This document shows positions 1 to 64,000 of a stretch of DNA of 64,000 nt, in pieces (positions within the stretch are counted from its first letter, which is position 1; each line of letters opens with the position of its first letter). Below the pieces are notes generated by a model. The model saw nothing but the letters and a program-made list of their open reading frames with translations. It made no database searches and was not told where the DNA came from. The DNA lies in the NCBI RefSeq assembly GCF_002370355.1, contig NZ_AP017929.1, forward strand, positions 1,488,001 through 1,552,000. Reading direction: 5' to 3'. The stretch comes from Latilactobacillus sakei subsp. sakei DSM 20017 = JCM 1157. GTDB taxonomy: Bacteria > Bacillota > Bacilli > Lactobacillales > Lactobacillaceae. The translations under genes and the position numbers were made by a program.

Positions 1-139
1 CATTTTGGACGTAAGTAAGGCCGAGAATGTTGGGAATCACAGTGTGCAACGCGCCATAGCTAACATTGGCGACAATCCACCCTTTTAAGAGTTGATCACC
101 CACCAAGATTAATAGGCCTAAAATAATATAAAGTAGCAT
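1..139 (-). CDS. lspA: Lipoprotein signal peptidase (signal peptidase II), 5' part only
   Basis: Only the first 46 codons are inside the window; the gene runs off the left edge. The N-terminus reads MLLYIILGLLILVGDQLLKG, and further on PNILGLTYVQN. This is the LspA pattern: a first membrane helix carrying the conserved D-Q-x-x-K motif, then the PNxLxLTYxxN segment. LspA is the membrane aspartyl protease that removes signal peptides from diacylglyceryl-modified prolipoproteins; its catalytic aspartates lie outside the window. The ATG at 139 has an AGGAGGC ribosome site with good spacing. Several lipoproteins in this window would be its substrates. The call rests on a short stretch but the motifs are distinctive. 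Confidence 0.85.
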   Translation of the reverse strand, partial: MLLYIILGLLILVGDQLLKGWIVANVSYGALHTVIPNILGLTYVQN

Positions 140-166
140 GGTTGCCTCCTATTCATACTGATTAAC

Positions 167-195
167 ATTGTCCTTAAAAAGAGCACGCTTGTCAA
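167..195 (-). promoter_or_regulatory. Promoter for lspA
   Basis: On the minus strand TTGACA (190-195) is followed after 17 bases by GACAAT (167-172), which matches the sigma-A -10 consensus at 4 of 6 positions. It sits 28 bases upstream of the lspA start. It suggests lspA has its own transcript, separate from fhs. Confidence 0.6.
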
Positions 196-244
196 TCAGT
201 TTTCGTGGTGGGGTGCAGGATTGTACAATTTAGGCGCAGTCTCG

Positions 245-1918
245 TTAGAATAAGCCACTAATTTGGCCGTCTGCAGTAACATCCATATTGAGTGCGGCTG
301 GTTTCTTAGGTAATCCGGGCATCGTTAAGACGGCGCCAGTCATTGCGACGATAAAACCGGCCCCGAGCTTTGGAATCAATTCACGGACGTGGATTGTAAA
401 GTCGCTTGGCGCACCGAGTGCTTTAGGATCATCTGATAATGAATATTGTGTTTTGGCGATGCAGACCGGTAAGTGAGCCCAACCATTTTTTTCAATTTGT
501 TTTAGTTGATTGATCGCTTTGCCTTCGAACACGACGTCGCGGCCACCGTAAATTTCGGTTACAACGGTTGTTAACTTAGATTTGATGTCAGCTTGTGGAT
601 CATATAATGGTTTGAAGGCCTTAGGTTGTTGTAAGGCTTCTAAGACTGCTTTGGCTAGTTCAATCCCGCCTTGACCACCATTGGCCCAGACACTAGTTGG
701 GACCGCAGTGACATTCATTGCTTGACAAAGATCTTGTAGCAATTGGACTTCGGCAGCCGTATCGCTTGTAAATTCATTAACTGACACGACAACGGGGACG
801 CCGTAGCGTTGCATATTCGCAATATGTTTGGCTAGATTACTGAAACCAGCTTTCAAGGCATCTAAGTTTTCAGTGGTTAAATCGGCCAAGGCTACCCCAC
901 CGTTATACTTCAAGGCACGGATGGTCGCTACAATCACGATGGTATCTGGTGTTTTACCTAATTGTGGTACCTTGATATCGAGGAATTTTTCAGCGCCTAA
1001 ATCAGCACCAAAACCAGCTTCGGTAATGGCGATATCGCCTAATTTCAAGGCTGTTTGAGTCGCTAGGATACTATTACAGCCGTGGGCAATATTGGCAAAT
1101 GGGCCACCATGCACGAGTGCTGGTGTGTGTTCTAAGGTTTGGACCATATTCGGTTTGAGTGCGTCTTTTAATAACATGGCGATGGCCCCGGTGACTTCTA
1201 AGTCGCCAACAGTCACAGGTTCGCGATCATAGTTATAGCCAATCACGATTTTACTAATCCGGTTTTTGAGATCGGTAATGTCGGTTGCTAAACAAAGAAT
1301 CGCCATTAATTCACTGGCAACGGTAATATCAAAGCCATCTTGTCTTGGCATCCCTTGTACTGGTCCACCTAAACCAATCACAACTTGGCGCAAGGCACGA
1401 TCGTTAATATCAAGTGCGCGTTTCCAGATAATCCGTCTAGGATCGATATTTAAAACGTTCCCTTGTTGTAGATGATTATCAATTAAGGCTGCTAGGGTAT
1501 TTACAGCGGCAGTTAAGGCGTGCATATCGCCTGTAAAATGTAAATTAATGTCAGCCATTGGCACAACTTGGGCGTAACCACCACCAGTCGCGCCCCCTTT
1601 CATCCCCATGACAGGGCCTAATGAAGGTTCACGTAAGGCAATGACTGCTGATTGGTCAAGTTGGCGTAAAGCATCCCCTAGGCCAACAGTAACGGTTGAC
1701 TTACCTTCTCCGGCTGGTGTCGGATTAATCGAAGTGACTAAAATGAGTTTGCCATCTTCTTTTTCTTTTAACCGATTGATGGCTTGAAAGTTAAGTTTTG
1801 CTTTGTAAGGGCCATATTGTTCAATATCGGTGACCTGTAACCCGATTTGTTCGGCAATTGCCGTGATGGGCTTCATTTCCGTAGCTTCATTTGCTTGTGC
1901 GATTTGAATATCTGACAT
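245..1918 (-). CDS. fhs: Formate--tetrahydrofolate ligase
   Basis: Makes 10-formyl-THF from formate, THF and ATP, feeding purine synthesis and initiator-tRNA formylation in the cytoplasm. The 557-residue length is normal for the family. The P-loop TPAGEGKST lies at residues 67-75, followed by the conserved [18 protein letters not shown] region near 97-114, split here as EPSLGPVMG and MKGGATGGG, and [10 protein letters not shown]. The ATG at 1918 has an AAGGAGC ribosome site 7 bases upstream. It appears monocistronic: lspA downstream has its own promoter and the cold-shock gene upstream points away. Key motifs are intact. Confidence 0.97.
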
Positions 1919-2082
1919 AACGACCAGCTCCTTTTGTTTATGATAGTACCTAGTATAGCCGATTTCGTACGGAATTGGCAGATAGTAATCTGATAAATTT
2001 TATCTTCGACACGTTCCTACTAAAGTGGTAAGATATAAATGTGACCAGTTAAGGGCTACAACTTAATTGGCATAATGACAAT

Positions 2083-2114
2083 GGTGTGTTGACGCACCAC
2101 TCTTTAGAGGAGGG
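2083..2114 (+). promoter_or_regulatory. Structured 5' leader and ribosome site of the cold-shock gene
   Basis: A six-pair hairpin GGTGTG-TTGA-CGCACC (2083-2098) is followed at once by CTCT-TT-AGAG (2100-2109), whose right arm overlaps the strong ribosome site AGGAGGG (2108-2114). Cold-shock mRNAs in other bacteria use structured leaders to control translation with temperature. Such a role here is inference from position and fold. Confidence 0.45.
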
Positions 2115-2120
2115 ATTGTG

Positions 2121-2327
2121 ATGGAACGAGGAATCGTGAAATGGTTTAGCAATGCTAAAGGTTATGGCTTCATCAATTACCGAGATGATGAGGAAATTTT
2201 CGTCCACTTTACCGCAATCCAAATTGACGGCTATAAGACACTAGACAAAGATGATCAAGTCTTATTCGAGGTCAAAGAAGGCGCCCGCGGCTTACAAGCG
2301 GCCAACGTCCAAAAAATTGAAGCTTAA
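2121..2327 (+). CDS. Cold-shock protein (CspA family)
   Basis: A 68-residue single-domain OB-fold protein. The RNA/DNA-binding motifs are present: KGYGFI (RNP1, residues 13-18) and IFVHF (RNP2, 26-30). CspA proteins bind single-stranded nucleic acid and act as RNA chaperones. The ATG at 2121 is preferred over the in-frame GTG at 2118: it lies 6 bases from AGGAGGG, against only 3 for the GTG, and gives the classic MERGIVKWF start. The gene is followed by a strong terminator, so it is monocistronic. It faces away from fhs. Confidence 0.95.
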   Translation: MERGIVKWFSNAKGYGFINYRDDEEIFVHFTAIQIDGYKTLDKDDQVLFEVKEGARGLQAANVQKIEA

Positions 2328-2339
2328 CGACATTTAAAA

Positions 2340-2392
2340 AGAGGACCCGTGCCAAAACGATTTTGCGTTTTGCGCGAGTCCTCTATTTTTTT
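2340..2392. terminator. Bidirectional terminator
   Basis: Outer stem AGAGGAC/GTCCTCT (2340-2346 with 2378-2384) encloses an inner AAAACG/CGTTTT stem and is followed by a T run at 2386-2392. It ends the cold-shock transcript and probably also the converging minus-strand gene at 2391. Confidence 0.85.
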
Positions 2393-2807
2393 ACTGTTCA
2401 TTTTGAACTGGCCAATTATTTGCTTCTAATGTGGTAATTAGTTGTTCTTTAACTTTCGCCGATAATAATAATTGCTCTGGTTGATAGTCAAGCTCAGTTG
2501 TCTTAATTAATAAGCCGTATTTTTGAACAATCACGGCTGTCGTTTGTGCCAATTGAATTGTTCGGTTATATTTAAATAATGGTCGTTTAAGCGTTAGCGT
2601 CTGTGCAGTGATGTCGAGACGATGACCGAATAGATTAATAATGGTTAAAATAACCGCGATGATCCCCACCGTAATCGATTGCCAATTAAGATTAATGAGT
2701 TCAAGTTGCAGAATTAAAGCTAGCGTATAAATAAATCCAATCCAAGACCAAATTGTAACGCAATAGGCGTAGTTTGGCTGGTAAAATAGGCGTTTGTTAG
2801 TTTGCAA
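2391..2807 (-). CDS. EbsA-like small membrane protein
   Basis: About 138 residues with two hydrophobic segments in the N-terminal half (roughly residues 15-35 and 45-62) and a soluble C-terminal half rich in Leu and Gln. The start is placed at TTG 2807, 8 bases from AAGGAG. The upstream in-frame GTG at 2816 lies inside that ribosome site and is unlikely. In lactobacilli and enterococci an EbsA-family membrane protein sits next to a cold-shock gene and an RNase HI-like gene, as here, so the name rests partly on context. The molecular function is unknown to me. Confidence 0.55.
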   Translation of the reverse strand: MQTNKRLFYQPNYAYCVTIWSWIGFIYTLALILQLELINLNWQSITVGIIAVILTIINLFGHRLDITAQTLTLKRPLFKYNRTIQLAQTTAVIVQKYGLLIKTTELDYQPEQLLLSAKVKEQLITTLEANNWPVQNEQ

Positions 2808-2882
2808 TAGAAACACTCCTTATGCAGTCCATATTACCATTAACCAGGGGTCTCTGTCAGTGGAAAGGTGGAAACTTTACGA

Positions 2883-3266
2883 ATGATTAAACTTTATACA
2901 GATGCAGCCACGCTTGGCAATCCTGGCCCCAGTGCTGCTGGGATACTGATTGTGACCGCTAAGCAGCAATATCAATTTAGCATTCCCTTACCGCCGGTGG
3001 ATAATCATGTTGCCGAGTTTATGGCGGTTCAATTGGGCTTAGAAAAAATTACTACGCTTGGTTTGACCGAGTCGATGCTTCAAATTAATGTTGATAGTAA
3101 AATTGTCTGTCAAAGCCTCGAAAAACAATATGCGAAACATTACCAGCAATATGTTGATCAGATTATCGCCTTAGAACAGCCCTATTCCCTCGTGCTACAT
3201 CAGTGGTTGCCTGATCGGCAAAATAAAGGGGCACACCACCTCGCACAACAAGACTTAAAAAAATAG
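2883..3266 (+). CDS. RNase HI-like protein
   Basis: A 127-residue RNase H fold. The start MIKLYTDAATLGNPGPSAAG carries the first catalytic Asp; Glu follows in VAEFMAV, and Asp in INVDSK. At the fourth metal-ligand position, where the family usually has N-x-x-A-D-x-L-A, this protein reads N-K-G-A-H-H-L-A, so the Asp is replaced by His. Full RNases HI degrade RNA in RNA:DNA hybrids; this short branch (like Bacillus YpeP/YpdQ) is poorly characterised. The ATG at 2883 is chosen over an in-frame GTG at 2868 because it directly precedes the first strand of the domain. It is divergent from the EbsA-like gene. Confidence 0.8.
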   Translation: MIKLYTDAATLGNPGPSAAGILIVTAKQQYQFSIPLPPVDNHVAEFMAVQLGLEKITTLGLTESMLQINVDSKIVCQSLEKQYAKHYQQYVDQIIALEQPYSLVLHQWLPDRQNKGAHHLAQQDLKK

Positions 3267-3351
3267 TTATTAAAAACATGGTGTTTCGGAATGCGTTTTA
3301 GTAGACTGTTTATAAACACACTTAATTAGTTTCTGGAAGGATTGGTTGCAT

Positions 3352-4809
3352 ATGATACTACTAACGGAGATTATTTCCGCAATTATTTTAATTAACGGCC
3401 TCTTTGCGGTCATCACGGTCTTACGACAACCGCGCGATATTGCGGCGACTTGGGCGTGGCTACTAGTTTTAATCTTACTGCCTGTCGTCGGCTTTATTTT
3501 GTACCTTTTCACAGGGCGTGGGTTATCCCGGAAAAAGATTTTCCAAAGTCAGTCACAAATCAACGATGGGGTTTTGGCCTTAGTTGATATTCAACGTCAA
3601 GAAAATCGGCGTAATGAATTATTACCTAAAAAGGTGTTGTCCAGTGAAGCGACTGAAATGGTCAATCTTTTCTTAAACATTAATAACGCACCGGTTTTAA
3701 AGGATAATCACGTAACGTTATATACTGACGGGACCGAAAAATTCGCTGCCTTGTTCGCCGATATTAAAAAAGCGACTAAGAGTATTCATATTGAGTACTA
3801 CACCATTTACAATGATCAAATCGGTAATGAACTACAAGCACTATTGGTTCAAAAAGCCCAGGAAGGTGTCGCAGTAAACGTCTTATACGATGCTTGGGGT
3901 TCTCAAGGGGCCACCCAAAAATGGTGGCGGCCACTTGAAGAAGCCGGCGGACATGCCCGGACCTTCTTTAGTTCGAAACATTCAATCACGGATTTTCGTT
4001 TGAATTTTAGAGATCACCGTAAAATCGTCGTTTTAGATGGCACAATTGGGTATATCGGCGGTTTTAACGTTGGTGATCAATATCTCGGCCGTAGTGCTAA
4101 GTTCGGTAATTGGCGTGATACACACATGCGCATTACCGGGAATGCGGTTTTGGCGCTTCAAGTACGCTTTTTGATGGATTGGAATGCCAGTGTTGAAGAA
4201 GCAATTCGTTTAACTTATTCTGAAAGCCACTTCCCGATTGCAGCGGAAGCCAACCGCGGCACGGCAGCGATGCAAATTGTTTCGAGCGGGCCTGATAAAT
4301 TAGACGAACAAATCAAGTTGGGTTATTTGAAGATGATCAGTTCAGCTAAGAAAAAATTATGGATTCAAACCCCTTATTTGGTACCCGACGATAGTATTAT
4401 CGATGCGCTCACGACAGCAGCAATGTCTGGTGTCGATGTGCGGATCATGACCCCTAGCATGCCGGATCATCCTTTCATTTATCGGGCCACACAGTATTAT
4501 AGTCAGTTATTGCATGAAGCCGGTGTTAAGATTTACGCTTATCAAGATGGCTTCTTACACGCCAAAACAGTGGTTATGGACGGTCATATTAGTACGATTG
4601 GTTCGGCTAATATGGATATTCGTAGTTTCAAATTGAATTTTGAAGCCAATGCTTTTATTTATGATCCGAAATTAGCACGGCAACTCGAGCAGATTTATTT
4701 AGAAGATATCAAAAACGCGGTATTATTAACAGATGAGATGATTGCTCAACAATCTGCGTGGTTACGCTTCAAACAAAAATTTTCACGACTCCTATCGCCA
4801 ATTTTATAA
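3352..4809 (+). CDS. cls: Cardiolipin synthase
   Basis: A phospholipase D-superfamily enzyme of about 485 residues. It has two N-terminal membrane helices (residues about 2-22 and 33-53, the latter with the WAWLLVLILLPVVGFILYL pattern) and two HKD catalytic motifs: HRKIVVLD (His222, Lys224, Asp229) and HAKTVVMD (His403, Lys405, Asp410). It condenses two phosphatidylglycerols to cardiolipin and glycerol at the membrane. An in-frame TTG at 3346 sits 5 bases from GGAAGG and is an alternative start; the ATG at 3352 is 11 bases away. No strong terminator follows directly, only a TGAAAC/GTTTCA hairpin at 4890-4908. Confidence 0.96.
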   Translation: MILLTEIISAIILINGLFAVITVLRQPRDIAATWAWLLVLILLPVVGFILYLFTGRGLSRKKIFQSQSQINDGVLALVDIQRQENRRNELLPKKVLSSEATEMVNLFLNINNAPVLKDNHVTLYTDGTEKFAALFADIKKATKSIHIEYYTIYNDQIGNELQALLVQKAQEGVAVNVLYDAWGSQGATQKWWRPLEEAGGHARTFFSSKHSITDFRLNFRDHRKIVVLDGTIGYIGGFNVGDQYLGRSAKFGNWRDTHMRITGNAVLALQVRFLMDWNASVEEAIRLTYSESHFPIAAEANRGTAAMQIVSSGPDKLDEQIKLGYLKMISSAKKKLWIQTPYLVPDDSIIDALTTAAMSGVDVRIMTPSMPDHPFIYRATQYYSQLLHEAGVKIYAYQDGFLHAKTVVMDGHISTIGSANMDIRSFKLNFEANAFIYDPKLARQLEQIYLEDIKNAVLLTDEMIAQQSAWLRFKQKFSRLLSPIL

Positions 4810-4932
4810 ATCGTTCGGTAAAAAAATGTCCTCCGATTTTTCAAGGGTGGGTCAGAAATTTTAATATTTTTTAGGAACGTTGCTACGGCTGAAACGGTGT
4901 CGGTTTCAAATTGTTTACAATCGAATTGGGGA

Positions 4933-4966
4933 TTGACATTATCCTGGATAATGGTAACTTTAAAAT
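4933..4966 (+). promoter_or_regulatory. TTGACA promoter containing a perfect palindromic operator
   Basis: A consensus -35 TTGACA (4933-4938) overlaps a perfect inverted repeat CATTATCC-T-GGATAATG (4937-4953). The candidate -10 is weak: TAACTT at 4955-4960, spacer 16, with TAAAAT further on. A palindrome between the promoter elements is a typical repressor site. No coding region follows before the terminator at 5004-5034, so the product would be a short RNA of roughly 60 bases or a read-through leader for nrdH. The repressor is unknown. This and the next two sites account for most of the gene-free stretch 4810-5128. Confidence 0.5.
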
Positions 4967-5003
4967 AGGAACACTACACAAGTCGAATTTAGAATCATTC
5001 GCG

Positions 5004-5034
5004 AACAGCCACTATAATTAGTGGCTGTTTTACT
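5004..5034 (+). terminator. Terminator-like hairpin upstream of nrdH
   Basis: A perfect 11-bp stem AACAGCCACTA/TAGTGGCTGTT (5004-5014 with 5019-5029) with a TAAT loop, then TTACTTTT. It may end cls transcription or the short transcript from the palindromic promoter. Confidence 0.75.
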
Positions 5035-5039
5035 TTTGA

Positions 5040-5091
5040 CTACCATATCTGGTATTTAAACATTGCATGATTCTTTTTTAAACGGTATACT
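5040..5091 (+). promoter_or_regulatory. nrdH promoter with an NrdR-box-like site
   Basis: TTGCAT (5063-5068), a 17-base spacer and TATACT (5086-5091) form a good sigma-A promoter for the nrd genes. Just upstream, CTACCATATCTGGTAT (5040-5055) holds an inverted repeat TACCA/TGGTA. By eye it agrees at about 10 of 16 positions with the NrdR box, the binding site of the ribonucleotide-reductase repressor. NrdR boxes usually occur in pairs; a second copy is not clear, though the -10 region is partly similar. Confidence 0.55.
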
Positions 5092-5128
5092 AAAATTACT
5101 AATTAAGTTCCACAAGGAGTTAATCACA

Positions 5129-5359
5129 ATGGCTAACATTACACTATATACGAAGAACGGCTGTCCCCAATGCCGTATGACAAAGCATTTTTTAGAAACA
5201 CACAACATCACTTTTAGCGAACATAATATTAACGATGAACCCCAATATATTGATTACTTAAAAGAAAAAGGGTTCCAAGCTGTTCCTGTGCTTGAAGCTG
5301 ACGGTGTTGAAAGTTTCTCCGGTTTTAGACCAGCCGAATTACAAAAATTGGCCTTTTAA
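5129..5359 (+). CDS. nrdH: Glutaredoxin-like NrdH redoxin
   Basis: A 76-residue thioredoxin-fold protein that reduces class Ib ribonucleotide reductase and is itself recharged by thioredoxin reductase. The redox motif CPQC lies at residues 12-15, and the diagnostic SGFRP motif near the C-terminus separates NrdH from ordinary glutaredoxins. The ATG at 5129 follows AAGGAG with 8-base spacing. Longer in-frame extensions upstream overlap the promoter and are rejected. It is the first gene of nrdH-nrdE-nrdF, with a hairpin terminator before nrdE that probably sets the ratio of NrdH to reductase. Confidence 0.95.
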   Translation: MANITLYTKNGCPQCRMTKHFLETHNITFSEHNINDEPQYIDYLKEKGFQAVPVLEADGVESFSGFRPAELQKLAF

Positions 5360-5392
5360 GTTTAAGTGCTGTCCTTAAAATAGGCATCTACG

Positions 5393-5434
5393 AGTGGGAC
5401 CAACTCCTTGAAGAGTTGGTCTTCACTTTTTTTA
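5393..5434 (+). terminator. Terminator or attenuator between nrdH and nrdE
   Basis: A nine-bp stem GACCAACTC/GAGTTGGTC (5398-5406 with 5413-5421), extended by AGTG/CACT outside, then TTTTTTTA. A full terminator here means nrdE is either read through at reduced level or has its own promoter, which I could not identify. Confidence 0.8.
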
Positions 5435-5482
5435 CACCCAAAATCGGGCATTTTATTAATTTTTTAAGAAAGTGGTGCGCTA

Positions 5483-7654
5483 ATGTCTTTAAAAGAGATT
5501 AAAACTGAAAACGTAACTTATTATGAATTGAATAACAAAATCAATATTCCGGTTAACGGTCAAATCCCCCTTCAAAAGGATCAAGAAGCACTAGAAGCCT
5601 TTTTAGAACAAAATGTGCAACCCAACATGGTGACTTTTAAATCACTACAAGATCGCTTAGATTACATGGTGGCTGAAAACTATTACGAAGCGGATTTTCT
5701 AAAGGCCTACTCAATCGATTTTATGGAACGCTTAAATCAATATTTAATCGATCAAGACTTTCATTTTAAATCTTTCATGGCAGCTTATAAGTTTTATGCG
5801 CAATACGCTCTTAAAACAAATGATAACGGCTTTTACTTAGAAGACTTTAAAGACCGGGTCTTCACCAACGCGCTCTATTTTGCGGATGGTGACGAAGCCC
5901 TTGCAATGAGTGTTGCTGATGAAATGATCCATCAACGTTACCAACCAGCTACGCCTACCTTCTTAAATGCGGGGCGTTCTCGTCGTGGTGAATTAGTGTC
6001 ATGTTTCTTATTACAAACAACCGACGATATGAATTCAATTGGCCGGACCATCAACTCTGCCCTTCAATTATCACGAATTGGTGGTGGCGTCGGGATTAGC
6101 TTGTCTAACTTGCGTGGTGCTGGTGATCCAATCAAAGGCATCGACGGTGCTGCAAGTGGTGTCTTACCTGTTATGAAATTATTAGAGGATTCATTCTCTT
6201 ATTCCAACCAATTAGGGCAACGTCAAGGCGCTGGTGTTGTTTATCTGAACGTTTTCCATCCAGACGTCGTGGCTTTCTTGGGCGCTAAAAAAGAAAATGC
6301 TGACGAAAAATATCGGTTAAAGACCCTCTCACTCGGCTTAACAGTGCCAGATAAGTACTATGAATTAGTCAAAGAAGACGCTGATATGTATCTCTTCAGC
6401 CCATATAGTGTTGAACGTGAATACGGACAACCTTTCTCATACATCGATATTACGGCCGAATATGACAACTTAGTGGCTAACGACGCGATTAAGAAGACGA
6501 AAATTAAAGCCCGTGATTTAGAAAATGAAATTAGCAAGCTCCAACAAGAATCAGGTTACCCTTATATTGTGAATATCGATACGGCTAATAAAGCCAACCC
6601 AATTGACGGTAAAATTATCATGAGTAACCTTTGTTCTGAAGTCTTGCAGGTGCAAACCCCTTCTCAAATTAACAATCGTCAAGAATATGACGTTTTAGGA
6701 ACTGATATTAGCTGTAACTTAGGTTCAACTAATATTCCGAACATGATGACCTCTCCTGATTTTGGCCATTCAATTGAAACGATGGTCCGTTCATTAACTT
6801 ATGTGACTGATCATTCTGATATCGATGTTGTCCCTTCTGTAGCACATGGTAACCAATTAGCCCACACAATCGGCTTAGGCGGCATGGGCTTGCATACCTA
6901 CTTCGCTAAGAACCAAATGATGTACGGTTCAGAAGAATCAATCGACTTTACAAGCAATTACTTTATGTTATTGAATTACTGGACATTAGTTGCCTCAAAC
7001 AAGATTGCTAAAGAACGTGGGATTACTTTTGACAACTTTGAAAACAGTAAGTATGCTGATGGTAGTTACTTTGATCAATACCTGAATACTGAATGGGCGC
7101 CTAAGACGGCTAAAGTCAAAGGACTATTCGACGGTGTCTTTATCCCGACTCAAGCAGACTGGGCCGCTTTGAAAGAAGCGATTATGCAAGATGGGTTATA
7201 TCACCAAAACAGACTCGCTGTTGCGCCTAATGGCTCAATTTCATATATTAACGATACTTCAGCTAGTCTCCAACCAATCGTTAATCGCGTTGAAGATCGC
7301 CAAGAAAAGAAAATTGGGACAATTTACTATCCAGCACCAGGCCTATCAAATGAAACGATGCCTTTTTATGAATCAGCCTATGACATCGATATGCGTAAAG
7401 TAATCGACATCTACGCTGCTGCACAAAAACACGTTGATCAAGGGATGAGTATGACGCTCTTCATGCGTTCAACAATTCCGGCTGGCTTATATGACTGGAA
7501 AGACGGTCGCACAGATAAGATGACGACCCGTGATCTTAACATTCTCAGAAACTACGCGCATCATAAAGGCATTAAATCAATCTACTACATCCGCACATAT
7601 ACGGACGACGAAAACGAAGTCGGCGCAAACGCATGTGAAAGCTGCGTAATCTAG
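5483..7654 (+). CDS. nrdE: Class Ib ribonucleoside-diphosphate reductase, alpha subunit
   Basis: The 723-residue catalytic subunit, which reduces ribonucleoside diphosphates to deoxy forms. Active-site pieces are intact: Cys174 (SCFLLQT) and Cys411 (ISCNLGS) form the redox pair, and the N-x-C-x-E triad is at Asn382, Cys384 and Glu386. The C-terminal CESCVI (718-723) shuttles electrons from NrdH. There is no long N-terminal ATP cone, as expected for class Ib. The start is ATG 5483, with AAGAAAGTGG upstream. Its partner NrdF follows after a 155-base structured spacer. Confidence 0.97.
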   Translation: MSLKEIKTENVTYYELNNKINIPVNGQIPLQKDQEALEAFLEQNVQPNMVTFKSLQDRLDYMVAENYYEADFLKAYSIDFMERLNQYLIDQDFHFKSFMAAYKFYAQYALKTNDNGFYLEDFKDRVFTNALYFADGDEALAMSVADEMIHQRYQPATPTFLNAGRSRRGELVSCFLLQTTDDMNSIGRTINSALQLSRIGGGVGISLSNLRGAGDPIKGIDGAASGVLPVMKLLEDSFSYSNQLGQRQGAGVVYLNVFHPDVVAFLGAKKENADEKYRLKTLSLGLTVPDKYYELVKEDADMYLFSPYSVEREYGQPFSYIDITAEYDNLVANDAIKKTKIKARDLENEISKLQQESGYPYIVNIDTANKANPIDGKIIMSNLCSEVLQVQTPSQINNRQEYDVLGTDISCNLGSTNIPNMMTSPDFGHSIETMVRSLTYVTDHSDIDVVPSVAHGNQLAHTIGLGGMGLHTYFAKNQMMYGSEESIDFTSNYFMLLNYWTLVASNKIAKERGITFDNFENSKYADGSYFDQYLNTEWAPKTAKVKGLFDGVFIPTQADWAALKEAIMQDGLYHQNRLAVAPNGSISYINDTSASLQPIVNRVEDRQEKKIGTIYYPAPGLSNETMPFYESAYDIDMRKVIDIYAAAQKHVDQGMSMTLFMRSTIPAGLYDWKDGRTDKMTTRDLNILRNYAHHKGIKSIYYIRTYTDDENEVGANACESCVI

Positions 7655-7684
7655 AGTGCGTTTGTAGCGCTTAACTTCTGAGTA

Positions 7685-7736
7685 TAGCCTAGTCTGGTGA
7701 ATGACCAACTTGTTGGTCATTTGACAGACGTAGCTA
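7685..7736 (+). other. Long hairpin in the nrdE-nrdF spacer
   Basis: A nine-bp stem AATGACCAA-CTTG-TTGGTCATT (7700-7721) is extended by GTCTG/CAGAC (7692-7696 with 7725-7729) and TAGC/GCTA (7685-7688 with 7733-7736). No T run follows, so it is not an ordinary terminator. A second small stem, CCAGC/GCTGG, lies just before the nrdF ribosome site. The likely role is mRNA stabilisation or processing between the two subunits; this is inference. Confidence 0.6.
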
Positions 7737-7809
7737 ACCGGAAGAAGCTACCAATTAAACCCCAGCCGTTCCTCAGCTGGTCTACATACCTCAAAGGAGT
7801 TCATAGACG

Positions 7810-8766
7810 ATGACAGAAAATTATCATGCAATTAATTGGAATCAAGTTGAAGATCAAATCGATAAAGCGACTTGGGAAAAGCTAACCGAACAATTTTGGT
7901 TAGATACACGCATCCCCCTTTCAAATGATTTAGATGACTGGCGGAGTTTACCAGACAATGAAAAATGGATTGTGGGTCATGTTTTTGGCGGCTTAACGTT
8001 ACTTGATACGTTGCAATCACAAGATGGTATGGCGAGCTTAAAAGCCAATATCAGAACACCGCATGAAGAAGCTGTTTTGAATAACATCCAATTTATGGAA
8101 TCAGTGCATGCTAAGAGTTATTCATCAATCTTTTCAACGTTAAATACGCCTAATGAAATTGATGAAATTTTTGACTGGACAAATACTAACGAATACCTGC
8201 AATACAAAGCCAATAAGATTAACAGTATCTATCAGAATGGCTCACCGCTCCAACAAAAGATTGCCAGTGTTTTCTTAGAAACATTCCTCTTCTATTCTGG
8301 TTTCTACACGCCACTCTATTACTTAGGGAACAACAAATTGGCTAACGTTGCTGAAATCATTAAATTAATTATCCGTGATGAATCTGTTCATGGCACTTAC
8401 ATCGGTTATAAATTCCAACTCGGCTTTAACGAATTAGCAAAAGCTGAACAAGAAGAACTTCAAAACTGGATGTACGATTTACTTTACGATCTTTATGCCA
8501 ATGAAGAAAAATACACTCATGAAGTTTACGATGGCACTGGCTGGACGGAAGAAGTCTTAACTTACCTCCGTTATAACGCCAATAAGGCCCTAATGAACTT
8601 AGGACAAGGCGCCCTCTTCCCAGATACAGCCGAAGATGTGAACCCAGTTGTCTTAAACGGGATGTCAACATCAACAGCGAACCATGATTTCTTCTCACAA
8701 GTTGGGAATGGTTACCGTCTGGGTAACGTTGAAGCAATGAACGACAGTGATTATGACTTCGATTAA
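7810..8766 (+). CDS. nrdF: Class Ib ribonucleotide reductase, beta subunit
   Basis: The 318-residue radical-generating subunit. Metal ligands and radical tyrosine are readable: Asp66, Glu97, His100, Tyr104 (MESVHAKSYS), Glu157, Glu191 and His194 (RDESVH). It carries the dimetal-tyrosyl radical needed by NrdE; in class Ib enzymes the Mn form is assembled with the flavodoxin NrdI. No nrdI lies in this window, which is unusual for an nrdHEF locus and implies it is elsewhere. The ATG at 7810 follows AAAGGAG. Confidence 0.97.
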   Translation: MTENYHAINWNQVEDQIDKATWEKLTEQFWLDTRIPLSNDLDDWRSLPDNEKWIVGHVFGGLTLLDTLQSQDGMASLKANIRTPHEEAVLNNIQFMESVHAKSYSSIFSTLNTPNEIDEIFDWTNTNEYLQYKANKINSIYQNGSPLQQKIASVFLETFLFYSGFYTPLYYLGNNKLANVAEIIKLIIRDESVHGTYIGYKFQLGFNELAKAEQEELQNWMYDLLYDLYANEEKYTHEVYDGTGWTEEVLTYLRYNANKALMNLGQGALFPDTAEDVNPVVLNGMSTSTANHDFFSQVGNGYRLGNVEAMNDSDYDFD

Positions 8767-8780
8767 TAGTATATCCAACT

Positions 8781-8824
8781 AAAAAAGCGAGCTTCACTAA
8801 GAAATTAGTGAGTCTCGCTTTTTT
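8781..8824. terminator. Terminator of nrdF, also serving the converging marR
   Basis: The stem AAAAAAGCGAG...CTCGCTTTTTT (8781-8824) includes an inner TTCACTAA/TTAGTGA pairing. A/T tracts on both sides make it bidirectional. Confidence 0.88.
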
Positions 8825-8833
8825 GATTGCCAT

Positions 8834-9340
8834 TTATTTTTTGAATTGATTTAAGTACCGACTAGCCAATAACTTATGGAATTTAACGCCCAATGTGGGA
8901 TTAGACGCGTCGATATCAGCGTACATCGCTGTTGTGATTTTTGTCAGTAACGGTACGAGTTGATCTAGTTCTGCTTCAGAAAGTGCGTTCACAAATGGTG
9001 GCACTTCTCGACTAGCGGATTCGATTTCCTGGCGACCAGCAGCGGTCAGATTTACTAAATTAACCCGCCGATCACTCGGTAACTTGGTCAAAGTGACCAA
9101 TTCACGTTTAACAAGTTTCGCAACAAATTCACTGGTAGATTGTGGTGACATGCCTAAACGCGTGGCGAGTTCTCGTTGAGATAAGTGATCTTCATCAGCT
9201 AGTGCCAATAAGATTTTCCCCTGACCTTCGACAATCAGATGGGGCCGCGCTTGTTTGACGATATCATCATAGATTTTACTGAGTTGTTCATATTCGGCTA
9301 ATTTACCAGCAACTAATTCTGCTTTGACGCTGTTTGTCAT
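8834..9340 (-). CDS. MarR-family transcriptional regulator
   Basis: A 168-residue winged-helix protein. The recognition region reads LSQRELATRLGMSPQSTSEF (about residues 53-72), followed by the wing with SDRRVNLVNLT and a helical dimerisation tail. MarR proteins are ligand-responsive dimeric repressors. It is divergent from a drug-exporter-type ABC operon, and two palindromes lie in the shared promoter region, so it most likely represses the exporter and perhaps itself. The ATG at 9340 is preceded by AAGGAGA at 9 bases. A -10 TATACT lies at 9369-9374 on the minus strand. Confidence 0.9.
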   Translation of the reverse strand: MTNSVKAELVAGKLAEYEQLSKIYDDIVKQARPHLIVEGQGKILLALADEDHLSQRELATRLGMSPQSTSEFVAKLVKRELVTLTKLPSDRRVNLVNLTAAGRQEIESASREVPPFVNALSEAELDQLVPLLTKITTAMYADIDASNPTLGVKFHKLLASRYLNQFKK

Positions 9341-9404
9341 GTGTCATCTTCTCCTTTGTCTTTCATCCAGTATACACCATTCTAAAATTTGAAAATAGCA
9401 ATCC

Positions 9405-9462
9405 TTGACATTTTAGTAAGGGGGCCTTACTATGTTATTTAATCAGGTGACCTGATTAAATA
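9405..9462 (+). promoter_or_regulatory. ABC exporter promoter with two operator palindromes
   Basis: TTGACA (9405-9410), 17 bases, TACTAT (9428-9433). A perfect inverted repeat AGTAAGG-GGG-CCTTACT (9415-9431) fills the spacer and enters the -10. A second perfect one lies downstream at 9436-9462, with 13-base arms TATTTAATCAGGT around a central G. Both positions would block transcription if bound, and the adjacent MarR protein is the obvious candidate. The two palindromes differ in sequence, so only one may be its true site. Confidence 0.7.
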
Positions 9463-9477
9463 TGAGGAGGCGCTAAT

Positions 9478-10419
9478 ATGCGTGAGGATAATGTCATTGA
9501 AGTCAGAAATGTTCAAAAAAAATTTGGTCAAAAGAAAGTCGTTCAAGATATTTCTTTCAATGTAAAAAAAGGCGAAATATTTGGCCTCTTAGGCCCAAAT
9601 GGCGCTGGCAAAACGACCCTTTTAAAAATGATGACGACTTTATTACGCCCTGATGAGGGGCAGATTACGCTGAATGGCTTTAATACACTAAGCCAAAGTC
9701 GCCAAGCACGCCAACAATTTAGCGTGACGAATCAAACGGCAGCGATTGATCAAGACTTAAGTGCACGTGATAATCTCCGTTTATTTGGACGGTTAAACGG
9801 ACTTAGCAGTCAAGCCAGCCAGATTCGTGCAGACGAGTTACTGACGGCTTTTGATTTAACGCAATCGGCTAATCAAGCGTTGGCCACTTTTTCCGGTGGC
9901 ATGCGACGCCGTTTAGACTTAGCAGTCAGTTTAGTGGGTCGTCCGAAGATTTTATTTTTGGATGAACCGACTACCGGTTTAGATCCTAGAACAAGAATTC
10001 AAATGTGGCAAGTAATTCAAGCATTGGTGGCCCAAGGATCAACTGTCTTTTTAACCACCCAATATTTAGAGGAAGCAGACCAATTTGCCGATCACATTGC
10101 GCTCATTGATCACGGGCGTCTTATCGCTAATGGTACACCTAGTGAATTAAAGCAAAAATTAGGTGGCTTACAACTGTCTTTAGCCGTCACAGAGTTGGCT
10201 CAATTACCTCAAGCACGCGCGATTGTTCAGGACGTTTTAAAACAACCAATCAGCGTTAGTGAACAGACATTAGTCAGCCCACTTGGTGGCGACGCTCTTC
10301 CAGCGATAATCGTAATATTAAATCAATTACAAATTGCTAAAATTACAGTTAGTCATTTAAAACTTGAGACACCTTCGTTAGATGATGTTTTCCTAAAAAT
10401 GACGGTTGGTAAAAACTAA
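9478..10419 (+). CDS. ABC exporter ATPase (DrrA type)
   Basis: A 313-residue ATP-binding subunit. Walker A GPNGAGKTT lies at 39-47, the ABC signature FSGGMRRR at 138-145 and Walker B LFLDEP at 159-164. An H-loop position reads TTQYLEEAD, with Gln in place of the usual His, as is common in DrrA-like daunorubicin-resistance ATPases. The C-terminal extension of about 80 residues is typical of that branch. The ATG at 9478 follows GAGGAGG with 7-base spacing. It forms an operon with the permease 12 bases downstream. The substrate is probably a drug or other toxic amphiphile, by family analogy only. Confidence 0.92.
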   Translation: MREDNVIEVRNVQKKFGQKKVVQDISFNVKKGEIFGLLGPNGAGKTTLLKMMTTLLRPDEGQITLNGFNTLSQSRQARQQFSVTNQTAAIDQDLSARDNLRLFGRLNGLSSQASQIRADELLTAFDLTQSANQALATFSGGMRRRLDLAVSLVGRPKILFLDEPTTGLDPRTRIQMWQVIQALVAQGSTVFLTTQYLEEADQFADHIALIDHGRLIANGTPSELKQKLGGLQLSLAVTELAQLPQARAIVQDVLKQPISVSEQTLVSPLGGDALPAIIVILNQLQIAKITVSHLKLETPSLDDVFLKMTVGKN

Positions 10420-10431
10420 GGAGCTCAGATA

Positions 10432-11208
10432 ATGAATACAAATATAATAAAACGTCATACTATACGTGATATTCTCACTTTAACCCACCGTAACTTATTA
10501 AAAATGCGCCACAATCCCGATAACGTCAGTGATGTGCTCATCCAACCGATTATCTTTACCCTATTGTTTGGCTATCTATTCGGCGGCGTCATCGCCGGTA
10601 GCGTCCACGCCTACTTACCGATGCTGGTTTCTGGTATTTTAGTTCAAAGTATTTTAAATGCAGCTTCTGGTTCTGGCCAACAATTACGGGAAGATATTAA
10701 TAATGGTATCTTCGACCGTTTTAAAACATTACCGATTTCACCAATAGCACCACTGGCAGGGCAATTAGTAGGTGATATTTTGCGATTAGTGCTTTCTGGC
10801 GGAATGGCGATTCTTACAGCGTTGGTAATGGGTTGGCGCCCCACCGTCAATCTGGGGGCACTGATTTGGGCATTACTACTGGCGGTCTTTATCGGCTGGT
10901 CAACTTCTTGGATTTTTGCCTTAGTGGGGTTAATGGTCAAAAATGCAGAGCTGATCAGCAGCTTATCGATGATTATTATCCTCGTGTTAACGTTCTTATC
11001 GAACGCCTTTATCCCCATCAAAACGCTGCCCCACTTTTTACAGCCAGTCGTTAGGATTAATCCGGTCAGCACAACAATTACCGCTATTCGGACGCTCTTA
11101 AATACTGGCAGTTGGAACAATACAGCGACAATGGTCCTCATCAGTGGTGCGCTGATCATTATGCTATTTATGCCACTGACAGTTATCGCGTACCAACGTC
11201 GTGACTAA
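10432..11208 (+). CDS. ABC-2 type permease (DrrB type)
   Basis: A 258-residue membrane protein with about six helices and the ABC-2 motif region near FDRFKTLPISPIAPL. It pairs with the ATPase just upstream to form an exporter. The N-terminal cytoplasmic stretch (RNLLKMRHNPDNVSDVLIQP) matches the DrrB-like entry into helix 1. The start is ATG 10432, with AAGGAG 11 bases upstream. A strong terminator follows, so the operon has two genes under the MarR-linked promoter. Confidence 0.9.
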   Translation: MNTNIIKRHTIRDILTLTHRNLLKMRHNPDNVSDVLIQPIIFTLLFGYLFGGVIAGSVHAYLPMLVSGILVQSILNAASGSGQQLREDINNGIFDRFKTLPISPIAPLAGQLVGDILRLVLSGGMAILTALVMGWRPTVNLGALIWALLLAVFIGWSTSWIFALVGLMVKNAELISSLSMIIILVLTFLSNAFIPIKTLPHFLQPVVRINPVSTTITAIRTLLNTGSWNNTATMVLISGALIIMLFMPLTVIAYQRRD

Positions 11209-11220
11209 TATTGCTAAAAT

Positions 11221-11266
11221 AAAAATAGCGCGCCGCACTTATAAGATAGTGGGACGCGCTATTTTT
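11221..11266. terminator. Terminator of the MarR-linked exporter operon
   Basis: AAAAATAGCGCG/CGCGCTATTTTT arms (11221-11232 with 11255-11266) and an inner CACT/AGTG pairing. It is flanked by A and T runs and serves the converging lipoprotein gene as well. Confidence 0.88.
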
Positions 11267-11268
11267 GT

Positions 11269-11781
11269 TTAAATTATTTGGTAGTCGATTTGATCAATCT
11301 TGATTTTGGGTAATTCATCAATGTTCTTATCCGTAATAATACTAAAAGAGATATCAGCGCGATCATTTTCAGGAAGTGTTTCGTAAATTACAGTCCCATA
11401 TGCGAGTTTAAATAATTGGGCATGCTTGCCCACCTGTTTTTTGGCGATTGCAAACACATTTGGCTGGCCAAAATACGCATTTGTAACCTGCTCTTTACCG
11501 AATTTAAGATAATGTTTCATAGCAGTGGCATCTTTGATAAACCCTTTTGCAGAATTTAAGACTAAATAATCGTTGCCGACACGATAGATATAACCGGAGA
11601 TTTTCTTTTGATCCGAATGAGTCGCAGTTGTTAATTTCATGGTTCCATGCTTAGGCAAACTAGTCACTTTTTTAGTCCGTATTTTGGGTGATGTGTGTGT
11701 TTCAATTGAACGATTGCAACCAACAATAAAAATTATTACGATTGATAGGCATAAAATGAGAGGGAATATTGTTTTTTTCAA
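11269..11781 (-). CDS. Putative lipoprotein, unknown function
   Basis: About 170 residues. The start is placed at TTG 11781, 8 bases after GGAG, giving MKKTIFPLILCLSIVIIFIV followed by GCNRS. This is a signal peptide with a lipobox ending at Cys, so the protein should be anchored on the outer membrane face after LspA cleavage. The mature part is Lys/Thr-rich with no family I recognise. It is the last gene of a three-gene minus-strand cluster: a second lipoprotein, a two-helix membrane protein, and this one. Confidence 0.75.
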   Translation of the reverse strand: MKKTIFPLILCLSIVIIFIVGCNRSIETHTSPKIRTKKVTSLPKHGTMKLTTATHSDQKKISGYIYRVGNDYLVLNSAKGFIKDATAMKHYLKFGKEQVTNAYFGQPNVFAIAKKQVGKHAQLFKLAYGTVIYETLPENDRADISFSIITDKNIDELPKIKIDQIDYQII

Positions 11782-11808
11782 AGAGCGGTCTCCAAGGATC
11801 ATTAGATT

Positions 11809-11985
11809 TTATTTTTGACGTTTAACCATTAGTATCAGATAGGTGATGATACTTAATCCAATACCGGTTATGATTGTGCGGATCCAAATCGTGTTCGGAT
11901 TAAAATAGAGGTCTTGAATTTGCATTAAGACACCACCAATAACGAAACTGATAGGAAATATCAGATCTAATTTGCTATTTTTCAT
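11809..11985 (-). CDS. Small two-helix membrane protein, unknown function
   Basis: 58 residues with two hydrophobic helices (about 8-22 and 35-53) and a basic end, VKRQK. The ATG at 11985 lies 7 bases after GAGGT; an upstream in-frame ATG at 12003 overlaps the preceding gene's stop and lacks a ribosome site. It sits between two lipoprotein genes with tight spacing, so it is probably co-transcribed and may act with them in the envelope. No family recognised. Confidence 0.7.
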   Translation of the reverse strand: MKNSKLDLIFPISFVIGGVLMQIQDLYFNPNTIWIRTIITGIGLSIITYLILMVKRQK

Positions 11986-11999
11986 GGACTTTACCTCAA

Positions 12000-12482
12000 T
12001 CATCGAATTTGATAAATTTTGTAGCGATTATAGGACGGCTCGTTTAAATTGGCCGTGGCAACGATGTCATACAGTGTGTAGTCGCGTGGGATTCCCACTG
12101 TGACTGCCCCATAACCAAAATGCTTGTGTGGTTTAAAGTGATTATCGCCAATGAAAATGAAGCCGTCTTCGTCTAGCTTCTGATAAGCAGAATGTGCTAG
12201 TGTTTGCGTAGTGGTTTGACTCAAAAACGTTTTGAGCTTATCTTTCGTGTTCAGCTGCTCATTCGGTTGATGCACAATCACGAAGAACGTCTTATGTCGA
12301 TAATACAACCAATAGGTTTGGACCGTTTTTTTGGTGTAGGTCTGTTGGTTTTGCCGGCTGATACTTTCTGATTGTGAATTGTGCCGCGAGCTTGTTGTTT
12401 TTGCTGGAGTTTGCTGACAAGCCGTTAGCATTAACAATACGATTACTAACGTGATTGGCAACAATAATGGTCTCATTTTCAT
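12000..12482 (-). CDS. Putative lipoprotein, unknown function
   Basis: 160 residues. MKMRPLLLPITLVIVLLMLT runs into AC, a lipobox of the form L-T-A-C, so it should be a membrane-anchored lipoprotein. After the Cys comes a Ser/Thr/Gln-rich linker of about 25 residues, then a small globular part with no recognised family. ATG 12482 is chosen because AAGGA lies 9 bases upstream. It is the first gene of the three-gene cluster and divergent from the DUF2975/YozG-type pair. The -35/-10 for this gene could not be placed with confidence. Confidence 0.78.
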   Translation of the reverse strand: MKMRPLLLPITLVIVLLMLTACQQTPAKTTSSRHNSQSESISRQNQQTYTKKTVQTYWLYYRHKTFFVIVHQPNEQLNTKDKLKTFLSQTTTQTLAHSAYQKLDEDGFIFIGDNHFKPHKHFGYGAVTVGIPRDYTLYDIVATANLNEPSYNRYKIYQIR

Positions 12483-12562
12483 ATGAGTCAATCCTTCATA
12501 GATTAGTTTACCCCTCTGATTATAACAGTCAACACATTTTTAAACAGTTGCAAATTTTGAAA

Positions 12563-12615
12563 TTTATCGAAAAACGATAAAAATTAATTGCTTATCGATA
12601 TTAAAATGTTATAAT
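12563..12615 (+). promoter_or_regulatory. Promoter with three TTATCG half-sites
   Basis: TTGCTT (12588-12593), 16 bases and TATAAT (12610-12615) drive the DUF2975/HTH pair. Upstream is an inverted repeat TTTATCG-AAAAA-CGATAAA (12563-12581), and a third TTATCGATA overlaps the -35 (12592-12600). This is a likely autoregulatory operator for the small HTH protein encoded second in the operon. Confidence 0.65.
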
Positions 12616-12648
12616 CAAGCTATTAATTCATTCAATGAGGTGTTTGAT

Positions 12649-13116
12649 ATGTTAAAAAAATGGCTTTTACGTTTAGCACTTTTAGGAATCGGCGCAGTCT
12701 TCTTCCTTTTTAGCTTTTTAGTCACCGTCCAGATTGTGACGGCGTCTAAATTAGACTATCCTTTTGAAATTATCACGTTGGCCCTGGCCGCTTATAGTGT
12801 GACGATTTGTGTGTGGGTTGCTTTATATGCGCTGCATCGCATTCTCAATACGATTGAACAACACCAAGTGTTTGCGCCACAAACATTGCGTTATGTATCA
12901 TCGATTAGAAATGCGGTCTTAATCGCAAGTTTTGCTAGTTTATTGTCACTTCCCTTTTTCTATCGGATTACGCAACTAGAAGATGCGCCGGGCTTGTTAT
13001 TACTTGGGATTGCGTTCATCTTTATTCCGTTTGCTTTGGCCATTCTGATGCAGATTGTTGAAGACCTATTTAAGAGCGCCATTGCATTGCAGACGGAAAA
13101 CGACCTCACAGTCTAA
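12649..13116 (+). CDS. DUF2975-family membrane protein
   Basis: 155 residues with four predicted helices (about 5-30, 40-63, 82-102 and 110-132) and a conserved loop containing IEQHQVFAPQTLRYVSSIR between helices 2 and 3. This four-helix layout followed by a tiny XRE-type regulator is the standard DUF2975-YozG gene pair of Firmicutes. Function is unknown; a role in sensing at the membrane is often assumed. The ATG at 12649 follows GAGGT at 7 bases and is preferred over an upstream GTG at 12640 that overlaps the ribosome site. Confidence 0.85.
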   Translation: MLKKWLLRLALLGIGAVFFLFSFLVTVQIVTASKLDYPFEIITLALAAYSVTICVWVALYALHRILNTIEQHQVFAPQTLRYVSSIRNAVLIASFASLLSLPFFYRITQLEDAPGLLLLGIAFIFIPFALAILMQIVEDLFKSAIALQTENDLTV

Positions 13117-13128
13117 GGAGGATTTAAA

Positions 13129-13335
13129 ATGCCAATTCGGGTTAATTTAGACGTCATTCTGGCCCAACGAAAGATGAGTGTCACTGAACTTTCACAAAAA
13201 GTTGAGATTACCATTGCCAACCTTTCAAACTTAAAGACGGAAAAGGCAAAAGCGATTCGCTTTTCGACATTAGAACGTCTTTGCCAAGCGCTTGACTGTC
13301 AGCCAGGCGACCTATTAGAATATGTAGATGATTAA
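13129..13335 (+). CDS. Small Cro/CI-type HTH regulator (YozG-like)
   Basis: A 68-residue protein that is almost entirely one helix-turn-helix: MSVTELSQKVEITIANLSNL (residues about 15-34) holds the two recognition helices, and the end LERLCQALDCQPGDLLEY is the hallmark of the YozG group. It follows the DUF2975 gene by 12 bases with an AAGGAGG ribosome site. It probably binds the TTATCG sites upstream of the operon. A strong terminator follows. Confidence 0.9.
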   Translation: MPIRVNLDVILAQRKMSVTELSQKVEITIANLSNLKTEKAKAIRFSTLERLCQALDCQPGDLLEYVDD

Positions 13336-13337
13336 GA

Positions 13338-13371
13338 AACCCCGGATAAATGACCATTATCCGGGGTTTTT
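13338..13371 (+). terminator. Terminator of the DUF2975/HTH operon
   Basis: A perfect 12-bp stem AACCCCGGATAA/TTATCCGGGGTT (13338-13349 with 13357-13368), a 7-base loop and a T run. Confidence 0.9.
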
Positions 13372-13447
13372 AGTAACTTCCTTTTTGTTAGTCCCTTTTT
13401 TTGAATCTGTAGTATAATGAGAAAGTAGTGAAAATGAAAGGGGTTTT

Positions 13448-14467
13448 ATGCTGATGTATTACGTTGTTATGAAGTCAAATGATATTCGCCGTAACCTGGC
13501 CACCGAACAATATTTAATGAATCAAAAGAACTTTGATGAACCATTATTGCTTTTCTATATTGAAAAACCATGTATTATTGTGGGTCGGAATCAAAATACG
13601 TATGAAGAAATTAATCAAAAATACGTTGAAGATAATCACATTACGGTGACCCGCCGCTTATCTGGTGGTGGTGGCATTTATCAAGATCTCGGTAACCTCT
13701 GTTTTAGCTTCGTTGTCGATGCTGATTCAGAACAATTTGGGGATTTCAAATCCTTTACGCAACCAATCGTCGATGCACTTCACGAAATGGGCGCCACATC
13801 AGCTGAAGTCTCTGGCCGTAACGATATGTTAGTCGCTGGTAAGAAATTCTCTGGCAATGCAATGTATACCAAAAATGGCAAAACGTTCTCTCACGGGACC
13901 CTTTCATGGAACGTCGATCTAGATGTCCTCACACAAGCGTTGAACGTCCCTGCTGATAAGATTGCTTCTAAAGGCATCAAGTCCATTCGCCAACGGGTAA
14001 CTAATTTAAAAGACCACGTGAACCCTGAATATCAAAATATGTCGACTGAAGAATTTAGAGATGTCTTACTCTTGAACCTTTTTAATGCCAAGAGCTTACC
14101 AGAAATTGCTGATCGTGAATATCAATTAACGGCGGCAGATGAACAAGCCATCGACAAGATTTTCAATGACCTCTATAGTAACTGGGACTGGGTTTATGGC
14201 AAGTCACCTAAATCAACAATTCAAAAGCGGAAACACTTTGATTTTGGGACGATTGATGCTCGCTTATTGATCGAAAATGGTAAGATTGCCAACGTTAAAT
14301 TCTACGGCGATTTCTTTGGTTCAGGTGATGCTAATGATTTAGCAGAAAAATTAGCCGGAACGATTTATGACCGTGAACACTTAGCAGCAGCCCTCGAACC
14401 AATTGACACAACACCTTACTTTACAGGCATTCCTAAAACGGAATTAGTAGAATTATTAGCGCAATAA
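13448..14467 (+). CDS. lplA: Lipoate--protein ligase A
   Basis: 339 residues. Attaches lipoate, through lipoyl-AMP, to lysines of E2 and glycine-cleavage H proteins. The conserved RRLSGGGGIYQDLGNLCFS (residues about 73-91), GRNDMLVAGKKFSGNA with the catalytic Lys, and HGTLSWNVDLD are all present, and the C-terminal small domain is complete. Two ATGs (13448 and 13454) share one AAAGGGG ribosome site; the first is used here. It is flanked by terminators on both sides, hence monocistronic. A -10 TATAAT is visible near 13413. Confidence 0.95.
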   Translation: MLMYYVVMKSNDIRRNLATEQYLMNQKNFDEPLLLFYIEKPCIIVGRNQNTYEEINQKYVEDNHITVTRRLSGGGGIYQDLGNLCFSFVVDADSEQFGDFKSFTQPIVDALHEMGATSAEVSGRNDMLVAGKKFSGNAMYTKNGKTFSHGTLSWNVDLDVLTQALNVPADKIASKGIKSIRQRVTNLKDHVNPEYQNMSTEEFRDVLLLNLFNAKSLPEIADREYQLTAADEQAIDKIFNDLYSNWDWVYGKSPKSTIQKRKHFDFGTIDARLLIENGKIANVKFYGDFFGSGDANDLAEKLAGTIYDREHLAAALEPIDTTPYFTGIPKTELVELLAQ

Positions 14468-14551
14468 AAAAAGTATGCCGTAACTCGGTTAACCGGAAAG
14501 TGTTGGCTGACAGAACACGTTTAGACTATAAAAGTTCAGATAAATAAAAGA

Positions 14552-14587
14552 GGCTGAGACAAAATTTACTTTTGTCTTAGCCCCTTT
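14552..14587. terminator. Bidirectional terminator after lplA
   Basis: GGCTGAGACAAAA/TTTTGTCTTAGCC stem (14552-14583), then TTTTTCTTTT. This GGCTGAGACAAAA type of hairpin is common at gene ends in lactobacilli. Confidence 0.88.
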
Positions 14588-14592
14588 TTCTT

Positions 14593-15246
14593 TTACGCGA
14601 TGATTTCAGTTGTGATTTCTTCTGGGTTAAAGGCTGCCTGAAGGACGGTTTTAACGGCTTGTTCAATTGCCGCTAATTGGGCTGATGATTGTCCGAAAGC
14701 ATAAACAACAAGCATCGCTTCTGTCGTTTCAGGGGCAATCATGGCGCGTGTGGAATCCGAAATTGGACTGCCAAACGCACCATGTTGATCGACTAGTGTT
14801 GGAAAGTGACTGATATTAATCGCGCCCTTACCAATTCCAGCGTACTCGGCCCCTTCTTCGGCGACTTGATAACTGATTGGGCCGTCAATTTTGGCCAAAT
14901 CGTAACTGCCAATCGGTAGTTGTAGTTTCAAAGAGAGATAATTATTCACGTCAACTAACGCATTAATTTGATAAAGCCCCTGCCCTTTAACGACGCGGCG
15001 TAATAAACTATCCGAAGATGGCCGATGACGTGCTGCATCAAGACCGACTGCTTTGTACGCTTTTTTCGTCGCGATGATGTTAGGCAACTCGCGAATTTGT
15101 TCGAGTGTTAAATCGGCTTCGATCTCATTGAGTAATGGTGATAAAGTCGTGTCCCAAAATGCAGTATCTTTTTTAGAATTAGTAAATCCAAATGTTGCGG
15201 TTACCAATTGTGCTTGCTCTAAGTTTGCTTGTTTAGTGATTGTCAT
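14593..15246 (-). CDS. B3/B4 tRNA-binding-domain protein
   Basis: A 217-residue stand-alone B3/B4 domain, the fold that performs editing in the phenylalanyl-tRNA synthetase beta subunit. Visible family features are YKAVGLDAARHRPSSDSLLR (about residues 63-82), the central VNNYLSLKLQLPIGSYDL, and FGSPISDSTRAM. Free-standing forms are widespread in Firmicutes; a trans-editing or tRNA-related role is presumed but unproven. ATG 15246 is preferred, 8 bases after GGAGG. A 15-codon ORF with its own strong ribosome site lies just upstream. Confidence 0.82.
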   Translation of the reverse strand: MTITKQANLEQAQLVTATFGFTNSKKDTAFWDTTLSPLLNEIEADLTLEQIRELPNIIATKKAYKAVGLDAARHRPSSDSLLRRVVKGQGLYQINALVDVNNYLSLKLQLPIGSYDLAKIDGPISYQVAEEGAEYAGIGKGAINISHFPTLVDQHGAFGSPISDSTRAMIAPETTEAMLVVYAFGQSSAQLAAIEQAVKTVLQAAFNPEEITTEIIA

Positions 15247-15281
15247 GTGTAAATCCTCCAATTTGTGTTAAATGCACGGAA

Positions 15282-15329
15282 TTAGTGGACTGTTGGGACA
15301 TCACATTCAAAAAGTGGGGCTAAAAACAT
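15282..15329 (-). CDS. Possible 15-residue leader peptide
   Basis: ATG at 15329 follows GGGAGG with 7-base spacing, and the frame reads MFLAPLFECDVPTVH, then TAA at 15282-15284. The ribosome site is as strong as that of any real gene nearby. The ORF ends 36 bases before the B3/B4 gene start, in the leader of its transcript. A TTGACA element and a TATACT sequence lie upstream on this strand, although their mutual spacing is not ideal. Leader peptides of this size often control the next gene by ribosome stalling or translational coupling. No terminator/antiterminator pair is obvious, so a mechanism is speculative. Confidence 0.45.
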   Translation of the reverse strand: MFLAPLFECDVPTVH

Positions 15330-15404
15330 AAGACAACCTCCCTGATTAGTAGATTAGCTATAAGTATAGCAAATCTGTGTCAAAAAATAAATATATCCAT
15401 GTGT

Positions 15405-16166
15405 TTAGAAATGACGTTGTTTAAAGCACCAATTACCAAGCCATAGAAAGAATAGTACATAACTAAGGGTTCCAAGTAATAATTGACCTGTCGTTAGTTG
15501 TGTCAACTTGTGGTAAACGGGATAATTTGCGTATTGGAACGTCAGATTTAACATATTGAGTGGATTCCATTTGAGCCAACTACCGAATTGTGGGTGCTCA
15601 TGAAGTAATATGCTTGAGAGTGACTGTCCCATGAATACGATTGTGATACTCGTCGTGATGACCACGGCGTTATTCGTCAGCAAACAGGACAGTAAGAATA
15701 AGAATCCAATCAGCATGAGCGACATCCCGAGATCAATTGTGGCGGTCATGATGGTGTTCATGAGTAAACTTTGGTGATACAGATAATGTGTTAACCAATT
15801 TGCGTGCCCCCCAATCGCCAGTGTGTTGAACAAGATTGTGAGCCCTAATGCGAATAGATGCAATGCAATATTGTAGCCAAAGAGAACAACGAATTTAGCT
15901 AAATAAATGGTCCGCCGATTTGGTGTTTTGTAAAGTAGCGTTAAGATGGTATGATGCTGAAATTCCATTGAGAAAAGCGTCGCACCAACGATAATCAACA
16001 CGAGTAAAATCCACTGACTCGACCCAAAATTGGCCATCACCAACCAATAAGAATCGTCGAAGGTTATAGGCATCAGGAGCATTAAACCCACGATAATCGC
16101 AGGTGCGAACCACGTTAATTTTTTGTGCAACAGTTTGTAATATTCTTGAGATAGTGCCGCTTGCAT
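15405..16166 (-). CDS. ABC-2 type permease, first of a paralogous pair
   Basis: 253 residues with about six membrane helices. It resembles the adjacent gene upstream across its whole length: both begin MQ-x-x-LSQE-W/Y-YK, share the M-E-x-Q-H-x-T motif (residues about 67-72) and the WNPLNMLNL/WQPLNMLNL segment, and end with a W-x-F-K tail. Two such permeases with one ATPase match LanE/LanG- or BcrB-like transporters that protect against peptide antibiotics; this is family inference. ATG 16166 follows AAAGGGG at 8 bases. Third gene of the ATPase-permease-permease operon. Confidence 0.82.
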   Translation of the reverse strand: MQAALSQEYYKLLHKKLTWFAPAIIVGLMLLMPITFDDSYWLVMANFGSSQWILLVLIIVGATLFSMEFQHHTILTLLYKTPNRRTIYLAKFVVLFGYNIALHLFALGLTILFNTLAIGGHANWLTHYLYHQSLLMNTIMTATIDLGMSLMLIGFLFLLSCLLTNNAVVITTSITIVFMGQSLSSILLHEHPQFGSWLKWNPLNMLNLTFQYANYPVYHKLTQLTTGQLLLGTLSYVLFFLWLGNWCFKQRHF

Positions 16167-16181
16167 ATGAATCGCCCCTTT

Positions 16182-16925
16182 CTAAACTCGTTTGTGTTTG
16201 AAGCGCCAATAACCAATTGCTAGGAAAAAGCCACTATAGCCGATAATCCCCGCGAGTAGTTGCGAATTACTTAAATAAGTGTCTTTTTGATAGCTTGGAT
16301 CTGGTAGTTGCGCCATCAAGTTGAGCATATTTAACGGTTGCCACTTCAGGATATTGACTAATATCGGACTACTAGAGCCGATTGTGAGACTGGCAATTCC
16401 TTGCCCGGTAAAAATTAGAATCAGACCAAGGCAAATGACTACCGTATTCACTGGGAAAAGACACGATAGTAGTAAAATAATTGTCAACAGCAAGATTCCG
16501 ACTAAGCATGTGCCTGCCATCCCGACAACCAAGTGACTGAATAGCCGCTCACTTTGCCAACTCAGTTGTGAGGCAAGAGTCGTTTTTAGCAGAACTGTGA
16601 ATAACAAACTAAGTGTGGTAAGCACACCAGTGTAGAGAGTGAGAATCAACAACTTAGCGAGATAAATTGACCACCGATAAGTGTGACGATACAAAAGCGT
16701 TCGGATTGTAGTGTGTTGGTCTTCCATAATCATAAAATTAGCACCGATAATAACGATGATCATCAACAACCACTGTGGTGTCTTGAATCCCGTAATGATC
16801 GCGGTGCGAGTAACGGGAACTGAAATGGCCATGATGAACATTAAGCTTAGGAGCGCTAGAATTCCCATTAGTGGCCCTTTTTGGTGGCGAAATTTATACC
16901 ATTCTTGGCTTAAGCTAGTTTGCAT
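16182..16925 (-). CDS. ABC-2 type permease, second of a paralogous pair
   Basis: About 247 residues and six helices, paralogous to the permease immediately downstream. The start at ATG 16925 (MQTSLSQEWYK) is chosen because it aligns exactly with the paralogue start and has GGGTGG 8 bases upstream; longer in-frame forms begin inside the ATPase gene. The 11-base overlap with the ATPase end indicates translational coupling. Together with that ATPase it should form a heteromeric exporter or immunity transporter. Confidence 0.82.
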   Translation of the reverse strand: MQTSLSQEWYKFRHQKGPLMGILALLSLMFIMAISVPVTRTAIITGFKTPQWLLMIIVIIGANFMIMEDQHTTIRTLLYRHTYRWSIYLAKLLILTLYTGVLTTLSLLFTVLLKTTLASQLSWQSERLFSHLVVGMAGTCLVGILLLTIILLLSCLFPVNTVVICLGLILIFTGQGIASLTIGSSSPILVNILKWQPLNMLNLMAQLPDPSYQKDTYLSNSQLLAGIIGYSGFFLAIGYWRFKHKRV

Positions 16926-17802
16926 GTTCATCGCCACCCTTTTCGTGGAGTAATTGGACAATTCGTTGTTCGAAGCTAATTTGTTCAGGAATCAATGCTT
17001 TGAATTGAATCTGCTGGTCGAAGCACAAGGTTTGCGCCGTGTAGAGCACCGTTTGAGAAATGTTTAGATAGCCAGCATCCTGCTCAAACGGAATTTGATG
17101 GTCAGTTAATAAAGTCAGAGTTTGCGCCATATCAGTGGTTTGAAGGCGATAACGTTGTGCGGTTACTTGATTAAACGTTGCGATTGGTTGGTTCAGGCGC
17201 ACTTGCCCGTTATTAATGATAATCACATCGGTAACGACTTTTTCGAGTTCACTGAGAATGTGACTCGCAATTAAAAAGGCCGTTCCCTGTTGCGCATATT
17301 GTTGAATGATTTGCCGAACCAAAATGGTTGCGTCGATATCTAAGCCATTCATTGGCTCATCCAAGATGACTAATTGGGGGTGATTTAATAAAGCAAGTGC
17401 AATTCCGAGCTTTTGTTTCATCCCGAGTGAATAGCCTTTAGCTTTACGGTTGATATAAGGTGTCATTTCGAGTTGGGTGACAATCGCTTGCAGGTCCGCT
17501 TCATCTTGGGCATATAACGCGAGATTTTGATAGCCCATTAGAAACGGATAAAGTGCGGGATGTTCGATCAACGCTCCAACAGACTTTAAACCCGTATGAT
17601 TGGTTTCGGTCACGGATTGATTATCAATTGTGACTGTCCCGGAAAATGGCATCAGTCCCAGAATTGTTTTCATAATGGTTGTTTTACCAGCACCATTGGG
17701 ACCGATTAAGCCGACGATGGCACCGGGTTGCACTTCGAGTGAAACAGCGTTAATAATTTGGCGGTGTTTAATCCAAACATTGATATCGGTTATTTTAAGC
17801 AT
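16915..17802 (-). CDS. ABC transporter ATPase (BcrA/LanF-like)
   Basis: 295 residues. Walker A GPNGAGKTT (about 35-43), signature YSLGMKQKLG (about 124-133), Walker B LVILDEPMNGLD (about 145-156) and the H-loop ASHIL are present. The SLGMKQ signature and the NGLD D-loop are characteristic of the BcrA/NukF/LanF branch involved in bacitracin or lantibiotic self-protection. ATG 17802 has AGGAGG 6 bases upstream. First gene of the three-gene operon. No regulatory gene is directly attached, unlike the neighbouring GntR-linked cluster. Confidence 0.9.
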   Translation of the reverse strand: MLKITDINVWIKHRQIINAVSLEVQPGAIVGLIGPNGAGKTTIMKTILGLMPFSGTVTIDNQSVTETNHTGLKSVGALIEHPALYPFLMGYQNLALYAQDEADLQAIVTQLEMTPYINRKAKGYSLGMKQKLGIALALLNHPQLVILDEPMNGLDIDATILVRQIIQQYAQQGTAFLIASHILSELEKVVTDVIIINNGQVRLNQPIATFNQVTAQRYRLQTTDMAQTLTLLTDHQIPFEQDAGYLNISQTVLYTAQTLCFDQQIQFKALIPEQISFEQRIVQLLHEKGGDEHAN

Positions 17803-17824
17803 CAGTTTCCTCCTAATTTTAGAC

Positions 17825-17876
17825 AAAAAAAGCCCCTAGTAATACACATCAAAATTGATTAATGATTACTAAGGGC
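17825..17876 (-). terminator. Terminator after the CPBP protease gene
   Basis: The minus-strand stem GCCC-TTAGTAAT/ATTACTA-GGGGC (17865-17876 with 17832-17843) with a long loop is followed by a run of seven T. It separates the CPBP/GntR cluster from the BcrA-like operon. Confidence 0.8.
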
Positions 17877-17889
17877 AATTCAATAAAAT

Positions 17890-18729
17890 TTAAAACATGG
17901 CGCGCCTAGAATTGCGTGTTGCAAAATAGATGTAGCCAAGGATGATTATCAAGGTAATCATTGTGATTAGGCTGCAATCCGCACCATATTCCCCACCTGT
18001 CATTAAACGGTTGGGTTGGTTGAGTAAGTACTGAATCGGCCAGTCATTGCTAGTGTGAACACGGATTGGAATGACTGATGTTAAGACATTATAGCCAGCA
18101 TGTAAAACAATACCGGCCCATAATGTTTGATACCATCTTGAAGTCAACCAGAATAATGCTCCTGCCAGCGTACCAGCGATGATTAGTTGAACGGCACTCC
18201 AGAAATCAAGGACGCCGTTGAGCAGATGGGTTAGACCAAATAGTAGTGACGAGCCGATTAAACCGATCCGTGCGCCATATGCCTTAGTTAGACGTTGACT
18301 AATCAAGCCGCGGAAAATATATTCTTCGACAATTGGCGCGGCAATTCCAGCTAAGAGTAAAGTGGCTAACAGATTCAATGTGACATTCAGATGATTGATT
18401 GTTGGCCAAACAATTCGTCCAGGGACAACCAAGAAGAATGTTAAATCAATCAACAGAACCCAAATTACTGGCCAGATGAAAAATTGTGGTTTGAGGTTTG
18501 GTCGCCAAGTGAATAAAGCAACTGTTTCATGAAAGTAGTGTCGGTTTAACCAGTTGATTAAGCCGTAAAAGACTAATAAATATAGCACTGGTGAATACAC
18601 CGTTTGAATGATTCTAAAGGTGGGATGACTGGCCCAGCTAGGTAAACTAAACCCGGCAATTAATTGAGTTACTAGAATGACTGCTAAAGCAATCACAACC
18701 TCACTACTGACCTTTAATAAACGCCGCAT
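17890..18729 (-). CDS. CPBP-family intramembrane metalloprotease (CAAX protease-like)
   Basis: About 279 residues and eight hydrophobic segments. Family motifs are complete: EEYIFRG (about 133-139), FGLTH (about 163-167) and HAGYN (about 210-214), supplying the catalytic Glu pair and His ligands. Bacterial CPBP proteins are often linked to bacteriocin self-immunity or peptide maturation. It lies 15 bases downstream of an ABC permease in the GntR-regulated cluster, which supports such a role without proving it. The start is ATG 18729, with GTG 18738 as an alternative; neither has a strong ribosome site. Confidence 0.85.
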   Translation of the reverse strand: MRRLLKVSSEVVIALAVILVTQLIAGFSLPSWASHPTFRIIQTVYSPVLYLLVFYGLINWLNRHYFHETVALFTWRPNLKPQFFIWPVIWVLLIDLTFFLVVPGRIVWPTINHLNVTLNLLATLLLAGIAAPIVEEYIFRGLISQRLTKAYGARIGLIGSSLLFGLTHLLNGVLDFWSAVQLIIAGTLAGALFWLTSRWYQTLWAGIVLHAGYNVLTSVIPIRVHTSNDWPIQYLLNQPNRLMTGGEYGADCSLITMITLIIILGYIYFATRNSRRAMF

Positions 18730-18744
18730 GTGAGCCACTTCTTT

Positions 18745-19491
18745 CTATCGAGCGAATTTTTTTAATCTAAACGTAATCCGTCTAGTTTGCATGAAGTGTT
18801 GGCAAATGCCAGCGATGATGAGTGGTGCAACAATACTGGTCAAGGTGCTAATCCAAAAATTTGGCTGATCGAAGGTAATTTTAATCGCCGATACGACATT
18901 CGCTTGTTCGAAATTAACGAAGAAATAATCGGTCCAATCTGGAAGCATGCGCGTAATGATTGGTGTGATATAACGTTCATAAACCGTGGCGATAATTAAC
19001 CATGCTGCAAATAGGAAAACCCAGGCTTTGCGTTCAAATAAGGTAATGAAGCTACTGATTGCAAGACCTTGGGCAATGAAAGTCCATACGACAAGAATAA
19101 ATGCCACGGTAATGTGTGGATCTAACAGGTTAATTTTAATACCGGCAAATATTTGATTATGAATCGCGATTGGATATAAGATTGCAAACGTCACCAGTTG
19201 ACTACTAAAGAGACTAACTAATTGTGTTAGGAAGCTAATTTTTCTCGGAATCCCATTTAAAATGGCAAAATTAAAAGCTTTTCGAGTGGTTGTAAATGAC
19301 TGAACGATCAATGTGATTTGGCTCAGGAATAAGAAACCAGTCACAATTGTGAGACCAAAGTTGCCAAAGTCAATGCCCTTCTTTATGAAGATAAGGGCAA
19401 CGACAACCATTCCACCGAAAAATCCTACGGCAACCATCGCCAGTGTTTTCCAAATGGCGGTCAGGCGGTACCGCATCATTGCATTAAACAT
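18745..19491 (-). CDS. ABC transporter permease of the GntR-linked cluster
   Basis: About 248 residues with six or more membrane helices and little other sequence character. It begins inside the end of the ATPase gene (overlap 19484-19491), indicating coupled translation and a joint complex. ATG 19491 is 8 bases after AAGGAAG. The arrangement GntR-ATPase-permease resembles the ytrA-ytrB family of cell-wall-antibiotic-responsive operons. The substrate is unknown. Confidence 0.8.
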   Translation of the reverse strand: MFNAMMRYRLTAIWKTLAMVAVGFFGGMVVVALIFIKKGIDFGNFGLTIVTGFLFLSQITLIVQSFTTTRKAFNFAILNGIPRKISFLTQLVSLFSSQLVTFAILYPIAIHNQIFAGIKINLLDPHITVAFILVVWTFIAQGLAISSFITLFERKAWVFLFAAWLIIATVYERYITPIITRMLPDWTDYFFVNFEQANVVSAIKITFDQPNFWISTLTSIVAPLIIAGICQHFMQTRRITFRLKKFAR

Positions 19492-20356
19492 GTGCTTCAC
19501 TTCCTTTGTTCGTTAATTTAATGAAGGTTTCTTGTAAATCGATATGTTCAATTGTTAGACGATCCGGAATAATCCGTTCTGTCGGTAACGTATCATAAAG
19601 ATAAACCGTATATAACGTCCCCATTTGTTGGCTATCTAAGATATTTAAGTCGGTACAGTATTTTCGGACGAGTTCTTCGGGACCGCTGACACGGTAACTC
19701 TTAGCGAGGACGTTTTCCAAATCATCATCGACGATTAATTGGGTGTCATTTAAGACCAAGACGTGTTCGACTAAGGTCGCGATTTCTTCGATGATATGAG
19801 TCGCAACGACAAATGTTCGTGGTCGACTCTCATAGGCTTGCAAAATGTACCGGTATAAGAGACTACGGTAGTTAGCATCCAGTCCAAGCACTGGTTCATC
19901 TAGAAAAACATATTCCGCTGGGACACAAAGCGCGACAATTGTTTTAAAAATCGTCCGGTAGCCGGTTGAAAGTTGATTGAGCTTCTTTTTCGGACTCAAG
20001 TCAAACGCAGTCAGCATTTCTTCGGCTAATTCATGATCAAATGACCCTTGAAGTAAGGCGGTATTCTTAATAATTGTCTTTAATTTATCATCTTTATTGA
20101 AGAGATTGATTTCCGACATCAAGTAAATCGTTTGTAACGGATGATCGCGACCGGTTAAGACCGTATCGCCCCATTTGATCTCACCCAGGGATGCGGTTTG
20201 ATGGTTGGCCAGAATACTTAATAAAGTACTCTTACCCACCCCGTTGCGGCCGAGTAATCCGTAAATCGTATTGGGCTTAAGCGTTAAGTTGATGTCATCG
20301 AGGACGACTTGGTTTCCGAATTGTTTAATCAATTGTGTGGTTTGTAAGTTAGGCAT
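19484..20356 (-). CDS. ABC transporter ATPase (YtrB-like)
   Basis: 290 residues. Walker A GRNGVGKST (about 36-44) and Walker B YVFLDEPVLGLD (about 149-160) are clear. The signature is degenerate, LSTGYRTIFK instead of LSGGQ, which is usual in YtrB-type ATPases linked to GntR regulators. H-loop His lies in VATHIIEE. The gene overlaps the regulator upstream by 8 bases and the permease downstream by 8 bases, so the three are translated as a unit. Confidence 0.9.
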   Translation of the reverse strand: MPNLQTTQLIKQFGNQVVLDDINLTLKPNTIYGLLGRNGVGKSTLLSILANHQTASLGEIKWGDTVLTGRDHPLQTIYLMSEINLFNKDDKLKTIIKNTALLQGSFDHELAEEMLTAFDLSPKKKLNQLSTGYRTIFKTIVALCVPAEYVFLDEPVLGLDANYRSLLYRYILQAYESRPRTFVVATHIIEEIATLVEHVLVLNDTQLIVDDDLENVLAKSYRVSGPEELVRKYCTDLNILDSQQMGTLYTVYLYDTLPTERIIPDRLTIEHIDLQETFIKLTNKGSEAHV

Positions 20357-20720
20357 GGTCGTAGCCCCTTTCGATCAGTGCAATCAGATCATTTTTAGAT
20401 AAGTTCAGTTGTTGTGCTTCAGTGATGAATTGGGCAACATAGTGTTCAAAAAATTCTGATTGCCGTTTTTCAGTAATTTGTGCGGGTGCGCTTGGTGTGA
20501 CAAACATGCCGAGTCCTCTTTTCTTTTCGATTAAGCCGCTGGCAACCAGTTGATTCATGCCTTTGAGTACCGTGGCTGGATTGATGTTGAATTGTCTGGA
20601 AATTTCAGTTGTCGATGGTACTTGACTACCGGGGGGAAAGACCCCTGTAAAAATGCCCTCTTCAATCTGTTCGGCGATCTGCCGATAGAGTGGTGAATCG
20701 TTATTAAATTCAAAAAGCAT
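20349..20720 (-). CDS. GntR-family regulator (YtrA subfamily)
   Basis: 123 residues: an N-terminal winged helix of GntR type (SPLYRQIAEQIEEGIFTGVF, then PPGSQVPSTTEISRQFNINP and ATVLKGMNQLVASGLIEKKR) and a short helical tail of about 45 residues, as in YtrA. YtrA proteins repress their own ABC operon and respond to cell-wall stress. The ATG at 20720 follows AAGGTG with 6-base spacing. Palindromic elements overlap its promoter at 20750-20794. Confidence 0.9.
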   Translation of the reverse strand: MLFEFNNDSPLYRQIAEQIEEGIFTGVFPPGSQVPSTTEISRQFNINPATVLKGMNQLVASGLIEKKRGLGMFVTPSAPAQITEKRQSEFFEHYVAQFITEAQQLNLSKNDLIALIERGYDHA

Positions 20721-20749
20721 CCGGAACACCTTCGTTTCGTTGATTGGTT

Positions 20750-20794
20750 AGTTACTTATGTAGTTAACTATAACACTAACGCGTTAAAGTGCAA
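20750..20794 (-). promoter_or_regulatory. Promoter and operator of the GntR-ABC-CPBP operon
   Basis: Minus-strand TTGCAC (20789-20794), 16 bases, TATAGT (20767-20772). The -10 and start region lie in an imperfect palindrome with AGTTA/TAACT ends (20750-20769). The spacer contains TAACGCGTTA (20777-20786), a perfect 10-bp palindrome. Both are candidate binding sites for the GntR protein. Confidence 0.6.
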
Positions 20795-20805
20795 GTCTTA
20801 CAGTT

Positions 20806-20860
20806 AAACATTTGATTTTAAGGATATATTTAGCTATTATGTACTTATAATCAAATGTTT
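20806..20860 (+). promoter_or_regulatory. Spaced 12-bp inverted repeat at the satD promoter
   Basis: AAACATTTGATT (20806-20817) and its exact reverse complement AATCAAATGTTT (20849-20860) are 31 bases apart. The right arm overlaps a TATAAT -10 (20846-20851). The centre-to-centre distance of 43 bases is about four helical turns, which would suit a regulator that loops DNA. No regulator candidate is known. Confidence 0.5.
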
Positions 20861-20877
20861 TCCAAAGGAGGTTCATT

Positions 20878-21681
20878 ATGCAAGCTGCTTATTGTTTTAT
20901 CGATTTAGTTGGTAGTCGAACGAATTTTGCCGATCAAACGCAAGTTTTAACGTTATTACAGCACCTGCAGAAAAAACTGAATGATCGTTTCCCGGATTTA
21001 CTCACCCCTTTCATGGTAAAAGATGGTGATGGGTTATTAGGTGGTTTTCAAGCGGCAGACCAAGCGCAATTGGCAGATTTATTTATTTTCTGTAATGCCT
21101 ATTTGCGCAGTGTGGCTTTTAGACAATTTTGGGAACCGCTTTTTGGGTCAGTAGACCTTCCTGAATTCTATTTTGGCGTTGGTTTAGGAAAACTAGTTAC
21201 AGTTGAAAAGGCAGATTATCAGGATGTTAATCGCGTAAATGGTTCGGCAATTGTTAATGCCTTAACTGCGGTTGATCAGGCAAAACGCCTAATGCAAGGC
21301 GCAACTTTACCCCTCGGTTATCCATTTTCAACCTCTCTTTTTAAGTGGCAATTAGTCACTGATCAGGCTGCAGAAACCGCTAATGGCATTAGTGCCCTTT
21401 TTTATTTAATTTATGAACGGCTATTAAACACGAAGCTGCGAAAAGAGACGTTTGCTCTACTTTATGCGCAACCGAACTTGAAACGTTATGAGCTGGCTCA
21501 AATTTTATGGGAAGCATATGGTAATCTGACTTATCAGGTGGATTATACGCAGCAAAAAGAGCGTGCTGTCGCTTCTAGTAAGATCAGTCGGTTGCTCAAT
21601 CAGATGGATTATCCGCTCATTGAGCAGACGTTAACAACGGTTCGAGCGCAACTAATGAGTTTGACGGAGGTGAACGCATGA
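20878..21681 (+). CDS. SatD-family protein
   Basis: A 267-residue soluble protein. The N-terminus AYCFIDLVGSRTN and the following FMVKDGDGLLGGFQ segment (about residues 45-58) fit the SatD family, which recalls a nucleotide-cyclase-like fold. A C-terminal region with KRYELAQILWEAYGNLTYQV resembles a small helical domain. In streptococci satD lies in the acid-tolerance sat locus with satE; the biochemical role is unknown. ATG 20878 follows AAAGGAGG. It overlaps the DUF3307 gene by 4 bases. Confidence 0.75.
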   Translation: MQAAYCFIDLVGSRTNFADQTQVLTLLQHLQKKLNDRFPDLLTPFMVKDGDGLLGGFQAADQAQLADLFIFCNAYLRSVAFRQFWEPLFGSVDLPEFYFGVGLGKLVTVEKADYQDVNRVNGSAIVNALTAVDQAKRLMQGATLPLGYPFSTSLFKWQLVTDQAAETANGISALFYLIYERLLNTKLRKETFALLYAQPNLKRYELAQILWEAYGNLTYQVDYTQQKERAVASSKISRLLNQMDYPLIEQTLTTVRAQLMSLTEVNA

Positions 21682-22433
21682 CGTTATTTGCGATTTTGCT
21701 ATTGGCCCATTTCTGGACGGATTTTTTAATCCAATCCGATCAGATGGCCCGATGCAAACGCTCAACGAAATTGGCGGTTAAATGGTATCCCTTATTGGGG
21801 CACGCGTTGACGCAAGTGCCAATGGTAGTTGGCATCTGGTTAATCGGAACGCTACTGCGTGTTGCAAACTGGCCTTTTCTTGAAACGTTCGGCATTAGTT
21901 TAATAATCGTTGTGCTAACGCATTGGCTAATCGATGTCACTAAGCAGAATTGCCAACCCATTTTGAAACGTGCATTACGCTTAAAACCCAATCAAGTCCC
22001 TCTAATCAGTTACGTTTTAGATCAGGTTTTGCATTTAGTTGTGATTGTCATTGTTAGTGAATTATCAGGGACTAATTGGCAGTCAACTACGATTAGTCGG
22101 TGGTTATTAGCCGCAAGTGTGATAATTGCGACATTATATTTTGCCGATTATTTCATCAGCTTATTTTTAAAAAGCTTAGATTTAAATGTGGAACGACTAC
22201 CAGACCGAGCACAACTGGGTCGGCACATCGGTCGCTTAGAACGTTTGGCGATTCTGTTATTATGCTATACCAATAACGTTGCGAGTATCGCGGTCGTCGT
22301 CGCAATCAAAGCCCTCACACGGTTTCGCGCCATTGAAGCCAATGAACATCATTTTGCAGAATACTACTTAATTGGTAGTTTATTAAGTCTTATCTTTGGT
22401 TGCTTAGGTGGTTATTTACTTAAACTCATTTAA
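21678..22433 (+). CDS. DUF3307 membrane protein (SatE-like partner)
   Basis: 251 residues with about six membrane helices. The family hallmark LLLAHFWTDFLIQSD-x-MA is at the N-terminus, and LTHWLIDVTKQ with conserved His and Asp lies near residues 80-90. It is translated together with the SatD-like gene (ATGA-type overlap, ribosome site GGAGGTG). SatD and a DUF3307 protein occur as a pair in many Firmicutes, so they probably work together, but no reaction is established. Confidence 0.8.
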   Translation: MTLFAILLLAHFWTDFLIQSDQMARCKRSTKLAVKWYPLLGHALTQVPMVVGIWLIGTLLRVANWPFLETFGISLIIVVLTHWLIDVTKQNCQPILKRALRLKPNQVPLISYVLDQVLHLVVIVIVSELSGTNWQSTTISRWLLAASVIIATLYFADYFISLFLKSLDLNVERLPDRAQLGRHIGRLERLAILLLCYTNNVASIAVVVAIKALTRFRAIEANEHHFAEYYLIGSLLSLIFGCLGGYLLKLI

Positions 22434-22441
22434 AAATACAT

Positions 22442-22479
22442 AAAAAGCCGTCCGGATAAATTATCCGAACGGCTTTTTT
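22442..22479. terminator. Bidirectional terminator
   Basis: AAAAAGCCGT-CGGAT...ATCCG-ACGGCTTTTTT (22442-22479), a strong stem with A and T runs on the two sides. It ends both the satD operon and the converging adh/small-membrane-protein transcript. Confidence 0.9.
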
Positions 22480-22487
22480 GAGCTATA

Positions 22488-22643
22488 TTAGCGTGTTAGT
22501 CGCTGATGTCGATCAACGAAATAGTAAGTAAGACCATATATAAGAATCATAACTGGTCGGTAATCATTGAAAAATGGAATTTTAATCCAGAAGCTAAGCA
22601 GTAATAAAATGACAAAAATTAAACTAATTAACCGGAAAATCAT
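22488..22643 (-). CDS. Small membrane protein of 51 residues
   Basis: ATG 22643 lies 9 bases after GGAAGG; the frame reads MIFRLISLIFVILLLLSFWI, then KIPFFNDYRPVMILIYGLTY and a basic end YFVDRHQRLTR. It has one long hydrophobic helix and a second partial one, with a positive cytoplasmic tail. It starts 20 bases after the alcohol dehydrogenase stop on the same strand and ends at the shared terminator, so it is very likely co-transcribed with it. No family recognised. Confidence 0.65.
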   Translation of the reverse strand: MIFRLISLIFVILLLLSFWIKIPFFNDYRPVMILIYGLTYYFVDRHQRLTR

Positions 22644-22663
22644 GCAACCATTCCTTCCATTGA

Positions 22664-23704
22664 TTAATCGCTAATCACTAATAACGATTTAATAGCTTGG
22701 CGTTGATCCATTGCTTCATAAGCAGCTTGGATTTGATCCAATGTAAAGCGTTGCGTGAAGACCTTACCAGGATTGATTTCGCCCTTTAAAACAGAGTCGA
22801 GTAACCGTGCTTTATCATGGGTTGTGACTGCCGCAATCCCACCACGGAGGCCGATGTTCTTACGGAATAAGACGTTGGTATTCATTTCTGCCTTTTGCGG
22901 AATTCCAACGCGCCCAATAACAGCGCCCGCACCAGCAACAGCTACCGCTGTTGCAACGGATTGTTCAGTCCCTACACATTCTAAGACGGCGTTAGCCCCA
23001 GCGTTGTCAGTTAGCGCCATCACTTTTGCAACAGCTTCGTCCCCACGTTCAGCAACAATATCAGTTGCACCGAATTCTAGTGCTAGTTTTTGCCGATCTT
23101 CATGACGACTCATGGCGATAATCCGTTTTGCGCCTAATAATTTAGCACCGATTACACCACATAAACCAACTGCACCATCTCCCATGACGACCACTGTATC
23201 ACCAGGTTTAACTTCAGCTGAAACAGCGGCGTGATACCCAGTTGCCATAACGTCTGAAAGTGTTAAGAGGTTATTTAACATCTCGTCCGAATAATCAGCT
23301 GGTTGGCCAGGGATTTTAACCAAGCCCCAATTAGCATTGGTATAACGGAGGAATTCACCTTGATAACCACCATTGCCACCGCCTTCTTGGTTTGTACAAT
23401 CACCATCGAAGCCAGCTAAACAAGCAGCACAGTGTCCGCAACCATGCGTAAATGGGACAATTACAAAATCTCCAGCTTTAATATCAGTCACTGCTTCACC
23501 AACGGATTCAACAACACCGATTGCTTCATGTCCGACTAGTGATCCCGATTCGCGTTTTGAAAGGCCACGATACCACCATAAATCAGAGCCACAGACGCAA
23601 GCCCGAATAATCCGAATAACGGCATCTGTCTTCTTTTCGATTGTTGGTTTAGGTGCCTCAGTAATCACCATTTTTCCTGGTTCAATAAAAGTTGCTGCTT
23701 TCAT
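22664..23704 (-). CDS. Zinc-dependent alcohol dehydrogenase family protein
   Basis: 346 residues of the MDR superfamily. Catalytic zinc site: the Cys of CVCGSD (about 36-41) and GHE (58-60). Structural zinc: four Cys in CGHCAACLAGFDGDC (about 89-103). The NAD(P) Rossmann motif GDGAVG follows near 175. It oxidises or reduces alcohol/aldehyde pairs; the WWYRGLSKRESGS loop is typical of IMP-dehydrogenase-like YdjJ/Tdh relatives whose substrates are unknown. ATG 23704 has GGGGAG upstream. A -10-like TATAAT is visible about 45 bases upstream of the start. Confidence 0.9.
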   Translation of the reverse strand: MKAATFIEPGKMVITEAPKPTIEKKTDAVIRIIRACVCGSDLWWYRGLSKRESGSLVGHEAIGVVESVGEAVTDIKAGDFVIVPFTHGCGHCAACLAGFDGDCTNQEGGGNGGYQGEFLRYTNANWGLVKIPGQPADYSDEMLNNLLTLSDVMATGYHAAVSAEVKPGDTVVVMGDGAVGLCGVIGAKLLGAKRIIAMSRHEDRQKLALEFGATDIVAERGDEAVAKVMALTDNAGANAVLECVGTEQSVATAVAVAGAGAVIGRVGIPQKAEMNTNVLFRKNIGLRGGIAAVTTHDKARLLDSVLKGEINPGKVFTQRFTLDQIQAAYEAMDQRQAIKSLLVISD

Positions 23705-23835
23705 AAAAACATCTCCCCAAATTTTTTTGAACGTGTTTCTTCCTATTATATAGCGAAATTTCTAAACACAATTACAACTTATATAATTGATATCTCTACT
23801 ATACACCTTGAAGCTCACTTTAAGGCAAGCCTTTT

Positions 23836-24420
23836 TTAAAGGCCGATTGCCAATTGTTGTTTCTTACTTAAAACTTCATCTTGGGTAATCCCAATATAAT
23901 GTAAAGTCGTTTCCTGTGTTGAATGGCCAAAATCAATCATTAATGATCGCACATCACCAAATTGTTTATAGAACCAATACCCGTAAGTTTTGCGCATTGT
24001 ATGTGTGCCAATATCATTGCGGCCGAGTTTCTTGCCCGCCTCGGTCAACATACGATAAACACCATTGACTGTAATGTGACTATCACCGATGCGACTCCCG
24101 AATAACCAGTCGTTACCAGTCAGTTCATTATTTTGAATATATAAACTAATGTAGGGTCGCAAACTGGTTAAACTAATTTGGCGCCACTTACCTGTTTTTT
24201 GTTCGACGATGACGGGGTTGTCTTCGATTACGTCTTTCACTTTTAATTGGACAATATCAGAACAACGTAAACCGGTATTGATGCCTAATAAAAAAAGTAA
24301 ATAATTCCGACTACCCATTTGGGAGTGTCGTAAGATAACTTTCATGTCCTCAATCTCGTCTTTGGTCCTTAAAGGCTGTACGTTTAATTTTTTGCCTTTT
24401 TTAGTTCGTGATTTTCGCAT
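23836..24420 (-). CDS. Short tyrosine recombinase (FimB/XerD-like)
   Basis: 194 residues made up essentially of the catalytic domain. The complete active site is visible: Arg52 (NTGLRCSD), Lys75 (VEQKTGK), His140 and Arg143 (THTMRKTYG), His166 (FGHSTQ) and nucleophile Tyr175 (LHYIGI). The N-terminal core-binding domain of phage integrases is reduced to about 20 residues. Such short forms include FimB/FimE-type invertases and many unassigned Firmicute recombinases. It has no excisionase or phage genes nearby. The adjoining 334 bases upstream are packed with inverted repeats, possible sites for it. Confidence 0.88.
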   Translation of the reverse strand: MRKSRTKKGKKLNVQPLRTKDEIEDMKVILRHSQMGSRNYLLFLLGINTGLRCSDIVQLKVKDVIEDNPVIVEQKTGKWRQISLTSLRPYISLYIQNNELTGNDWLFGSRIGDSHITVNGVYRMLTEAGKKLGRNDIGTHTMRKTYGYWFYKQFGDVRSLMIDFGHSTQETTLHYIGITQDEVLSKKQQLAIGL

Positions 24421-24437
24421 TAAAATTCCGTCCTTTT

Positions 24438-24727
24438 GACCGCATTCTTTTTACTTATATCATTATAAACCATGCGGTCGTATTTTGCACCCCTAACTAT
24501 CGTTGATTTAAAGGGATTCCGAGCGCATTCTTTCTACCAAAAGCGTGCGCTCATACCGATAAATACTAAAAGTGTCCCAAAGACCGGTCTAATCACGTTT
24601 AAAATACATTAATTACGAGAGGCGCATTTTAAGCGCATTTCAGATTAACTAACGGACAAGTGGTCGTTAAAACGTCTCAAATTACGGATTTAAAAAAGCC
24701 GGTTTTACTTGTCCAAAATTCGTAATT
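24438..24727. repeat. Cluster of inverted repeats in a 334-bp gene-free tract
   Basis: Four pairs are seen: GACCGCAT/ATGCGGTC (24438-24445, 24472-24479), GAGCGCA/TGCGCTC (24521-24527, 24546-24552), GGACAAG/CTTGTCC (24654-24660, 24708-24714), and AATTACG-ATTT/AAAT-CGTAATT (24680-24691, 24716-24727). GCGCATT also recurs as direct copies near 24523, 24622 and 24633. No ORF with a ribosome site was found. Candidate recombinase sites, operators or RNA structures. Confidence 0.6.
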
Positions 24728-24766
24728 GTTGTACGCTAAAAAGAAAAAATAGAAATGAGATTAGTG

Positions 24767-25156
24767 ATGTTAAATTATAACGCAATTCAAAAAGCGGTCG
24801 ACGCTGAACAGAATGCTGGTGACTTTCCAAAATTAATGCAGGCCTTTAAAAAACTGGGTGTCCTTAAATATGATTACCTTGTTGAATCCGGAAAATATCG
24901 CTATTACGATAATGATGGTTATCTTGATTTGAAAATGAATGGTGTGCCACAAAAAGTTACCCCTAAAAGTAATACCACTCAAATTAAAGCTGCGGTCCAA
25001 AAAGCACAAACTGGCCAAATTACTTTTGAAACATTTTGTGAGCTAGCTGCAGCTGCTGGCATTATTTATTGGCGAAGTGATTTAACCCAAAAAGTTGTCA
25101 GTTATTACGATCGAGCGGATAACTGTTTATTAGCGGAACCAATTCCCGGTCTATAA
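24767..25156 (+). CDS. DUF1398-family protein
   Basis: 129 residues, soluble, alpha/beta. The end TFETFCELAAAAGIIYWRSD and LTQKVVSYYDRADNCLLAEP matches the DUF1398 (YbcV-type) pattern of an invariant A-G-x-x-x-W followed by a Tyr-rich strand. Function unknown. Start at ATG 24767 (MLNYNAIQKAV) fits the family; an in-frame ATG at 24755 adds four residues. The ribosome site is weak. The gene stands alone between the repeat-rich tract and a long terminator hairpin. Confidence 0.75.
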   Translation: MLNYNAIQKAVDAEQNAGDFPKLMQAFKKLGVLKYDYLVESGKYRYYDNDGYLDLKMNGVPQKVTPKSNTTQIKAAVQKAQTGQITFETFCELAAAAGIIYWRSDLTQKVVSYYDRADNCLLAEPIPGL

Positions 25157-25166
25157 AAATTTAACC

Positions 25167-25213
25167 AAAAAAATAAGACTTAACACTATATCAGTGTTAA
25201 GTCTTATTTTTTT
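25167..25213. terminator. Very long bidirectional terminator hairpin
   Basis: A perfect 21-bp stem (arms 25167-25187 and 25193-25213, starting AAAAAAATAAGACTT) with a 5-base loop. It ends the DUF1398 gene and the converging dehydrogenase gene, whose stop codon overlaps the right edge. Confidence 0.92.
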
Positions 25214-26165
25214 AGTAACCAGCCGATAAATCAACTTGGTTAACAGCAAGTTGCCCGTCCGTTAAGAAGACTGGTAAATTCTGTTCGAAGATTCTAAAGA
25301 GCCGTTCGTGAATATCTGGAATGTAACCCGAGATATGTGGGGTGATCACTAAATTGGTTGTCGTCCAAAGTGGTGATGTTTCTGGCAATGGTTCAGTTTG
25401 CGCAACATCAATTGCGGCCCCTGCGAGATGGCCATTATTCAATTGTGCCATGAGCGCCGTCTCATCAATTGAAGCACCACGACCTAGGTTGAAAAAGTAG
25501 TGCCCTTCACCCATTGCGTTAAAGAATGCCGTATCGAAAAAGTTTTCCGTTTCCGGTGTTAACGGCATCACGTTCACAACGAAATCCGCATCAGCTAATT
25601 TCGTTTGATAATCCTGATCCGTTAAAATTTCGTCAAACGCATCGCGTTTTTCACCGTGACGATTAATCCCGATGGTTTTTAACCCCAACGCTTTAGCGTA
25701 AACGGCAATCTGATGACCGATTTGTCCGGTACCAAAGACCATAATTGTTCGGCGCTCAAGTGTTTCGGTTGCGCGCCCAATCTCATGATGGCGCCATTCC
25801 TTGTTAGCTTGAGAACTCAAACTTTGACGAATACCGCGAGTGAAATATAAAATATAACTCATCACAGTTTGTGCAATCGGAACAGCGTGCATACCCTTGG
25901 CATTTGAAACGATAATGCCTTGTTCACTCAATGTTGCTAATGGTAAATAGTCAACACCAGAGCTAGCTGCTTGAATCCATTTCAAGCGATGATTTGGTGT
26001 TGCTAAAATTTTAGGCCCCACCACTTTATTCCAACCAAACATAATATCGATGGTTGCCAATTGTTCGGGTTGTACGTCATCCAAATTGATAATGGTTAAC
26101 CCTTGTTGTCGTAAATCTTCTACGTGTTGTTCAGGAATTGGTTCTGCTGCTAATATGACTGTCAA
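25212..26165 (-). CDS. D-isomer-specific 2-hydroxyacid dehydrogenase family protein
   Basis: 317 residues. NAD-binding motif FGTGQIGHQIA (about 144-154) and the catalytic triad of the family: Arg in NLGRGASID (about 228), Glu in QTEPLP (about 257) and His in ITPHISG (about 275). Reduces 2-oxoacids to D-2-hydroxyacids; the precise substrate is not evident, and the His-containing NHRLKWIQAASSGVDYL segment fits the broad YoaD/GhrA-like group. TTG 26165 is the start, 6 bases after GAGGG. Monocistronic, bounded by terminators. Confidence 0.92.
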   Translation of the reverse strand: MTVILAAEPIPEQHVEDLRQQGLTIINLDDVQPEQLATIDIMFGWNKVVGPKILATPNHRLKWIQAASSGVDYLPLATLSEQGIIVSNAKGMHAVPIAQTVMSYILYFTRGIRQSLSSQANKEWRHHEIGRATETLERRTIMVFGTGQIGHQIAVYAKALGLKTIGINRHGEKRDAFDEILTDQDYQTKLADADFVVNVMPLTPETENFFDTAFFNAMGEGHYFFNLGRGASIDETALMAQLNNGHLAGAAIDVAQTEPLPETSPLWTTTNLVITPHISGYIPDIHERLFRIFEQNLPVFLTDGQLAVNQVDLSAGY

Positions 26166-26222
26166 GTCGATCCCTCACCTTATTATTGAAGTAATCTTAA
26201 TTATAATGGATTTTGAGCAAAT

Positions 26223-26260
26223 AAAAAAGCATTTACCCCGATATAATGGGAAAATGCTTT
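26223..26260 (-). terminator. Terminator after the rRNA methyltransferase gene
   Basis: Minus-strand stem AAAGCATTT-CCC/GGG-AAATGCTTT with a short loop, then TTTTTTATTT. Confidence 0.82.
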
Positions 26261-26267
26261 AAATTTC

Positions 26268-27419
26268 TTATTTTTCGGCTTTTTCAGCACGTGGCCATAC
26301 TGGACGACCCCAATATTGGAATAAATCAGTCTGAATCCGACCATTATAAAGTTTACGACGTTTTGTTGCGCGTTGGCCGAAAGATTCTTGGAATTGTAAA
26401 TCACTTGTTAAAATGTATTTACTCCAAGTTTTTAATGAACGATAAGTATCGCCCATTTCTTTATACAATACCCGCGCTTGAGTTTGATCACTCAAACGTT
26501 TACCGTATGGTGGGTTAGCAATGATGACCCCGTTCGTTAAATCTGTTTTAAAATCTTTAACAGCTAATTGTTTAAACTGAATATCATGTAAGACACCCGC
26601 TTCATTAGCGTTCAACTTAGCGATATCAACCATATTTTGGTCAATATCATAACCGAAGATTTCAAGTTTTTGATCTGGTTTTTCTTGTGCTTTAGCATCA
26701 GCCTTCGCATCAGCTAAAACAGTAGCGTCAATCCAGTCAAAGTCTTCAAAAGCAAACTTACGGTGCATACCAGGGGCGATATTACGACCAATTAAGGCCG
26801 CTTCAATCGCAATTGTTCCTGAACCGGTCGTTGGATCAACAAACGGCATATCTGGTTGCCAACGACTAAGGAGAATTAATGAGGCCGCGAAGTTTTCCTT
26901 CAATGGCGCTTCCCCTTTTTCAAGACGGTAACCACGTTTGAACAAACTAGGACCGGTTGTATCTAAACTAATTGTCACCATGTCTTTTAAGATGCTGACC
27001 TCTAGCGGATAGACAGAACCGGTTTCAGCTAAACGCGTCCGACGGTGATAAACGGTACTTAACTTATCAACAATCGCTTTTTTAGTGATGGCTTGGACAT
27101 CTGGTTCACTATGGAGTGTTGAACGCACAGAACGACCAGCTACTGGAAAGGCAGCGTCTAGTGGTAAATATTGATCCCATGGCAAAGCTTTCACTTGTTC
27201 AAAAAGATCATCGAACGTTTTTGCTTCGAATTGACCGATGGCAATCTTCACACGATCGGCACTGCGTAACCAAAGGTTAGTCTTGGCGATATCTGCCAAG
27301 TCACCTTCGAAATAAACCCGACCGTTATCTGAACGCGTTTCGTAGCCTAAATTCTGTAGTTCTTTAGCCGTAATGGATTCGATACCACTTGCCATTGTAG
27401 CGTATAGTTGGTAAGTCAT
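26268..27419 (-). CDS. THUMP-domain class I RNA methyltransferase (YpsC/RlmL-like)
   Basis: 383 residues. An N-terminal ferredoxin-like part and THUMP RNA-binding domain (about 1-160) precede a Rossmann methyltransferase domain with DPTTGSGTIAIEAAL (about 198-212) and the N6-adenine/N2-guanine catalytic motif NPPYGKRL (about 308-315). The family includes 23S rRNA m2G2445 methyltransferase. In Bacillus the same neighbourhood (ypsA-gpsB-rnpB-ypsC) is conserved, as it is here. ATG 27419 has AAGGGG upstream. Confidence 0.93.
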   Translation of the reverse strand: MTYQLYATMASGIESITAKELQNLGYETRSDNGRVYFEGDLADIAKTNLWLRSADRVKIAIGQFEAKTFDDLFEQVKALPWDQYLPLDAAFPVAGRSVRSTLHSEPDVQAITKKAIVDKLSTVYHRRTRLAETGSVYPLEVSILKDMVTISLDTTGPSLFKRGYRLEKGEAPLKENFAASLILLSRWQPDMPFVDPTTGSGTIAIEAALIGRNIAPGMHRKFAFEDFDWIDATVLADAKADAKAQEKPDQKLEIFGYDIDQNMVDIAKLNANEAGVLHDIQFKQLAVKDFKTDLTNGVIIANPPYGKRLSDQTQARVLYKEMGDTYRSLKTWSKYILTSDLQFQESFGQRATKRRKLYNGRIQTDLFQYWGRPVWPRAEKAEK

Positions 27420-27454
27420 TTTTTAAAGATCCCCTTAGGAAATTATTTTTTAAA

Positions 27455-27482
27455 TAAAAAGAGCTTGGGCAAAAGCCCAAGC
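27455..27482 (-). terminator. Terminator of rnpB
   Basis: GCTTGGGC-TTTT-GCCCAAGC (27463-27482), then TCTTTTTATTTA on the minus strand. It separates rnpB from the methyltransferase gene. Confidence 0.9.
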
Positions 27483-27491
27483 CACCTGTTT

Positions 27492-27861
27492 GTAAACCTC
27501 TATAGGCCATGTTTTGTTCCAGAACTTCCCCAGGAAGAAAGCTCCTTCAGTAATCATCTATCTGTTCTTTCGAACTCTCATTTTTAGTTCATTTCCATAA
27601 ATGAGACGCCCCTACCAAAGTTTGGGTTACTCGCTCGCGGGGTTTACCTCGTTCCATCGTTTGGGTTTCCCCAAACGCTCCGTCACTGTGGCACTATTTA
27701 AGGATATTAACGCATGACCGAAGTTTTAGCGCTTTTTCCGCCGTTACCGTTAAGGTACCCTGGCTTATTGGGCCAGGCACGAACACTACAAGCATCTCAG
27801 CCTGTGCGGGCATGGACCTTCCTCAGCCTACTGATGTAGACCGCGATTACTCAAGATTTAC
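27492..27861 (-). ncRNA. rnpB: RNase P RNA, Bacillus type (class B)
   Basis: The catalytic RNA that matures tRNA 5' ends. The signature GAGGAAGGTCCATGC of helix P4 is at the 5' side, the conserved ACAGTGACG and GGAACGAGGTAAACCCC segments lie in the middle, and the ends pair as P1 (GTAAATCT at 27854-27861 with AGGTTTAC at 27492-27499). The ends given are those of P1; true ends may differ by a few bases. It sits between gpsB and the ypsC-like gene, the usual Firmicute position. Confidence 0.95.
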
Positions 27862-27882
27862 AAATGTTAATCAATGTATATT

Positions 27883-27911
27883 ATTATAGTACATCTTAAG
27901 CGATTTGTCTA
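27883..27911 (-). promoter_or_regulatory. Promoter of rnpB
   Basis: Minus-strand TAGACA (27906-27911), 17 bases, TATAAT (27883-27888). The -35 overlaps the last codons of gpsB. The start would fall about 15 bases before the P1 helix. Confidence 0.75.
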
Positions 27912-28289
27912 ATCAAATTGTGAATGATTTTGAACTCTTGTTTGAGTGGCACCATTTTGGTCACTTAACTTAGCACCAAATACGTGACGTTCAAGATTTG
28001 ATAAACGTTTCAAAATATCATAGTTAGTTGCTGCTGAAGCCTGTTGTGGCTTGACTTCTTTAACACTGTCAGAAGCACTTAGTTGACGATTAAGTTCTTC
28101 AACCTTGTTAAATAAGCGGGTATTATCGGCCGTTAAACGATCGATATTTTCTTGATAAGTTTGGTAATCTTTAATCACTAAATCTAAATAACCGTCGACT
28201 TCTTCAGGATCATAGCCGCGCATCTTTGACTTAAATTCTTTTTTCAAAATTTCAGTTGGGTTTAATTCGATTTCTAATTGATTATCCAT
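27909..28289 (-). CDS. gpsB: Cell-division protein GpsB
   Basis: 126 residues. N-terminal DivIVA-like membrane-binding domain (LNPTEILKKEFKSKMRGYDP followed by EEVDGYLDLVIKDY, residues about 10-42), a coiled coil (about 40-70), and the GpsB-specific C-terminal NYDILKRLSNLERHVFG that forms the trimerising helix. It coordinates penicillin-binding proteins between septum and side wall; pbp1A lies nearby. ATG 28289 has GAGGTG upstream. Confidence 0.95.
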   Translation of the reverse strand: MDNQLEIELNPTEILKKEFKSKMRGYDPEEVDGYLDLVIKDYQTYQENIDRLTADNTRLFNKVEELNRQLSASDSVKEVKPQQASAATNYDILKRLSNLERHVFGAKLSDQNGATQTRVQNHSQFD

Positions 28290-28368
28290 TTTGACACCTC
28301 ATTTATAATAAATATACCATAAATCCCATTATAGCAAAGTTATTAAAGTTATTAAAGAATTAAAAGCC

Positions 28369-28929
28369 CTAAAAAGCTTGATTCTCTAACTCCGCCAACT
28401 CGTTTGCTAAATCTTGCAGTTCAAAAAAATCGACCTGATTATTGGGATACTCATGTTGTTCTTGATAGGTCTCAATTGCTTTAGCGTCGTATTCTGGTTT
28501 ACCAGGTGCTTCACGATCATAGTACAATAATGCACCATCTGTATGCGTCAGCATAAACTGCTGATATTGGCGCAACTGTTGGGGCCCAGAATACGGGGCT
28601 TTAATGACGGGTTCGCAAAAGTCGACCTGGGCTTTTAACGTCATCAACGTGCCCTGATTTTGTTCATTCCACTGTTGACCAAAATCGCTAAACGGTAGCA
28701 TCATCGCAACCTTCAATTCAGGATAATCTATTTTAAGTTCCTGTGCAACTTGAATCCCCCACTGCTCAATACCCATCTGACCCCCGGTGATAAGCCATTC
28801 TAAGCCATCATCGAGGTAATTATTAAGTTGCTTTTTTAAAGAATATTTAATAACTTTAAGTTTCTCATCGGAATCGCCAAAAACGCCGAGTTCATAGCTT
28901 CGATAACCGGTTAACCATAATCGCTTCAA
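28369..28929 (-). CDS. ypsA: YpsA-family protein (DUF1273, SLOG superfamily)
   Basis: 186 residues with a Rossmann-like fold: RLWLTGYRSYELGVF at the N-terminus, then LITGGQMGIEQWGIQVA (about 45-61), the nucleotide-binding Gly motif of the SLOG/DprA-like group. YpsA affects cell division in Bacillus and Staphylococcus; a nucleotide ligand is expected. TTG 28929 is the start, 8 bases after GGAGG. It lies just upstream of gpsB in the conserved order and diverges from recU. Confidence 0.92.
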   Translation of the reverse strand: MKRLWLTGYRSYELGVFGDSDEKLKVIKYSLKKQLNNYLDDGLEWLITGGQMGIEQWGIQVAQELKIDYPELKVAMMLPFSDFGQQWNEQNQGTLMTLKAQVDFCEPVIKAPYSGPQQLRQYQQFMLTHTDGALLYYDREAPGKPEYDAKAIETYQEQHEYPNNQVDFFELQDLANELAELENQAF

Positions 28930-29004
28930 TTGTCAGTCCTCCACCTAATGATTTTAAATTTGAGTGAATATTGCTATAATAGTTTCACAGGAGTGTGATT
29001 CTTG

Positions 29005-29637
29005 ATGGCCTTTCATTATCCAAACGGACAGCCCTACTCAAATCATGAAACAAAACAGCCTAAAAAGCAAGGGCGACATACTAGTCCAACCACCTTATAC
29101 GGTAAACGCGGTATGTCATTAGAAGAAGAGATCAACGATAGTAATCAATATTATCGACTACGTGATGCTGCGGTTATCTATAAGAAACCCACCCCTATTC
29201 AGATCGTTAAGGTTGATTATCCAGCACGTAGTCAAGCTGTTATTAAGGAAGCCTACTTTAAGCAAGCTTCCACCACCGATTATAATGGCATCTATCAGGG
29301 GCACTATGTGGATTTTGAAGCGAAGGAAACTAAGAATAAAACGTCATTTCCGTTCCAAAACTTTCACCAACATCAAATTGATCATTTTAGAGCTTGCTTA
29401 CAACAAGGTGGGGTTTGTTTTGTGATTATGAAGTTCGTCCCACTGCAACGTTTATTTGTGTATCCGGCAAGCTTATTGATTACACAATGGGACAATCAAG
29501 CAACTGGTGGTCGGAAGTCAATTCCACTAGCGGCGATCGTTGCCGATGGGTTTGAAATTCAGTATCAATTAAACCCAAGTATTCCCTATTTAGAGGCCGT
29601 CGATCAATTAATCGCACGCCACCACAAAGGAGTTTAA
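29005..29637 (+). CDS. recU: Holliday junction resolvase RecU
   Basis: About 210 residues. The nuclease core is intact: VDYPARSQAVIKEAYFKQAS, then STTDYNGIYQGHYVDFEAKE (Asp, Glu and Lys of the PD-(D/E)xK fold, residues about 88-112), followed by FPFQNFHQHQIDHF. RecU resolves four-way junctions in recombination and chromosome segregation. It is followed by pbp1A after 6 bases, the same recU-ponA operon as in Bacillus. Start ATG 29005; TTG 29002 has better spacing to AGGAG and is an alternative. Confidence 0.95.
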   Translation: MAFHYPNGQPYSNHETKQPKKQGRHTSPTTLYGKRGMSLEEEINDSNQYYRLRDAAVIYKKPTPIQIVKVDYPARSQAVIKEAYFKQASTTDYNGIYQGHYVDFEAKETKNKTSFPFQNFHQHQIDHFRACLQQGGVCFVIMKFVPLQRLFVYPASLLITQWDNQATGGRKSIPLAAIVADGFEIQYQLNPSIPYLEAVDQLIARHHKGV

Positions 29638-29643
29638 ATTAAC

Positions 29644-31947
29644 ATGTCTGCCAATCAAACAGGTAACACACGTGTCACAAGACACCAGAAACCGACCAAA
29701 AAGCGTACTAAGTCGCTATTTGGCCGTATTATCAAATGGGGGTTATTAGCCCTCTTAGCGCTAATCATCGCGGGTATTGGCTTATTTGCGTATTATGCAA
29801 AAGATGCCCCGGAGATTACACAAGCGAAATTACAAAACGGTAATGCAAGTGTGCTCTATGACAGCAATAACAAAGCTTTTAAACAATTAGGGGCTGCTAA
29901 TCAGACTTATGCTAGCAGCGATCAAATCCCACAAACGTTAAAAGATGCCGTGGTTTCAATCGAAGATCGACGCTTTTATAAGGAGAAATTTGGGATTGAT
30001 CCAGTCCGAATCGCATCGGCGGCCTTTGCTAACATTACTGGGCACTCTTCGTTAGGCCTACAGGGTGGGAGTACTTTAACGCAACAATTAATCAAGTTAT
30101 CGGTCTTTTCAACAAAAAACAGCGATCAAACCTTCAAACGTAAAGCACAAGAAGCTTGGTTGGCCGTTCAAGTTGAACGACAATATTCTAAGGATCAAAT
30201 TTTGGAATATTATATGAATAAGGTTTACTTGAATAATGGTGTTTATGGTATGCAAACAGCTGCTAAGTACTATTATGATAAGACGTTAAAACAATTGAGT
30301 CTCCCACAATTAGCATTGATTGCTGGTATGCCACAGTCCCCTGCTAATTACGATCCTTATGCACATCCGGATCAAGCCAAGACACGTCGTGATTTAGTAA
30401 TCGATGCCTTACAACGGAACAATAAGATTTCTGAAGCAGAGGCGACTGAAGCTAAAGCTGTTCCGATTAACACTGGTTTAGTCGCACAGAAATCTGAAAC
30501 CAATGAATCAACGAACGCTAAAGCAACTGATGCCTATGTTAAGGAAGTTATTACAGACCTCAAGAAAAAAGGCTATGATCCTTATAAAGACGGCTTGAAA
30601 GTTTATACGAATATCGACATGGATGCGCAAAAGAAGTTATATAATACCGTTAATGACGATACAACCGTTCAATTCCCTGATGACAAAATGCAAACAGCCG
30701 TCACTATTACTAACCCTAACAACGGTAAGATTGTTGCGATGATTGGTGGTCGCAAAACTGGTGATGTCCAATTGGGCTATAACCGGGCAGTCTCTTCCGG
30801 ACGTAGTAATGGGTCTTCTATGAAACCAATGATGGACTTTGCACCAGCGATTGAATATCTTAATTATTCAACGGCTCAAAAACTACAAGATACAGCCTAT
30901 ATTTATCCAGGTACCAACATTCAACTGCACGATTTCGATAACCGCTACCTAGGTACAATTACAGCCCGTAATGCGCTAGCTAATTCTCGAAACGTACCCG
31001 CAATTCGCTTATTAGAAGATGTCGGTATGACGCGTGCACGTAAGTTTGTTAAAGGCTTAGGGATTACGATTCCTGAAGATACCGGCCTTGCCTATGGGAT
31101 TGGTGGTAATGTTTCTACCTTAGAAGAATCAGCTGCCTATAGCGCTTTTGCTAATGGTGGAACTTACTACAAACCAACCTACATCAATAAAGTTGAAACG
31201 GCAGATGGTGTTACCCATAATTACAATTCTGAAGGCTCTGACGCAATGAAAGACTCAACTGCCTATATGATGACTGATATGATGAAAGACGTCATCAAGA
31301 ATGGTTCTGGGACGTTAGCACAGATCTCAGGATTACATCAAGCTGGTAAGACCGGGACAACCGATTATTCGAGTGAAGAATTAGCCAAATCAGGACTCAG
31401 TTCAGACCTTGCGAAAGATAGTTGGTTTGCCGGTTACACGAAGCACTACTCCATTACTGTTTGGACGGGTTACGACAAGCCACTCGAAAATGGTTTAACG
31501 ATGGAGGAACGAAACATTGCGGCCTATATTTACCGCGCAATGATGGTTTACCTTTCACAAAATGTTTCAAATACGGATTGGACAATGCCTAGTTCAGTTC
31601 AAGCTAAAACGATTGCCGGTGTTAGAGAGCTCTTCGTTAAAGGAACAACAGCTACGGTTGCGGAGGATTCGACAAGCTCTTCTTACTCCTCAACACACAG
31701 TGTGATTGAGTCTCAAACACCTTCGATTTCAGTTCAAAGTTCAAGTCAAAGTGTTGCCGCCTCTGAAAGCAGTGTATCAGAAAGTAGTAGCTCTGTTGAA
31801 TCAAGTTCAAGCGTGTCATCAACACCAAGTGAATCTTCTTCAACAGTAAGTTCTTCTTCTGAAGCACCAGCTAGTTCGTCAAGTGCACCGACAACTAGTC
31901 AGTCGACGAGCCAACCATCAATATCAACACAAACATCGACACACTAA
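29644..31947 (+). CDS. Class A penicillin-binding protein 1A
   Basis: 767 residues. Short basic cytoplasmic tail, one membrane helix (about 31-50), a glycosyltransferase GT51 domain (EDRRFYKEKFGIDPVR near 107 and GGSTLTQQLIKL near 140), and a transpeptidase domain with S-x-x-K (SSMKP near 394), SRN (near 448) and KTGTT (near 567). It polymerises and crosslinks peptidoglycan on the outer face. The last 90 residues are a Ser/Thr-rich, low-complexity extracellular tail. Second gene of recU-pbp1A, with a strong terminator following. Confidence 0.95.
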   Translation: MSANQTGNTRVTRHQKPTKKRTKSLFGRIIKWGLLALLALIIAGIGLFAYYAKDAPEITQAKLQNGNASVLYDSNNKAFKQLGAANQTYASSDQIPQTLKDAVVSIEDRRFYKEKFGIDPVRIASAAFANITGHSSLGLQGGSTLTQQLIKLSVFSTKNSDQTFKRKAQEAWLAVQVERQYSKDQILEYYMNKVYLNNGVYGMQTAAKYYYDKTLKQLSLPQLALIAGMPQSPANYDPYAHPDQAKTRRDLVIDALQRNNKISEAEATEAKAVPINTGLVAQKSETNESTNAKATDAYVKEVITDLKKKGYDPYKDGLKVYTNIDMDAQKKLYNTVNDDTTVQFPDDKMQTAVTITNPNNGKIVAMIGGRKTGDVQLGYNRAVSSGRSNGSSMKPMMDFAPAIEYLNYSTAQKLQDTAYIYPGTNIQLHDFDNRYLGTITARNALANSRNVPAIRLLEDVGMTRARKFVKGLGITIPEDTGLAYGIGGNVSTLEESAAYSAFANGGTYYKPTYINKVETADGVTHNYNSEGSDAMKDSTAYMMTDMMKDVIKNGSGTLAQISGLHQAGKTGTTDYSSEELAKSGLSSDLAKDSWFAGYTKHYSITVWTGYDKPLENGLTMEERNIAAYIYRAMMVYLSQNVSNTDWTMPSSVQAKTIAGVRELFVKGTTATVAEDSTSSSYSSTHSVIESQTPSISVQSSSQSVAASESSVSESSSSVESSSSVSSTPSESSSTVSSSSEAPASSSSAPTTSQSTSQPSISTQTSTH

Positions 31948-31949
31948 TT

Positions 31950-32004
31950 AAAAATAGCCTGATTGTCACTCTATTAAGAGTTCGGACAATCAGGCTATTT
32001 TTTT
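31950..32004. terminator. Bidirectional terminator after pbp1A
   Basis: AAAAATAGCCTGATTGTC/GACAATCAGGCTATTTTT, an 18-bp stem with a 17-base loop and T run. Also serves the converging nth gene. Confidence 0.92.
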
Positions 32005-32023
32005 CCAAAGATTTCTAATATTG

Positions 32024-32674
32024 TTAACCGCGTTCTTGAAGTATTCGTTGCCCTGCGGGACAGATACTTAATAACGGACACTGATTACACTTGGGGTTCC
32101 GCGCTGTACAGACTTGGCGACCAAATAAAATTAACGTGTGGTGGGCTTGGACCCATTCTTTTTTGGGAAGCTTTGTTTGAAAGTCAGTTTCAATTTGGCG
32201 CACAGAGGCGTTTTCAGCACTAATTGTTAATCGCTTGGCAATCCGACTAACATGCGTATCAACGGCAAATGACGGCACATTAAACGCGTCGCCTAAGACA
32301 ACATTGGCGGTCTTTCGGCCGACACCGGCTAATTGCTCGAGTTCAGCATGGGTTTGCGGGACTTCACCACCAAAATCCGTGATTAACTGCTGACAACAAG
32401 TGCGGATATGTTTAGCTTTATTATGATATAAACCAATTGAACGGATATCAGCTTCGATTGCGGTTAGGTCTGCGGCCGCAAAACTGGCTGGTGTTGGGAA
32501 ATGTTCAAATAGTTGTGGTGTTACTTTATTGACTGATACATCGGTCGCCTGCGCACTTAACATCACCGCGATCAGTAATTGGAATGGACTGTCCGCAATT
32601 AAGGCCCCTTTAGCATCCGGAATAAGGTCGTACAGTTGCGTCATGGCCCATCTGGTTTTTGCTTTTGATAACAT
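32024..32674 (-). CDS. nth: Endonuclease III (DNA glycosylase/AP lyase)
   Basis: 216 residues. The helix-hairpin-helix LAGVGRKTANVVLG (about 107-120) holds the catalytic Lys; the Asp of FAVDTHVSR (about 132) follows. The 4Fe-4S cluster cysteines are arranged C-x6-C-x2-C-x5-C in CTARNPKCNQCPLLSIC (about 189-205). Removes oxidised pyrimidines in base excision repair. ATG 32674 follows GGGAGG at 9 bases. It follows dnaD closely on the same strand. Confidence 0.96.
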   Translation of the reverse strand: MLSKAKTRWAMTQLYDLIPDAKGALIADSPFQLLIAVMLSAQATDVSVNKVTPQLFEHFPTPASFAAADLTAIEADIRSIGLYHNKAKHIRTCCQQLITDFGGEVPQTHAELEQLAGVGRKTANVVLGDAFNVPSFAVDTHVSRIAKRLTISAENASVRQIETDFQTKLPKKEWVQAHHTLILFGRQVCTARNPKCNQCPLLSICPAGQRILQERG

Positions 32675-32697
32675 GTTCAACTACCTCCCTTATCAGA

Positions 32698-33321
32698 TTA
32701 ACGTCGTGGATGTGCTTTTTGATAGGCTTGTAAGTCTTCTTTAGTTTGGATATTTTGTTTTTGCCAATTTAATAAAATTTTATCGACATATTTAAGTGAA
32801 TAAACTTGGTTTAAGACTGCTTCGCGGACTGCGAGCTGAATCAGTTCGGCTGAATAATGATCTAAATCCAACCAATTTGAGATAATTTCGGATTCGAGTG
32901 GTGATAATGGTCGCCCAAAGGTTTGTTCAATTTGGTTGAAGACGGACAGACGTTGATTCGTTTCTTGCGAATTTAATGCTGCCTGATTTTGTTGGACAGC
33001 TAGGACACTGAGCTTGGATAATGCTGGTGTTAGATCATAATGATCAACTGGCTGTCCTTGTTCATTAACGGTTGAGTTTAACGCGATAATTTTCTTCTTA
33101 AGCAATTGGTGGATCAACTCATAAATTTGCGTTGGCGCCAATCCCATCCGTTCACCAATCACCGCTAAGTCTGGAAAAGTATCCCCTTGACTGGCAAAAT
33201 CACTCAGTTGTAAATAAACAACCAGTTCGTCAGAAGACATTCTGAGCGTTTGGTAGTGTTGTAATAATAAGCGCGACACGCTAAGCTGACCGCCCTCTAT
33301 AAATGCCGTTAATTCGTTCAT
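32698..33321 (-). CDS. dnaD: DNA replication initiation protein DnaD
   Basis: 207 residues. N-terminal winged-helix oligomerisation domain (FIEGGQLSVSRLLLQHYQTL onward, residues 7-100) and C-terminal DDBH2 domain (FNQIEQTFGRPLSPLESEII, with the YxxxI-like motif later in YVDKILLNWQKQNI). DnaD helps load the replicative helicase at oriC and in restart. Located between asnS and nth, the conserved asnS-dnaD-nth order of Bacillus and lactobacilli. ATG 33321. Confidence 0.94.
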   Translation of the reverse strand: MNELTAFIEGGQLSVSRLLLQHYQTLRMSSDELVVYLQLSDFASQGDTFPDLAVIGERMGLAPTQIYELIHQLLKKKIIALNSTVNEQGQPVDHYDLTPALSKLSVLAVQQNQAALNSQETNQRLSVFNQIEQTFGRPLSPLESEIISNWLDLDHYSAELIQLAVREAVLNQVYSLKYVDKILLNWQKQNIQTKEDLQAYQKAHPRR

Positions 33322-33378
33322 ATACTAGCCTTCTTTTTGAAAAATGATTACTTCTATTGTAACGGGTTTTGAGAAAAT

Positions 33379-33416
33379 AAAAAAGCATGTCAGTCAATAA
33401 TTGACGACATGCTTTT
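33379..33416 (-). terminator. Terminator between asnS and dnaD
   Basis: Minus-strand AAAAGCATGTC/GACATGCTTTT with inner TCAAT/ATTGA pairing and a T run. It makes asnS at least partly independent of dnaD-nth. Confidence 0.88.
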
Positions 33417-33441
33417 AAAATATACTTTTTCAAAATTTAAT

Positions 33442-34740
33442 TTATGGTTTAATTCTGTTAATCATTCGTGGGAATGGAATAGCTTCACGTAAATGATCGA
33501 TACCACAAATCCATGTGATTGCGCGTTCGAGGCCTAAACCGAAACCAGAATGTGGCACTGAACCGTAACGACGTAAATCTAAGTACCATTGATATTCTTC
33601 AATATCTAAGCCCATTGATTTGATTTCAGCTTCTAATTTATCGAAGTCAGTTTCACGTTCACTACCACCGATAATTTCACCGTAACCTTCTGGTGCTAAT
33701 AAATCAGCACATAAGTAGACATCATCACGTGTTGGATGTGGCTTCATGTAGAAAGGTTTGATGGCTTTAGGGTAGTTTAAAATGAAGACAGGTTGTTCGA
33801 ATTGATCAGATAAGTAAGTTTCATCCGGTGCACCGAAATCATCGCCCCATTTAATATCAAAGTCAGCTGCTTGTAACATTTCAACAGCCTTGTCATATGA
33901 AATACGTGGGTATGGTGTTTGTGTGTACTTCTTCAATTGGTCAATATCACGGTCTAATAATTTTAATTCATAGGCACAGTGATCGATAACGTTTTGAACA
34001 AGGTAAGCCACGTATTTTTCTTGGACTTCAAGACTTTCATCTTGTTCCATGAAGGCCATTTCTGGTTCAATCATCCAGAATTCAGTCAAATGACGACGTG
34101 TTTTTGATTTTTCAGCACGGAAAACAGGTCCGAAGGTAAAGACTTTACCAAAGGCCATTGCCCCAGCTTCTGCGTATAATTGACCACTTTGTGTCAAATA
34201 AGCATCGTTGTCGAAATATTCGATGTGGAATAATTCAGTTGTGCCTTCAGGTGCACTACCCGTTAGGATTGGTGGGTCCATCTTCATGAAGCCTTCTTGG
34301 TTGAAGAATTCATAAGTAGCACGAATGATTTCATTTCTGATCTTCATGATTGCAAATGGGCGTTTTGAACGTAACCATAAGTGACGGTGATCTAATAAGA
34401 ATTCGATCCCATGTTCCTTAGGTGTAATTGGGTATTCACTACTGTCACCAATTAATTCAATATTTGAGACTTCAATTTCGTAACCGAAATGTGAACGTGT
34501 ATCTTCATGAATCACACCTGTAATCCACATGCTTGATTCTTGTTTAACGTCTTTAGCCAATTGGAAGACTTCTTCACTTACTTGGCTCTTAACAACAACC
34601 CCTTGGAAAAAGGCTGAACCATCGCGCAATTGTAAGAATGAAATCTTACCGCTAGAACGCTTATCGGTTAACCAAACGCCGATTTTGACTTCTTCATCGA
34701 CATGGTCTTTAGCGTCAATAATACTGATTTTTTTAACCAT
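33442..34740 (-). CDS. asnS: Asparaginyl-tRNA synthetase
   Basis: 432 residues, class IIb. N-terminal OB-fold anticodon-binding domain (about 1-110) and catalytic domain with motif 2 [21 protein letters not shown] (about 213-233, shown as [15 protein letters not shown]) and motif 3 [13 protein letters not shown] (about 404-416). Charges tRNA-Asn in the cytoplasm. ATG 34740 follows AAGGAG. No T-box anti-terminator was recognised in the short upstream region, so it is probably constitutive. Confidence 0.97.
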
Positions 34741-34850
34741 ATACTCTGTCTCCTTATGCTGACTTAATTTAACTTAAACAGTTCAAAATAACTGATAATT
34801 ATTATTATATAACAAAACACTGACGACAACAGCCCTAATTAGCAAAACTC

Positions 34851-35327
34851 CTAGATATTTTCAATTAATTGGGTCGTATTACCGGTCTTGAAATCAAGCG
34901 TTAAATAACAAAGGCGGCCCTTGTCGCTGCGATAAACGACTTCCCAAACAGGTTTATTCTTATAAAAACCAAAGTTAATATTGAGGACCTTTTGAGGATT
35001 CTTAGTGGACCACGTCTTTTTAAGGGCTTCGTTTTTAGTCATCCCTTTTGATTGACGATAAACGGTCACATGATTGCCTTTTTCGTTAATTAATACATAG
35101 ATGCCATTTTTATTTTTATCTTGACCACTGACTGTGTAATACGTGCCATTGCGATGGTACGTGTAAAAACCATCTGGATTTTCTAGCTTAGCGTATTTCT
35201 TAGCAATCTTGGTCGCCTTCGCTTCTGCGGTGACTTCGGGTGAGCGCGCTTGGTGGTAGACGAAAAACATCGTGCCCATCAAGACTACTAATAAAAATAC
35301 CCATATCCATCTCTTATATTTACGCAC
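34851..35327 (-). CDS. YpmB-like membrane-anchored protein (DUF5590)
   Basis: 158 residues: an N-terminal basic stretch and one membrane helix (KRWIWVFLLVVLMGTMFFVY, about 4-23), then an extracellular domain with paired PepSY-like repeats (VVYRSDKGRLCYLTLDFKTG near the end). GTG 35327 is the start: it follows AAGGAG by 10 bases, and the nearby ATG leads straight to a stop in another frame. YpmB lies between dinG and aspB/asnS in Bacillus, as here between dinG and asnS. Function unknown. Confidence 0.82.
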   Translation of the reverse strand: MRKYKRWIWVFLLVVLMGTMFFVYHQARSPEVTAEAKATKIAKKYAKLENPDGFYTYHRNGTYYTVSGQDKNKNGIYVLINEKGNHVTVYRQSKGMTKNEALKKTWSTKNPQKVLNINFGFYKNKPVWEVVYRSDKGRLCYLTLDFKTGNTTQLIENI

Positions 35328-35404
35328 GGCGCATTCTCTCCTTGCTACATTGAATAGCTTTATTATAGCAAAAAACAAGTTTTGCTACGGTTAAATCCCA
35401 GAAC

Positions 35405-38239
35405 TTAGTCAGAATTTAACCAAAATAAATCACTGAGCTCTCTAATTGTCTGCACAGGTGCCGCCTTTTGAGGCAGACTCGACGGTAAAGCACGGCGCAT
35501 TTGTTGGCCATATTGCGTCGTCAACAACCGTGGATCCAAGCAAATGAATAAGCCCCGGTCATTTGGCGTTCGAATTAAGCGGCCAAATGACTGCCGCAAC
35601 CGGATCGTTGCCTTAGGCAGTGCTTCAGCCTTAAACGGATTAATCCCTTGGGCTGATAATTGTGCATAACGGACACGTGTCTGCAATGTATTGGGCGCAT
35701 CAAATGGTAATTGAACCAAAATAACCATTTCAAGGGCGGCCTCAGGAAAATCAACCCCTGAGACAAAACTACTAGTTGCTAGTAAGACCGAATCGTGTCC
35801 TAACATGAACCGTTTAGTAATTTTTTCGGCACTGCCGGTAATGCCTTGAGCCAACACTTCACGATCGAGTGATAACCCAGCACGACCTAATGCGTAATAA
35901 ACTTGTTCTAATGTTTGATTGGCATTAAACAAAATGAGCGTTTGATGCGGATTATTGGCAATTAAAGTCATCACTTGCGCTGCTACCTGTTGATGGTAAT
36001 CGCTTGGCGTTAGTTCTTTTTGAACTGGGCCATCCTCTGCGATATAAAAACGGGCTTGTTGTTTAAAGCGGAATGGACTTCTTAACTTCTTAGTTTGTAA
36101 GGCTTGCTCTTCAGTAAAACCAAATTCACGTTTGAGATAGTCGAAATGACCATTAACCGCTAGCGTCGCGCCCGTTAACGTAACAGGTTCAAAGTGGCTT
36201 AATACTTGTTGCATTTGGGGCCCAGCCGATAACAATTGCCAGTGTAATTTAAATTGCGGTAATTGACTCGGTTGACTAGGCCGTGTAATTTGAATCGCTA
36301 ACGCATGGCGTTCCTGCGGTTTCGTCGCAATGAATAGTTGTTCAAAGCGTTGATAATGGTCAACATCTGCTAATAAGAGATTGAGTTCATTTTCAAAAGA
36401 TTGCCAAATTGCTAGATCAGATTCGGTATAACGTGCCAACTGATCTTCTAGGGCATAGCGTAACGCCAAGAAATGATCTTGAATCGTTAACAATTCTCGA
36501 TTTAACTGGCCAAACTCACGCTGACTAGCATTAACGAATTGAATGACTTCGTCTGGATTTAAATACCGTTCACTAAAAGTTTGTCCATCTGTTGGTTCAT
36601 CTGGCTCAAACTGCTCCGTTAGATAAGTTTCTAAATGTGTTAAAGTGCGGGTCAACTTACCCAATGTCTTATGCAATAACTTCAATGAACGATTCTGCGG
36701 TGTTTCCGCTGGAAATAGTCGCACCAAATTATTGGTTTGGGCCCCTGTCGTATATTGGAGTCCTTTTTGGGCCCAAAATTGCCAACTGGACAACGACCAA
36801 GTCTCTTGTGAAATGGTCTGCACGTTAAACACCATGTTTTGAGCTTCATCTAAGACCAAGTAAGGTTTTGGTCCCCAAATTTGTTGTTCATCCGCGTGAC
36901 TTGCTAAATAAGCATGATTGGTCACCAATAATTCGGCTTGTTGCTGCCGGTGTGTCAATCGTCTTAGGAAGTCTTCATGATAAAACGGTGCTTGGGGGTT
37001 CAAACTAGCCAGACCTCTATGTTGAATGCTGACAAAAAATGGGGTTTTGTAACTGGTTAAATTGAGCTCATCTAAATCACCTGTCGTTGTTTGCGTTAAC
37101 CAAACTAAAATTTTCATCTGCAACAAGCGAATCATTCGATTTTTATGCGGTAACCGCAATGATAATTCAAAGCGATGCAAATCAATATAGTGACTCGCAC
37201 TTTTGACAACCGCCGCATTGATTTGCCGACCAACCAAGCGCTCTAGTAGTGGCTTGGCCTGAGTTAGGATTTGTTCTTGTAATAGCGTCGTTGAGGTCGC
37301 AACCACTAACTTATGATCACGTGACATCCGATAACTATATGGAAGTAAGTAGCCAATCGTCTTCCCTAACCCGGTTGCTGCTTCAATTAACAATGGTTCC
37401 GGCTTTTCAGACTCGAAATTATCGTGGATTAAATCCATCATCGTTGCCTGAGCCTTACGCCATTTCAAATGTGGTTTTAAAAGACGCTTTTTTTCTGCTT
37501 CAGTTACGGGGTACTGGGCCGCATAACTTGAACCTGGATAAATTTCAAAATCAACTGGTGCGGGCTTACGAAGTGCAATCTCCTCTTGAATTAACAATTC
37601 GTTGGGGAGTGGCTGCGATTTTTCGCGCATCTGTTGGGCAGTATCGGTAAAGAAATCACCGGTTTGCCGTAACAATCCTTCACCAAGTTCGCTCAGGCGG
37701 TTAAGGGTGACCGATGGCAAAGCCTGTAAGCGGGCGCTTAACTTCAAGAAAAGTTTAGCCGTTACAAGCGCGTCACTGTCGGCTTGATGGGGATTATCGT
37801 GTTCAATCTCTAATAGTTGGGTTAAATCCTGTAGTCGATAGCTAGGCGCCTCGGGCAAGATGATTTGGGCCAATTCAACCGTATCGATTCCTGCTAAATC
37901 TAATGGTTGTAAGCCGACACGCGTTAACTCGCCATTTAAGAAAGGTAAATCAAAATTAATATTATGGGCCACAAAAACAGTGCCAGATAAAATTTCAACT
38001 AATGTGGGCGCTAAATCTTCAAAGATTGGGGCTAACTCTAACTGATCAGCCGTAATATGCGTCAAATGTTGAATTTTAGTTGGTACGTCGCGTAGTGGAT
38101 TCACATCTTGTGAAATGGTCTGAATAATTTTGCCGTTTTGAACAAGGGCACAACCAAATTGAATGATGCGGTCCCCATCTTTAATGTTCGTTCCCGTTGT
38201 CTCCAAATCAACAACGGCATAAATAGTCTCTCGGTTCAT
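35405..38239 (-). CDS. dinG: DinG-family helicase with N-terminal exonuclease domain
   Basis: 944 residues. An N-terminal DnaQ-like 3'-5' exonuclease domain (VVDLETTG with Asp11/Glu13, HNINFDLPFL near 93, and HQADSDALVT near 131) is joined to an XPD-like superfamily 2 helicase: Walker A EAATGLGKT near 285-293, DEAQ box LVLDEAQN near 460, and motif VI QSFGRLIRT near the C-terminus. The FeS cysteines of E. coli DinG are not obvious. In Firmicutes this exonuclease-fused form is standard and is thought to act mainly as a nuclease. ATG 38239. Confidence 0.93.
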   Translation of the reverse strand: MNRETIYAVVDLETTGTNIKDGDRIIQFGCALVQNGKIIQTISQDVNPLRDVPTKIQHLTHITADQLELAPIFEDLAPTLVEILSGTVFVAHNINFDLPFLNGELTRVGLQPLDLAGIDTVELAQIILPEAPSYRLQDLTQLLEIEHDNPHQADSDALVTAKLFLKLSARLQALPSVTLNRLSELGEGLLRQTGDFFTDTAQQMREKSQPLPNELLIQEEIALRKPAPVDFEIYPGSSYAAQYPVTEAEKKRLLKPHLKWRKAQATMMDLIHDNFESEKPEPLLIEAATGLGKTIGYLLPYSYRMSRDHKLVVATSTTLLQEQILTQAKPLLERLVGRQINAAVVKSASHYIDLHRFELSLRLPHKNRMIRLLQMKILVWLTQTTTGDLDELNLTSYKTPFFVSIQHRGLASLNPQAPFYHEDFLRRLTHRQQQAELLVTNHAYLASHADEQQIWGPKPYLVLDEAQNMVFNVQTISQETWSLSSWQFWAQKGLQYTTGAQTNNLVRLFPAETPQNRSLKLLHKTLGKLTRTLTHLETYLTEQFEPDEPTDGQTFSERYLNPDEVIQFVNASQREFGQLNRELLTIQDHFLALRYALEDQLARYTESDLAIWQSFENELNLLLADVDHYQRFEQLFIATKPQERHALAIQITRPSQPSQLPQFKLHWQLLSAGPQMQQVLSHFEPVTLTGATLAVNGHFDYLKREFGFTEEQALQTKKLRSPFRFKQQARFYIAEDGPVQKELTPSDYHQQVAAQVMTLIANNPHQTLILFNANQTLEQVYYALGRAGLSLDREVLAQGITGSAEKITKRFMLGHDSVLLATSSFVSGVDFPEAALEMVILVQLPFDAPNTLQTRVRYAQLSAQGINPFKAEALPKATIRLRQSFGRLIRTPNDRGLFICLDPRLLTTQYGQQMRRALPSSLPQKAAPVQTIRELSDLFWLNSD

Positions 38240-38304
38240 GCTGTCACCAATACTTTACTCATAATTAATGTTAATCATACTATGAATGGCGCTGATAAAC
38301 CAGT

Positions 38305-41300
38305 CTAGTTAATCTCAACCAACTCGCCAATTGACAATAAATAGAGATATTTATGGGTCACTGGCTTTTGGGCAATCTGGTTTAAAGCAGCACTATAGAG
38401 GTTAATCTGGCCAGCATAGCGGGTTTTAACCCGTTCAATCGCCGCTTCTTGATCACTGGGGTCAATAAAGTCGGTTTTGTAATCAAATAAATAACAACCG
38501 TCGTCAGTCAATAAATAACCATCCATAATCCCATGGATTAGGACGTGATCGTCATCTGTGGGACGAATGCCTTCAAAAATCGTTTCTGCTGGTAATAACA
38601 ACGAAAATGGCACTTCCCGCTTAACCGCTTCTGGATGGGCTAATAATTGCTGTCCCAAGTCACTTTCAAAGAAGGTTAATAGGTGATTAAGATTAATCTT
38701 AGCCGCAACATTGGCGCTTAAACTATTCTGTAAAACAAGTCGATCGACAAGGGCTTGCAAACTCGCTAGCGTTACTGGTTGCGTTAAATCAATTTCTTGC
38801 AAGACCAAATGCGTTGCGGTCCCTACTTCTGCTGCCGTTGGTTGTTGAACGGTTTGTAAGAACTGTGGTTGCGCTAAGCTATCCGTTACGTAGCGATTTG
38901 CTTGGCGCGGTTGTTCAGCCGCTAGGTCTAATTGTCCCAACCCGGTATTATCAGGGTCTTCAAAAAGGCGTTTGACTTCCGAAACAGATTGATAAGCCGT
39001 CGTTTGGGTGGCAACATTAGCGGGATACTTAAAGGTTAATTGCTCAGCAATCGCAGTTGCTATCCCACTGTTTAAATCAATTGTTTGAAGTGCCTTTTGC
39101 TGTTGTTGTCCCCAGTCCTGATCGTTATGCAGACTACCTGGTATTTCACCAAGTAAGGTTTCATTAGTCATAATCAACTTAAATTCGGTTTGATCACCAC
39201 TTAAAGCCAGTAGTGGCTCATAATCAGTGGTCCAATCTTTAGCTTGTGGATGGCGAATTAAGCTAAGACCTATCCAGTCCAGTAAACTTGCGGCATCGTT
39301 GCGAACCCCATCATCTAATATTTGTTGGGTACTATTTTGCCCTTTTTGCCATTGCTTCATCAATTGGGCCTGGTTATCACAATGGCCAACGATGATTAAC
39401 CGTTGTTCCGCACGTGTCAAAGCAACGTATAGTTTTCGCATTTCTTCTGCTCGTAATTTTTTTCGTTTCTGGGCGGTAATCGCTAACTCTGGCAGTGTTG
39501 GCACCTTCAACCGCTTTTGGCTATCTAAATAAACGACCCCTAAACCACCATGATTATCCAAAACATATGAGCGTTGTAAATCCTGTTGGTTAAAGCGACG
39601 ACTCGTATCGATTAAAAAGACGACTGGAAATTCAAGCCCCTTACTCCCGTGAATGGTCATAACAGAGATGGCGTCCTGATTTTCTAAGCTCGTTGGTTGT
39701 GCTAAATCCTTATCTTGTTTCTGGAGACGTTCAATAAATTGAATAAATTGGAAGAGTCCTTTAAAGCCATTTTCTTCATACGCCGTGGCACGTTCATAAA
39801 GCGCGTGTAAATTAGCTTGACGTTGACGTCCAGCTGGCATCCCACCGACATAGTCTAAAAAGCCAGTTTCTTGGTAGATCGTCCAAATTAAGTCCACAAT
39901 CGGTTGTTGGCGAGCAATTGTTCTAAACGACGTCAATAAAGCCATGAAGTGCGTCAGCTTCTGCATGACCTGTTGGCCTAAATGCCCGACTTTCTGCTCG
40001 TTATATTGGTCAATAAAGTTAAAGACCGCTTGATAATAATCATCCGTCTTATCGTTAATCCGAATTAATGCCAATTCATTTTCGTTTAACCCGACAATTG
40101 GTGAGCGTAAAACACTGACCAATGGAATATCTTGGTTAGGATTATCAATCACCTGAAGTAGAGCTAACATAATTTGGACTTCGGTCGTTTGGAAATAGTT
40201 TTGCGCATCCTTAATCACAACCGGTAAACCGAAGCGTTTGAAATAATCCAGGATAAACAAATTATTACCACGGGTTGGGGCTAGTAAAACGATGTCCCGA
40301 TATTCAATCGGCCGCATTTTTTCGAGTTTCTTATCCCAAATCTGTTCCCCATTAGTCATCATGGCTTGAATCCGTTTAGCGACCGCCACGACTTGGCCCT
40401 CACTCTTATCTAATTGCGGGTTGGCAACTGCCTCTTCCGGCTTAGTTTCATAAAGCAAGAGTTCGGTTGGCGCGGTTGGGTGCTGGTCAGGATAATAACG
40501 AGCACCATATTGTAAGGCCGCATTTTCGTCGTAGTCTAACTCGCCGAGATTTTCGTCCATCAATTGTTTAAAAATCAGATTGGTAAAGTCATCGATATTG
40601 CGGCGCGAACGGAAGTTTTCAGCTAAGATGATTCGTTCACTATCACGTTCAGCTTCCGTGACACCAAATTCGTTATACTTATTCTTAAATAAGCTTGGAT
40701 CGGCCAATCGGAAAGCATAAATTGACTGCTTAACATCCCCGACCATGAAGAGATTGCGTGGATGATCAGAAGTGACCTTTTGGATAATCGTTTCTTGGAG
40801 CGGATTGGTATCTTGATATTCATCAACTAGCACTTCGCTAAATTTTTGTTGGTAAAAGGCCCTTGCCGGCGAATCCTCTGCCGATAAAATTGTCAGACAA
40901 AGTTGTTCTAAATCACTAAAGTCCAATAAATGACGTCGTTCTTTTTCGGCTTGAAAGGCTGCTCTAAAAGTTAACGTGACGCTCACCAATTTTTGAACCA
41001 ATTGGCCAGCTTGACGTTGAATATTAGCGGTGGTTGCTTCATCAAACACAAAATAGGTGTCCAGTAACGTCTGAATTTTCTTTTTGACGTCATCTAAATC
41101 GGCTTTCAACCGGTCCTTATTAATTTGTTCGTCGGGTTCTAATTTCTTAGTCCGTTTAGCAGGCCCCAGCTGTGCATCTGTTAGTTGTTGGCGCCATGCT
41201 TGCCAATTCAACGTTTTTGCATCTGCGTTAATTTGTGTTAAGGCTGCTTGCGTAGTTGCAATTTGAGGGGCATAGATCATTAGATTTTCGCTCGTTTGAC

Positions 41301-42038
41301 TGAGCTGTTCAGCTTCTTGTAAGGCTTCCAAACATTCGGTGATGGTTTGCTGTAAAATCGGTAATATTTTTTTTGGAAATAATCACTGGCCGTCAAACCA
41401 GCTTCGTCAACGGCATAACTTTTGGGAAGGTTATTTAACCATTTAACCGGGTTTGGATTGGCGTTTGCAAAATCGAGCAACTCAAAAACAATGTCGGTCA
41501 GGCCGTCATCGTTACGATCATTCGAGAAATTTTGGGCTAATTCGTAGAATAATGTATCTTGCTCATTTTCTTTGACATATTCGTGATTATAGAAGGCCTC
41601 TCTCACCCGTTGCCATACTTGATCCGCTAATAGGAGTCGTTCTGCGGTATCACTCAATAAGCGGAATACGGGATCACGATCAATGACATAATAAAATTGT
41701 TTAATGACTTTTAAACAAAAGGCATGCAGTGTACTAATTTGTGCGGTAGGCACGAGACTTAATTGTTGCCGTAAGCGTTGCTTAACGGCTGGTTCTGTTG
41801 CTTTCTCACTGGCGTCGCGGAGTGCTACTTGAATCCGTTGGCGCATTTCAGTAGCAGCGGCTTCCGTAAACGTCACAACAAGTAAGGTATCGACATCGGT
41901 CCCGTTTAGGATTTTTTGGATGACCCGCGCAACAAGAACGGATGTCTTCCCTGAACCAGCTGATGCGGATACTAAAATATCGTGGCCATCATGATCGACA
42001 GCGGCTTGCTGTGAAGGTGTAAATTGGGGGTTACTCAA
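38305..42038 (-). pseudogene. addA: AddA (RexA) helicase-nuclease subunit, frameshifted
   Basis: Two overlapping reading frames together encode one complete AddA of about 1,240 residues. The upstream frame (42047 down to 41280) has the N-terminus SNPQFTPSQQAAV and Walker A SAGSGKTS; the downstream frame (down to 38305) has DEYQDTNPLQ, the UvrD motifs, SVMTIHGSKGLEFP and the C-terminal nuclease motif LFDYKTDF. They switch at a run of eight A on the coding strand (41367-41374); one more A would give ...YFQKKILPILQQ and a continuous protein. It may be a real mutation, a slippage site or a sequencing error. The start is TTG 42038, 9 bases after GGAG; ATG 42047 abuts the ribosome site. Confidence 0.9.
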
Positions 42039-45000
42039 GATTGCCATCTCCTTTTTTACTCATTAAGCGTTCGAGGACTGCTTTTTCGTCTAATGCTTCT
42101 AGTTGACGATAATTATTTTCAGGTAACATCGCATCGAATTGGAAAATCGACTTAAATGGTGACAACGTTAGGGCATTCGTTCGATCCGGACGCATAATCG
42201 GATTCAATGCTGTGTCCCCAGCGAAAATCGCCTGGCCCGCTTCTTTGATTAAGTCTTCGTTATGTGCCATCAATAAATCAAGTTGATCAAGTGTGACGAG
42301 TTGTTTAGAGCTAAACTTACCGCTCTTTAACTTACTGAAGGCAAAGAGTGGCGATTGGCCGTTGACAAGCGTTGTATCGAGATTTTCGAGTAATTCCTCA
42401 TCATTGACGATGAGCCCGTTGTATTTAAATTGATCTAATAACATTTGATCGAACTCGCCTTTTTGGAGTTGACCCATTTTTTTCTTGGTTAATTGTTTGA
42501 GCGTCAATGTCGGGTTCTTCAGATGTAAGTAAAAGGCACCGGCAGGTTTCACCGCACTATTTGCTGGTAAAATGGCCTGTTGATCTTGCAAGACCGTTTC
42601 GAGATAGGTCAACATCTGTAAGGCCAAACCATAGTAAGCATCCCGGAAATTAAAACTGTGCTGACTAGATTTATAATCAACAATTCCTAAGTAGGGTTGG
42701 TTATTGATGGTCAATTGGTCGATCCGGTCAATCTTTCCCCGGACCTTTACTTCGCGGTGATCATCTAACATGAAGTTTAACCCTTGAAGTCCTTTTTCTG
42801 CGCCAACTTGACCAAATAAGACTTCGGTCGCTAACGGCCGTAAGTTGGTTGAGAGGCTCTGATTACGAAGTGCTAAGCTGACGCGTTTGACAGTTTGCGT
42901 CAATTGTTGGCGAATATAGCCCATGCGCGCCGTCTTGTTCAAAATCTTAAACTCGGGTTGTTCATAGGTTTTAGCCAAGACTTCACTGACAAGCTTATCA
43001 ATTTGCTGATCATCCAATTCTGGCAGGGCAATTTGTTGGCCTTGAATCAGTTTAATAAAGCGATCCATCACTTCGTGGTAAAAGTTCCCCGTGTTAGCCG
43101 GTGTTAATTCAAAAACAGGACGTTCTTGTAATTTTAAACCGTATTTCAAGAAATAAGCGTACTGATTTTGATAGAACTCTTCTAGTTTTGAAATCGACGT
43201 ATGAATTTCATTGCCGTATAAACCAGTCACGATTTCAGGTGTCAGGCGCTCTGGTTCATTGCGGTAATTGAGACTTTGGAATAATTGCGTTGTTAAGAAC
43301 TGACTTTGCGGTGCTTGTTGCAAGAGTCGATACGTCGTTAACCACTGTTCTGGAATTAACGTCTGATTTTCTTGGGCTTGTCGACTCACTTGAATGAGAT
43401 CACTTAACAAGCTGCGCCATGAACCTTGAGGTGTCTCTGTGCTTTGTAATGATTGTTCGGCCGCAATTTTTTGGATTGTTAAATCAAAATGATTTCTAAT
43501 ACGTTCAACGTAGGGAGAAATTTTGAAGGCTGTTCCCTCGCCATTTCCTAGTGGGTACGTAAAATAAACCGTTGTTTGACTACTTAAAAAAGCGAGGTAG
43601 TTCAAGTACGGTTCAGCATTCATTTTGCCGACGCTAGACTCGTTTAATAACGGCGTAGCTTGGCCCTCATTATCCAATAAGCGTTGGCGATCTTGATCGG
43701 TTAATAACGCCGTATTCTCAATCTGATCTGGCATGACTTGATCGGTCGAACCAGTCATAAAGGTAATCTGGCGTTTCTTCGTCTGAACCATCCCCGATTC
43801 AGAGAGGACAACTTGATCAAGGGTTGAGGGAATTTGCGCATATTGGGCTGCCGCAAAACCGGCTGAAAGAAGCTGTTTGAATTCGTTTAGTTGCTCAGTA
43901 TTATCTTCTTCAAATGACACATCCCCTAACAAGGTGACGTATTCATCGAGCATTTGCATAAAGGTCGACCATGTTTGTTCTGGTTGACCAGCTTGAGCCA
44001 CTTGATTAGCAGCTAATGCTTGATCCCGCCAATTCAATAATTGCCGATCAACACCATGCTCAATTAAAAATTGATAGAGCACTTGGGCCACTTGCCGACC
44101 AGTTTTGGCTGCTTTCAGTGCACGATAAAATGGCGGTAAAGTCGCTTGTACGTAGCGCCGAATCCCGTTGATGCGTTCCGTTAAGGCTTCATCCTGGGTC
44201 GTCCGCGTGCCTTCTTGGTAAGAACCGAAACGATAGAATTGCCAATCCAAATCATTTAACCAATCCTTGCCTTCGTAGCCATTTTTCAGAATCAAGTTTT
44301 CGCAGAGATCTAAATCGGCTCTAAAATCGGCAATCGACATGCCCTTAGGAATCAACAATTCGGTTTTTAATAATGCCATGACGTCTTCGTAACGGTAAAA
44401 ATGGAGATTAACGTCCAATAACTTCTCCAATAGTGATACTAAGGGATGAGCCGCCATTGTTTGTGGTAAATCACAGAAATACGGAATCTCGTATTCCGTT
44501 AAAATCGGCGCAATCATTGTTTGATATGGTGCTAAGTGACGCGTCAAGATTAAGAAATCCCGGTAGCGATAATGGCCAGTTTGCACTAGGCGCCGGATTT
44601 CACGGGCGACATAGCGTAGTTCAGCATAACGATTTTCAGCCGCTACAACATGTAAATGATCAGTAACCGGCACTGGGCTTAGTTTTCGATTACCTGGGCT
44701 TTCAGAACTAACCCAGAATTGATCAAGTGCTGCCAAAGCTGGTGTTAAGCGCTGACTGTCTGCCATCTGGTCCATCATGACTGGTACGTGATTCAGGCGT
44801 GCTTGTTGATATAAATTATAGTAGGTCCGACCGGCTTGAAAGAAAAAATTCAAACCATCGGGTTGTTGATTAGGGTAAGCTCTGTCTAAGATAAGTCCGA
44901 TTTGTACCTCTGATTGTTGCATCAAAGTGGTTAATAATGCTTGTTCTTGCGCTGTAAATTGTGCAAAGTCTTCCACATAGAAATGACAATCTGTTAGCGT

Positions 45001-45591
45001 TTGTTGCTGCAAAAAGAGGGTCAAAGCATCGATTAGGGCTGTGTTTTCAATAAATCGTTTTTGCATGGCTGCTTCAAAAGCGGTCGCAATAATGGTTAGG
45101 TCATGTAGTTTTTTTGCGAGTTCGACTTGTTGATCACCGAGATTTTCAGCCATCGCAGTTAAATCTGCCGGTGTGATACAACCAATCTTAAGTTCAAGTA
45201 ATTGTTTTGTTAATTGGGCCACAAAGCCGGTATGTCTGACCTCACCACGGAATAATTGCAGTTGTTCTTGATGTTCCTGCAATAACCGAAAAACCAACAT
45301 ATTTAAACCGGCCGTCGAGATACGCGGAATTTGGTAATACGGCGTATTTTTCATAAAATACCACGCTAATCGCGTCAATGAAAAAACTTGAATTTGAGAA
45401 GCGGCGACGTAATCATTTTCATCTGACTTAAGTGCTTCTAAAATAGAAACTTCTGATTCGAATTTAATATGGTTCGGCACTAAATAGAAATAGCGTTCTT
45501 GCGGTTTTTCTTGAAAAGTAGCCTTCAAGTTAGTGACGAGCGCTTGGTGGTGATCATAACTTGCGGTTCCTAGAATAAATTTTAAGCTCAT
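42031..45591 (-). CDS. addB: AddB (RexB) helicase-nuclease subunit
   Basis: About 1,186 residues; partner of AddA in double-strand-break resection and Chi recognition. The N-terminus SLKFILGTASYDHHQALVTN replaces a P-loop, as in RexB-type proteins, and the C-terminal nuclease has GIVDYKSS near residue 970. The four cysteines that bind an FeS cluster in Bacillus AddB are absent; the equivalent place (near 809) reads EEFYQNQYAYFLKY, typical of the lactic-acid-bacterial RexB group. ATG 45591 lies 8 bases after AAAGGAG. It is coupled to addA. Confidence 0.93.
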   Translation of the reverse strand: MSLKFILGTASYDHHQALVTNLKATFQEKPQERYFYLVPNHIKFESEVSILEALKSDENDYVAASQIQVFSLTRLAWYFMKNTPYYQIPRISTAGLNMLVFRLLQEHQEQLQLFRGEVRHTGFVAQLTKQLLELKIGCITPADLTAMAENLGDQQVELAKKLHDLTIIATAFEAAMQKRFIENTALIDALTLFLQQQTLTDCHFYVEDFAQFTAQEQALLTTLMQQSEVQIGLILDRAYPNQQPDGLNFFFQAGRTYYNLYQQARLNHVPVMMDQMADSQRLTPALAALDQFWVSSESPGNRKLSPVPVTDHLHVVAAENRYAELRYVAREIRRLVQTGHYRYRDFLILTRHLAPYQTMIAPILTEYEIPYFCDLPQTMAAHPLVSLLEKLLDVNLHFYRYEDVMALLKTELLIPKGMSIADFRADLDLCENLILKNGYEGKDWLNDLDWQFYRFGSYQEGTRTTQDEALTERINGIRRYVQATLPPFYRALKAAKTGRQVAQVLYQFLIEHGVDRQLLNWRDQALAANQVAQAGQPEQTWSTFMQMLDEYVTLLGDVSFEEDNTEQLNEFKQLLSAGFAAAQYAQIPSTLDQVVLSESGMVQTKKRQITFMTGSTDQVMPDQIENTALLTDQDRQRLLDNEGQATPLLNESSVGKMNAEPYLNYLAFLSSQTTVYFTYPLGNGEGTAFKISPYVERIRNHFDLTIQKIAAEQSLQSTETPQGSWRSLLSDLIQVSRQAQENQTLIPEQWLTTYRLLQQAPQSQFLTTQLFQSLNYRNEPERLTPEIVTGLYGNEIHTSISKLEEFYQNQYAYFLKYGLKLQERPVFELTPANTGNFYHEVMDRFIKLIQGQQIALPELDDQQIDKLVSEVLAKTYEQPEFKILNKTARMGYIRQQLTQTVKRVSLALRNQSLSTNLRPLATEVLFGQVGAEKGLQGLNFMLDDHREVKVRGKIDRIDQLTINNQPYLGIVDYKSSQHSFNFRDAYYGLALQMLTYLETVLQDQQAILPANSAVKPAGAFYLHLKNPTLTLKQLTKKKMGQLQKGEFDQMLLDQFKYNGLIVNDEELLENLDTTLVNGQSPLFAFSKLKSGKFSSKQLVTLDQLDLLMAHNEDLIKEAGQAIFAGDTALNPIMRPDRTNALTLSPFKSIFQFDAMLPENNYRQLEALDEKAVLERLMSKKGDGNLE

Positions 45592-45867
45592 TATTACCAC
45601 TCCTTTGGGCTAATTTTACCATAAAACAACCCTATTTTATGCTGTGATTTATTGTGACAACAACCTATAAAAATCTTTAAAGTTAACAATTAAGATGGCT
45701 ATTTAAAGCATCGTTCTGGTAAAATGATAGCTTCGAGGTCAATCATTACTGACTACTATTCAAATAGTTTTCACTATTTATAGACTGTTTGTGGCAGTCA
45801 CTTTTAAATTGCAGTATAGTAGTAACAGTATGATTAAGTTCAGAAATTGATGATTAAGGGTGATACG

Positions 45868-46815
45868 ATGCAAACGAGTGTGGGAAACAGTCACGCTAAG
45901 ATTATTTTGATTGGAGAGCACGCTGTCGTGTACGGGCAACCCGCGATTGCGCTCCCTATTTTTGCAGTGCAGACAACTGTTCGCGTGACGGCACAACCGA
46001 CACTAAACGAACCCTTGATTAATAGCCCCTATTACAGTGGCCCTTTAAGCCAAGCCATTGGTCAGATGCAAGGCATTCGCCGACTAATCGAACAGCTCTG
46101 GCAACAATTAGACGATCAACAAACCGCATTTAAACTGACAATTGAAAGTGAATTGCCAGCCGAACGTGGGATGGGCTCTTCTGCAGCGACTGCCATTGCG
46201 ATTATTCGCGCCCTCTTTACTTTTTATCATCAAGAATTAAACCAACGTGACTTACTTAAGCTAGCAGCACTTTCAGAAAATATGATTCACGGTAATCCAA
46301 GTGGCATTGATGCAGCCACGACGGGTGCAACGACCCCACTTTGGTTTGTTAAGAGCCAACCACTACAGCCATTACCCATCGACCTCCAAGGTTACTTGGT
46401 GATTGCTGATAGTGGTCAAAAGGGGCAAACTGGTCCCGCCGTTAAAAGCGTTCAAAATCAAATGATGTCCAATCCTGAGCGTACGCAACCACTTATTACC
46501 CACATTGGTGAATTGAGTCAAGCCGTCGCAACCAATATCGCGCAAAATCAGTTGACAGCACTGGGCCAGAATCTTAGCTTAGCGCAAGATGATTTACGAG
46601 CCTTAGGGGTCAGCAATTCACGTATCGATGCTTTAATCGAAACTGCCAATCAAGCCGGTAGCTTGGGGACTAAATTGACCGGTGGCGGACGTGGCGGTTG
46701 CATTATTGCACTGGCTAAAACACAAACGAATGCTGAACAGCTTGCACAACAATTACGCCAAGCCGGCGCAATTAAGACTTGGATTCAACCGTTACACGCA
46801 CTACACACTAATTAA
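45868..46815 (+). CDS. mvk: Mevalonate kinase
   Basis: 315 residues, GHMP kinase family. KIILIGEHAVVYGQPAIALP at the N-terminus, the ATP-binding ERGMGSSAATAIAI (about 97-110) and TKLTGGGRGGCIIAL near the C-terminus are all intact. Phosphorylates mevalonate in isoprenoid synthesis. First gene of the four-gene mvk-mvaD-mvaK2-fni operon. ATG 45868 (AAGGGTG at 5 bases) is preferred over TTG/ATG triplets 18-21 bases upstream. A TATAGT -10 is visible upstream, but the -35 is weak. Confidence 0.96.
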   Translation: MQTSVGNSHAKIILIGEHAVVYGQPAIALPIFAVQTTVRVTAQPTLNEPLINSPYYSGPLSQAIGQMQGIRRLIEQLWQQLDDQQTAFKLTIESELPAERGMGSSAATAIAIIRALFTFYHQELNQRDLLKLAALSENMIHGNPSGIDAATTGATTPLWFVKSQPLQPLPIDLQGYLVIADSGQKGQTGPAVKSVQNQMMSNPERTQPLITHIGELSQAVATNIAQNQLTALGQNLSLAQDDLRALGVSNSRIDALIETANQAGSLGTKLTGGGRGGCIIALAKTQTNAEQLAQQLRQAGAIKTWIQPLHALHTN

Positions 46816-46837
46816 ACAACAATTGGGAGTTATCACT

Positions 46838-47812
46838 ATGGGACAATCAGCCACAGCGAGAGCGCACACTAATATTGCGCTCATTAAATATTGGGGAAAA
46901 AAAGACGCCAACTTGATTATTCCGCAAAATAGCAGTTTATCATTGACGTTAGATCATTTTTATACAGATACGACTGTCACGTTTTCAGAAACATTGACGC
47001 GTGATCAGATTATTTTTAATGGTCAAGAAGCCGACGAACAAACACAAACTAAAATGAGTCAGTTTTTAGACCTGATTCGCCAACAAGCAGGTCGGTCAGC
47101 TTTTGCTAGTGTTGAAACCACTAATCACGTGCCAAATGCCGCTGGATTAGCTTCTTCAGCTTCTGGCTATGCTGCTTTAGCGGCAGCTGGTAGTCGTGCG
47201 GCTGGTTTGGATTTAAACCGACGTGACTTATCTAGACTTGCACGTCGGGGTTCAGGCTCTGCGACGCGTTCAATTTATGGCGGGTTTGTCGAATGGCAAC
47301 GGGGCACGAATGATCAAGATTCATACGCGATTCCCGTTCAAGAAGAAATCGATTGGGATATTCAAATGATTGCGATTGTTTTAAACGATCGTCAAAAACG
47401 GGTTGCCAGTCGAGCCGGTATGGCAAGCGTTGTAGCAACCTCACCTTATTATCCCAGTTGGGTCGAAACGGCCCAAGCGGACTTACCTAAGATGAAGGAC
47501 GCAATCGTTAAGAAAGATATAAATTTAGTGGGACAACTCGCTGAAAAGAGTGCGATGCAGATGCATGCAACCACGCTTAGTGCCGTCCCACCTTTCACCT
47601 ATTTCGAACCTGAAACCCTCCAAGCAATAGAAGTCGTTGAGCGCTTGCGCCAACAAGGGGTTTCTTGCTATTATACTATGGATGCAGGTCCAAACGTGAA
47701 AGTGATTTGTACGAGTCGCGAAACGCCACAGATCTTGGCAGCTCTTGCGCCCTACTTTACAGCTGAGCAATTATTGGTTGCAAAACCAGGACCGGGCGTG
47801 ACCTATCTGTGA
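46838..47812 (+). CDS. mvaD: Diphosphomevalonate decarboxylase
   Basis: 324 residues. The N-terminus ARAHTNIALIKYWGKKD, NSSLSLTLD and the ATP-binding loop AAGLASSASGYAALA (about 100-114) are diagnostic, and the catalytic Asp lies in YTMDAGPNVKVI near 277. It decarboxylates mevalonate diphosphate to isopentenyl diphosphate. ATG 46838, 8 bases after GGGAG, gives the family-typical start. Spaced 22 bases after mvk. Confidence 0.97.
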   Translation: MGQSATARAHTNIALIKYWGKKDANLIIPQNSSLSLTLDHFYTDTTVTFSETLTRDQIIFNGQEADEQTQTKMSQFLDLIRQQAGRSAFASVETTNHVPNAAGLASSASGYAALAAAGSRAAGLDLNRRDLSRLARRGSGSATRSIYGGFVEWQRGTNDQDSYAIPVQEEIDWDIQMIAIVLNDRQKRVASRAGMASVVATSPYYPSWVETAQADLPKMKDAIVKKDINLVGQLAEKSAMQMHATTLSAVPPFTYFEPETLQAIEVVERLRQQGVSCYYTMDAGPNVKVICTSRETPQILAALAPYFTAEQLLVAKPGPGVTYL

Positions 47813-47817
47813 GCATA

Positions 47818-48921
47818 ATGAATAAGTTAAATGTGAAAGGTTCTGATGGTTTGATAACGGCTAAAGCACCCGGGAAGCTGTATATTGCTGGCGAATACGC
47901 AGTAGTAGAAACTGGTTTTCCGGCTATTATTGTGGCTTTGAATCAATTTGTAACGGTATCAATTGAAGAGAGTCAAGAATATGGCAGTATTGTTTCAAAA
48001 CAATACCAAGAAAATTCTTTATATTGGCAACGACAAGGTGATGAAATGGTTTTTGATAACCGTGATAATCCCTTTCATTATATTTTATCCGCCATTAAAT
48101 TAACGGAACAATATGCCCGCCAAGCGGGTAAGAAATTAAGTATCTATCATCTACGGGTTAACAGTGACTTAGACTCGGCCGATGGTAAGAAATATGGTCT
48201 TGGTAGTTCGGCAGCTGTCACTGTAGCGACAGTCAAAGCGCTCTGTGCTTTTTATGAACTCGAACTAACTAACGACCAACTCTATAAACTCGCCGCGATT
48301 GCCCATCTTGATGTGCAAGGTAACGGTTCTTTAGGGGATATTGCAGCCAGCGTTTATGGTGGTTGGATTGCCTATCGCTCTTTTGACAAGCAATGGTTGG
48401 CAGAGACTAGACCAACGATGACGTTGAACGAATTATTGGCGATTCCTTGGCCGTCATTATCAATCGAGTTATTGACACCACCTGCTGAATTATCACTCTT
48501 GATTGGTTGGACGGGTTCCCCCGCTTCAACTTCTCATTTGGTTGATAAAATCGCACTGGCAAAAACAGAACGCCAAGCTGACTATCAAAACTTCTTAAAG
48601 GCTAGCAAAGCCTGCCTAGAAGACATGGTTGCAGGATTCCGAACTAACAATTTACAACAAATCCAAGCTGAATTGCGCCACAATCGCGCATTATTACAAG
48701 AACTAGCCGATTTTAGTCACGTCGCAATTGAAACCCCTGTACTCCAGAAAATGGGCGCCCTCGCCGAAGAAGCCGGTGGCGCTGCTAAAACATCTGGTGC
48801 TGGCGGTGGTGATTGCGGGATTGTGATTATTGATCGTGCAATTGATACAACGTCACTCTTTGAAAAATGGCGTGATAATCAAATCGAACGGTTAAACCTT
48901 GCCGTTCACCTTGTAGATTAG
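47818..48921 (+). CDS. mvaK2: Phosphomevalonate kinase
   Basis: About 367 residues, GHMP family. KAPGKLYIAGEYAVVETGFP at the N-terminus, KKYGLGSSAAVTVATVKALC (about 123-142) and AKTSGAGGGDCGIVI near the end. Converts phosphomevalonate to the diphosphate. ATG 47818 is 5 bases after the mvaD stop; GTG 47809 overlaps that stop and is an alternative. The ribosome site is weak, so translation is probably coupled to mvaD. Confidence 0.95.
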   Translation: MNKLNVKGSDGLITAKAPGKLYIAGEYAVVETGFPAIIVALNQFVTVSIEESQEYGSIVSKQYQENSLYWQRQGDEMVFDNRDNPFHYILSAIKLTEQYARQAGKKLSIYHLRVNSDLDSADGKKYGLGSSAAVTVATVKALCAFYELELTNDQLYKLAAIAHLDVQGNGSLGDIAASVYGGWIAYRSFDKQWLAETRPTMTLNELLAIPWPSLSIELLTPPAELSLLIGWTGSPASTSHLVDKIALAKTERQADYQNFLKASKACLEDMVAGFRTNNLQQIQAELRHNRALLQELADFSHVAIETPVLQKMGALAEEAGGAAKTSGAGGGDCGIVIIDRAIDTTSLFEKWRDNQIERLNLAVHLVD

Positions 48922-48933
48922 GAGTTGACTAAC

Positions 48934-49983
48934 ATGGTGAGACCAAAACAATCTATCCAATCGCATCGTAAAGATGAACATGTCTTTTTAGCAGAAAAAT
49001 TTCATCAAGATGATCGTCAAAACGATTTTGACGGGCTTCGTTTTATCCATCAAAGTTTACCCGAACTAGCAATTGCCGATGTCGATATTAGTACGCAATT
49101 TGCTGGGACCACTTGGCAAAGTCCCTTCTACATTAATGGGATGACTGGCGGGAGCCAACAAACTAAAAAGTTAAATGCCCAATTAGCACAAGTGGCACAG
49201 ATTGCTGGCTTACCAATGGCCACCGGTTCACAGTCCGTGGCGATTAAAGATCCGACACTCGTTGATACGTTTAGTGTGATTCGCGAATTTAACCCGGCTG
49301 GCTTCATCCTCGCTAATATCGGTGCTGGTAATGACCTATCGGTTGCGCAAAAAGCGGTAGCGATGACCCAAGCCAATGCCCTTGAAATCCACGTCAATAC
49401 AGCGCAAGAAGTCGTGATGCCAGAAGGTGATCGTGAATTCTACTGGCTCGATCAGATTGGCGAAATCGTCGCCAACTTAGACGTCCCTGTGATCGTTAAG
49501 GAAGTTGGTTTTGGGATGAGCGCCGAAACAATTGCTAAATTGCAAAGTGTCGGCGTTACCAATATTGATGTTTCCGGTAAAGGTGGCACCAACTTCGTCA
49601 CAATTGAAAATGAACGCCGCCGAGATAAAGCCTACGACTACCTCAGTGATTGGGGGCAATCAACGGTTGAATCACTCTTCGAATCACAAGCCTTCCAAAA
49701 TGAATTAACAATTTTGGCGTCTGGTGGGATTCGTAACCCGCTTGATATCGTCAAAGCATTACGTCTTGGCGCTTCTGCTGTTGGGATTTCAGGTCAGATT
49801 TTACACATGCTGATCAAAACGGGGCCTACTGAAACTGCTGAACAATTATTGGCTTGGCAAGCTCAAATCCAGTCAATCATGGCGATGTTGGGTGCAAGAA
49901 ACCTAACAGCACTTCAATCAGCACCCATGATCTTAAGCCCTAATTTACGACATTATTTAAACGAACGACATTTATCACTTTAA
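48934..49983 (+). CDS. fni: Type 2 isopentenyl-diphosphate delta-isomerase
   Basis: About 349 residues, FMN-dependent TIM barrel. SHRKDEHVFLAEKFH at the N-terminus, FYINGMTGGSQQT, the flavin/phosphate loops VSGKGGTNFVTIENERR and ILASGGIRNPLDIVKALRLG (positions about 210-226 and 263-282). Interconverts IPP and DMAPP. ATG 48934 lies 9 bases after AGGAG. Last gene of the mevalonate operon, closed by a strong terminator. Confidence 0.96.
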   Translation: MVRPKQSIQSHRKDEHVFLAEKFHQDDRQNDFDGLRFIHQSLPELAIADVDISTQFAGTTWQSPFYINGMTGGSQQTKKLNAQLAQVAQIAGLPMATGSQSVAIKDPTLVDTFSVIREFNPAGFILANIGAGNDLSVAQKAVAMTQANALEIHVNTAQEVVMPEGDREFYWLDQIGEIVANLDVPVIVKEVGFGMSAETIAKLQSVGVTNIDVSGKGGTNFVTIENERRRDKAYDYLSDWGQSTVESLFESQAFQNELTILASGGIRNPLDIVKALRLGASAVGISGQILHMLIKTGPTETAEQLLAWQAQIQSIMAMLGARNLTALQSAPMILSPNLRHYLNERHLSL

Positions 49984-49988
49984 ATACA

Positions 49989-50030
49989 AAAAAAAGCAAG
50001 TCAGTTGTCTAGCAACTAACTTGCTTTTTT
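49989..50030. terminator. Terminator of the mevalonate operon
   Basis: AAAAAGCAAGT-AGTTG/CAACT-ACTTGCTTTTTT, one mismatch, bidirectional with the converging permease gene. Confidence 0.9.
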
Positions 50031-50994
50031 AGTGCGCTGATTTAATGCGCGTCATTCTAAAGTAGAAATAAGCAATTAAAACCAGATCAACTACCACTAA
50101 CCCACCGAAAATAATACCCAAGTGTGTTAAGTAGAAGAACCAACTACCGATAATAAAACCGATCAGTGTCATGCTTAAGAGATGTGCTGCAAAAATCTGC
50201 GTTTGTCCCATACTATATTTACGGTAAAGGCTAGCGGTCAAATTCTTTTGAGCGTGATAGCCATTGACCAATTGCGCAAATAAATGACTAAGCACCCCAG
50301 CAACTATGATTAGCAAGACCAGGATGATCGCTGCCGTCCCATTTTCTCGCAACCAGTTGACCCCAATAATCGGCGTGTTCTTAGGCGTTAAATTGGAGAT
50401 TGATTTGGTCTTAAAGATCTTTTGATATTCTTTAAGATGCGCCCCGATTTGTTGATCATCGACTAACACCGTTACCTGGTTTAGCGAGCGGTTGTTCAAG
50501 ACGAACTCTGGTGAAGCCGAAATAAAGACGTGTTGGTCAAGCGAAGTTGTCTGATTGGTACCCACAACCCCAATTACTGACAAGTAACGATTCTTAGTCT
50601 GATAATAAGCCTGGCTAGCTGGTTGATAGAGTTCGTTGACCCGGGATTGTCCGACGACCACCACCGGAATTCGTGATTTAAAATCATAATTTGAGAAGAA
50701 ACGACCGTCCTTGAGCGGCACATTAGCTTGCTTACCTTTAGCATAAACATAGGATAAATGATTATTGACATTGAATTGCACTTGGAAATTATTGAGTTTG
50801 GTCTTGTCAATCGCTTGGATCGTTGATTGAATCGATTGGTGACTCTTCGTCTTAAAGATAACCGCCTTTTGCGATAAACTATTATGATTAAGTCGTTCAC
50901 TGTACATCGATTTAGCTCGCTGACTGATGACGAGGAGGCCTAAGACGACCACCCCGACAAATAGAACATCAAGCACTAATTTTTTTAAACGCAA
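50029..50994 (-). CDS. FtsX/MacB-type permease without an ATPase neighbour
   Basis: About 321 residues. One N-terminal helix (about 7-24), an extracellular domain of about 180 residues with MacB-like strands (GRFFSNYDFKSRIPVVVVGQ, then YLSVIGVVGT), and three C-terminal helices (about 219-240, 270-290 and 294-314). This is the classic four-helix FtsX/MacB topology. The start is TTG 50994, 9 bases after AAGGAGG; longer frames begin inside the neighbouring gene. No ATP-binding partner is adjacent, so it may use an ATPase from elsewhere or be a regulatory relic. Confidence 0.75.
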   Translation of the reverse strand: MRLKKLVLDVLFVGVVVLGLLVISQRAKSMYSERLNHNSLSQKAVIFKTKSHQSIQSTIQAIDKTKLNNFQVQFNVNNHLSYVYAKGKQANVPLKDGRFFSNYDFKSRIPVVVVGQSRVNELYQPASQAYYQTKNRYLSVIGVVGTNQTTSLDQHVFISASPEFVLNNRSLNQVTVLVDDQQIGAHLKEYQKIFKTKSISNLTPKNTPIIGVNWLRENGTAAIILVLLIIVAGVLSHLFAQLVNGYHAQKNLTASLYRKYSMGQTQIFAAHLLSMTLIGFIIGSWFFYLTHLGIIFGGLVVVDLVLIAYFYFRMTRIKSAH

Positions 50995-51016
50995 ACGCTG
51001 ATTCCTCCTTGATACG

Positions 51017-51802
51017 TTATTGAATCCAGTAAAACCGATCACGCATTAAATCAAACGGGCGTAAATAGCGATTAACCCGCGATAAACGTTGATCATTATG
51101 GAAATGAGCGGCATCCCAGAATTCAGTACTATTTGTGGCACCGTAGCGCTCACCCAAGCATAAAAGGACGGGCCCGTTTTCTAATTGCCGTAATTGGTTT
51201 AAAACGGCTAAATCAATCGGCACACCGTTGGGCGACCACGACATCAATACGGCATCCACTTGATCACCATATTGTTTGAGCGCCGCCTGTGCATCGAGAG
51301 GTGCCACCTGCGTCAATAATTGCCGCCCTGTCTGGTTTTCGCTCGTCCAGGCCAAACTATCCGTACAAATGACCGATTCGGCACCTGCCGCCCTTAAACC
51401 GGCACTCAGGTAGCCATTACCAGCCATAATTTCCAAAAAGCGCCAATCGGGAAACTGTTGGACGATACTATCCGTCAAATCCTGACTAATATAAGCCCAC
51501 ATGCCGAATTGATTTTGCAAATATTGCCGATAATTGCGGAGTAAATGATCCGTCTTTTTAATTTGCGCTTGTAATCGCTGTGAAGAGACCGCCTTGAATT
51601 GACCCTGCTCTGCTGCCAATAATAACGTTAGATAGAGTGATTCGTCAATCCCGAGTACTGGGAGATTGTGCTGTGGTAACTGTTTTTGTTGTAGACGTGC
51701 TAAACTTGCTTTGATCGCTTGAAATTGCGCTGTTAGTTGCGGTACGTTTTTGAAAAAGACTGCACTTTGCTTTAACTGTGCCAAATAGGTTTCTTGGGTC
51801 AT
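51017..51802 (-). CDS. SAM-dependent methyltransferase-like protein
   Basis: 261 residues. A Rossmann fold is suggested by FLEIMAGNGYLSAGLRAAGA (about 125-144), which matches motif I of class I methyltransferases, and by VICTDSLAW and AVLMSWSPNG as later motifs. An N-terminal helical region of about 110 residues is unfamiliar. The target is unknown. ATG 51802 (MTQETYLAQ) is preferred; an upstream ATG at 51814 is possible. It is followed closely by the orphan permease gene. Confidence 0.7.
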   Translation of the reverse strand: MTQETYLAQLKQSAVFFKNVPQLTAQFQAIKASLARLQQKQLPQHNLPVLGIDESLYLTLLLAAEQGQFKAVSSQRLQAQIKKTDHLLRNYRQYLQNQFGMWAYISQDLTDSIVQQFPDWRFLEIMAGNGYLSAGLRAAGAESVICTDSLAWTSENQTGRQLLTQVAPLDAQAALKQYGDQVDAVLMSWSPNGVPIDLAVLNQLRQLENGPVLLCLGERYGATNSTEFWDAAHFHNDQRLSRVNRYLRPFDLMRDRFYWIQ

Positions 51803-51833
51803 TATTCCACTCATTTCTTAGACTAAATAACAT

Positions 51834-51864
51834 AAAAAGCCTCCTCACTCAGGTGAAAGGAGGC
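51834..51864 (-). terminator. Terminator after the MIP18-family gene
   Basis: Minus-strand GCCTCCT-CAC/GTG-AGGAGGC, then TTTTTATG. Confidence 0.85.
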
Positions 51865-51881
51865 GGTTCATACGAATAGGA

Positions 51882-52229
51882 TTAACGAATCCCTAAGGCA
51901 ATTCGTGCATACCGTGACATCTTACTGGTGTCCCAGGCTGGATACCAAACAAGATTAACGTTCACATCTTTAACCTCTGGGACTTTTGCAAGTGCTTGAT
52001 GAATTGAATCCGTTAAGACATCTGTTAAAGGACAGCCCATCGTCGTCAACGTCATATCGATTGTACATAGGCCCTTTTCATCTAGGTTAAGGCCGTAGAC
52101 AAGTCCTAGATTAACAATATCAATCCCCAATTCAGGATCAATCACGGTTTCTAGCGCTGCTAAAATCCGTTCCTTTAAATCTTCGATTGCTGAATCGTCT
52201 TGTTGCGTGTTCATTTCTTCATCTGCCAT
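51882..52229 (-). CDS. MIP18-family (DUF59) metal-sulfur cluster assembly factor
   Basis: 115 residues. The VIDPELGIDIVNLGLVYGL signature (about 30-48) and the conserved Cys in MTLTTMGCPLTDVL (about 66) define the family, whose members (SufT, PaaD-like) help mature Fe-S proteins. Acidic, Gln-rich N-terminus of about 15 residues. ATG 52229 follows AGGAGG. No suf genes are adjacent. Confidence 0.92.
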   Translation of the reverse strand: MADEEMNTQQDDSAIEDLKERILAALETVIDPELGIDIVNLGLVYGLNLDEKGLCTIDMTLTTMGCPLTDVLTDSIHQALAKVPEVKDVNVNLVWYPAWDTSKMSRYARIALGIR

Positions 52230-52363
52230 CTGACTGCCTCCTACGCTATTTCAATAGCTTTATTATACTGTTTAACCGCTTTAGATACAATACAGGTTAA
52301 TTGACAATTGAATCGTTTATCCCTAGAATGATAGCTTAAGTACCCTTTAAAGGAGGCCCTATG

Positions 52364-53170
52364 ATGAACCAAAAATTAATCGCCTTAGACCTGGATGGCA
52401 CGACTTTAAATCCAGAAGCCAAAATTTCACTTAAAACACAAGAAACACTCACCCAACTACAATCAGCTGGCCATATTGTCAGTATTGTGACTGGTCGGCC
52501 TAATCGCTTGAGTGAACCTTTCTACCATCAATTAGGGCTCACGTCACCGATGGTCAATTTTAACGGCGCCCTCATGCATATTCCTGGGCAAAATTGGTCC
52601 GACGAATATCAATACACCATTAATAAGGACGTCGTTTTTAGTCTCTTCCAATTAAAAGAACGTTTTAAAATTCAGATGATTGCCGCTGAAGGGAAAACAA
52701 TGTTTTTAGCTGATCAAGCTTACAGCAATACTTTTTCGTTTTTCCCCGCAACGCTCAAATCAGATGAAATTCTAACGCGTAAATCACTTCAACAAGATCC
52801 AGCAGCTGTAACAGTCTTCGTCGAACGCGAGGACCAAGCTGCTTTGCGAGCTGAAATTTTACGCCAATTCCCCCAAGTTTCCGTTAATACGTGGGGTGGC
52901 CCAGCAAGCGTCTTAGAAATCGTGCACCACGGTATTCAAAAGGCAACTGGTCTTGAACGCTTAGCAAATCATTACCAAATTGACCAAGCCGACATTATCG
53001 CCTTTGGTGATGAAAGTAATGACTTAGACATGTTGGCCTATGCCGGTACCGGGGTCGCGATGCAAAATGCAATTGCACCAGTTAAGGCAATCGCGGATGA
53101 TATTACCCCACTAACCAACGCACAAGACGGTGTAGCGAATTATTTACGTCAATATTTTAAGATGGACTAA
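52364..53170 (+). CDS. Cof-type HAD-family sugar-phosphate phosphatase
   Basis: 268 residues. Motif I DLDGTTLN (about 8-15), Thr of motif II in SIVTGRPN (about 41-48), motif III Lys in GIQKATGLERL and motif IV FGDESNDLDML (about 213-223): a complete HAD active site with a type IIB cap. Dephosphorylates small sugar phosphates or cofactors; the substrate is not predictable. ATG 52364 is 7 bases after AAGGAGG; the adjacent ATG 52361 is closer. Confidence 0.93.
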   Translation: MNQKLIALDLDGTTLNPEAKISLKTQETLTQLQSAGHIVSIVTGRPNRLSEPFYHQLGLTSPMVNFNGALMHIPGQNWSDEYQYTINKDVVFSLFQLKERFKIQMIAAEGKTMFLADQAYSNTFSFFPATLKSDEILTRKSLQQDPAAVTVFVEREDQAALRAEILRQFPQVSVNTWGGPASVLEIVHHGIQKATGLERLANHYQIDQADIIAFGDESNDLDMLAYAGTGVAMQNAIAPVKAIADDITPLTNAQDGVANYLRQYFKMD

Positions 53171-53172
53171 TC

Positions 53173-53208
53173 AAAAAGCGATCCGACTGAATTGTCGAAT
53201 CGCTTTTT
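53173..53208 (+). terminator. Terminator of the HAD phosphatase gene
   Basis: AAAAAGCGAT-CGAC/GTCG-ATCGCTTTTT, one mismatch, T run. Confidence 0.88.
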
Positions 53209-53227
53209 AAATGGATGAAACGTGCTC

Positions 53228-53328
53228 CTCGAGCAGCCTTTTCCGGTCAACTGCAAAATTGGGAATCATGGCGAACCCACCATAATTCCCAATTTTACTG
53301 TTAATCCTCAAAGCCTAACCAGCTCGAG
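53228..53328. repeat. 101-bp interrupted palindrome with CTCGAG ends
   Basis: CTCGAG at both ends (53228-53233, 53323-53328) brackets an imperfect inverted repeat. The core has 17-bp arms (53255-53271 with 53280-53296, AAAATTGGGAAT-x-ATGG) around an 8-base loop; the outer arms share GGxxAAC and GCCTTT/AAAGGC-like blocks. It lies after a complete terminator and belongs to neither neighbour's obvious signals. It could be a MITE-like repeat or a structured RNA. Confidence 0.6.
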
Positions 53329-53335
53329 TTACACT

Positions 53336-53524
53336 CTATTTTTCGTCGCTTTTTAAAACGCCGCCTACTGAGTAACGGTCTGGTTGCATTTCATTTAAGA
53401 CAACATGCACGTGTTCTGCAGGTGCCCCTGTATTTTTTGAGATTGCTTCTGTCACGTCAGCACAAAGTTGTTTTAATTGTGCTTGACTACGACCAGCAAT
53501 AAGATCGATGTGTACTAATGGCAT
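53336..53524 (-). CDS. 4-oxalocrotonate tautomerase family protein
   Basis: 62 residues, starting MPLVHIDLIAGRSQAQLKQL. After Met removal Pro-1 is the catalytic base; the family also keeps Arg at about 12. These small hexamers catalyse keto-enol tautomerisation; the physiological substrate in lactobacilli is unknown. ATG 53524 has AGGAGG upstream. It stands alone between the palindromic repeat and the divergent pepD. Confidence 0.92.
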   Translation of the reverse strand: MPLVHIDLIAGRSQAQLKQLCADVTEAISKNTGAPAEHVHVVLNEMQPDRYSVGGVLKSDEK

Positions 53525-53656
53525 AATAATAGCCTCCTTTTTTCGAATACTATTATTATGCCTGTTTTAGCGCAATTGGGCAACGGTAATTGCTGTGTTT
53601 TCCCCTAAAAGATTGTATAATGAGCATTAATATCGAATTTATTTGGAGGCATTATT

Positions 53657-55093
53657 ATGAGTGAACCCCTTTATCGTCAATTAACCGCCTGTACCAGTGT
53701 TCTGGTCGGTAAAAAAGCGAGCGCAGATGGCTCGACCTTAATCGCACGAAACGAAGATAGCCAAGCTGCTTGGCCTAAACACATGGTGATTCATCCCCAC
53801 CAACAATTAACGAAAGCACCTCACTTTGTTTCAAAAGACACCGGCTTTACGCTTGATCTACCACTAGAAGCCGCTAAATATACCGCAACCCCAGAATGGA
53901 CCGATGAATACGGCTTATTCGAAGAAGATGGTATCAATGAATACGGCGTGGCTATGAGTGGGACCGAAAGTGCGTATAGCAATAGTCGCGTACTCGGCTT
54001 CGATCCCTACATCGATAACGGCATTGCTGAAGAAGCAATGATCACTGTTGTTTTACCATACGTGAAAACTGCCCGCGAAGGGGTTGCTCGTTTAGGCGCG
54101 ATTGTCAGTGAATACGGCACAACCGAAAGTAACGGTATTCTTTTTTCAGACGTTGATGAAGTTTGGTACCTAGAAATTGGTAGTGGTCATCACTGGGTCG
54201 CGCAACGAATTCCTGATGACAGTTACGCTGTCGTGGCCAACCAACTGGCCATTCAAGAAGTTGATTTTGATCAACCAGAGGCCTTTATGACTTCTGAGGG
54301 GCTTCAAAACTTTGCCCGTGATAACCACCTCTGGCAAGCTGGCACACCGTTTAATTTCCGCAACATCTTTGGGACACAAGATCAAAGCGACCTCGTTTAC
54401 AACACACCACGTGTTTGGTACGGTCAAAAGCTTTTAACACCGTCTGTTGAACAACAACCACAAGACTTTAACCTGCCCTTCTTACGCCAACCTGATGCAC
54501 CTATTCAAGTCGAAGATGTCGCTCAGATTTTAGGCTCGCACTATGAAGGGACCGTCTACGATCCAATTGGTCACGGCACACCACAAGAAAAACATGCTTT
54601 CCGCCCAATTAGTTTAGCGAAAACACAAGAGTCACACATTCTTCAAATGCGTCCTAACCGCCCTGTTGATGTCAGCGGTATCCACTGGTTAGCGATGGGT
54701 GTGACTGCACAGAGCGTCTACGTGCCATTTTACGCCGGTGCTGATGATGTCCCAGTTAACTACCAAAAAGGTACAAAAGATTATTCAAAGGATTCCATCT
54801 ATTGGACCTATAAATTAGCTGGTATTCTAGTCGATGCCCACTACGCTAAATTCGCTAAAGACTTAGAACAAACACAAAAACACATCAACAGTTTGATGGT
54901 GCAAAATATCGTTGCTACTGACAAGCTTGTTGCAGCTGAAACCGATGCGCACCAACGAACGATGTTGATGACCAAAGGTTCTGCTAAAGCAGCCCAACTT
55001 GCGCAACACGAAATGGAACGCCTCACTGTTAAGCTCATTACGGACAGTGCAAACCTCTCACCATTGAACTTTACAACGGATAGTAATCTCTAA
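53657..55093 (+). CDS. pepD: Dipeptidase, C69 family (PepD)
   Basis: 478 residues. An N-terminal nucleophile hydrolase: Cys12 in TACTSVLVGKKASADGSTLI is the residue exposed after removal of the short 11-residue propeptide, followed by ARNED. Splits a broad range of dipeptides in the cytoplasm, part of the peptide-based amino-acid supply typical of lactic acid bacteria. ATG 53657 after TGGAGG. Monocistronic, with a terminator right after the stop. Confidence 0.95.
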   Translation: MSEPLYRQLTACTSVLVGKKASADGSTLIARNEDSQAAWPKHMVIHPHQQLTKAPHFVSKDTGFTLDLPLEAAKYTATPEWTDEYGLFEEDGINEYGVAMSGTESAYSNSRVLGFDPYIDNGIAEEAMITVVLPYVKTAREGVARLGAIVSEYGTTESNGILFSDVDEVWYLEIGSGHHWVAQRIPDDSYAVVANQLAIQEVDFDQPEAFMTSEGLQNFARDNHLWQAGTPFNFRNIFGTQDQSDLVYNTPRVWYGQKLLTPSVEQQPQDFNLPFLRQPDAPIQVEDVAQILGSHYEGTVYDPIGHGTPQEKHAFRPISLAKTQESHILQMRPNRPVDVSGIHWLAMGVTAQSVYVPFYAGADDVPVNYQKGTKDYSKDSIYWTYKLAGILVDAHYAKFAKDLEQTQKHINSLMVQNIVATDKLVAAETDAHQRTMLMTKGSAKAAQLAQHEMERLTVKLITDSANLSPLNFTTDSNL

Positions 55094-55095
55094 CG

Positions 55096-55125
55096 AAAAA
55101 ATTCGTCCAACTGGACGAATTTTTT
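55096..55125. terminator. Terminator of pepD
   Basis: AAAAAATTCGTCCA/TGGACGAATTTTTT, a perfect 14-bp stem with a 2-base loop drawn minimally; symmetric, so bidirectional. Confidence 0.92.
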
Positions 55126-55143
55126 TATTGGCCGATAATCAGA

Positions 55144-55782
55144 TTAATGATGATTTTGCTGTCTATTTTTTAGTAATAGATATGCTATCACTAAAATCGT
55201 TAGCGCGCTAAGCACTAACCATCCAGAAAATTTTATTTGCAGCGGTGTTTTAACTAATATCGAAATTAGAATACCACCAGCAAAACCTACTGTCCAAATC
55301 GACCAGCGCATAATCCGCTTTGTATAGTTTATTTTAGCTGTGTAAATAGTATTGCCTATATTTCTAAAAAGTAACCCGATTAGTACAACAAAATAACTTG
55401 CAGCTAATAAGATTGTCCCGATATCAAAATAGGCATCATGACTTAGCAAACTAGGTAATGAAAATGCAATTATGTATGCTCCCATTCCCAATAATAAAAA
55501 ACGCATCATCCCCAAAAAATTACGTGGTATCTCCACCATCAATTCGTCAGCAATCGTTTTGACATTTTTTCCAAAATAAGTTTCAGCACTAATGTGATCT
55601 TGTTGCGCGTCCAAAATATCTTCAAGAATTACTAATAATTGTTTTTCAACTATTTCTTCGTTTCGTGTAATTGATTGACATCGCATGTATAGTAATAAAT
55701 CATTATAAAACTGTCTATTTTCAGTATTTAACGCTAACCTTAGTTGGTTATTCTTTTGAATTAACGCCTTAATCTTTGTCAT
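55144..55782 (-). CDS. DUF1129-like membrane protein linked to PadR
   Basis: 212 residues: a soluble N-terminal half (TKIKALIQKNNQLRLALNTE, about 1-85) and four membrane helices (about 92-110, 120-140, 160-177 and 185-204). The pairing with a PadR regulator, overlapping by 4 bases, is the common arrangement of DUF1129/DUF1048-type proteins. Function unknown; probably expressed when PadR is released. Confidence 0.72.
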   Translation of the reverse strand: MTKIKALIQKNNQLRLALNTENRQFYNDLLLYMRCQSITRNEEIVEKQLLVILEDILDAQQDHISAETYFGKNVKTIADELMVEIPRNFLGMMRFLLLGMGAYIIAFSLPSLLSHDAYFDIGTILLAASYFVVLIGLLFRNIGNTIYTAKINYTKRIMRWSIWTVGFAGGILISILVKTPLQIKFSGWLVLSALTILVIAYLLLKNRQQNHH

Positions 55783-56117
55783 ATTTGCGACTCCTCTTCG
55801 ATTAATTTAAGAACCGTAGTTTGTAACTGGCCCCACTCATTAATAAATTCCTTTTTAGCAATCTGCCCTTCTGCCGTAATAAAATAGTATTTTCTATCTG
55901 GCCCTTCATCCGACTTTTTAATTTTGCTGACTAGCAACCCCCGTTTTTCGATGGTCGTAAGTAATGGATAAATAGTCCCTTTAGGTACGTTTTCAAGGCC
56001 ATAATGATTCATTTTTTTGCTTAAACCGTAGCCATATTCTGGTCCTTTATCAAGAATCATTAGCATGATTCCTTGTAAAATTCCTTTCAGCATTTGACTT
56101 GATATTGTTTGTACCAT
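55779..56117 (-). CDS. PadR-family transcriptional regulator
   Basis: 112 residues. Winged helix: LKGILQGIMLMILDKGPEYG, YGLSKKMNHYG, then GTIYPLLTTIEKRGLLVSKI and the wing GPDRKYYFITAEG, all diagnostic. A C-terminal helix provides dimerisation. Probably represses its own operon through two direct repeats in the promoter. ATG 56117, 5 bases after AGGAGG. Confidence 0.93.
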   Translation of the reverse strand: MVQTISSQMLKGILQGIMLMILDKGPEYGYGLSKKMNHYGLENVPKGTIYPLLTTIEKRGLLVSKIKKSDEGPDRKYYFITAEGQIAKKEFINEWGQLQTTVLKLIEEESQI

Positions 56118-56128
56118 ATTAACCTCCT

Positions 56129-56190
56129 AACTAGTTTGTTTAACATATTAGTAGTGTAATTCAAATCAACTAGTTTGTAAAGCATAATAG
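56129..56190 (-). promoter_or_regulatory. padR promoter with two repeated operators
   Basis: Minus-strand TTTACA (56176-56181), 17 bases, TACACT (56153-56158). Two near-identical 23-base copies starting AACTAGTTTGT (56129-56151 and 56168-56190) lie 39 bases apart, one over the -35 and one just before the ribosome site. Each contains the palindrome AACTAGTT. Confidence 0.7.
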
Positions 56191-56202
56191 TCATTATGTA
56201 AA

Positions 56203-56236
56203 AGGCGCTACTATCTTGATAAGCATAGTAGCGCCT
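56203..56236. terminator. Hairpin between sod and padR
   Basis: AGGCGCTACTAT/ATAGTAGCGCCT, a perfect 12-bp stem with a 10-base loop. It is followed by TTTTAC on the minus strand, so it may back up the sod terminator. Confidence 0.65.
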
Positions 56237-56261
56237 CTTTAAACAATTTAAATCGTGACAC

Positions 56262-56315
56262 AAAAAATGACAACAGCCCAGCGGAAACGCACGAAACCAC
56301 TCCGGTTGTTGTCAT
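56262..56315 (-). terminator. Terminator of the superoxide dismutase gene
   Basis: Minus-strand ATGACAACA/TGTTGTCAT with inner CC/GG pairs and a long loop, then TTTTTTG. Confidence 0.75.
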
Positions 56316-56329
56316 CTATTGGCCGCTGC

Positions 56330-56929
56330 TTAGATTAATTCCGCCACAAGCGGCCAATTAATTATTTTCCAGAAATTCTCGATATAGTCAATGCGATTAT
56401 TCTGGTATTTCAAGTAATATGCATGTTCCCAAACATCGAGACCGATCAATGGGCGATTACCACTCATGATTGGTGAATCTTGGTTAGGGGTGGTCATGAT
56501 TTGCAATTCACCGTCGTGATCAACGACTAACCATGCCCAACCGGAACCAAAAACACCTAGTGCGGCATTATTGAATTCAGCTTGAAAATCTTTAAAGGTG
56601 CCAAAACGTGCTTCAATTTTTTCTAATAATTCACCTGTTGGCATCAGTGGGGCATTTTCAGTCAAAATTCGCCAGAAAAAGCTATGATTAGCGTGACCCC
56701 CTGCGTTATTGCGAATCGGTGTCTGTAATGACTCAGGAAGATCATTAATGTGTGTTAGCAAGTCGTGTAAGGATTTGCTAGCTAAGTCGGGGTGTTTTGC
56801 CAAGGCTGCGTTTAACTTCGTCACATAAGTCTTATGATGCTTATCATGATGAAGATGCATTGTTTCGGAGTCGATATAGGGATCTAAAGCAACATACTCA
56901 TACGGTAATGCTGGTAATTTAAAAGTCAT
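56330..56929 (-). CDS. sodA: Superoxide dismutase (Mn/Fe family)
   Basis: 199 residues. The metal ligands are in HLHHDKHHKTYV (first His, about 27), NHSFFW (His near 79), and DVWEHAYYLKYQN (Asp and His near 164-168). It converts superoxide to hydrogen peroxide and oxygen. ATG 56929 is 6 bases after AGGAGGG; longer frames lack a site. A true SOD is uncommon in lactobacilli and is known from the L. sakei group, which supports the host guess. Metal preference (Mn likely) is not settled by sequence alone. Confidence 0.95.
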   Translation of the reverse strand: MTFKLPALPYEYVALDPYIDSETMHLHHDKHHKTYVTKLNAALAKHPDLASKSLHDLLTHINDLPESLQTPIRNNAGGHANHSFFWRILTENAPLMPTGELLEKIEARFGTFKDFQAEFNNAALGVFGSGWAWLVVDHDGELQIMTTPNQDSPIMSGNRPLIGLDVWEHAYYLKYQNNRIDYIENFWKIINWPLVAELI

Positions 56930-57004
56930 GGGCATCCCTCCTCTTTCTAACTCTATCATACAAGTAACCGGTCTCAAAAAGCCAATGATATGCTTTTTTT
57001 AATA

Positions 57005-57547
57005 TTAAAAAAACTGACTAAGCATGTCGCTTAGCCAGTTTTTTTGAATGCGCGGCAGTTGTCCTTCAATTTCCGTCAACATCATGTTTGGTGTTTTATG
57101 TTGAAAGAAAATCGTGTAGTCTGCCAAACGATAATATTTAGGGCGTCGTTCGTGATATAACTCCCGTAAACCATCATGACCAAGTTGATTGACCAGTGGT
57201 CGGCGATCATTACGCGAAACGCGGCGCCAGTGCGCCTCATAACTCCCATTTAAGTAAAAGATGGGGATGCCACTTTGTTCCAGTAGATAGCGCGTCTGTG
57301 CGTCATCAACCACACCACCACCGGTCGCAATGACGACATCTTCTTGAACCAATTTTGCAAGTGCTTCAAATTCCATCTGCCGAAACGCAGATTGGCCTTT
57401 AATGGCAAAAATTTCGTTAATCGTCATCTGCTGTTCCCGCATGATGTATTTGTCCAAATCAATCCATTCGCTCTTGAAATGATGTGCGACTTTACGTGCA
57501 ATGGTTGTTTTACCAGAACCCATAAACCCAATTAAAATTAACTGCAT
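57005..57547 (-). CDS. aroK: Shikimate kinase
   Basis: 180 residues. P-loop GFMGSGKTT (7-15), shikimate-binding DLDKYI (Asp near 34), FRQMEFEAL, ATGGGVV (about 74-80) and the lid Arg in RNDRRPLV. Phosphorylates shikimate at O3. Last gene of aroE-aroF-aroB-aroK on this strand. ATG 57547 lies in a 77-base gap after aroB with GGGG rather than a perfect site upstream. The C-terminus is a little longer than the E. coli enzyme. Confidence 0.94.
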   Translation of the reverse strand: MQLILIGFMGSGKTTIARKVAHHFKSEWIDLDKYIMREQQMTINEIFAIKGQSAFRQMEFEALAKLVQEDVVIATGGGVVDDAQTRYLLEQSGIPIFYLNGSYEAHWRRVSRNDRRPLVNQLGHDGLRELYHERRPKYYRLADYTIFFQHKTPNMMLTEIEGQLPRIQKNWLSDMLSQFF

Positions 57548-57624
57548 CTAGTGAATCAACCCCTGTAAATCAGTTTCAATCTAGTCTAATTGTAAAGTAT
57601 CTGCCTGCAGGTTACCAGTATTTT

Positions 57625-58692
57625 CTAAAACGAGCGCCGTTTCATTTTTAATTGGGTACTAAATTGCGTTAATGGTAGTTGTAAAATAGTTGGCTGTCCG
57701 ATCGCTTTTAAATAAACAATGTTAATCAGAGCGCCTTGATTCTTCTTGTCATGCGCAATTTTCTCAAATAATGCGGGTGATTGTAATAACGGGTGCGTGA
57801 CCGGTAAGCCAACCCGTTCAAGAACAGTTTGCAGTTGTGCCGTAATTTGAGTCGGTTGTTCGAAAAGGCGACTAATCGCCATTAACCCGATACTAACCGC
57901 TTCGCCATGCGTTAACTCACCGTCTGCCAAAGACTCAACAGCATGGCCAATTGTATGACCGAAATTCAACAACCGCCGTTGCCCACTTTCTTGAACATCC
58001 GCCATCACAATCTGCGCCTTATAGGCAATGCTGCGCGCAATCAGCTCTGGGGCTTTATCCAAAATTGCAGTCGGCGATTCGATTTGTTGAACGAGGTTCC
58101 AAAAATCGGCACCGACTAAGGCCGCTACTTTGATCACTTCAGCGTAACCAGTGACTAATTGCCGTTGTGGTAGCGTCTCGAGCATTTGCGGATCAATTAA
58201 AACGAGCTCAGGTTGATAAAAAGTCCCGACTAAATTTTTTCCCGCTGGTAAATCAACAGCCGTTTTACCGCCAACGCTGCTATCCACTTGCGCTAATAAG
58301 GAAGTGGGAATTTGAATAAACGGTAAACCCCGCATATAAGTTGAGGCAACAAAACCCGTTAAATCCCCAACAACGCCGCCACCGAGAGCAATCAGACCAT
58401 CACTGCGATTAAAGTTGGCCGTCACCAATGCCTCATAGAGGCTCATCGCTTGTTCGAGAGACTTAGCGGATTCGCCTGCCGGGACGGTAAGGACAGTGAC
58501 CTGAAAACCAGCTTGCGTTAATTGCGCAGCAACTTGTGCTTGATACAAAGGGCCGACAATCGTATCTGTGACCAATGCAATTTTACGTGCAGACCACACC
58601 TGTTGAACTTCGCGCCCGATTGAAGTCGCTAAGCCATTTTCAATTTTAATTTGATATTCTTGCGTCGTTAAATTAACCGAAATAGTTGGCAT
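57625..58692 (-). CDS. aroB: 3-dehydroquinate synthase
   Basis: About 355 residues. NAD-binding AALGGGVVGDLTGFVASTYM-like segment (here LIALGGGVVGDLTGFVASTY, about 97-116), SSVGGKTAVDLPAGKN (about 139-154) with the catalytic Lys, and zinc ligands Glu (YAEVIK), His (FGHTIGHAVE) and His (LTHGEAVSIG). Converts DAHP to dehydroquinate. ATG 58692 overlaps aroF by a few bases upstream; GTG 58701 is an alternative. Confidence 0.95.
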   Translation of the reverse strand: MPTISVNLTTQEYQIKIENGLATSIGREVQQVWSARKIALVTDTIVGPLYQAQVAAQLTQAGFQVTVLTVPAGESAKSLEQAMSLYEALVTANFNRSDGLIALGGGVVGDLTGFVASTYMRGLPFIQIPTSLLAQVDSSVGGKTAVDLPAGKNLVGTFYQPELVLIDPQMLETLPQRQLVTGYAEVIKVAALVGADFWNLVQQIESPTAILDKAPELIARSIAYKAQIVMADVQESGQRRLLNFGHTIGHAVESLADGELTHGEAVSIGLMAISRLFEQPTQITAQLQTVLERVGLPVTHPLLQSPALFEKIAHDKKNQGALINIVYLKAIGQPTILQLPLTQFSTQLKMKRRSF

Positions 58693-58694
58693 TT

Positions 58695-59690
58695 TTACCA
58701 CGACCGCATCAATTGATCAATCGCCCAGATCTGACGACACATTTCTAAATAAGTCGCGGGTTTCAACGCTTGTGGCCCATCGGAAAAGGCGACTTCAGGA
58801 TGGTCATGAATCTCCACCATCATCCCGCTGGCACCAGTTGCTACGCCGGCTCTAGCCATCGGTGTCACCAAGTCCCATTCCCCCGTCGCATGACTTGGAT
58901 CAACGATCACTGGGTAGTGTGATAATTTTTGAAGGACAGGAACCGCGTTTAAATCAAACGTATTGCGGGTATATTGATTATCAAAAGTCCGAATTCCGCG
59001 TTCTAAGAGCATGATTTGGCGATTACCGTTGGCTGCAATATACTCAGCAGCATTTAATAGATCATCAACTGTAGCGGCTAGACCACGTTTTAAAGCAACC
59101 GGAATGTTCGTCTGCCCAACGGCCTTTAACAATGAAAAGTTTTGCATATTCCGAGCCCCAATTTGGAAGACATCTGTGTATTGTGCAATTAGGGCCACAT
59201 GCGTTTCATCCATGACCTCCGTAATGACATCCATGCCTGTTGCATCGGCTGCTTGGCGGAGTGCTTTGAGCCCAGCTTCACCCATTCCTTGGAATGAGTA
59301 AGGTGAAGTCCGTGGCTTATAGGCGCCACCACGCAGTAAAGTTGCGCCCCCTTCCTTGGCCACTTTAGCCATCGCTAAAATATGCTCAGCTGATTCTACC
59401 GAACATGGCCCGGCCATCATCGTAAACTGCTCGCCACCAATTGTACTGTGTGGTAATTGAATGATTGTATTTTCAGGTTGGAATAATCGACTACTTAAAA
59501 CATAACTTGGTTCATCAGTTGTCATTGAATCGACGCCTGCTTGTTCTGCAGCAGTTAATGTCACTTCCTTAAGTCCAATTAATGCGACGTGTTGTGCTGA
59601 TTGGTAAACCACGACACCAGCTTGGCGTTGTCGTTCACAAAAATCTTGGATGAGTGATTTGCTCGTTGTTGCTTTAAATTGAATAATCAT
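58695..59690 (-). CDS. aroF: 3-deoxy-7-phosphoheptulonate (DAHP) synthase
   Basis: 331 residues, type I-beta. An N-terminal ferredoxin-like/ACT-like regulatory part (about 1-65) precedes the TIM barrel with MMAGPCSVES, LRGGAYKPRTSPYSFQGMG (about 119-137), LKRGLAAT, ERGIRTF and DPSHATG. It joins PEP and erythrose 4-phosphate, committing carbon to aromatic amino acids. The N-terminal domain usually mediates feedback inhibition. ATG 59690 overlaps the aroE end by 4 bases. Confidence 0.95.
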   Translation of the reverse strand: MIIQFKATTSKSLIQDFCERQRQAGVVVYQSAQHVALIGLKEVTLTAAEQAGVDSMTTDEPSYVLSSRLFQPENTIIQLPHSTIGGEQFTMMAGPCSVESAEHILAMAKVAKEGGATLLRGGAYKPRTSPYSFQGMGEAGLKALRQAADATGMDVITEVMDETHVALIAQYTDVFQIGARNMQNFSLLKAVGQTNIPVALKRGLAATVDDLLNAAEYIAANGNRQIMLLERGIRTFDNQYTRNTFDLNAVPVLQKLSHYPVIVDPSHATGEWDLVTPMARAGVATGASGMMVEIHDHPEVAFSDGPQALKPATYLEMCRQIWAIDQLMRSW

Positions 59691-60559
59691 GATGCATCAT
59701 TGCCTCCATTTAGATGTTGGTAAATTGGCGTTGTCGCCATTGATTCGTTGGTCCAGAATTCAAAACTCAAGGCCGCTTGTTCAATCAGCATGCCCAGGCC
59801 ATTTTGCGTTTTTAAATGCGCTTTTTGAGCTGCTTTTAAAAACGCAGTCTCTCGCGGTGCGTAAATTAGATCTGCGACAAGGCTATCTTCGGGCAAATAT
59901 TGCAGTAAGTTAATTGGTAAGGGATTACCCGGCGTTGCGGCCATGCCAATATTGGTTGCATTAATTAAACAATCAGCATTTTGCAAGGCAGTTGCCAATG
60001 CTAACTGGTCATCGTACGGTTCAACAGTAATCTGTAGACCACTAGCAACGCTAATTTGAGCCAATCGTTGAATGACTGAATCATAAGTCGCATTAGCACG
60101 TTTAAAAACGGTCATCTGCTGCACACCATACCGCACGGCAGCCTCAATTACCGCTAGTGCCGCCCCACCAGCACCTAGAATAACGACAGAACGATATCTG
60201 CGTTGGGGATGTGCTTTTTGTAAGGCACGCCAAAAACCATCACCATCCGTATTGGTTGCTGTTAAATGGCCAGCCTCATTTTTAATGGTATTAATGGCCC
60301 CCACTAATTTAGCCGTTGGCGTTAAGTCGTCCACTAGCGGGACAAGTGATTGCTTATAAGGCATCGATAGATTAACGCCCCGAATACCTAGCGCCTTAAT
60401 TGCGCTGGCGATTGCTGCCGGTGTTGCCTGACTATCGAAGACGGCATAGCGCGCATCCATTTGAATTTGGTGAAAACCAGTATTGTGAATAAAGGGTGAT
60501 AAGCTATGTTGCGCTGGGTGCGCAATCAAGCCATAAAGTGCTGTATAACCTGATATCAT
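59687..60559 (-). CDS. aroE: Shikimate dehydrogenase
   Basis: 290 residues. YGLIAHPAQHSLSPFIHNTG at the N-terminus, GVNLSMPYKQSLVPLVD with catalytic Lys (about 65-81), NTDGDGF (Asp near 102), the NADPH loop VILGAGGAALAVIEAAV (about 126-142), and LLINATNIGM-like NATNIGMAATP. Reduces 3-dehydroshikimate. ATG 60559 with GAGGAAA upstream; first gene of the minus-strand aro operon. Confidence 0.95.
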   Translation of the reverse strand: MISGYTALYGLIAHPAQHSLSPFIHNTGFHQIQMDARYAVFDSQATPAAIASAIKALGIRGVNLSMPYKQSLVPLVDDLTPTAKLVGAINTIKNEAGHLTATNTDGDGFWRALQKAHPQRRYRSVVILGAGGAALAVIEAAVRYGVQQMTVFKRANATYDSVIQRLAQISVASGLQITVEPYDDQLALATALQNADCLINATNIGMAATPGNPLPINLLQYLPEDSLVADLIYAPRETAFLKAAQKAHLKTQNGLGMLIEQAALSFEFWTNESMATTPIYQHLNGGNDAS

Positions 60560-60666
60560 TGCATTTTTCCTCTAGCAACTATCATACTTTAAATAATCGG
60601 CTTTTTAAAGTCGTTTTTAAAAGCACTCGTATTGTTCATAGCCTGAAATATATTTCCCCGATTGTA

Positions 60667-60723
60667 TTGACAGGTGTTATTTATTTAAAGTAAAATAAAA
60701 ACATCAACTGAAAGCGCTTCGCT
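60667..60723 (+). promoter_or_regulatory. Promoter and cre-like site for the esterase gene
   Basis: TTGACA (60667-60672), 18 bases, TAAAAT (60691-60696). Directly downstream TGAAAGCGCTTCGCT (60709-60723) fits the catabolite-responsive element pattern TGNAANCGNWNNCW at every position. CcpA bound there would repress when preferred sugar is present. Confidence 0.6.
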
Positions 60724-60749
60724 TATTCAGACGGAAAGGCTGTCTATCT

Positions 60750-61574
60750 ATGCAAATTATGAATCAAACGCTCACAACGAATCACCAGGACTTTCAAGTT
60801 ACAGCCTACTGGCTAGATTCCAATCAAGATTTTAACAACACTCGCTATCAACCGGTCGTGATTATCTGCCCAGGAGGTGGTTTTCGCTACCATTCACAGC
60901 GTGAAACAGAACCAATTGTCTTAAAGGCATTAGCTGAAGGCTGCCATGCAGTTGTCTTACCTTATCAACTCATCGAACCAAACCAAATGGTTTATCCTAC
61001 AGCACTCCAACAGCTCGCTAAAACGATCGAGTGGATTACAGATCAATCAGAAGTGCAAAAGGTTGATCCCGAACGAATCGTACTCGTTGGTTTCTCAGCT
61101 GGTGGGCATCTAGTGGCTACTTTTAACGGTATCGCTACTAACCCTGAACTGAACACACAATATTAACTCGACAGTTATCGTGGCCACCATGCCGCAGTTA
61201 TTTTGAGCTATCCTGTCATTGATTTAGACGCTGGTTTTCCTAAAGAAGAAAGTGAAAAAGAGCGGATTACAACTGATCAACGTCTCTGGCACGCACAGGA
61301 CACATTAACAAAATGGGCCAAACCGTGTTTCGTATGGCAAACGGCAACTGATGAACTCGTACCAGCCATCAATTCATTACTGTACGTCACTGAACTAAAT
61401 CGGTTAAACATCACAACTGAGTATCACTTATTCAGTGATGGTGTTCACGGTTTGGCATTGGCCAATAAAGTAACCCAGCGTCCCGGTAAACCACAAGACG
61501 TTAATGAACCGGTTGCCCAGTGGCTCCCGCTTGCGCTAACTTGGTTGGCAGAAATCGATATTGCTCATCGTTAA
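60750..61574 (+). pseudogene. Alpha/beta-hydrolase (acetyl esterase/xylan esterase-like), interrupted by an in-frame stop
   Basis: Two pieces in the same frame, separated only by a TAA at 61164-61166, make one 274-residue BD-FAE-like esterase. The first holds the oxyanion region ICPGGGFRYHSQRE (about 37-50) and nucleophile elbow VGFSAGGHLV (about 111-120); the second holds the acid in TATDELVPA and the His in DGVHGLALA. The stop replaces what is probably a Gln codon (TQY-stop-LDSYRG), a single C-to-T change. The downstream piece lacks a proper start. It is controlled by a cre-like promoter, so it was probably a sugar-related deacetylase. Inactive unless the stop is read through. Confidence 0.88.
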
Positions 61575-61595
61575 AAGTTTAAACGATCACAAAAA

Positions 61596-61627
61596 GGAGT
61601 TGGGATAAAATCCCGGCTCTTTTTTTA
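61596..61627 (+). terminator. Terminator after the esterase remnant
   Basis: GAGTTGGGAT/ATCCCGGCTC stem (one or two G-T pairs), 3-base loop, seven T. Confidence 0.85.
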
Positions 61628-61720
61628 ATGTTAAGATTAAACGTTACTAATCTTTAAATTGCCTAATCCCATTAATTCCTCTAAAATAGTGACTAATGTT
61701 ATTTAATAGCGAGGTCGAAT

Positions 61721-62440
61721 ATGAAAAAATTAATCATTGGTTTCATTTTATTATTAAGTCTCATTTGTCTAGCGCCAACTGCTACCTATGCAAGAGCCGG
61801 TGGGGCTTCAGGTGGTGGCGGTGGTTCAACCTCTAGTGGTTCGTTTGGAGGCAGCACAAGTACGACCACCGACAGAACAACGAACAATTATTACGGTCGC
61901 CGGGGTTACTACGGGCCCCGTAGTTTTCTCAACAACCTCGTTTTTGCAATCTTTTTTATCATATCAGCCTTCTTAATGATTATCCGCAAGAAACGCGACT
62001 GGCTAGCGCGGCGTCACGAACGGGCTCTATCACGAACCGTCACGATTGACGATGCAACCCGCGAACGTTTTGAAGAATGCTTTTACCAAATCGAAGCTGC
62101 TTGGACCACCAATGATCTTAGTTTGGTCGCACCGCTCATGACCCCTCATTTCCAACGGCAGCAACAACGTATTTTAAATCGTTATCAACGCCAACATAAA
62201 CATAATCAGCTGGAAAGTCTGACCATCATCTCAGAGGAACTGATCCTATCGGACAATCCAAACGTCCGTAAAGTCCTTGTAACGGCCCAAATGCGCGATT
62301 ATTTCACTAATGACCGCTCATCAGACGAAGATAATGAAAAACGCCGTGAAGCAACTTATATCGAACGTTTCAGCGAAATCTGGGAATTCAAACAGGTTGA
62401 CGGACAATATCTCGTCAACCATATCGATCAATCTCTTTAA
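61721..62440 (+). CDS. Tim44-like domain membrane protein
   Basis: 239 residues. Signal peptide or membrane helix (KKLIIGFILLLSLICLAPTA, ending near ATYARA), then a Gly/Ser/Thr-rich linker (about 27-55), a membrane helix (NNLVFAIFFIISAFLMIIRK, about 70-90) and a C-terminal Tim44-like domain (about 105-239) ending in SEIWEFKQVDGQYLVNHID. The bacterial relatives have no settled function; an envelope or transport role is usual guesswork. ATG 61721 is preceded by a GCGAGG-type ribosome site. It precedes aroD by 17 bases, so they may be co-transcribed. Confidence 0.78.
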   Translation: MKKLIIGFILLLSLICLAPTATYARAGGASGGGGGSTSSGSFGGSTSTTTDRTTNNYYGRRGYYGPRSFLNNLVFAIFFIISAFLMIIRKKRDWLARRHERALSRTVTIDDATRERFEECFYQIEAAWTTNDLSLVAPLMTPHFQRQQQRILNRYQRQHKHNQLESLTIISEELILSDNPNVRKVLVTAQMRDYFTNDRSSDEDNEKRREATYIERFSEIWEFKQVDGQYLVNHIDQSL

Positions 62441-62457
62441 GAAAGTGAGTTTTTGAA

Positions 62458-63180
62458 ATGCACCTCGAGTTTACTACCGGTCAAACCCAAACGGCAGTTT
62501 CCCTAATGCCACGCCATTTGGACGACTGTTTGCACGAACTAATCCTCATCAATCAAAAAAAAGACGCCATCGATATTCTCGAATGGCGCCTTGATTATTG
62601 GCAAGCTCCTGCACAACTATTGACCGCTGCTGAAAAAATAGCCGCGCTTGATTTGCCCTTAATTTTAACGGTTAGAACCACTAACGATGGTGGCTTAGCA
62701 TCAGCTCAAGACTACCTCACCTACTACGCTCCCTTGATCAAAGCCCATATTGGTCAAGCAATCGATTTAGAGTGGTCACTAGCAGCCGAGCAACGTCATC
62801 AATTGGTTGAATTAGCCCATCAACAGCATTACCAAGTGCTTTTGAGTCATCATGATACCGTTCAAACACCGGATAATGATACCTTGCGCACGCAATTATT
62901 AGCCATGCAAGCCGACCCTGATGCGGACCTCTTGAAATTAGCGACGACGGCCCAATCACCAGCAGATACAACCCGCTTGTTAGCAGCCACTCAAAGTTTT
63001 ACGCATCAATTCGATAAACCATTGACGACAATGGCAATGTCTGAATTTGGTGTCGCCTCGCGAATCTTTGGCGGTCAATTTGGCTCAGTTATCAGTTTTG
63101 GCTATCTCGAAACACCTAGCGCGCCCGGCCAACTACCAATTGAGCAACTAAAAGGTTTACTGACAACTAATCAAGCTTAA
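62458..63180 (+). CDS. aroD: 3-dehydroquinate dehydratase, type I
   Basis: 240 residues. Glu/Arg in ILEWRLDYW (about 40-48), catalytic His in VLLSHHDTVQTPDN (about 128-141), Schiff-base Lys in ADLLKLATTAQSPADT (about 160-175), and AMSEFGVASRIFGGQFGSVISF near the end. Dehydrates 3-dehydroquinate by a covalent imine. It is on the opposite strand from aroE-aroF-aroB-aroK. ATG 62458 after GAAAGTGAG, a moderate site. Confidence 0.94.
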   Translation: MHLEFTTGQTQTAVSLMPRHLDDCLHELILINQKKDAIDILEWRLDYWQAPAQLLTAAEKIAALDLPLILTVRTTNDGGLASAQDYLTYYAPLIKAHIGQAIDLEWSLAAEQRHQLVELAHQQHYQVLLSHHDTVQTPDNDTLRTQLLAMQADPDADLLKLATTAQSPADTTRLLAATQSFTHQFDKPLTTMAMSEFGVASRIFGGQFGSVISFGYLETPSAPGQLPIEQLKGLLTTNQA

Positions 63181-63189
63181 ATTAAGCAT

Positions 63190-63227
63190 AAAAAGAGCCC
63201 AACAAATTGAATTGTTGGACTCTTTTT
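63190..63227. terminator. Bidirectional terminator between aroD and pepT
   Basis: AAAAAGAG-CCAACAA/TTGTTGG-CTCTTTTTT with a single mismatch and flanking A/T runs. Confidence 0.9.
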
Positions 63228-63234
63228 TATATCT

Positions 63235-64000
63235 TTAGTTTCTTTCAACGTTTAATTCGTTCATCTTAATCATTGTATCGACCGCTTTTTCCATCGTTTG
63301 AACTGAAACGAATTCGTAGCGACCATGCATATTTTCAGCACCGGCAAAGATATTTGGTGTTGGAATTCCCATGAATGAAATCTTAGAACCATCTGTCCCA
63401 CCACGAACGGGTTCGATTAATGGTTTGATATCGATTGCTTCCATAGCGTCCTTAGCCAAATCAACAACATCCATATGATCTTTTAAGACTTCTGCCATGT
63501 TGTAATATTGATCTTTAATGGTTGCTTTAACGCGACCTTCACCGTATTTAGCATTCATGTCTTCAGCCACTTTAGCAGCAAATGCTTTACGTGTTTCTAA
63601 ACCATCGCGATCAAAATCACGGATGATATAGGCCATGTGTGCTTCATCAACAGTACCGTCTAAGCTCAATAAGTGATAGAAACCTTGACGGCCATCTGTT
63701 TTTTCAGGTACTTCATCGCGTGGGAAAGCATCTTGGAAATCAACAGCAACTTGTAAAGCGTTAATCATGATGTCTTTAGCTTCACTAGGATGCACGTTTT
63801 TACCTTGAATATCAACTTTCATTGCAGCTGCATTAAATGTTTCATATTCAAGTTGACCAATTGGGCCGCCATCCATTGTATAAGCGAAGTCTGTTGCAAA
63901 ATCTTCAGCGTCGAAGCGATCAGCACCTGTGCCGATTTCTTCATCTGGTCCTAAACCAATCTTGATGTCGCCATGTTTGATTTCAGGATGTTGGATGAAG
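63235..64000 (-). CDS. pepT: Peptidase T (tripeptide aminopeptidase), 3' part
   Basis: The C-terminal 255 residues; the gene continues beyond the right edge. The visible frame starts [20 protein letters not shown], and includes [13 protein letters not shown] (catalytic Glu pair and zinc Asp of the M20 family), [37 protein letters not shown]-like [14 protein letters not shown] and [16 protein letters not shown] with the last zinc His. Removes N-terminal residues from tripeptides in the cytoplasm. Internal ATG codons (63876) are not starts. Confidence 0.95.

Follow-up and report, generated by a model that had tools for sequence, protein, structure and literature searches.

A small tyrosine recombinase and two related upstream inverted repeats: a probable site-specific recombination unit in the Latilactobacillus chromosome

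The analysis of a 64,000-nucleotide stretch of Latilactobacillus sakei subsp. sakei DSM 20017 (contig NZ_AP017929.1; hereafter the window, to which all coordinates refer) points to a locus where a small tyrosine recombinase gene is preceded by two related inverted repeats, named here site A and site B. Gene and sites probably constitute a self-contained site-specific recombination unit of the Latilactobacillus chromosome, devoted to resolution or to capture and release of DNA, and not to inversion. Site A is most likely the crossover site, and site B an operator or accessory site, as judged from their geometry, their conservation and the behaviour of related loci.

The recombinase gene is located on the minus strand (23836..24420) and codes for a protein of 194 residues reduced to the catalytic domain. 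Its membership of the tyrosine recombinases is established by a match to Pfam Phage_integrase (PF00589; E=1e-20, 74.7 bits for a curated cut-off of 27.1). The complete R-K-H-R-H-Y active site announced in the initial annotation was recovered as R52, K75 (or K78), H140, R143, H166 and Y175, and, in the alignment with XerA, the five residues other than the Lys face identical residues. Among solved structures, XerA, an XerC-like protein and XerH are the closest by sequence, and the best PHROG is the integrase family phrog_216 (E=1.6e-50). The designation FimB-like is appropriate for the size of the protein but not for its family, as the scores of 34.2 and 32.5 bits against the FimB/FimE-type NCBIfam models NF007370 and NF007371 fall below the cut-offs of 221 and 222. 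The Xer equivalog cut-offs are missed as well, with 46.8, 42.4, 44.8 and 70.2 bits for XerC, XerD, XerS and XerA, respectively, against 335.15, 329.6, 267 and 220. The genome also encodes two larger paralogs comparable in size to Xer proteins, with open frames of 301 and 317 residues.

With regard to the neighbourhood, the five adjacent proteins comprise, according to Pfam, an alcohol dehydrogenase, a DUF1398 protein, a 2-hydroxyacid dehydrogenase, a DUF3307 protein and one protein without match, and no excisionase, integrase or phage gene was recognised among them by Pfam. This agrees, at the level of Pfam, with the statement that phage or excisionase neighbours are lacking, but one result goes in the opposite direction, the DUF1398 neighbour weakly matching the phage head-protein family phrog_413 (E=2.6e-4). 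The DUF1398 gene (24755-25156) lies between the upstream tract and the 2-hydroxyacid dehydrogenase gene; it has no counterpart in the four congener regions compared, one of which (L103) carries three other genes at this place.

The gap upstream of the recombinase gene is 334 bp long and contains, as described initially, four inverted-repeat pairs; all four are real, but only two of them are conserved. The pairs GAGCGCA/TGCGCTC, belonging to site A, and GACCGCAT/ATGCGGTC, belonging to site B, are kept in the alignment of six Latilactobacillus species, with single-base departures in some of them and more in L. fuchuensis. In the same alignment, GGACAAG/CTTGTCC is complete in this genome only, and AATTACG/CGTAATT is not retained in the other five species. 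The number of repeats in this sequence taken alone is barely above chance: seven inverted 7-mer pairs with a gap of at most 60 were observed for a mean of 2.87 in dinucleotide shuffles (39 of 500 shuffles reach seven), nine with a gap of at most 110 (reached by 63 of 500), and two inverted 8-mer pairs (reached by 138 of 500). The best palindrome of the tract with 13-base arms and a 6-base spacer has 11 of 13 positions paired, a value reached by 5 of 500 shuffles.

Site A (24521..24552) is a 32-bp inverted repeat made of 13-bp arms and a 6-bp centre, delineated by alignment and conservation, and its proposed function as a crossover site is drawn by analogy with relatives. Site B (24438..24479), delineated by alignment and geometry, is a 42-bp inverted repeat, GACCGCAT...ATGCGGTC, with arms related to those of site A and a length greater by 10 bp. 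It surrounds the probable -10 box of the recombinase gene, TATAAT (24462..24467, minus strand), picked out by eye and conserved in the alignment. A promoter consensus scan, which returned 7 matches for 5.1 expected, does not list this box and places a plus-strand promoter-like match over site B (24436-24463). The two sites are separated by a gap of 41 bp (24480..24520), the spacing of which is kept in relatives. Farther upstream, the six-species alignment revealed a conserved distal block, AGAGGCGCATTTTAAGCGCATTTCAG (24618..24643). The recurrence of GCGCATT noted earlier was confirmed, with copies in site A (24523) and in the distal block (24622 and 24633). A block resembling the latter was noticed by eye upstream of the recombinase gene in one other genus (L052). 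An Rfam RNA was considered and rejected, none reaching the gathering threshold.

The recombinase gene is present in all six Latilactobacillus genomes examined, and the upstream tract was matched in all six, over about 105 bp only in L. fuchuensis (G003). The orthologs share 96% and 97% identity in L. graminis and L. fragifolii, and 72% in L. fuchuensis. Across the six species, the invariant fraction reaches 0.81 in the arms of site A, 0.77 in the outer arms of site B, 0.68 in the A-B gap and 0.73 in the distal block, compared with 0.50 in the 6-bp centre of site A and 0.23-0.29 in the remaining tract. In L. fuchuensis, the same change, AA to CG, occurs at the same place in the right arms of both sites. 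The recombinase itself is strongly constrained, with a pN/pS of 0.03-0.04 against four congeners (pS of 0.18 to the nearest, and about 0.7, up to 0.71, to the other three); this ratio is the lowest among the compared local genes against three congeners, some genes showing 0.01-0.02 against the nearest one. In the phylogenetic tree, whose bootstrap is not fully settled, the Latilactobacillus recombinases group together (100/100) and L. fuchuensis is the first to branch off, which is the expectation from vertical descent. In L. fuchuensis, the recombinase unit is found at another chromosomal place. In the syntenic region of this species, the flanking genes lie close together and the part of the window from 20.9 to 25.2 kb is unmatched except for 21 residues; the DUF3307 neighbour had no match there, in a search run without positive control.

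The initial annotation had proposed an invertible switch, and the data obtained at this locus argue against it. The upstream tract is collinear across the six species, and no inversion around the gene emerged from a both-strand comparison of the 15 species pairs, the five short minus-strand matches corresponding to the palindromes themselves and to terminator-like hairpins. Furthermore, no rearrangement at site A was seen in the six species, each of which has one site A within 16 kb. Genome-wide, the strict pattern of site A occurs beside the gene in five of the six genomes (one base is changed in G005) and at one unrelated place in G002. When three mismatches were allowed in the core, 14 other places were retrieved from the six genomes compared with 15 for the reversed control, one place in G005 having two mismatches, and G001 and G002 standing above their own controls. 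The half-site with one mismatch gave 8 isolated places compared with 12 in the control, and half-sites lie close together only at A and B. The arms used in the core and half-site searches are unsuited to L. fuchuensis, and neither search would detect so weak a partner as the distal site of Lactiplantibacillus. With a collinear tract and no partner site detected, there is no support for a local invertible switch; the inversion of an adjacent promoter segment that typifies FimB/FimE enzymes was not observed in the six species, and no integron-like array was seen in Latilactobacillus, where one site A only was found. A second site A in the genus was considered and rejected on the strict, three-mismatch and half-site searches. 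Outside these genomes, the 32-base site A used as a query, too short to be sensitive, was covered to 80% of its length by a match in none of 12 plasmid records, and gave in phages three of 37 records at E 0.9-3, taken as chance; a degenerate form of the site, a weak test, retrieved nothing from viral contigs.

The arrangement of the two sites extends beyond the genus. An A-B pair with differing arm sequences was recognised in 18 of 42 family loci, this gene and its five congeners included; six of the 18 are from Latilactobacillus and five from one plasmid type, many of the 42 fetched loci are near-identical, and the arms were chosen after seeing the repeats. The arms are group-specific (CGCA, ACATG, CGCACG, ATACATGA, AATTCC and GTTCC), and some of these loci show further pairs (L009-L013, L054, L056, L057 and L064). 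The distance from the start of A to that of B is 71-73 bp in 17 of the 18 loci (89 in L058), and site B exceeds site A by 9-11 bp in 17 of them (32 in L052), and the spacing of the predicted sites, fixed across genera, resembles that of a core with a phased accessory site. Within a locus, the arms of A and B match at 7.5 of 9 positions on average compared with 5.06 when permuted, the observed value being reached by none of 20000 permutations; this comparison covers nine representative loci of our choice, one of which (L054) offers two B candidates. The Lactiplantibacillus locus possesses site A and no B with matching arms (3 of 9 in the arm comparison). By the arms used, the pair is absent from 24 of the 42 loci, three of which had shortened upstream DNA. 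In another genus (g13; L092 and L093), the same locus has GGCT as the centre of site A in one species and its reverse complement, AGCC, in the other.

Relatives of the recombinase, near and distant, are widespread: a search at E up to 1e-20 retrieved them from 107 of 301 Lactobacillaceae genomes, and they match in 2280 plasmid records, all below 60% identity, the best among the matches listed reaching 53.5%. The annotated records examined name them integrase, site-specific integrase or recombinase. Eight plasmids (162 kb) of Enterococcus, Carnobacterium, Desemzia, Vagococcus, Tetragenococcus and Lactiplantibacillus carry 26 A-type sites, compared with none in 522 kb of control DNA, in which one stretch is counted twice, L107 being part of the window. 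Among the 26 sites, three depart from the 24 specified bases at 4 positions; one plasmid, L109, was picked for its site match, and 23 sites in seven plasmids remain without it. These counts do not include L110, which is almost the same as L084. The shuffles made for these arrays, five in number, preserve single-base composition only and were scored in one orientation. Each plasmid has from one to seven sites (two plasmids have one), all oriented like the site adjacent to the recombinase. An array of site-bounded segments beside the recombinase, in an integron-like organisation, is present in L082, L083 and L084; in L083, consecutive sites enclose single genes coding for YcxB, MepB and a hypothetical protein. 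Same-direction arrays with segments of one or a few genes were noticed in L082, L083, L084 and L109, and the segment contents include MepB, YcxB, a cupin, bacteriocin immunity, a RelB antitoxin and cadmium resistance.

The sequence comparison of these plasmids suggests that their segments and modules are exchanged at such sites. A cupin-gene segment is common to a Vagococcus and an E. faecalis plasmid at 95.4% identity, starting 8 bases outside one site and stopping 2 bases before the end of the following one; the whole MepB segment of L083 was found in no second record (three records, two of them partial). With regard to the recombinase module, 26 of 28 plasmid pairs lose their homology at A, defined as positions -12 to +31 relative to its start. 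At the opposite limit of the module (L081-L087 and L109), 24 of the 28 pairs lose it no more than 4 bases from the stop codon. Modules may also be exchanged at the 3' end of the gene, as matches to this end recur downstream in L082 (3906-3984) and L085 (12676-12716). Other relatives (L113, L114, L115 and L116) belong to Streptococcus phages and a satellite, where they sit near the end of the early genes alongside a separate integrase in three records. No upstream repeats were scored in L113 and L115; two inverted pairs of TGACTAC-type arms, with outer lengths of 45 and 51, precede the gene in L114, and L116 has one 13-6-13 palindrome, resembling a terminator stem, 567 bases upstream.

A different use of the site was encountered in the genus coded g38, taken as Lactiplantibacillus since L. 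plantarum and Lactobacillus sp. CBA3606 have plasmids identical to the plasmid DNA compared from two of its genomes (G257 and G074). In this genus, the recombinase gene and the genes for Wzz, CpsB/CapC and a bacterial sugar transferase are divergently oriented. Between L097 (G074) and L098 (G226), which represent two species, a segment of about 170-190 bp lying between the recombinase and the capsule genes, from about -334 to -146 upstream of the recombinase, is inverted: a 189-bp minus-strand match at 90% was obtained, and inverting -324 to -155 in one of the two raises the alignment identity from 77.3 to 93.6%. The segment ends inside A-type sites, at the centre of which the half-sites are exchanged, the distal partner site being weak. 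Other pairs of the genus give shorter minus-strand matches. The segment carries a TTGACA-type promoter-like sequence, seen by eye, and is probably an invertible promoter placed between the recombinase and the Wzz/CpsB capsule genes. The idea of promoter inversion therefore seems right for this relative but unsupported at the Latilactobacillus locus. The msa inversion of L. plantarum (PMC8493755) was set aside, as it concerns a different promoter.

From these elements, we can propose how the Latilactobacillus unit might work. Strand exchange would take place within the 6-bp centre of site A, with recombinase subunits bound to both of its arms, as deduced from relatives. The same recombinase would bind site B, where the half-sites, which flank the probable -10 box, are spaced more widely by about one helical turn; owing to this extra turn, B should be unable to act as a normal crossover site. 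Site B would thus be an A-type site lengthened by one helical turn and lying over the promoter of the recombinase gene, bindable without being recombined, and could serve as an autorepressor operator. As an accessory site, it could also build with A a res-like complex at a fixed phase, with about 73 bp from start to start. With no more than one A site detected in the chromosome, the partner would have to be a sister copy or incoming DNA with a matching site. The most likely chromosomal role would accordingly be to resolve duplicated copies or to capture and release incoming site-bearing DNA, and not inversion, with a single, conserved and apparently functional site A remaining at the locus. 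Of the interpretations offered initially, that of a recombinase-bound regulatory region fits this scheme, given that B brackets the probable -10 box, shares the arms of A and is also predicted in other genera; that of an invertible switch does not. Several observations count against the scheme: neither a rearrangement nor a partner was found at A, the A-B pair is missing from 24 of the 42 loci by the arms used, Lactiplantibacillus has no B with matching arms, and the stop-codon boundary of the plasmid modules is as sharp as that at A.

Several other explanations have to be considered. The recombinase could flip a segment of the tract as a local promoter or regulatory switch, in line with the Lactiplantibacillus relative, which appears to do so beside capsule genes and whose weak distal partner implies that an equally weak one could be missed in Latilactobacillus; given the collinearity of six species, the lack of an inverted segment in 15 pairwise comparisons, the single A within 16 kb and no second one genome-wide, we regard this as very unlikely. 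Slightly less improbable, although still unlikely, is a transcription regulator with unused recombinase chemistry, A and B being just operators: a probable promoter lies within B, the searches yielded no partner site, and a regulator would fit the place of the phage relatives near the end of the early genes, next to a separate integrase; however, the catalytic residues are kept under strong constraint, and A-type sites are rearrangement boundaries in relatives. That the repeats are chance features beside an ordinary leftover integrase is hardly credible, for even if their number in the single sequence is marginally above that of shuffles, the six-species conservation, the cross-genus geometry and the arm matching speak against it.

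A possibility deserving more attention, if a rather doubtful one, is a domesticated plasmid multimer resolution system, in which A and B together would form a res resolving sister copies (dimers of the chromosome, formerly of a plasmid) with no cassette role. The many relatives on plasmids, the res-like look of the A-B geometry with its accessory site and the single site per replicon are consistent with it, whereas the two Xer-size paralogs also present in the genome, the different chromosomal place of the unit in L. fuchuensis and the many sites on several plasmid relatives are not. The probable reading remains a self-contained unit for resolution or for capture and release. A bolder extension, which we advance tentatively, is that Lactobacillales possess a Gram-positive counterpart of integrons, in which a small recombinase with a primary site (A and B) captures short A-type-bounded gene cassettes in one orientation, the Latilactobacillus copy being a platform without cassettes that selection maintains.

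The comparison puts forward target sites and a control site for the relatives closest to the gene, and makes these enzymes directly testable. It also outlines three possible uses of one design, namely promoter inversion, plasmid segment exchange and a fixed single chromosomal site, as relatives appear from their sequences to use same-design sites both in the exchange of genes between plasmids and in the inversion of a capsule promoter. It offers, moreover, a view of the transfer of small gene segments, those for heavy-metal resistance and toxin-antitoxin systems included, among the plasmids of food bacteria and enterococci. Among the matches listed, titles and abstract openings mention neither the recombinase and its sites, nor capsule promoter inversion by it, nor Lactobacillales plasmid arrays; subscription papers fall mostly outside this scope, and novelty is not thereby established. 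The available portions of PMC3539956, PMC4919987, PMC6722938 and PMC13174815 contain no description of the recombinase.

In the accessible part of PMC8138268, short 'simple' recombinases are assigned to dimer resolution, integron recombination and element mobilisation. Within the genus, the 'integrase' of the L. curvatus plasmids pRC12 and pRC18 is likewise a small (195 residues) tyrosine recombinase (PMC7117683), for which the text available to us gives no site or mechanism. The small recombinase on the plasmid of the present genome, putatively of the pRC12 type according to our own labelling, is 34% identical to the chromosomal one and forms a separate branch in the tree. The XerCD/dif and pdif modules of Acinetobacter, in the partial accounts available, resemble the plasmid relatives in their short two-arm, short-centre sites bounding modules; here, in contrast, a dedicated small recombinase lies beside the site, the plasmid sites share one orientation and an operator-like site B is present. 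FimB/FimE invertases are alike in size, in being reduced to the catalytic domain and in the inversion seen in a relative, but the chromosomal recombinase scores below their family cut-offs and no inversion was found at its locus. In Tn4430 TnpI/IRS and in the res sites of serine resolvases, a core is associated with accessory sites that are set at a fixed spacing and serve the same protein, whereas the accessory site is here a single lengthened inverted repeat over the promoter. Integrons combine a recombinase gene beside a primary site with a same-direction array of segments of one or a few genes. The plasmid relatives share this organisation, but their sites are short and two-arm, apparently distinct from attC, and the chromosomal recombinase matches an integron integrase only weakly.
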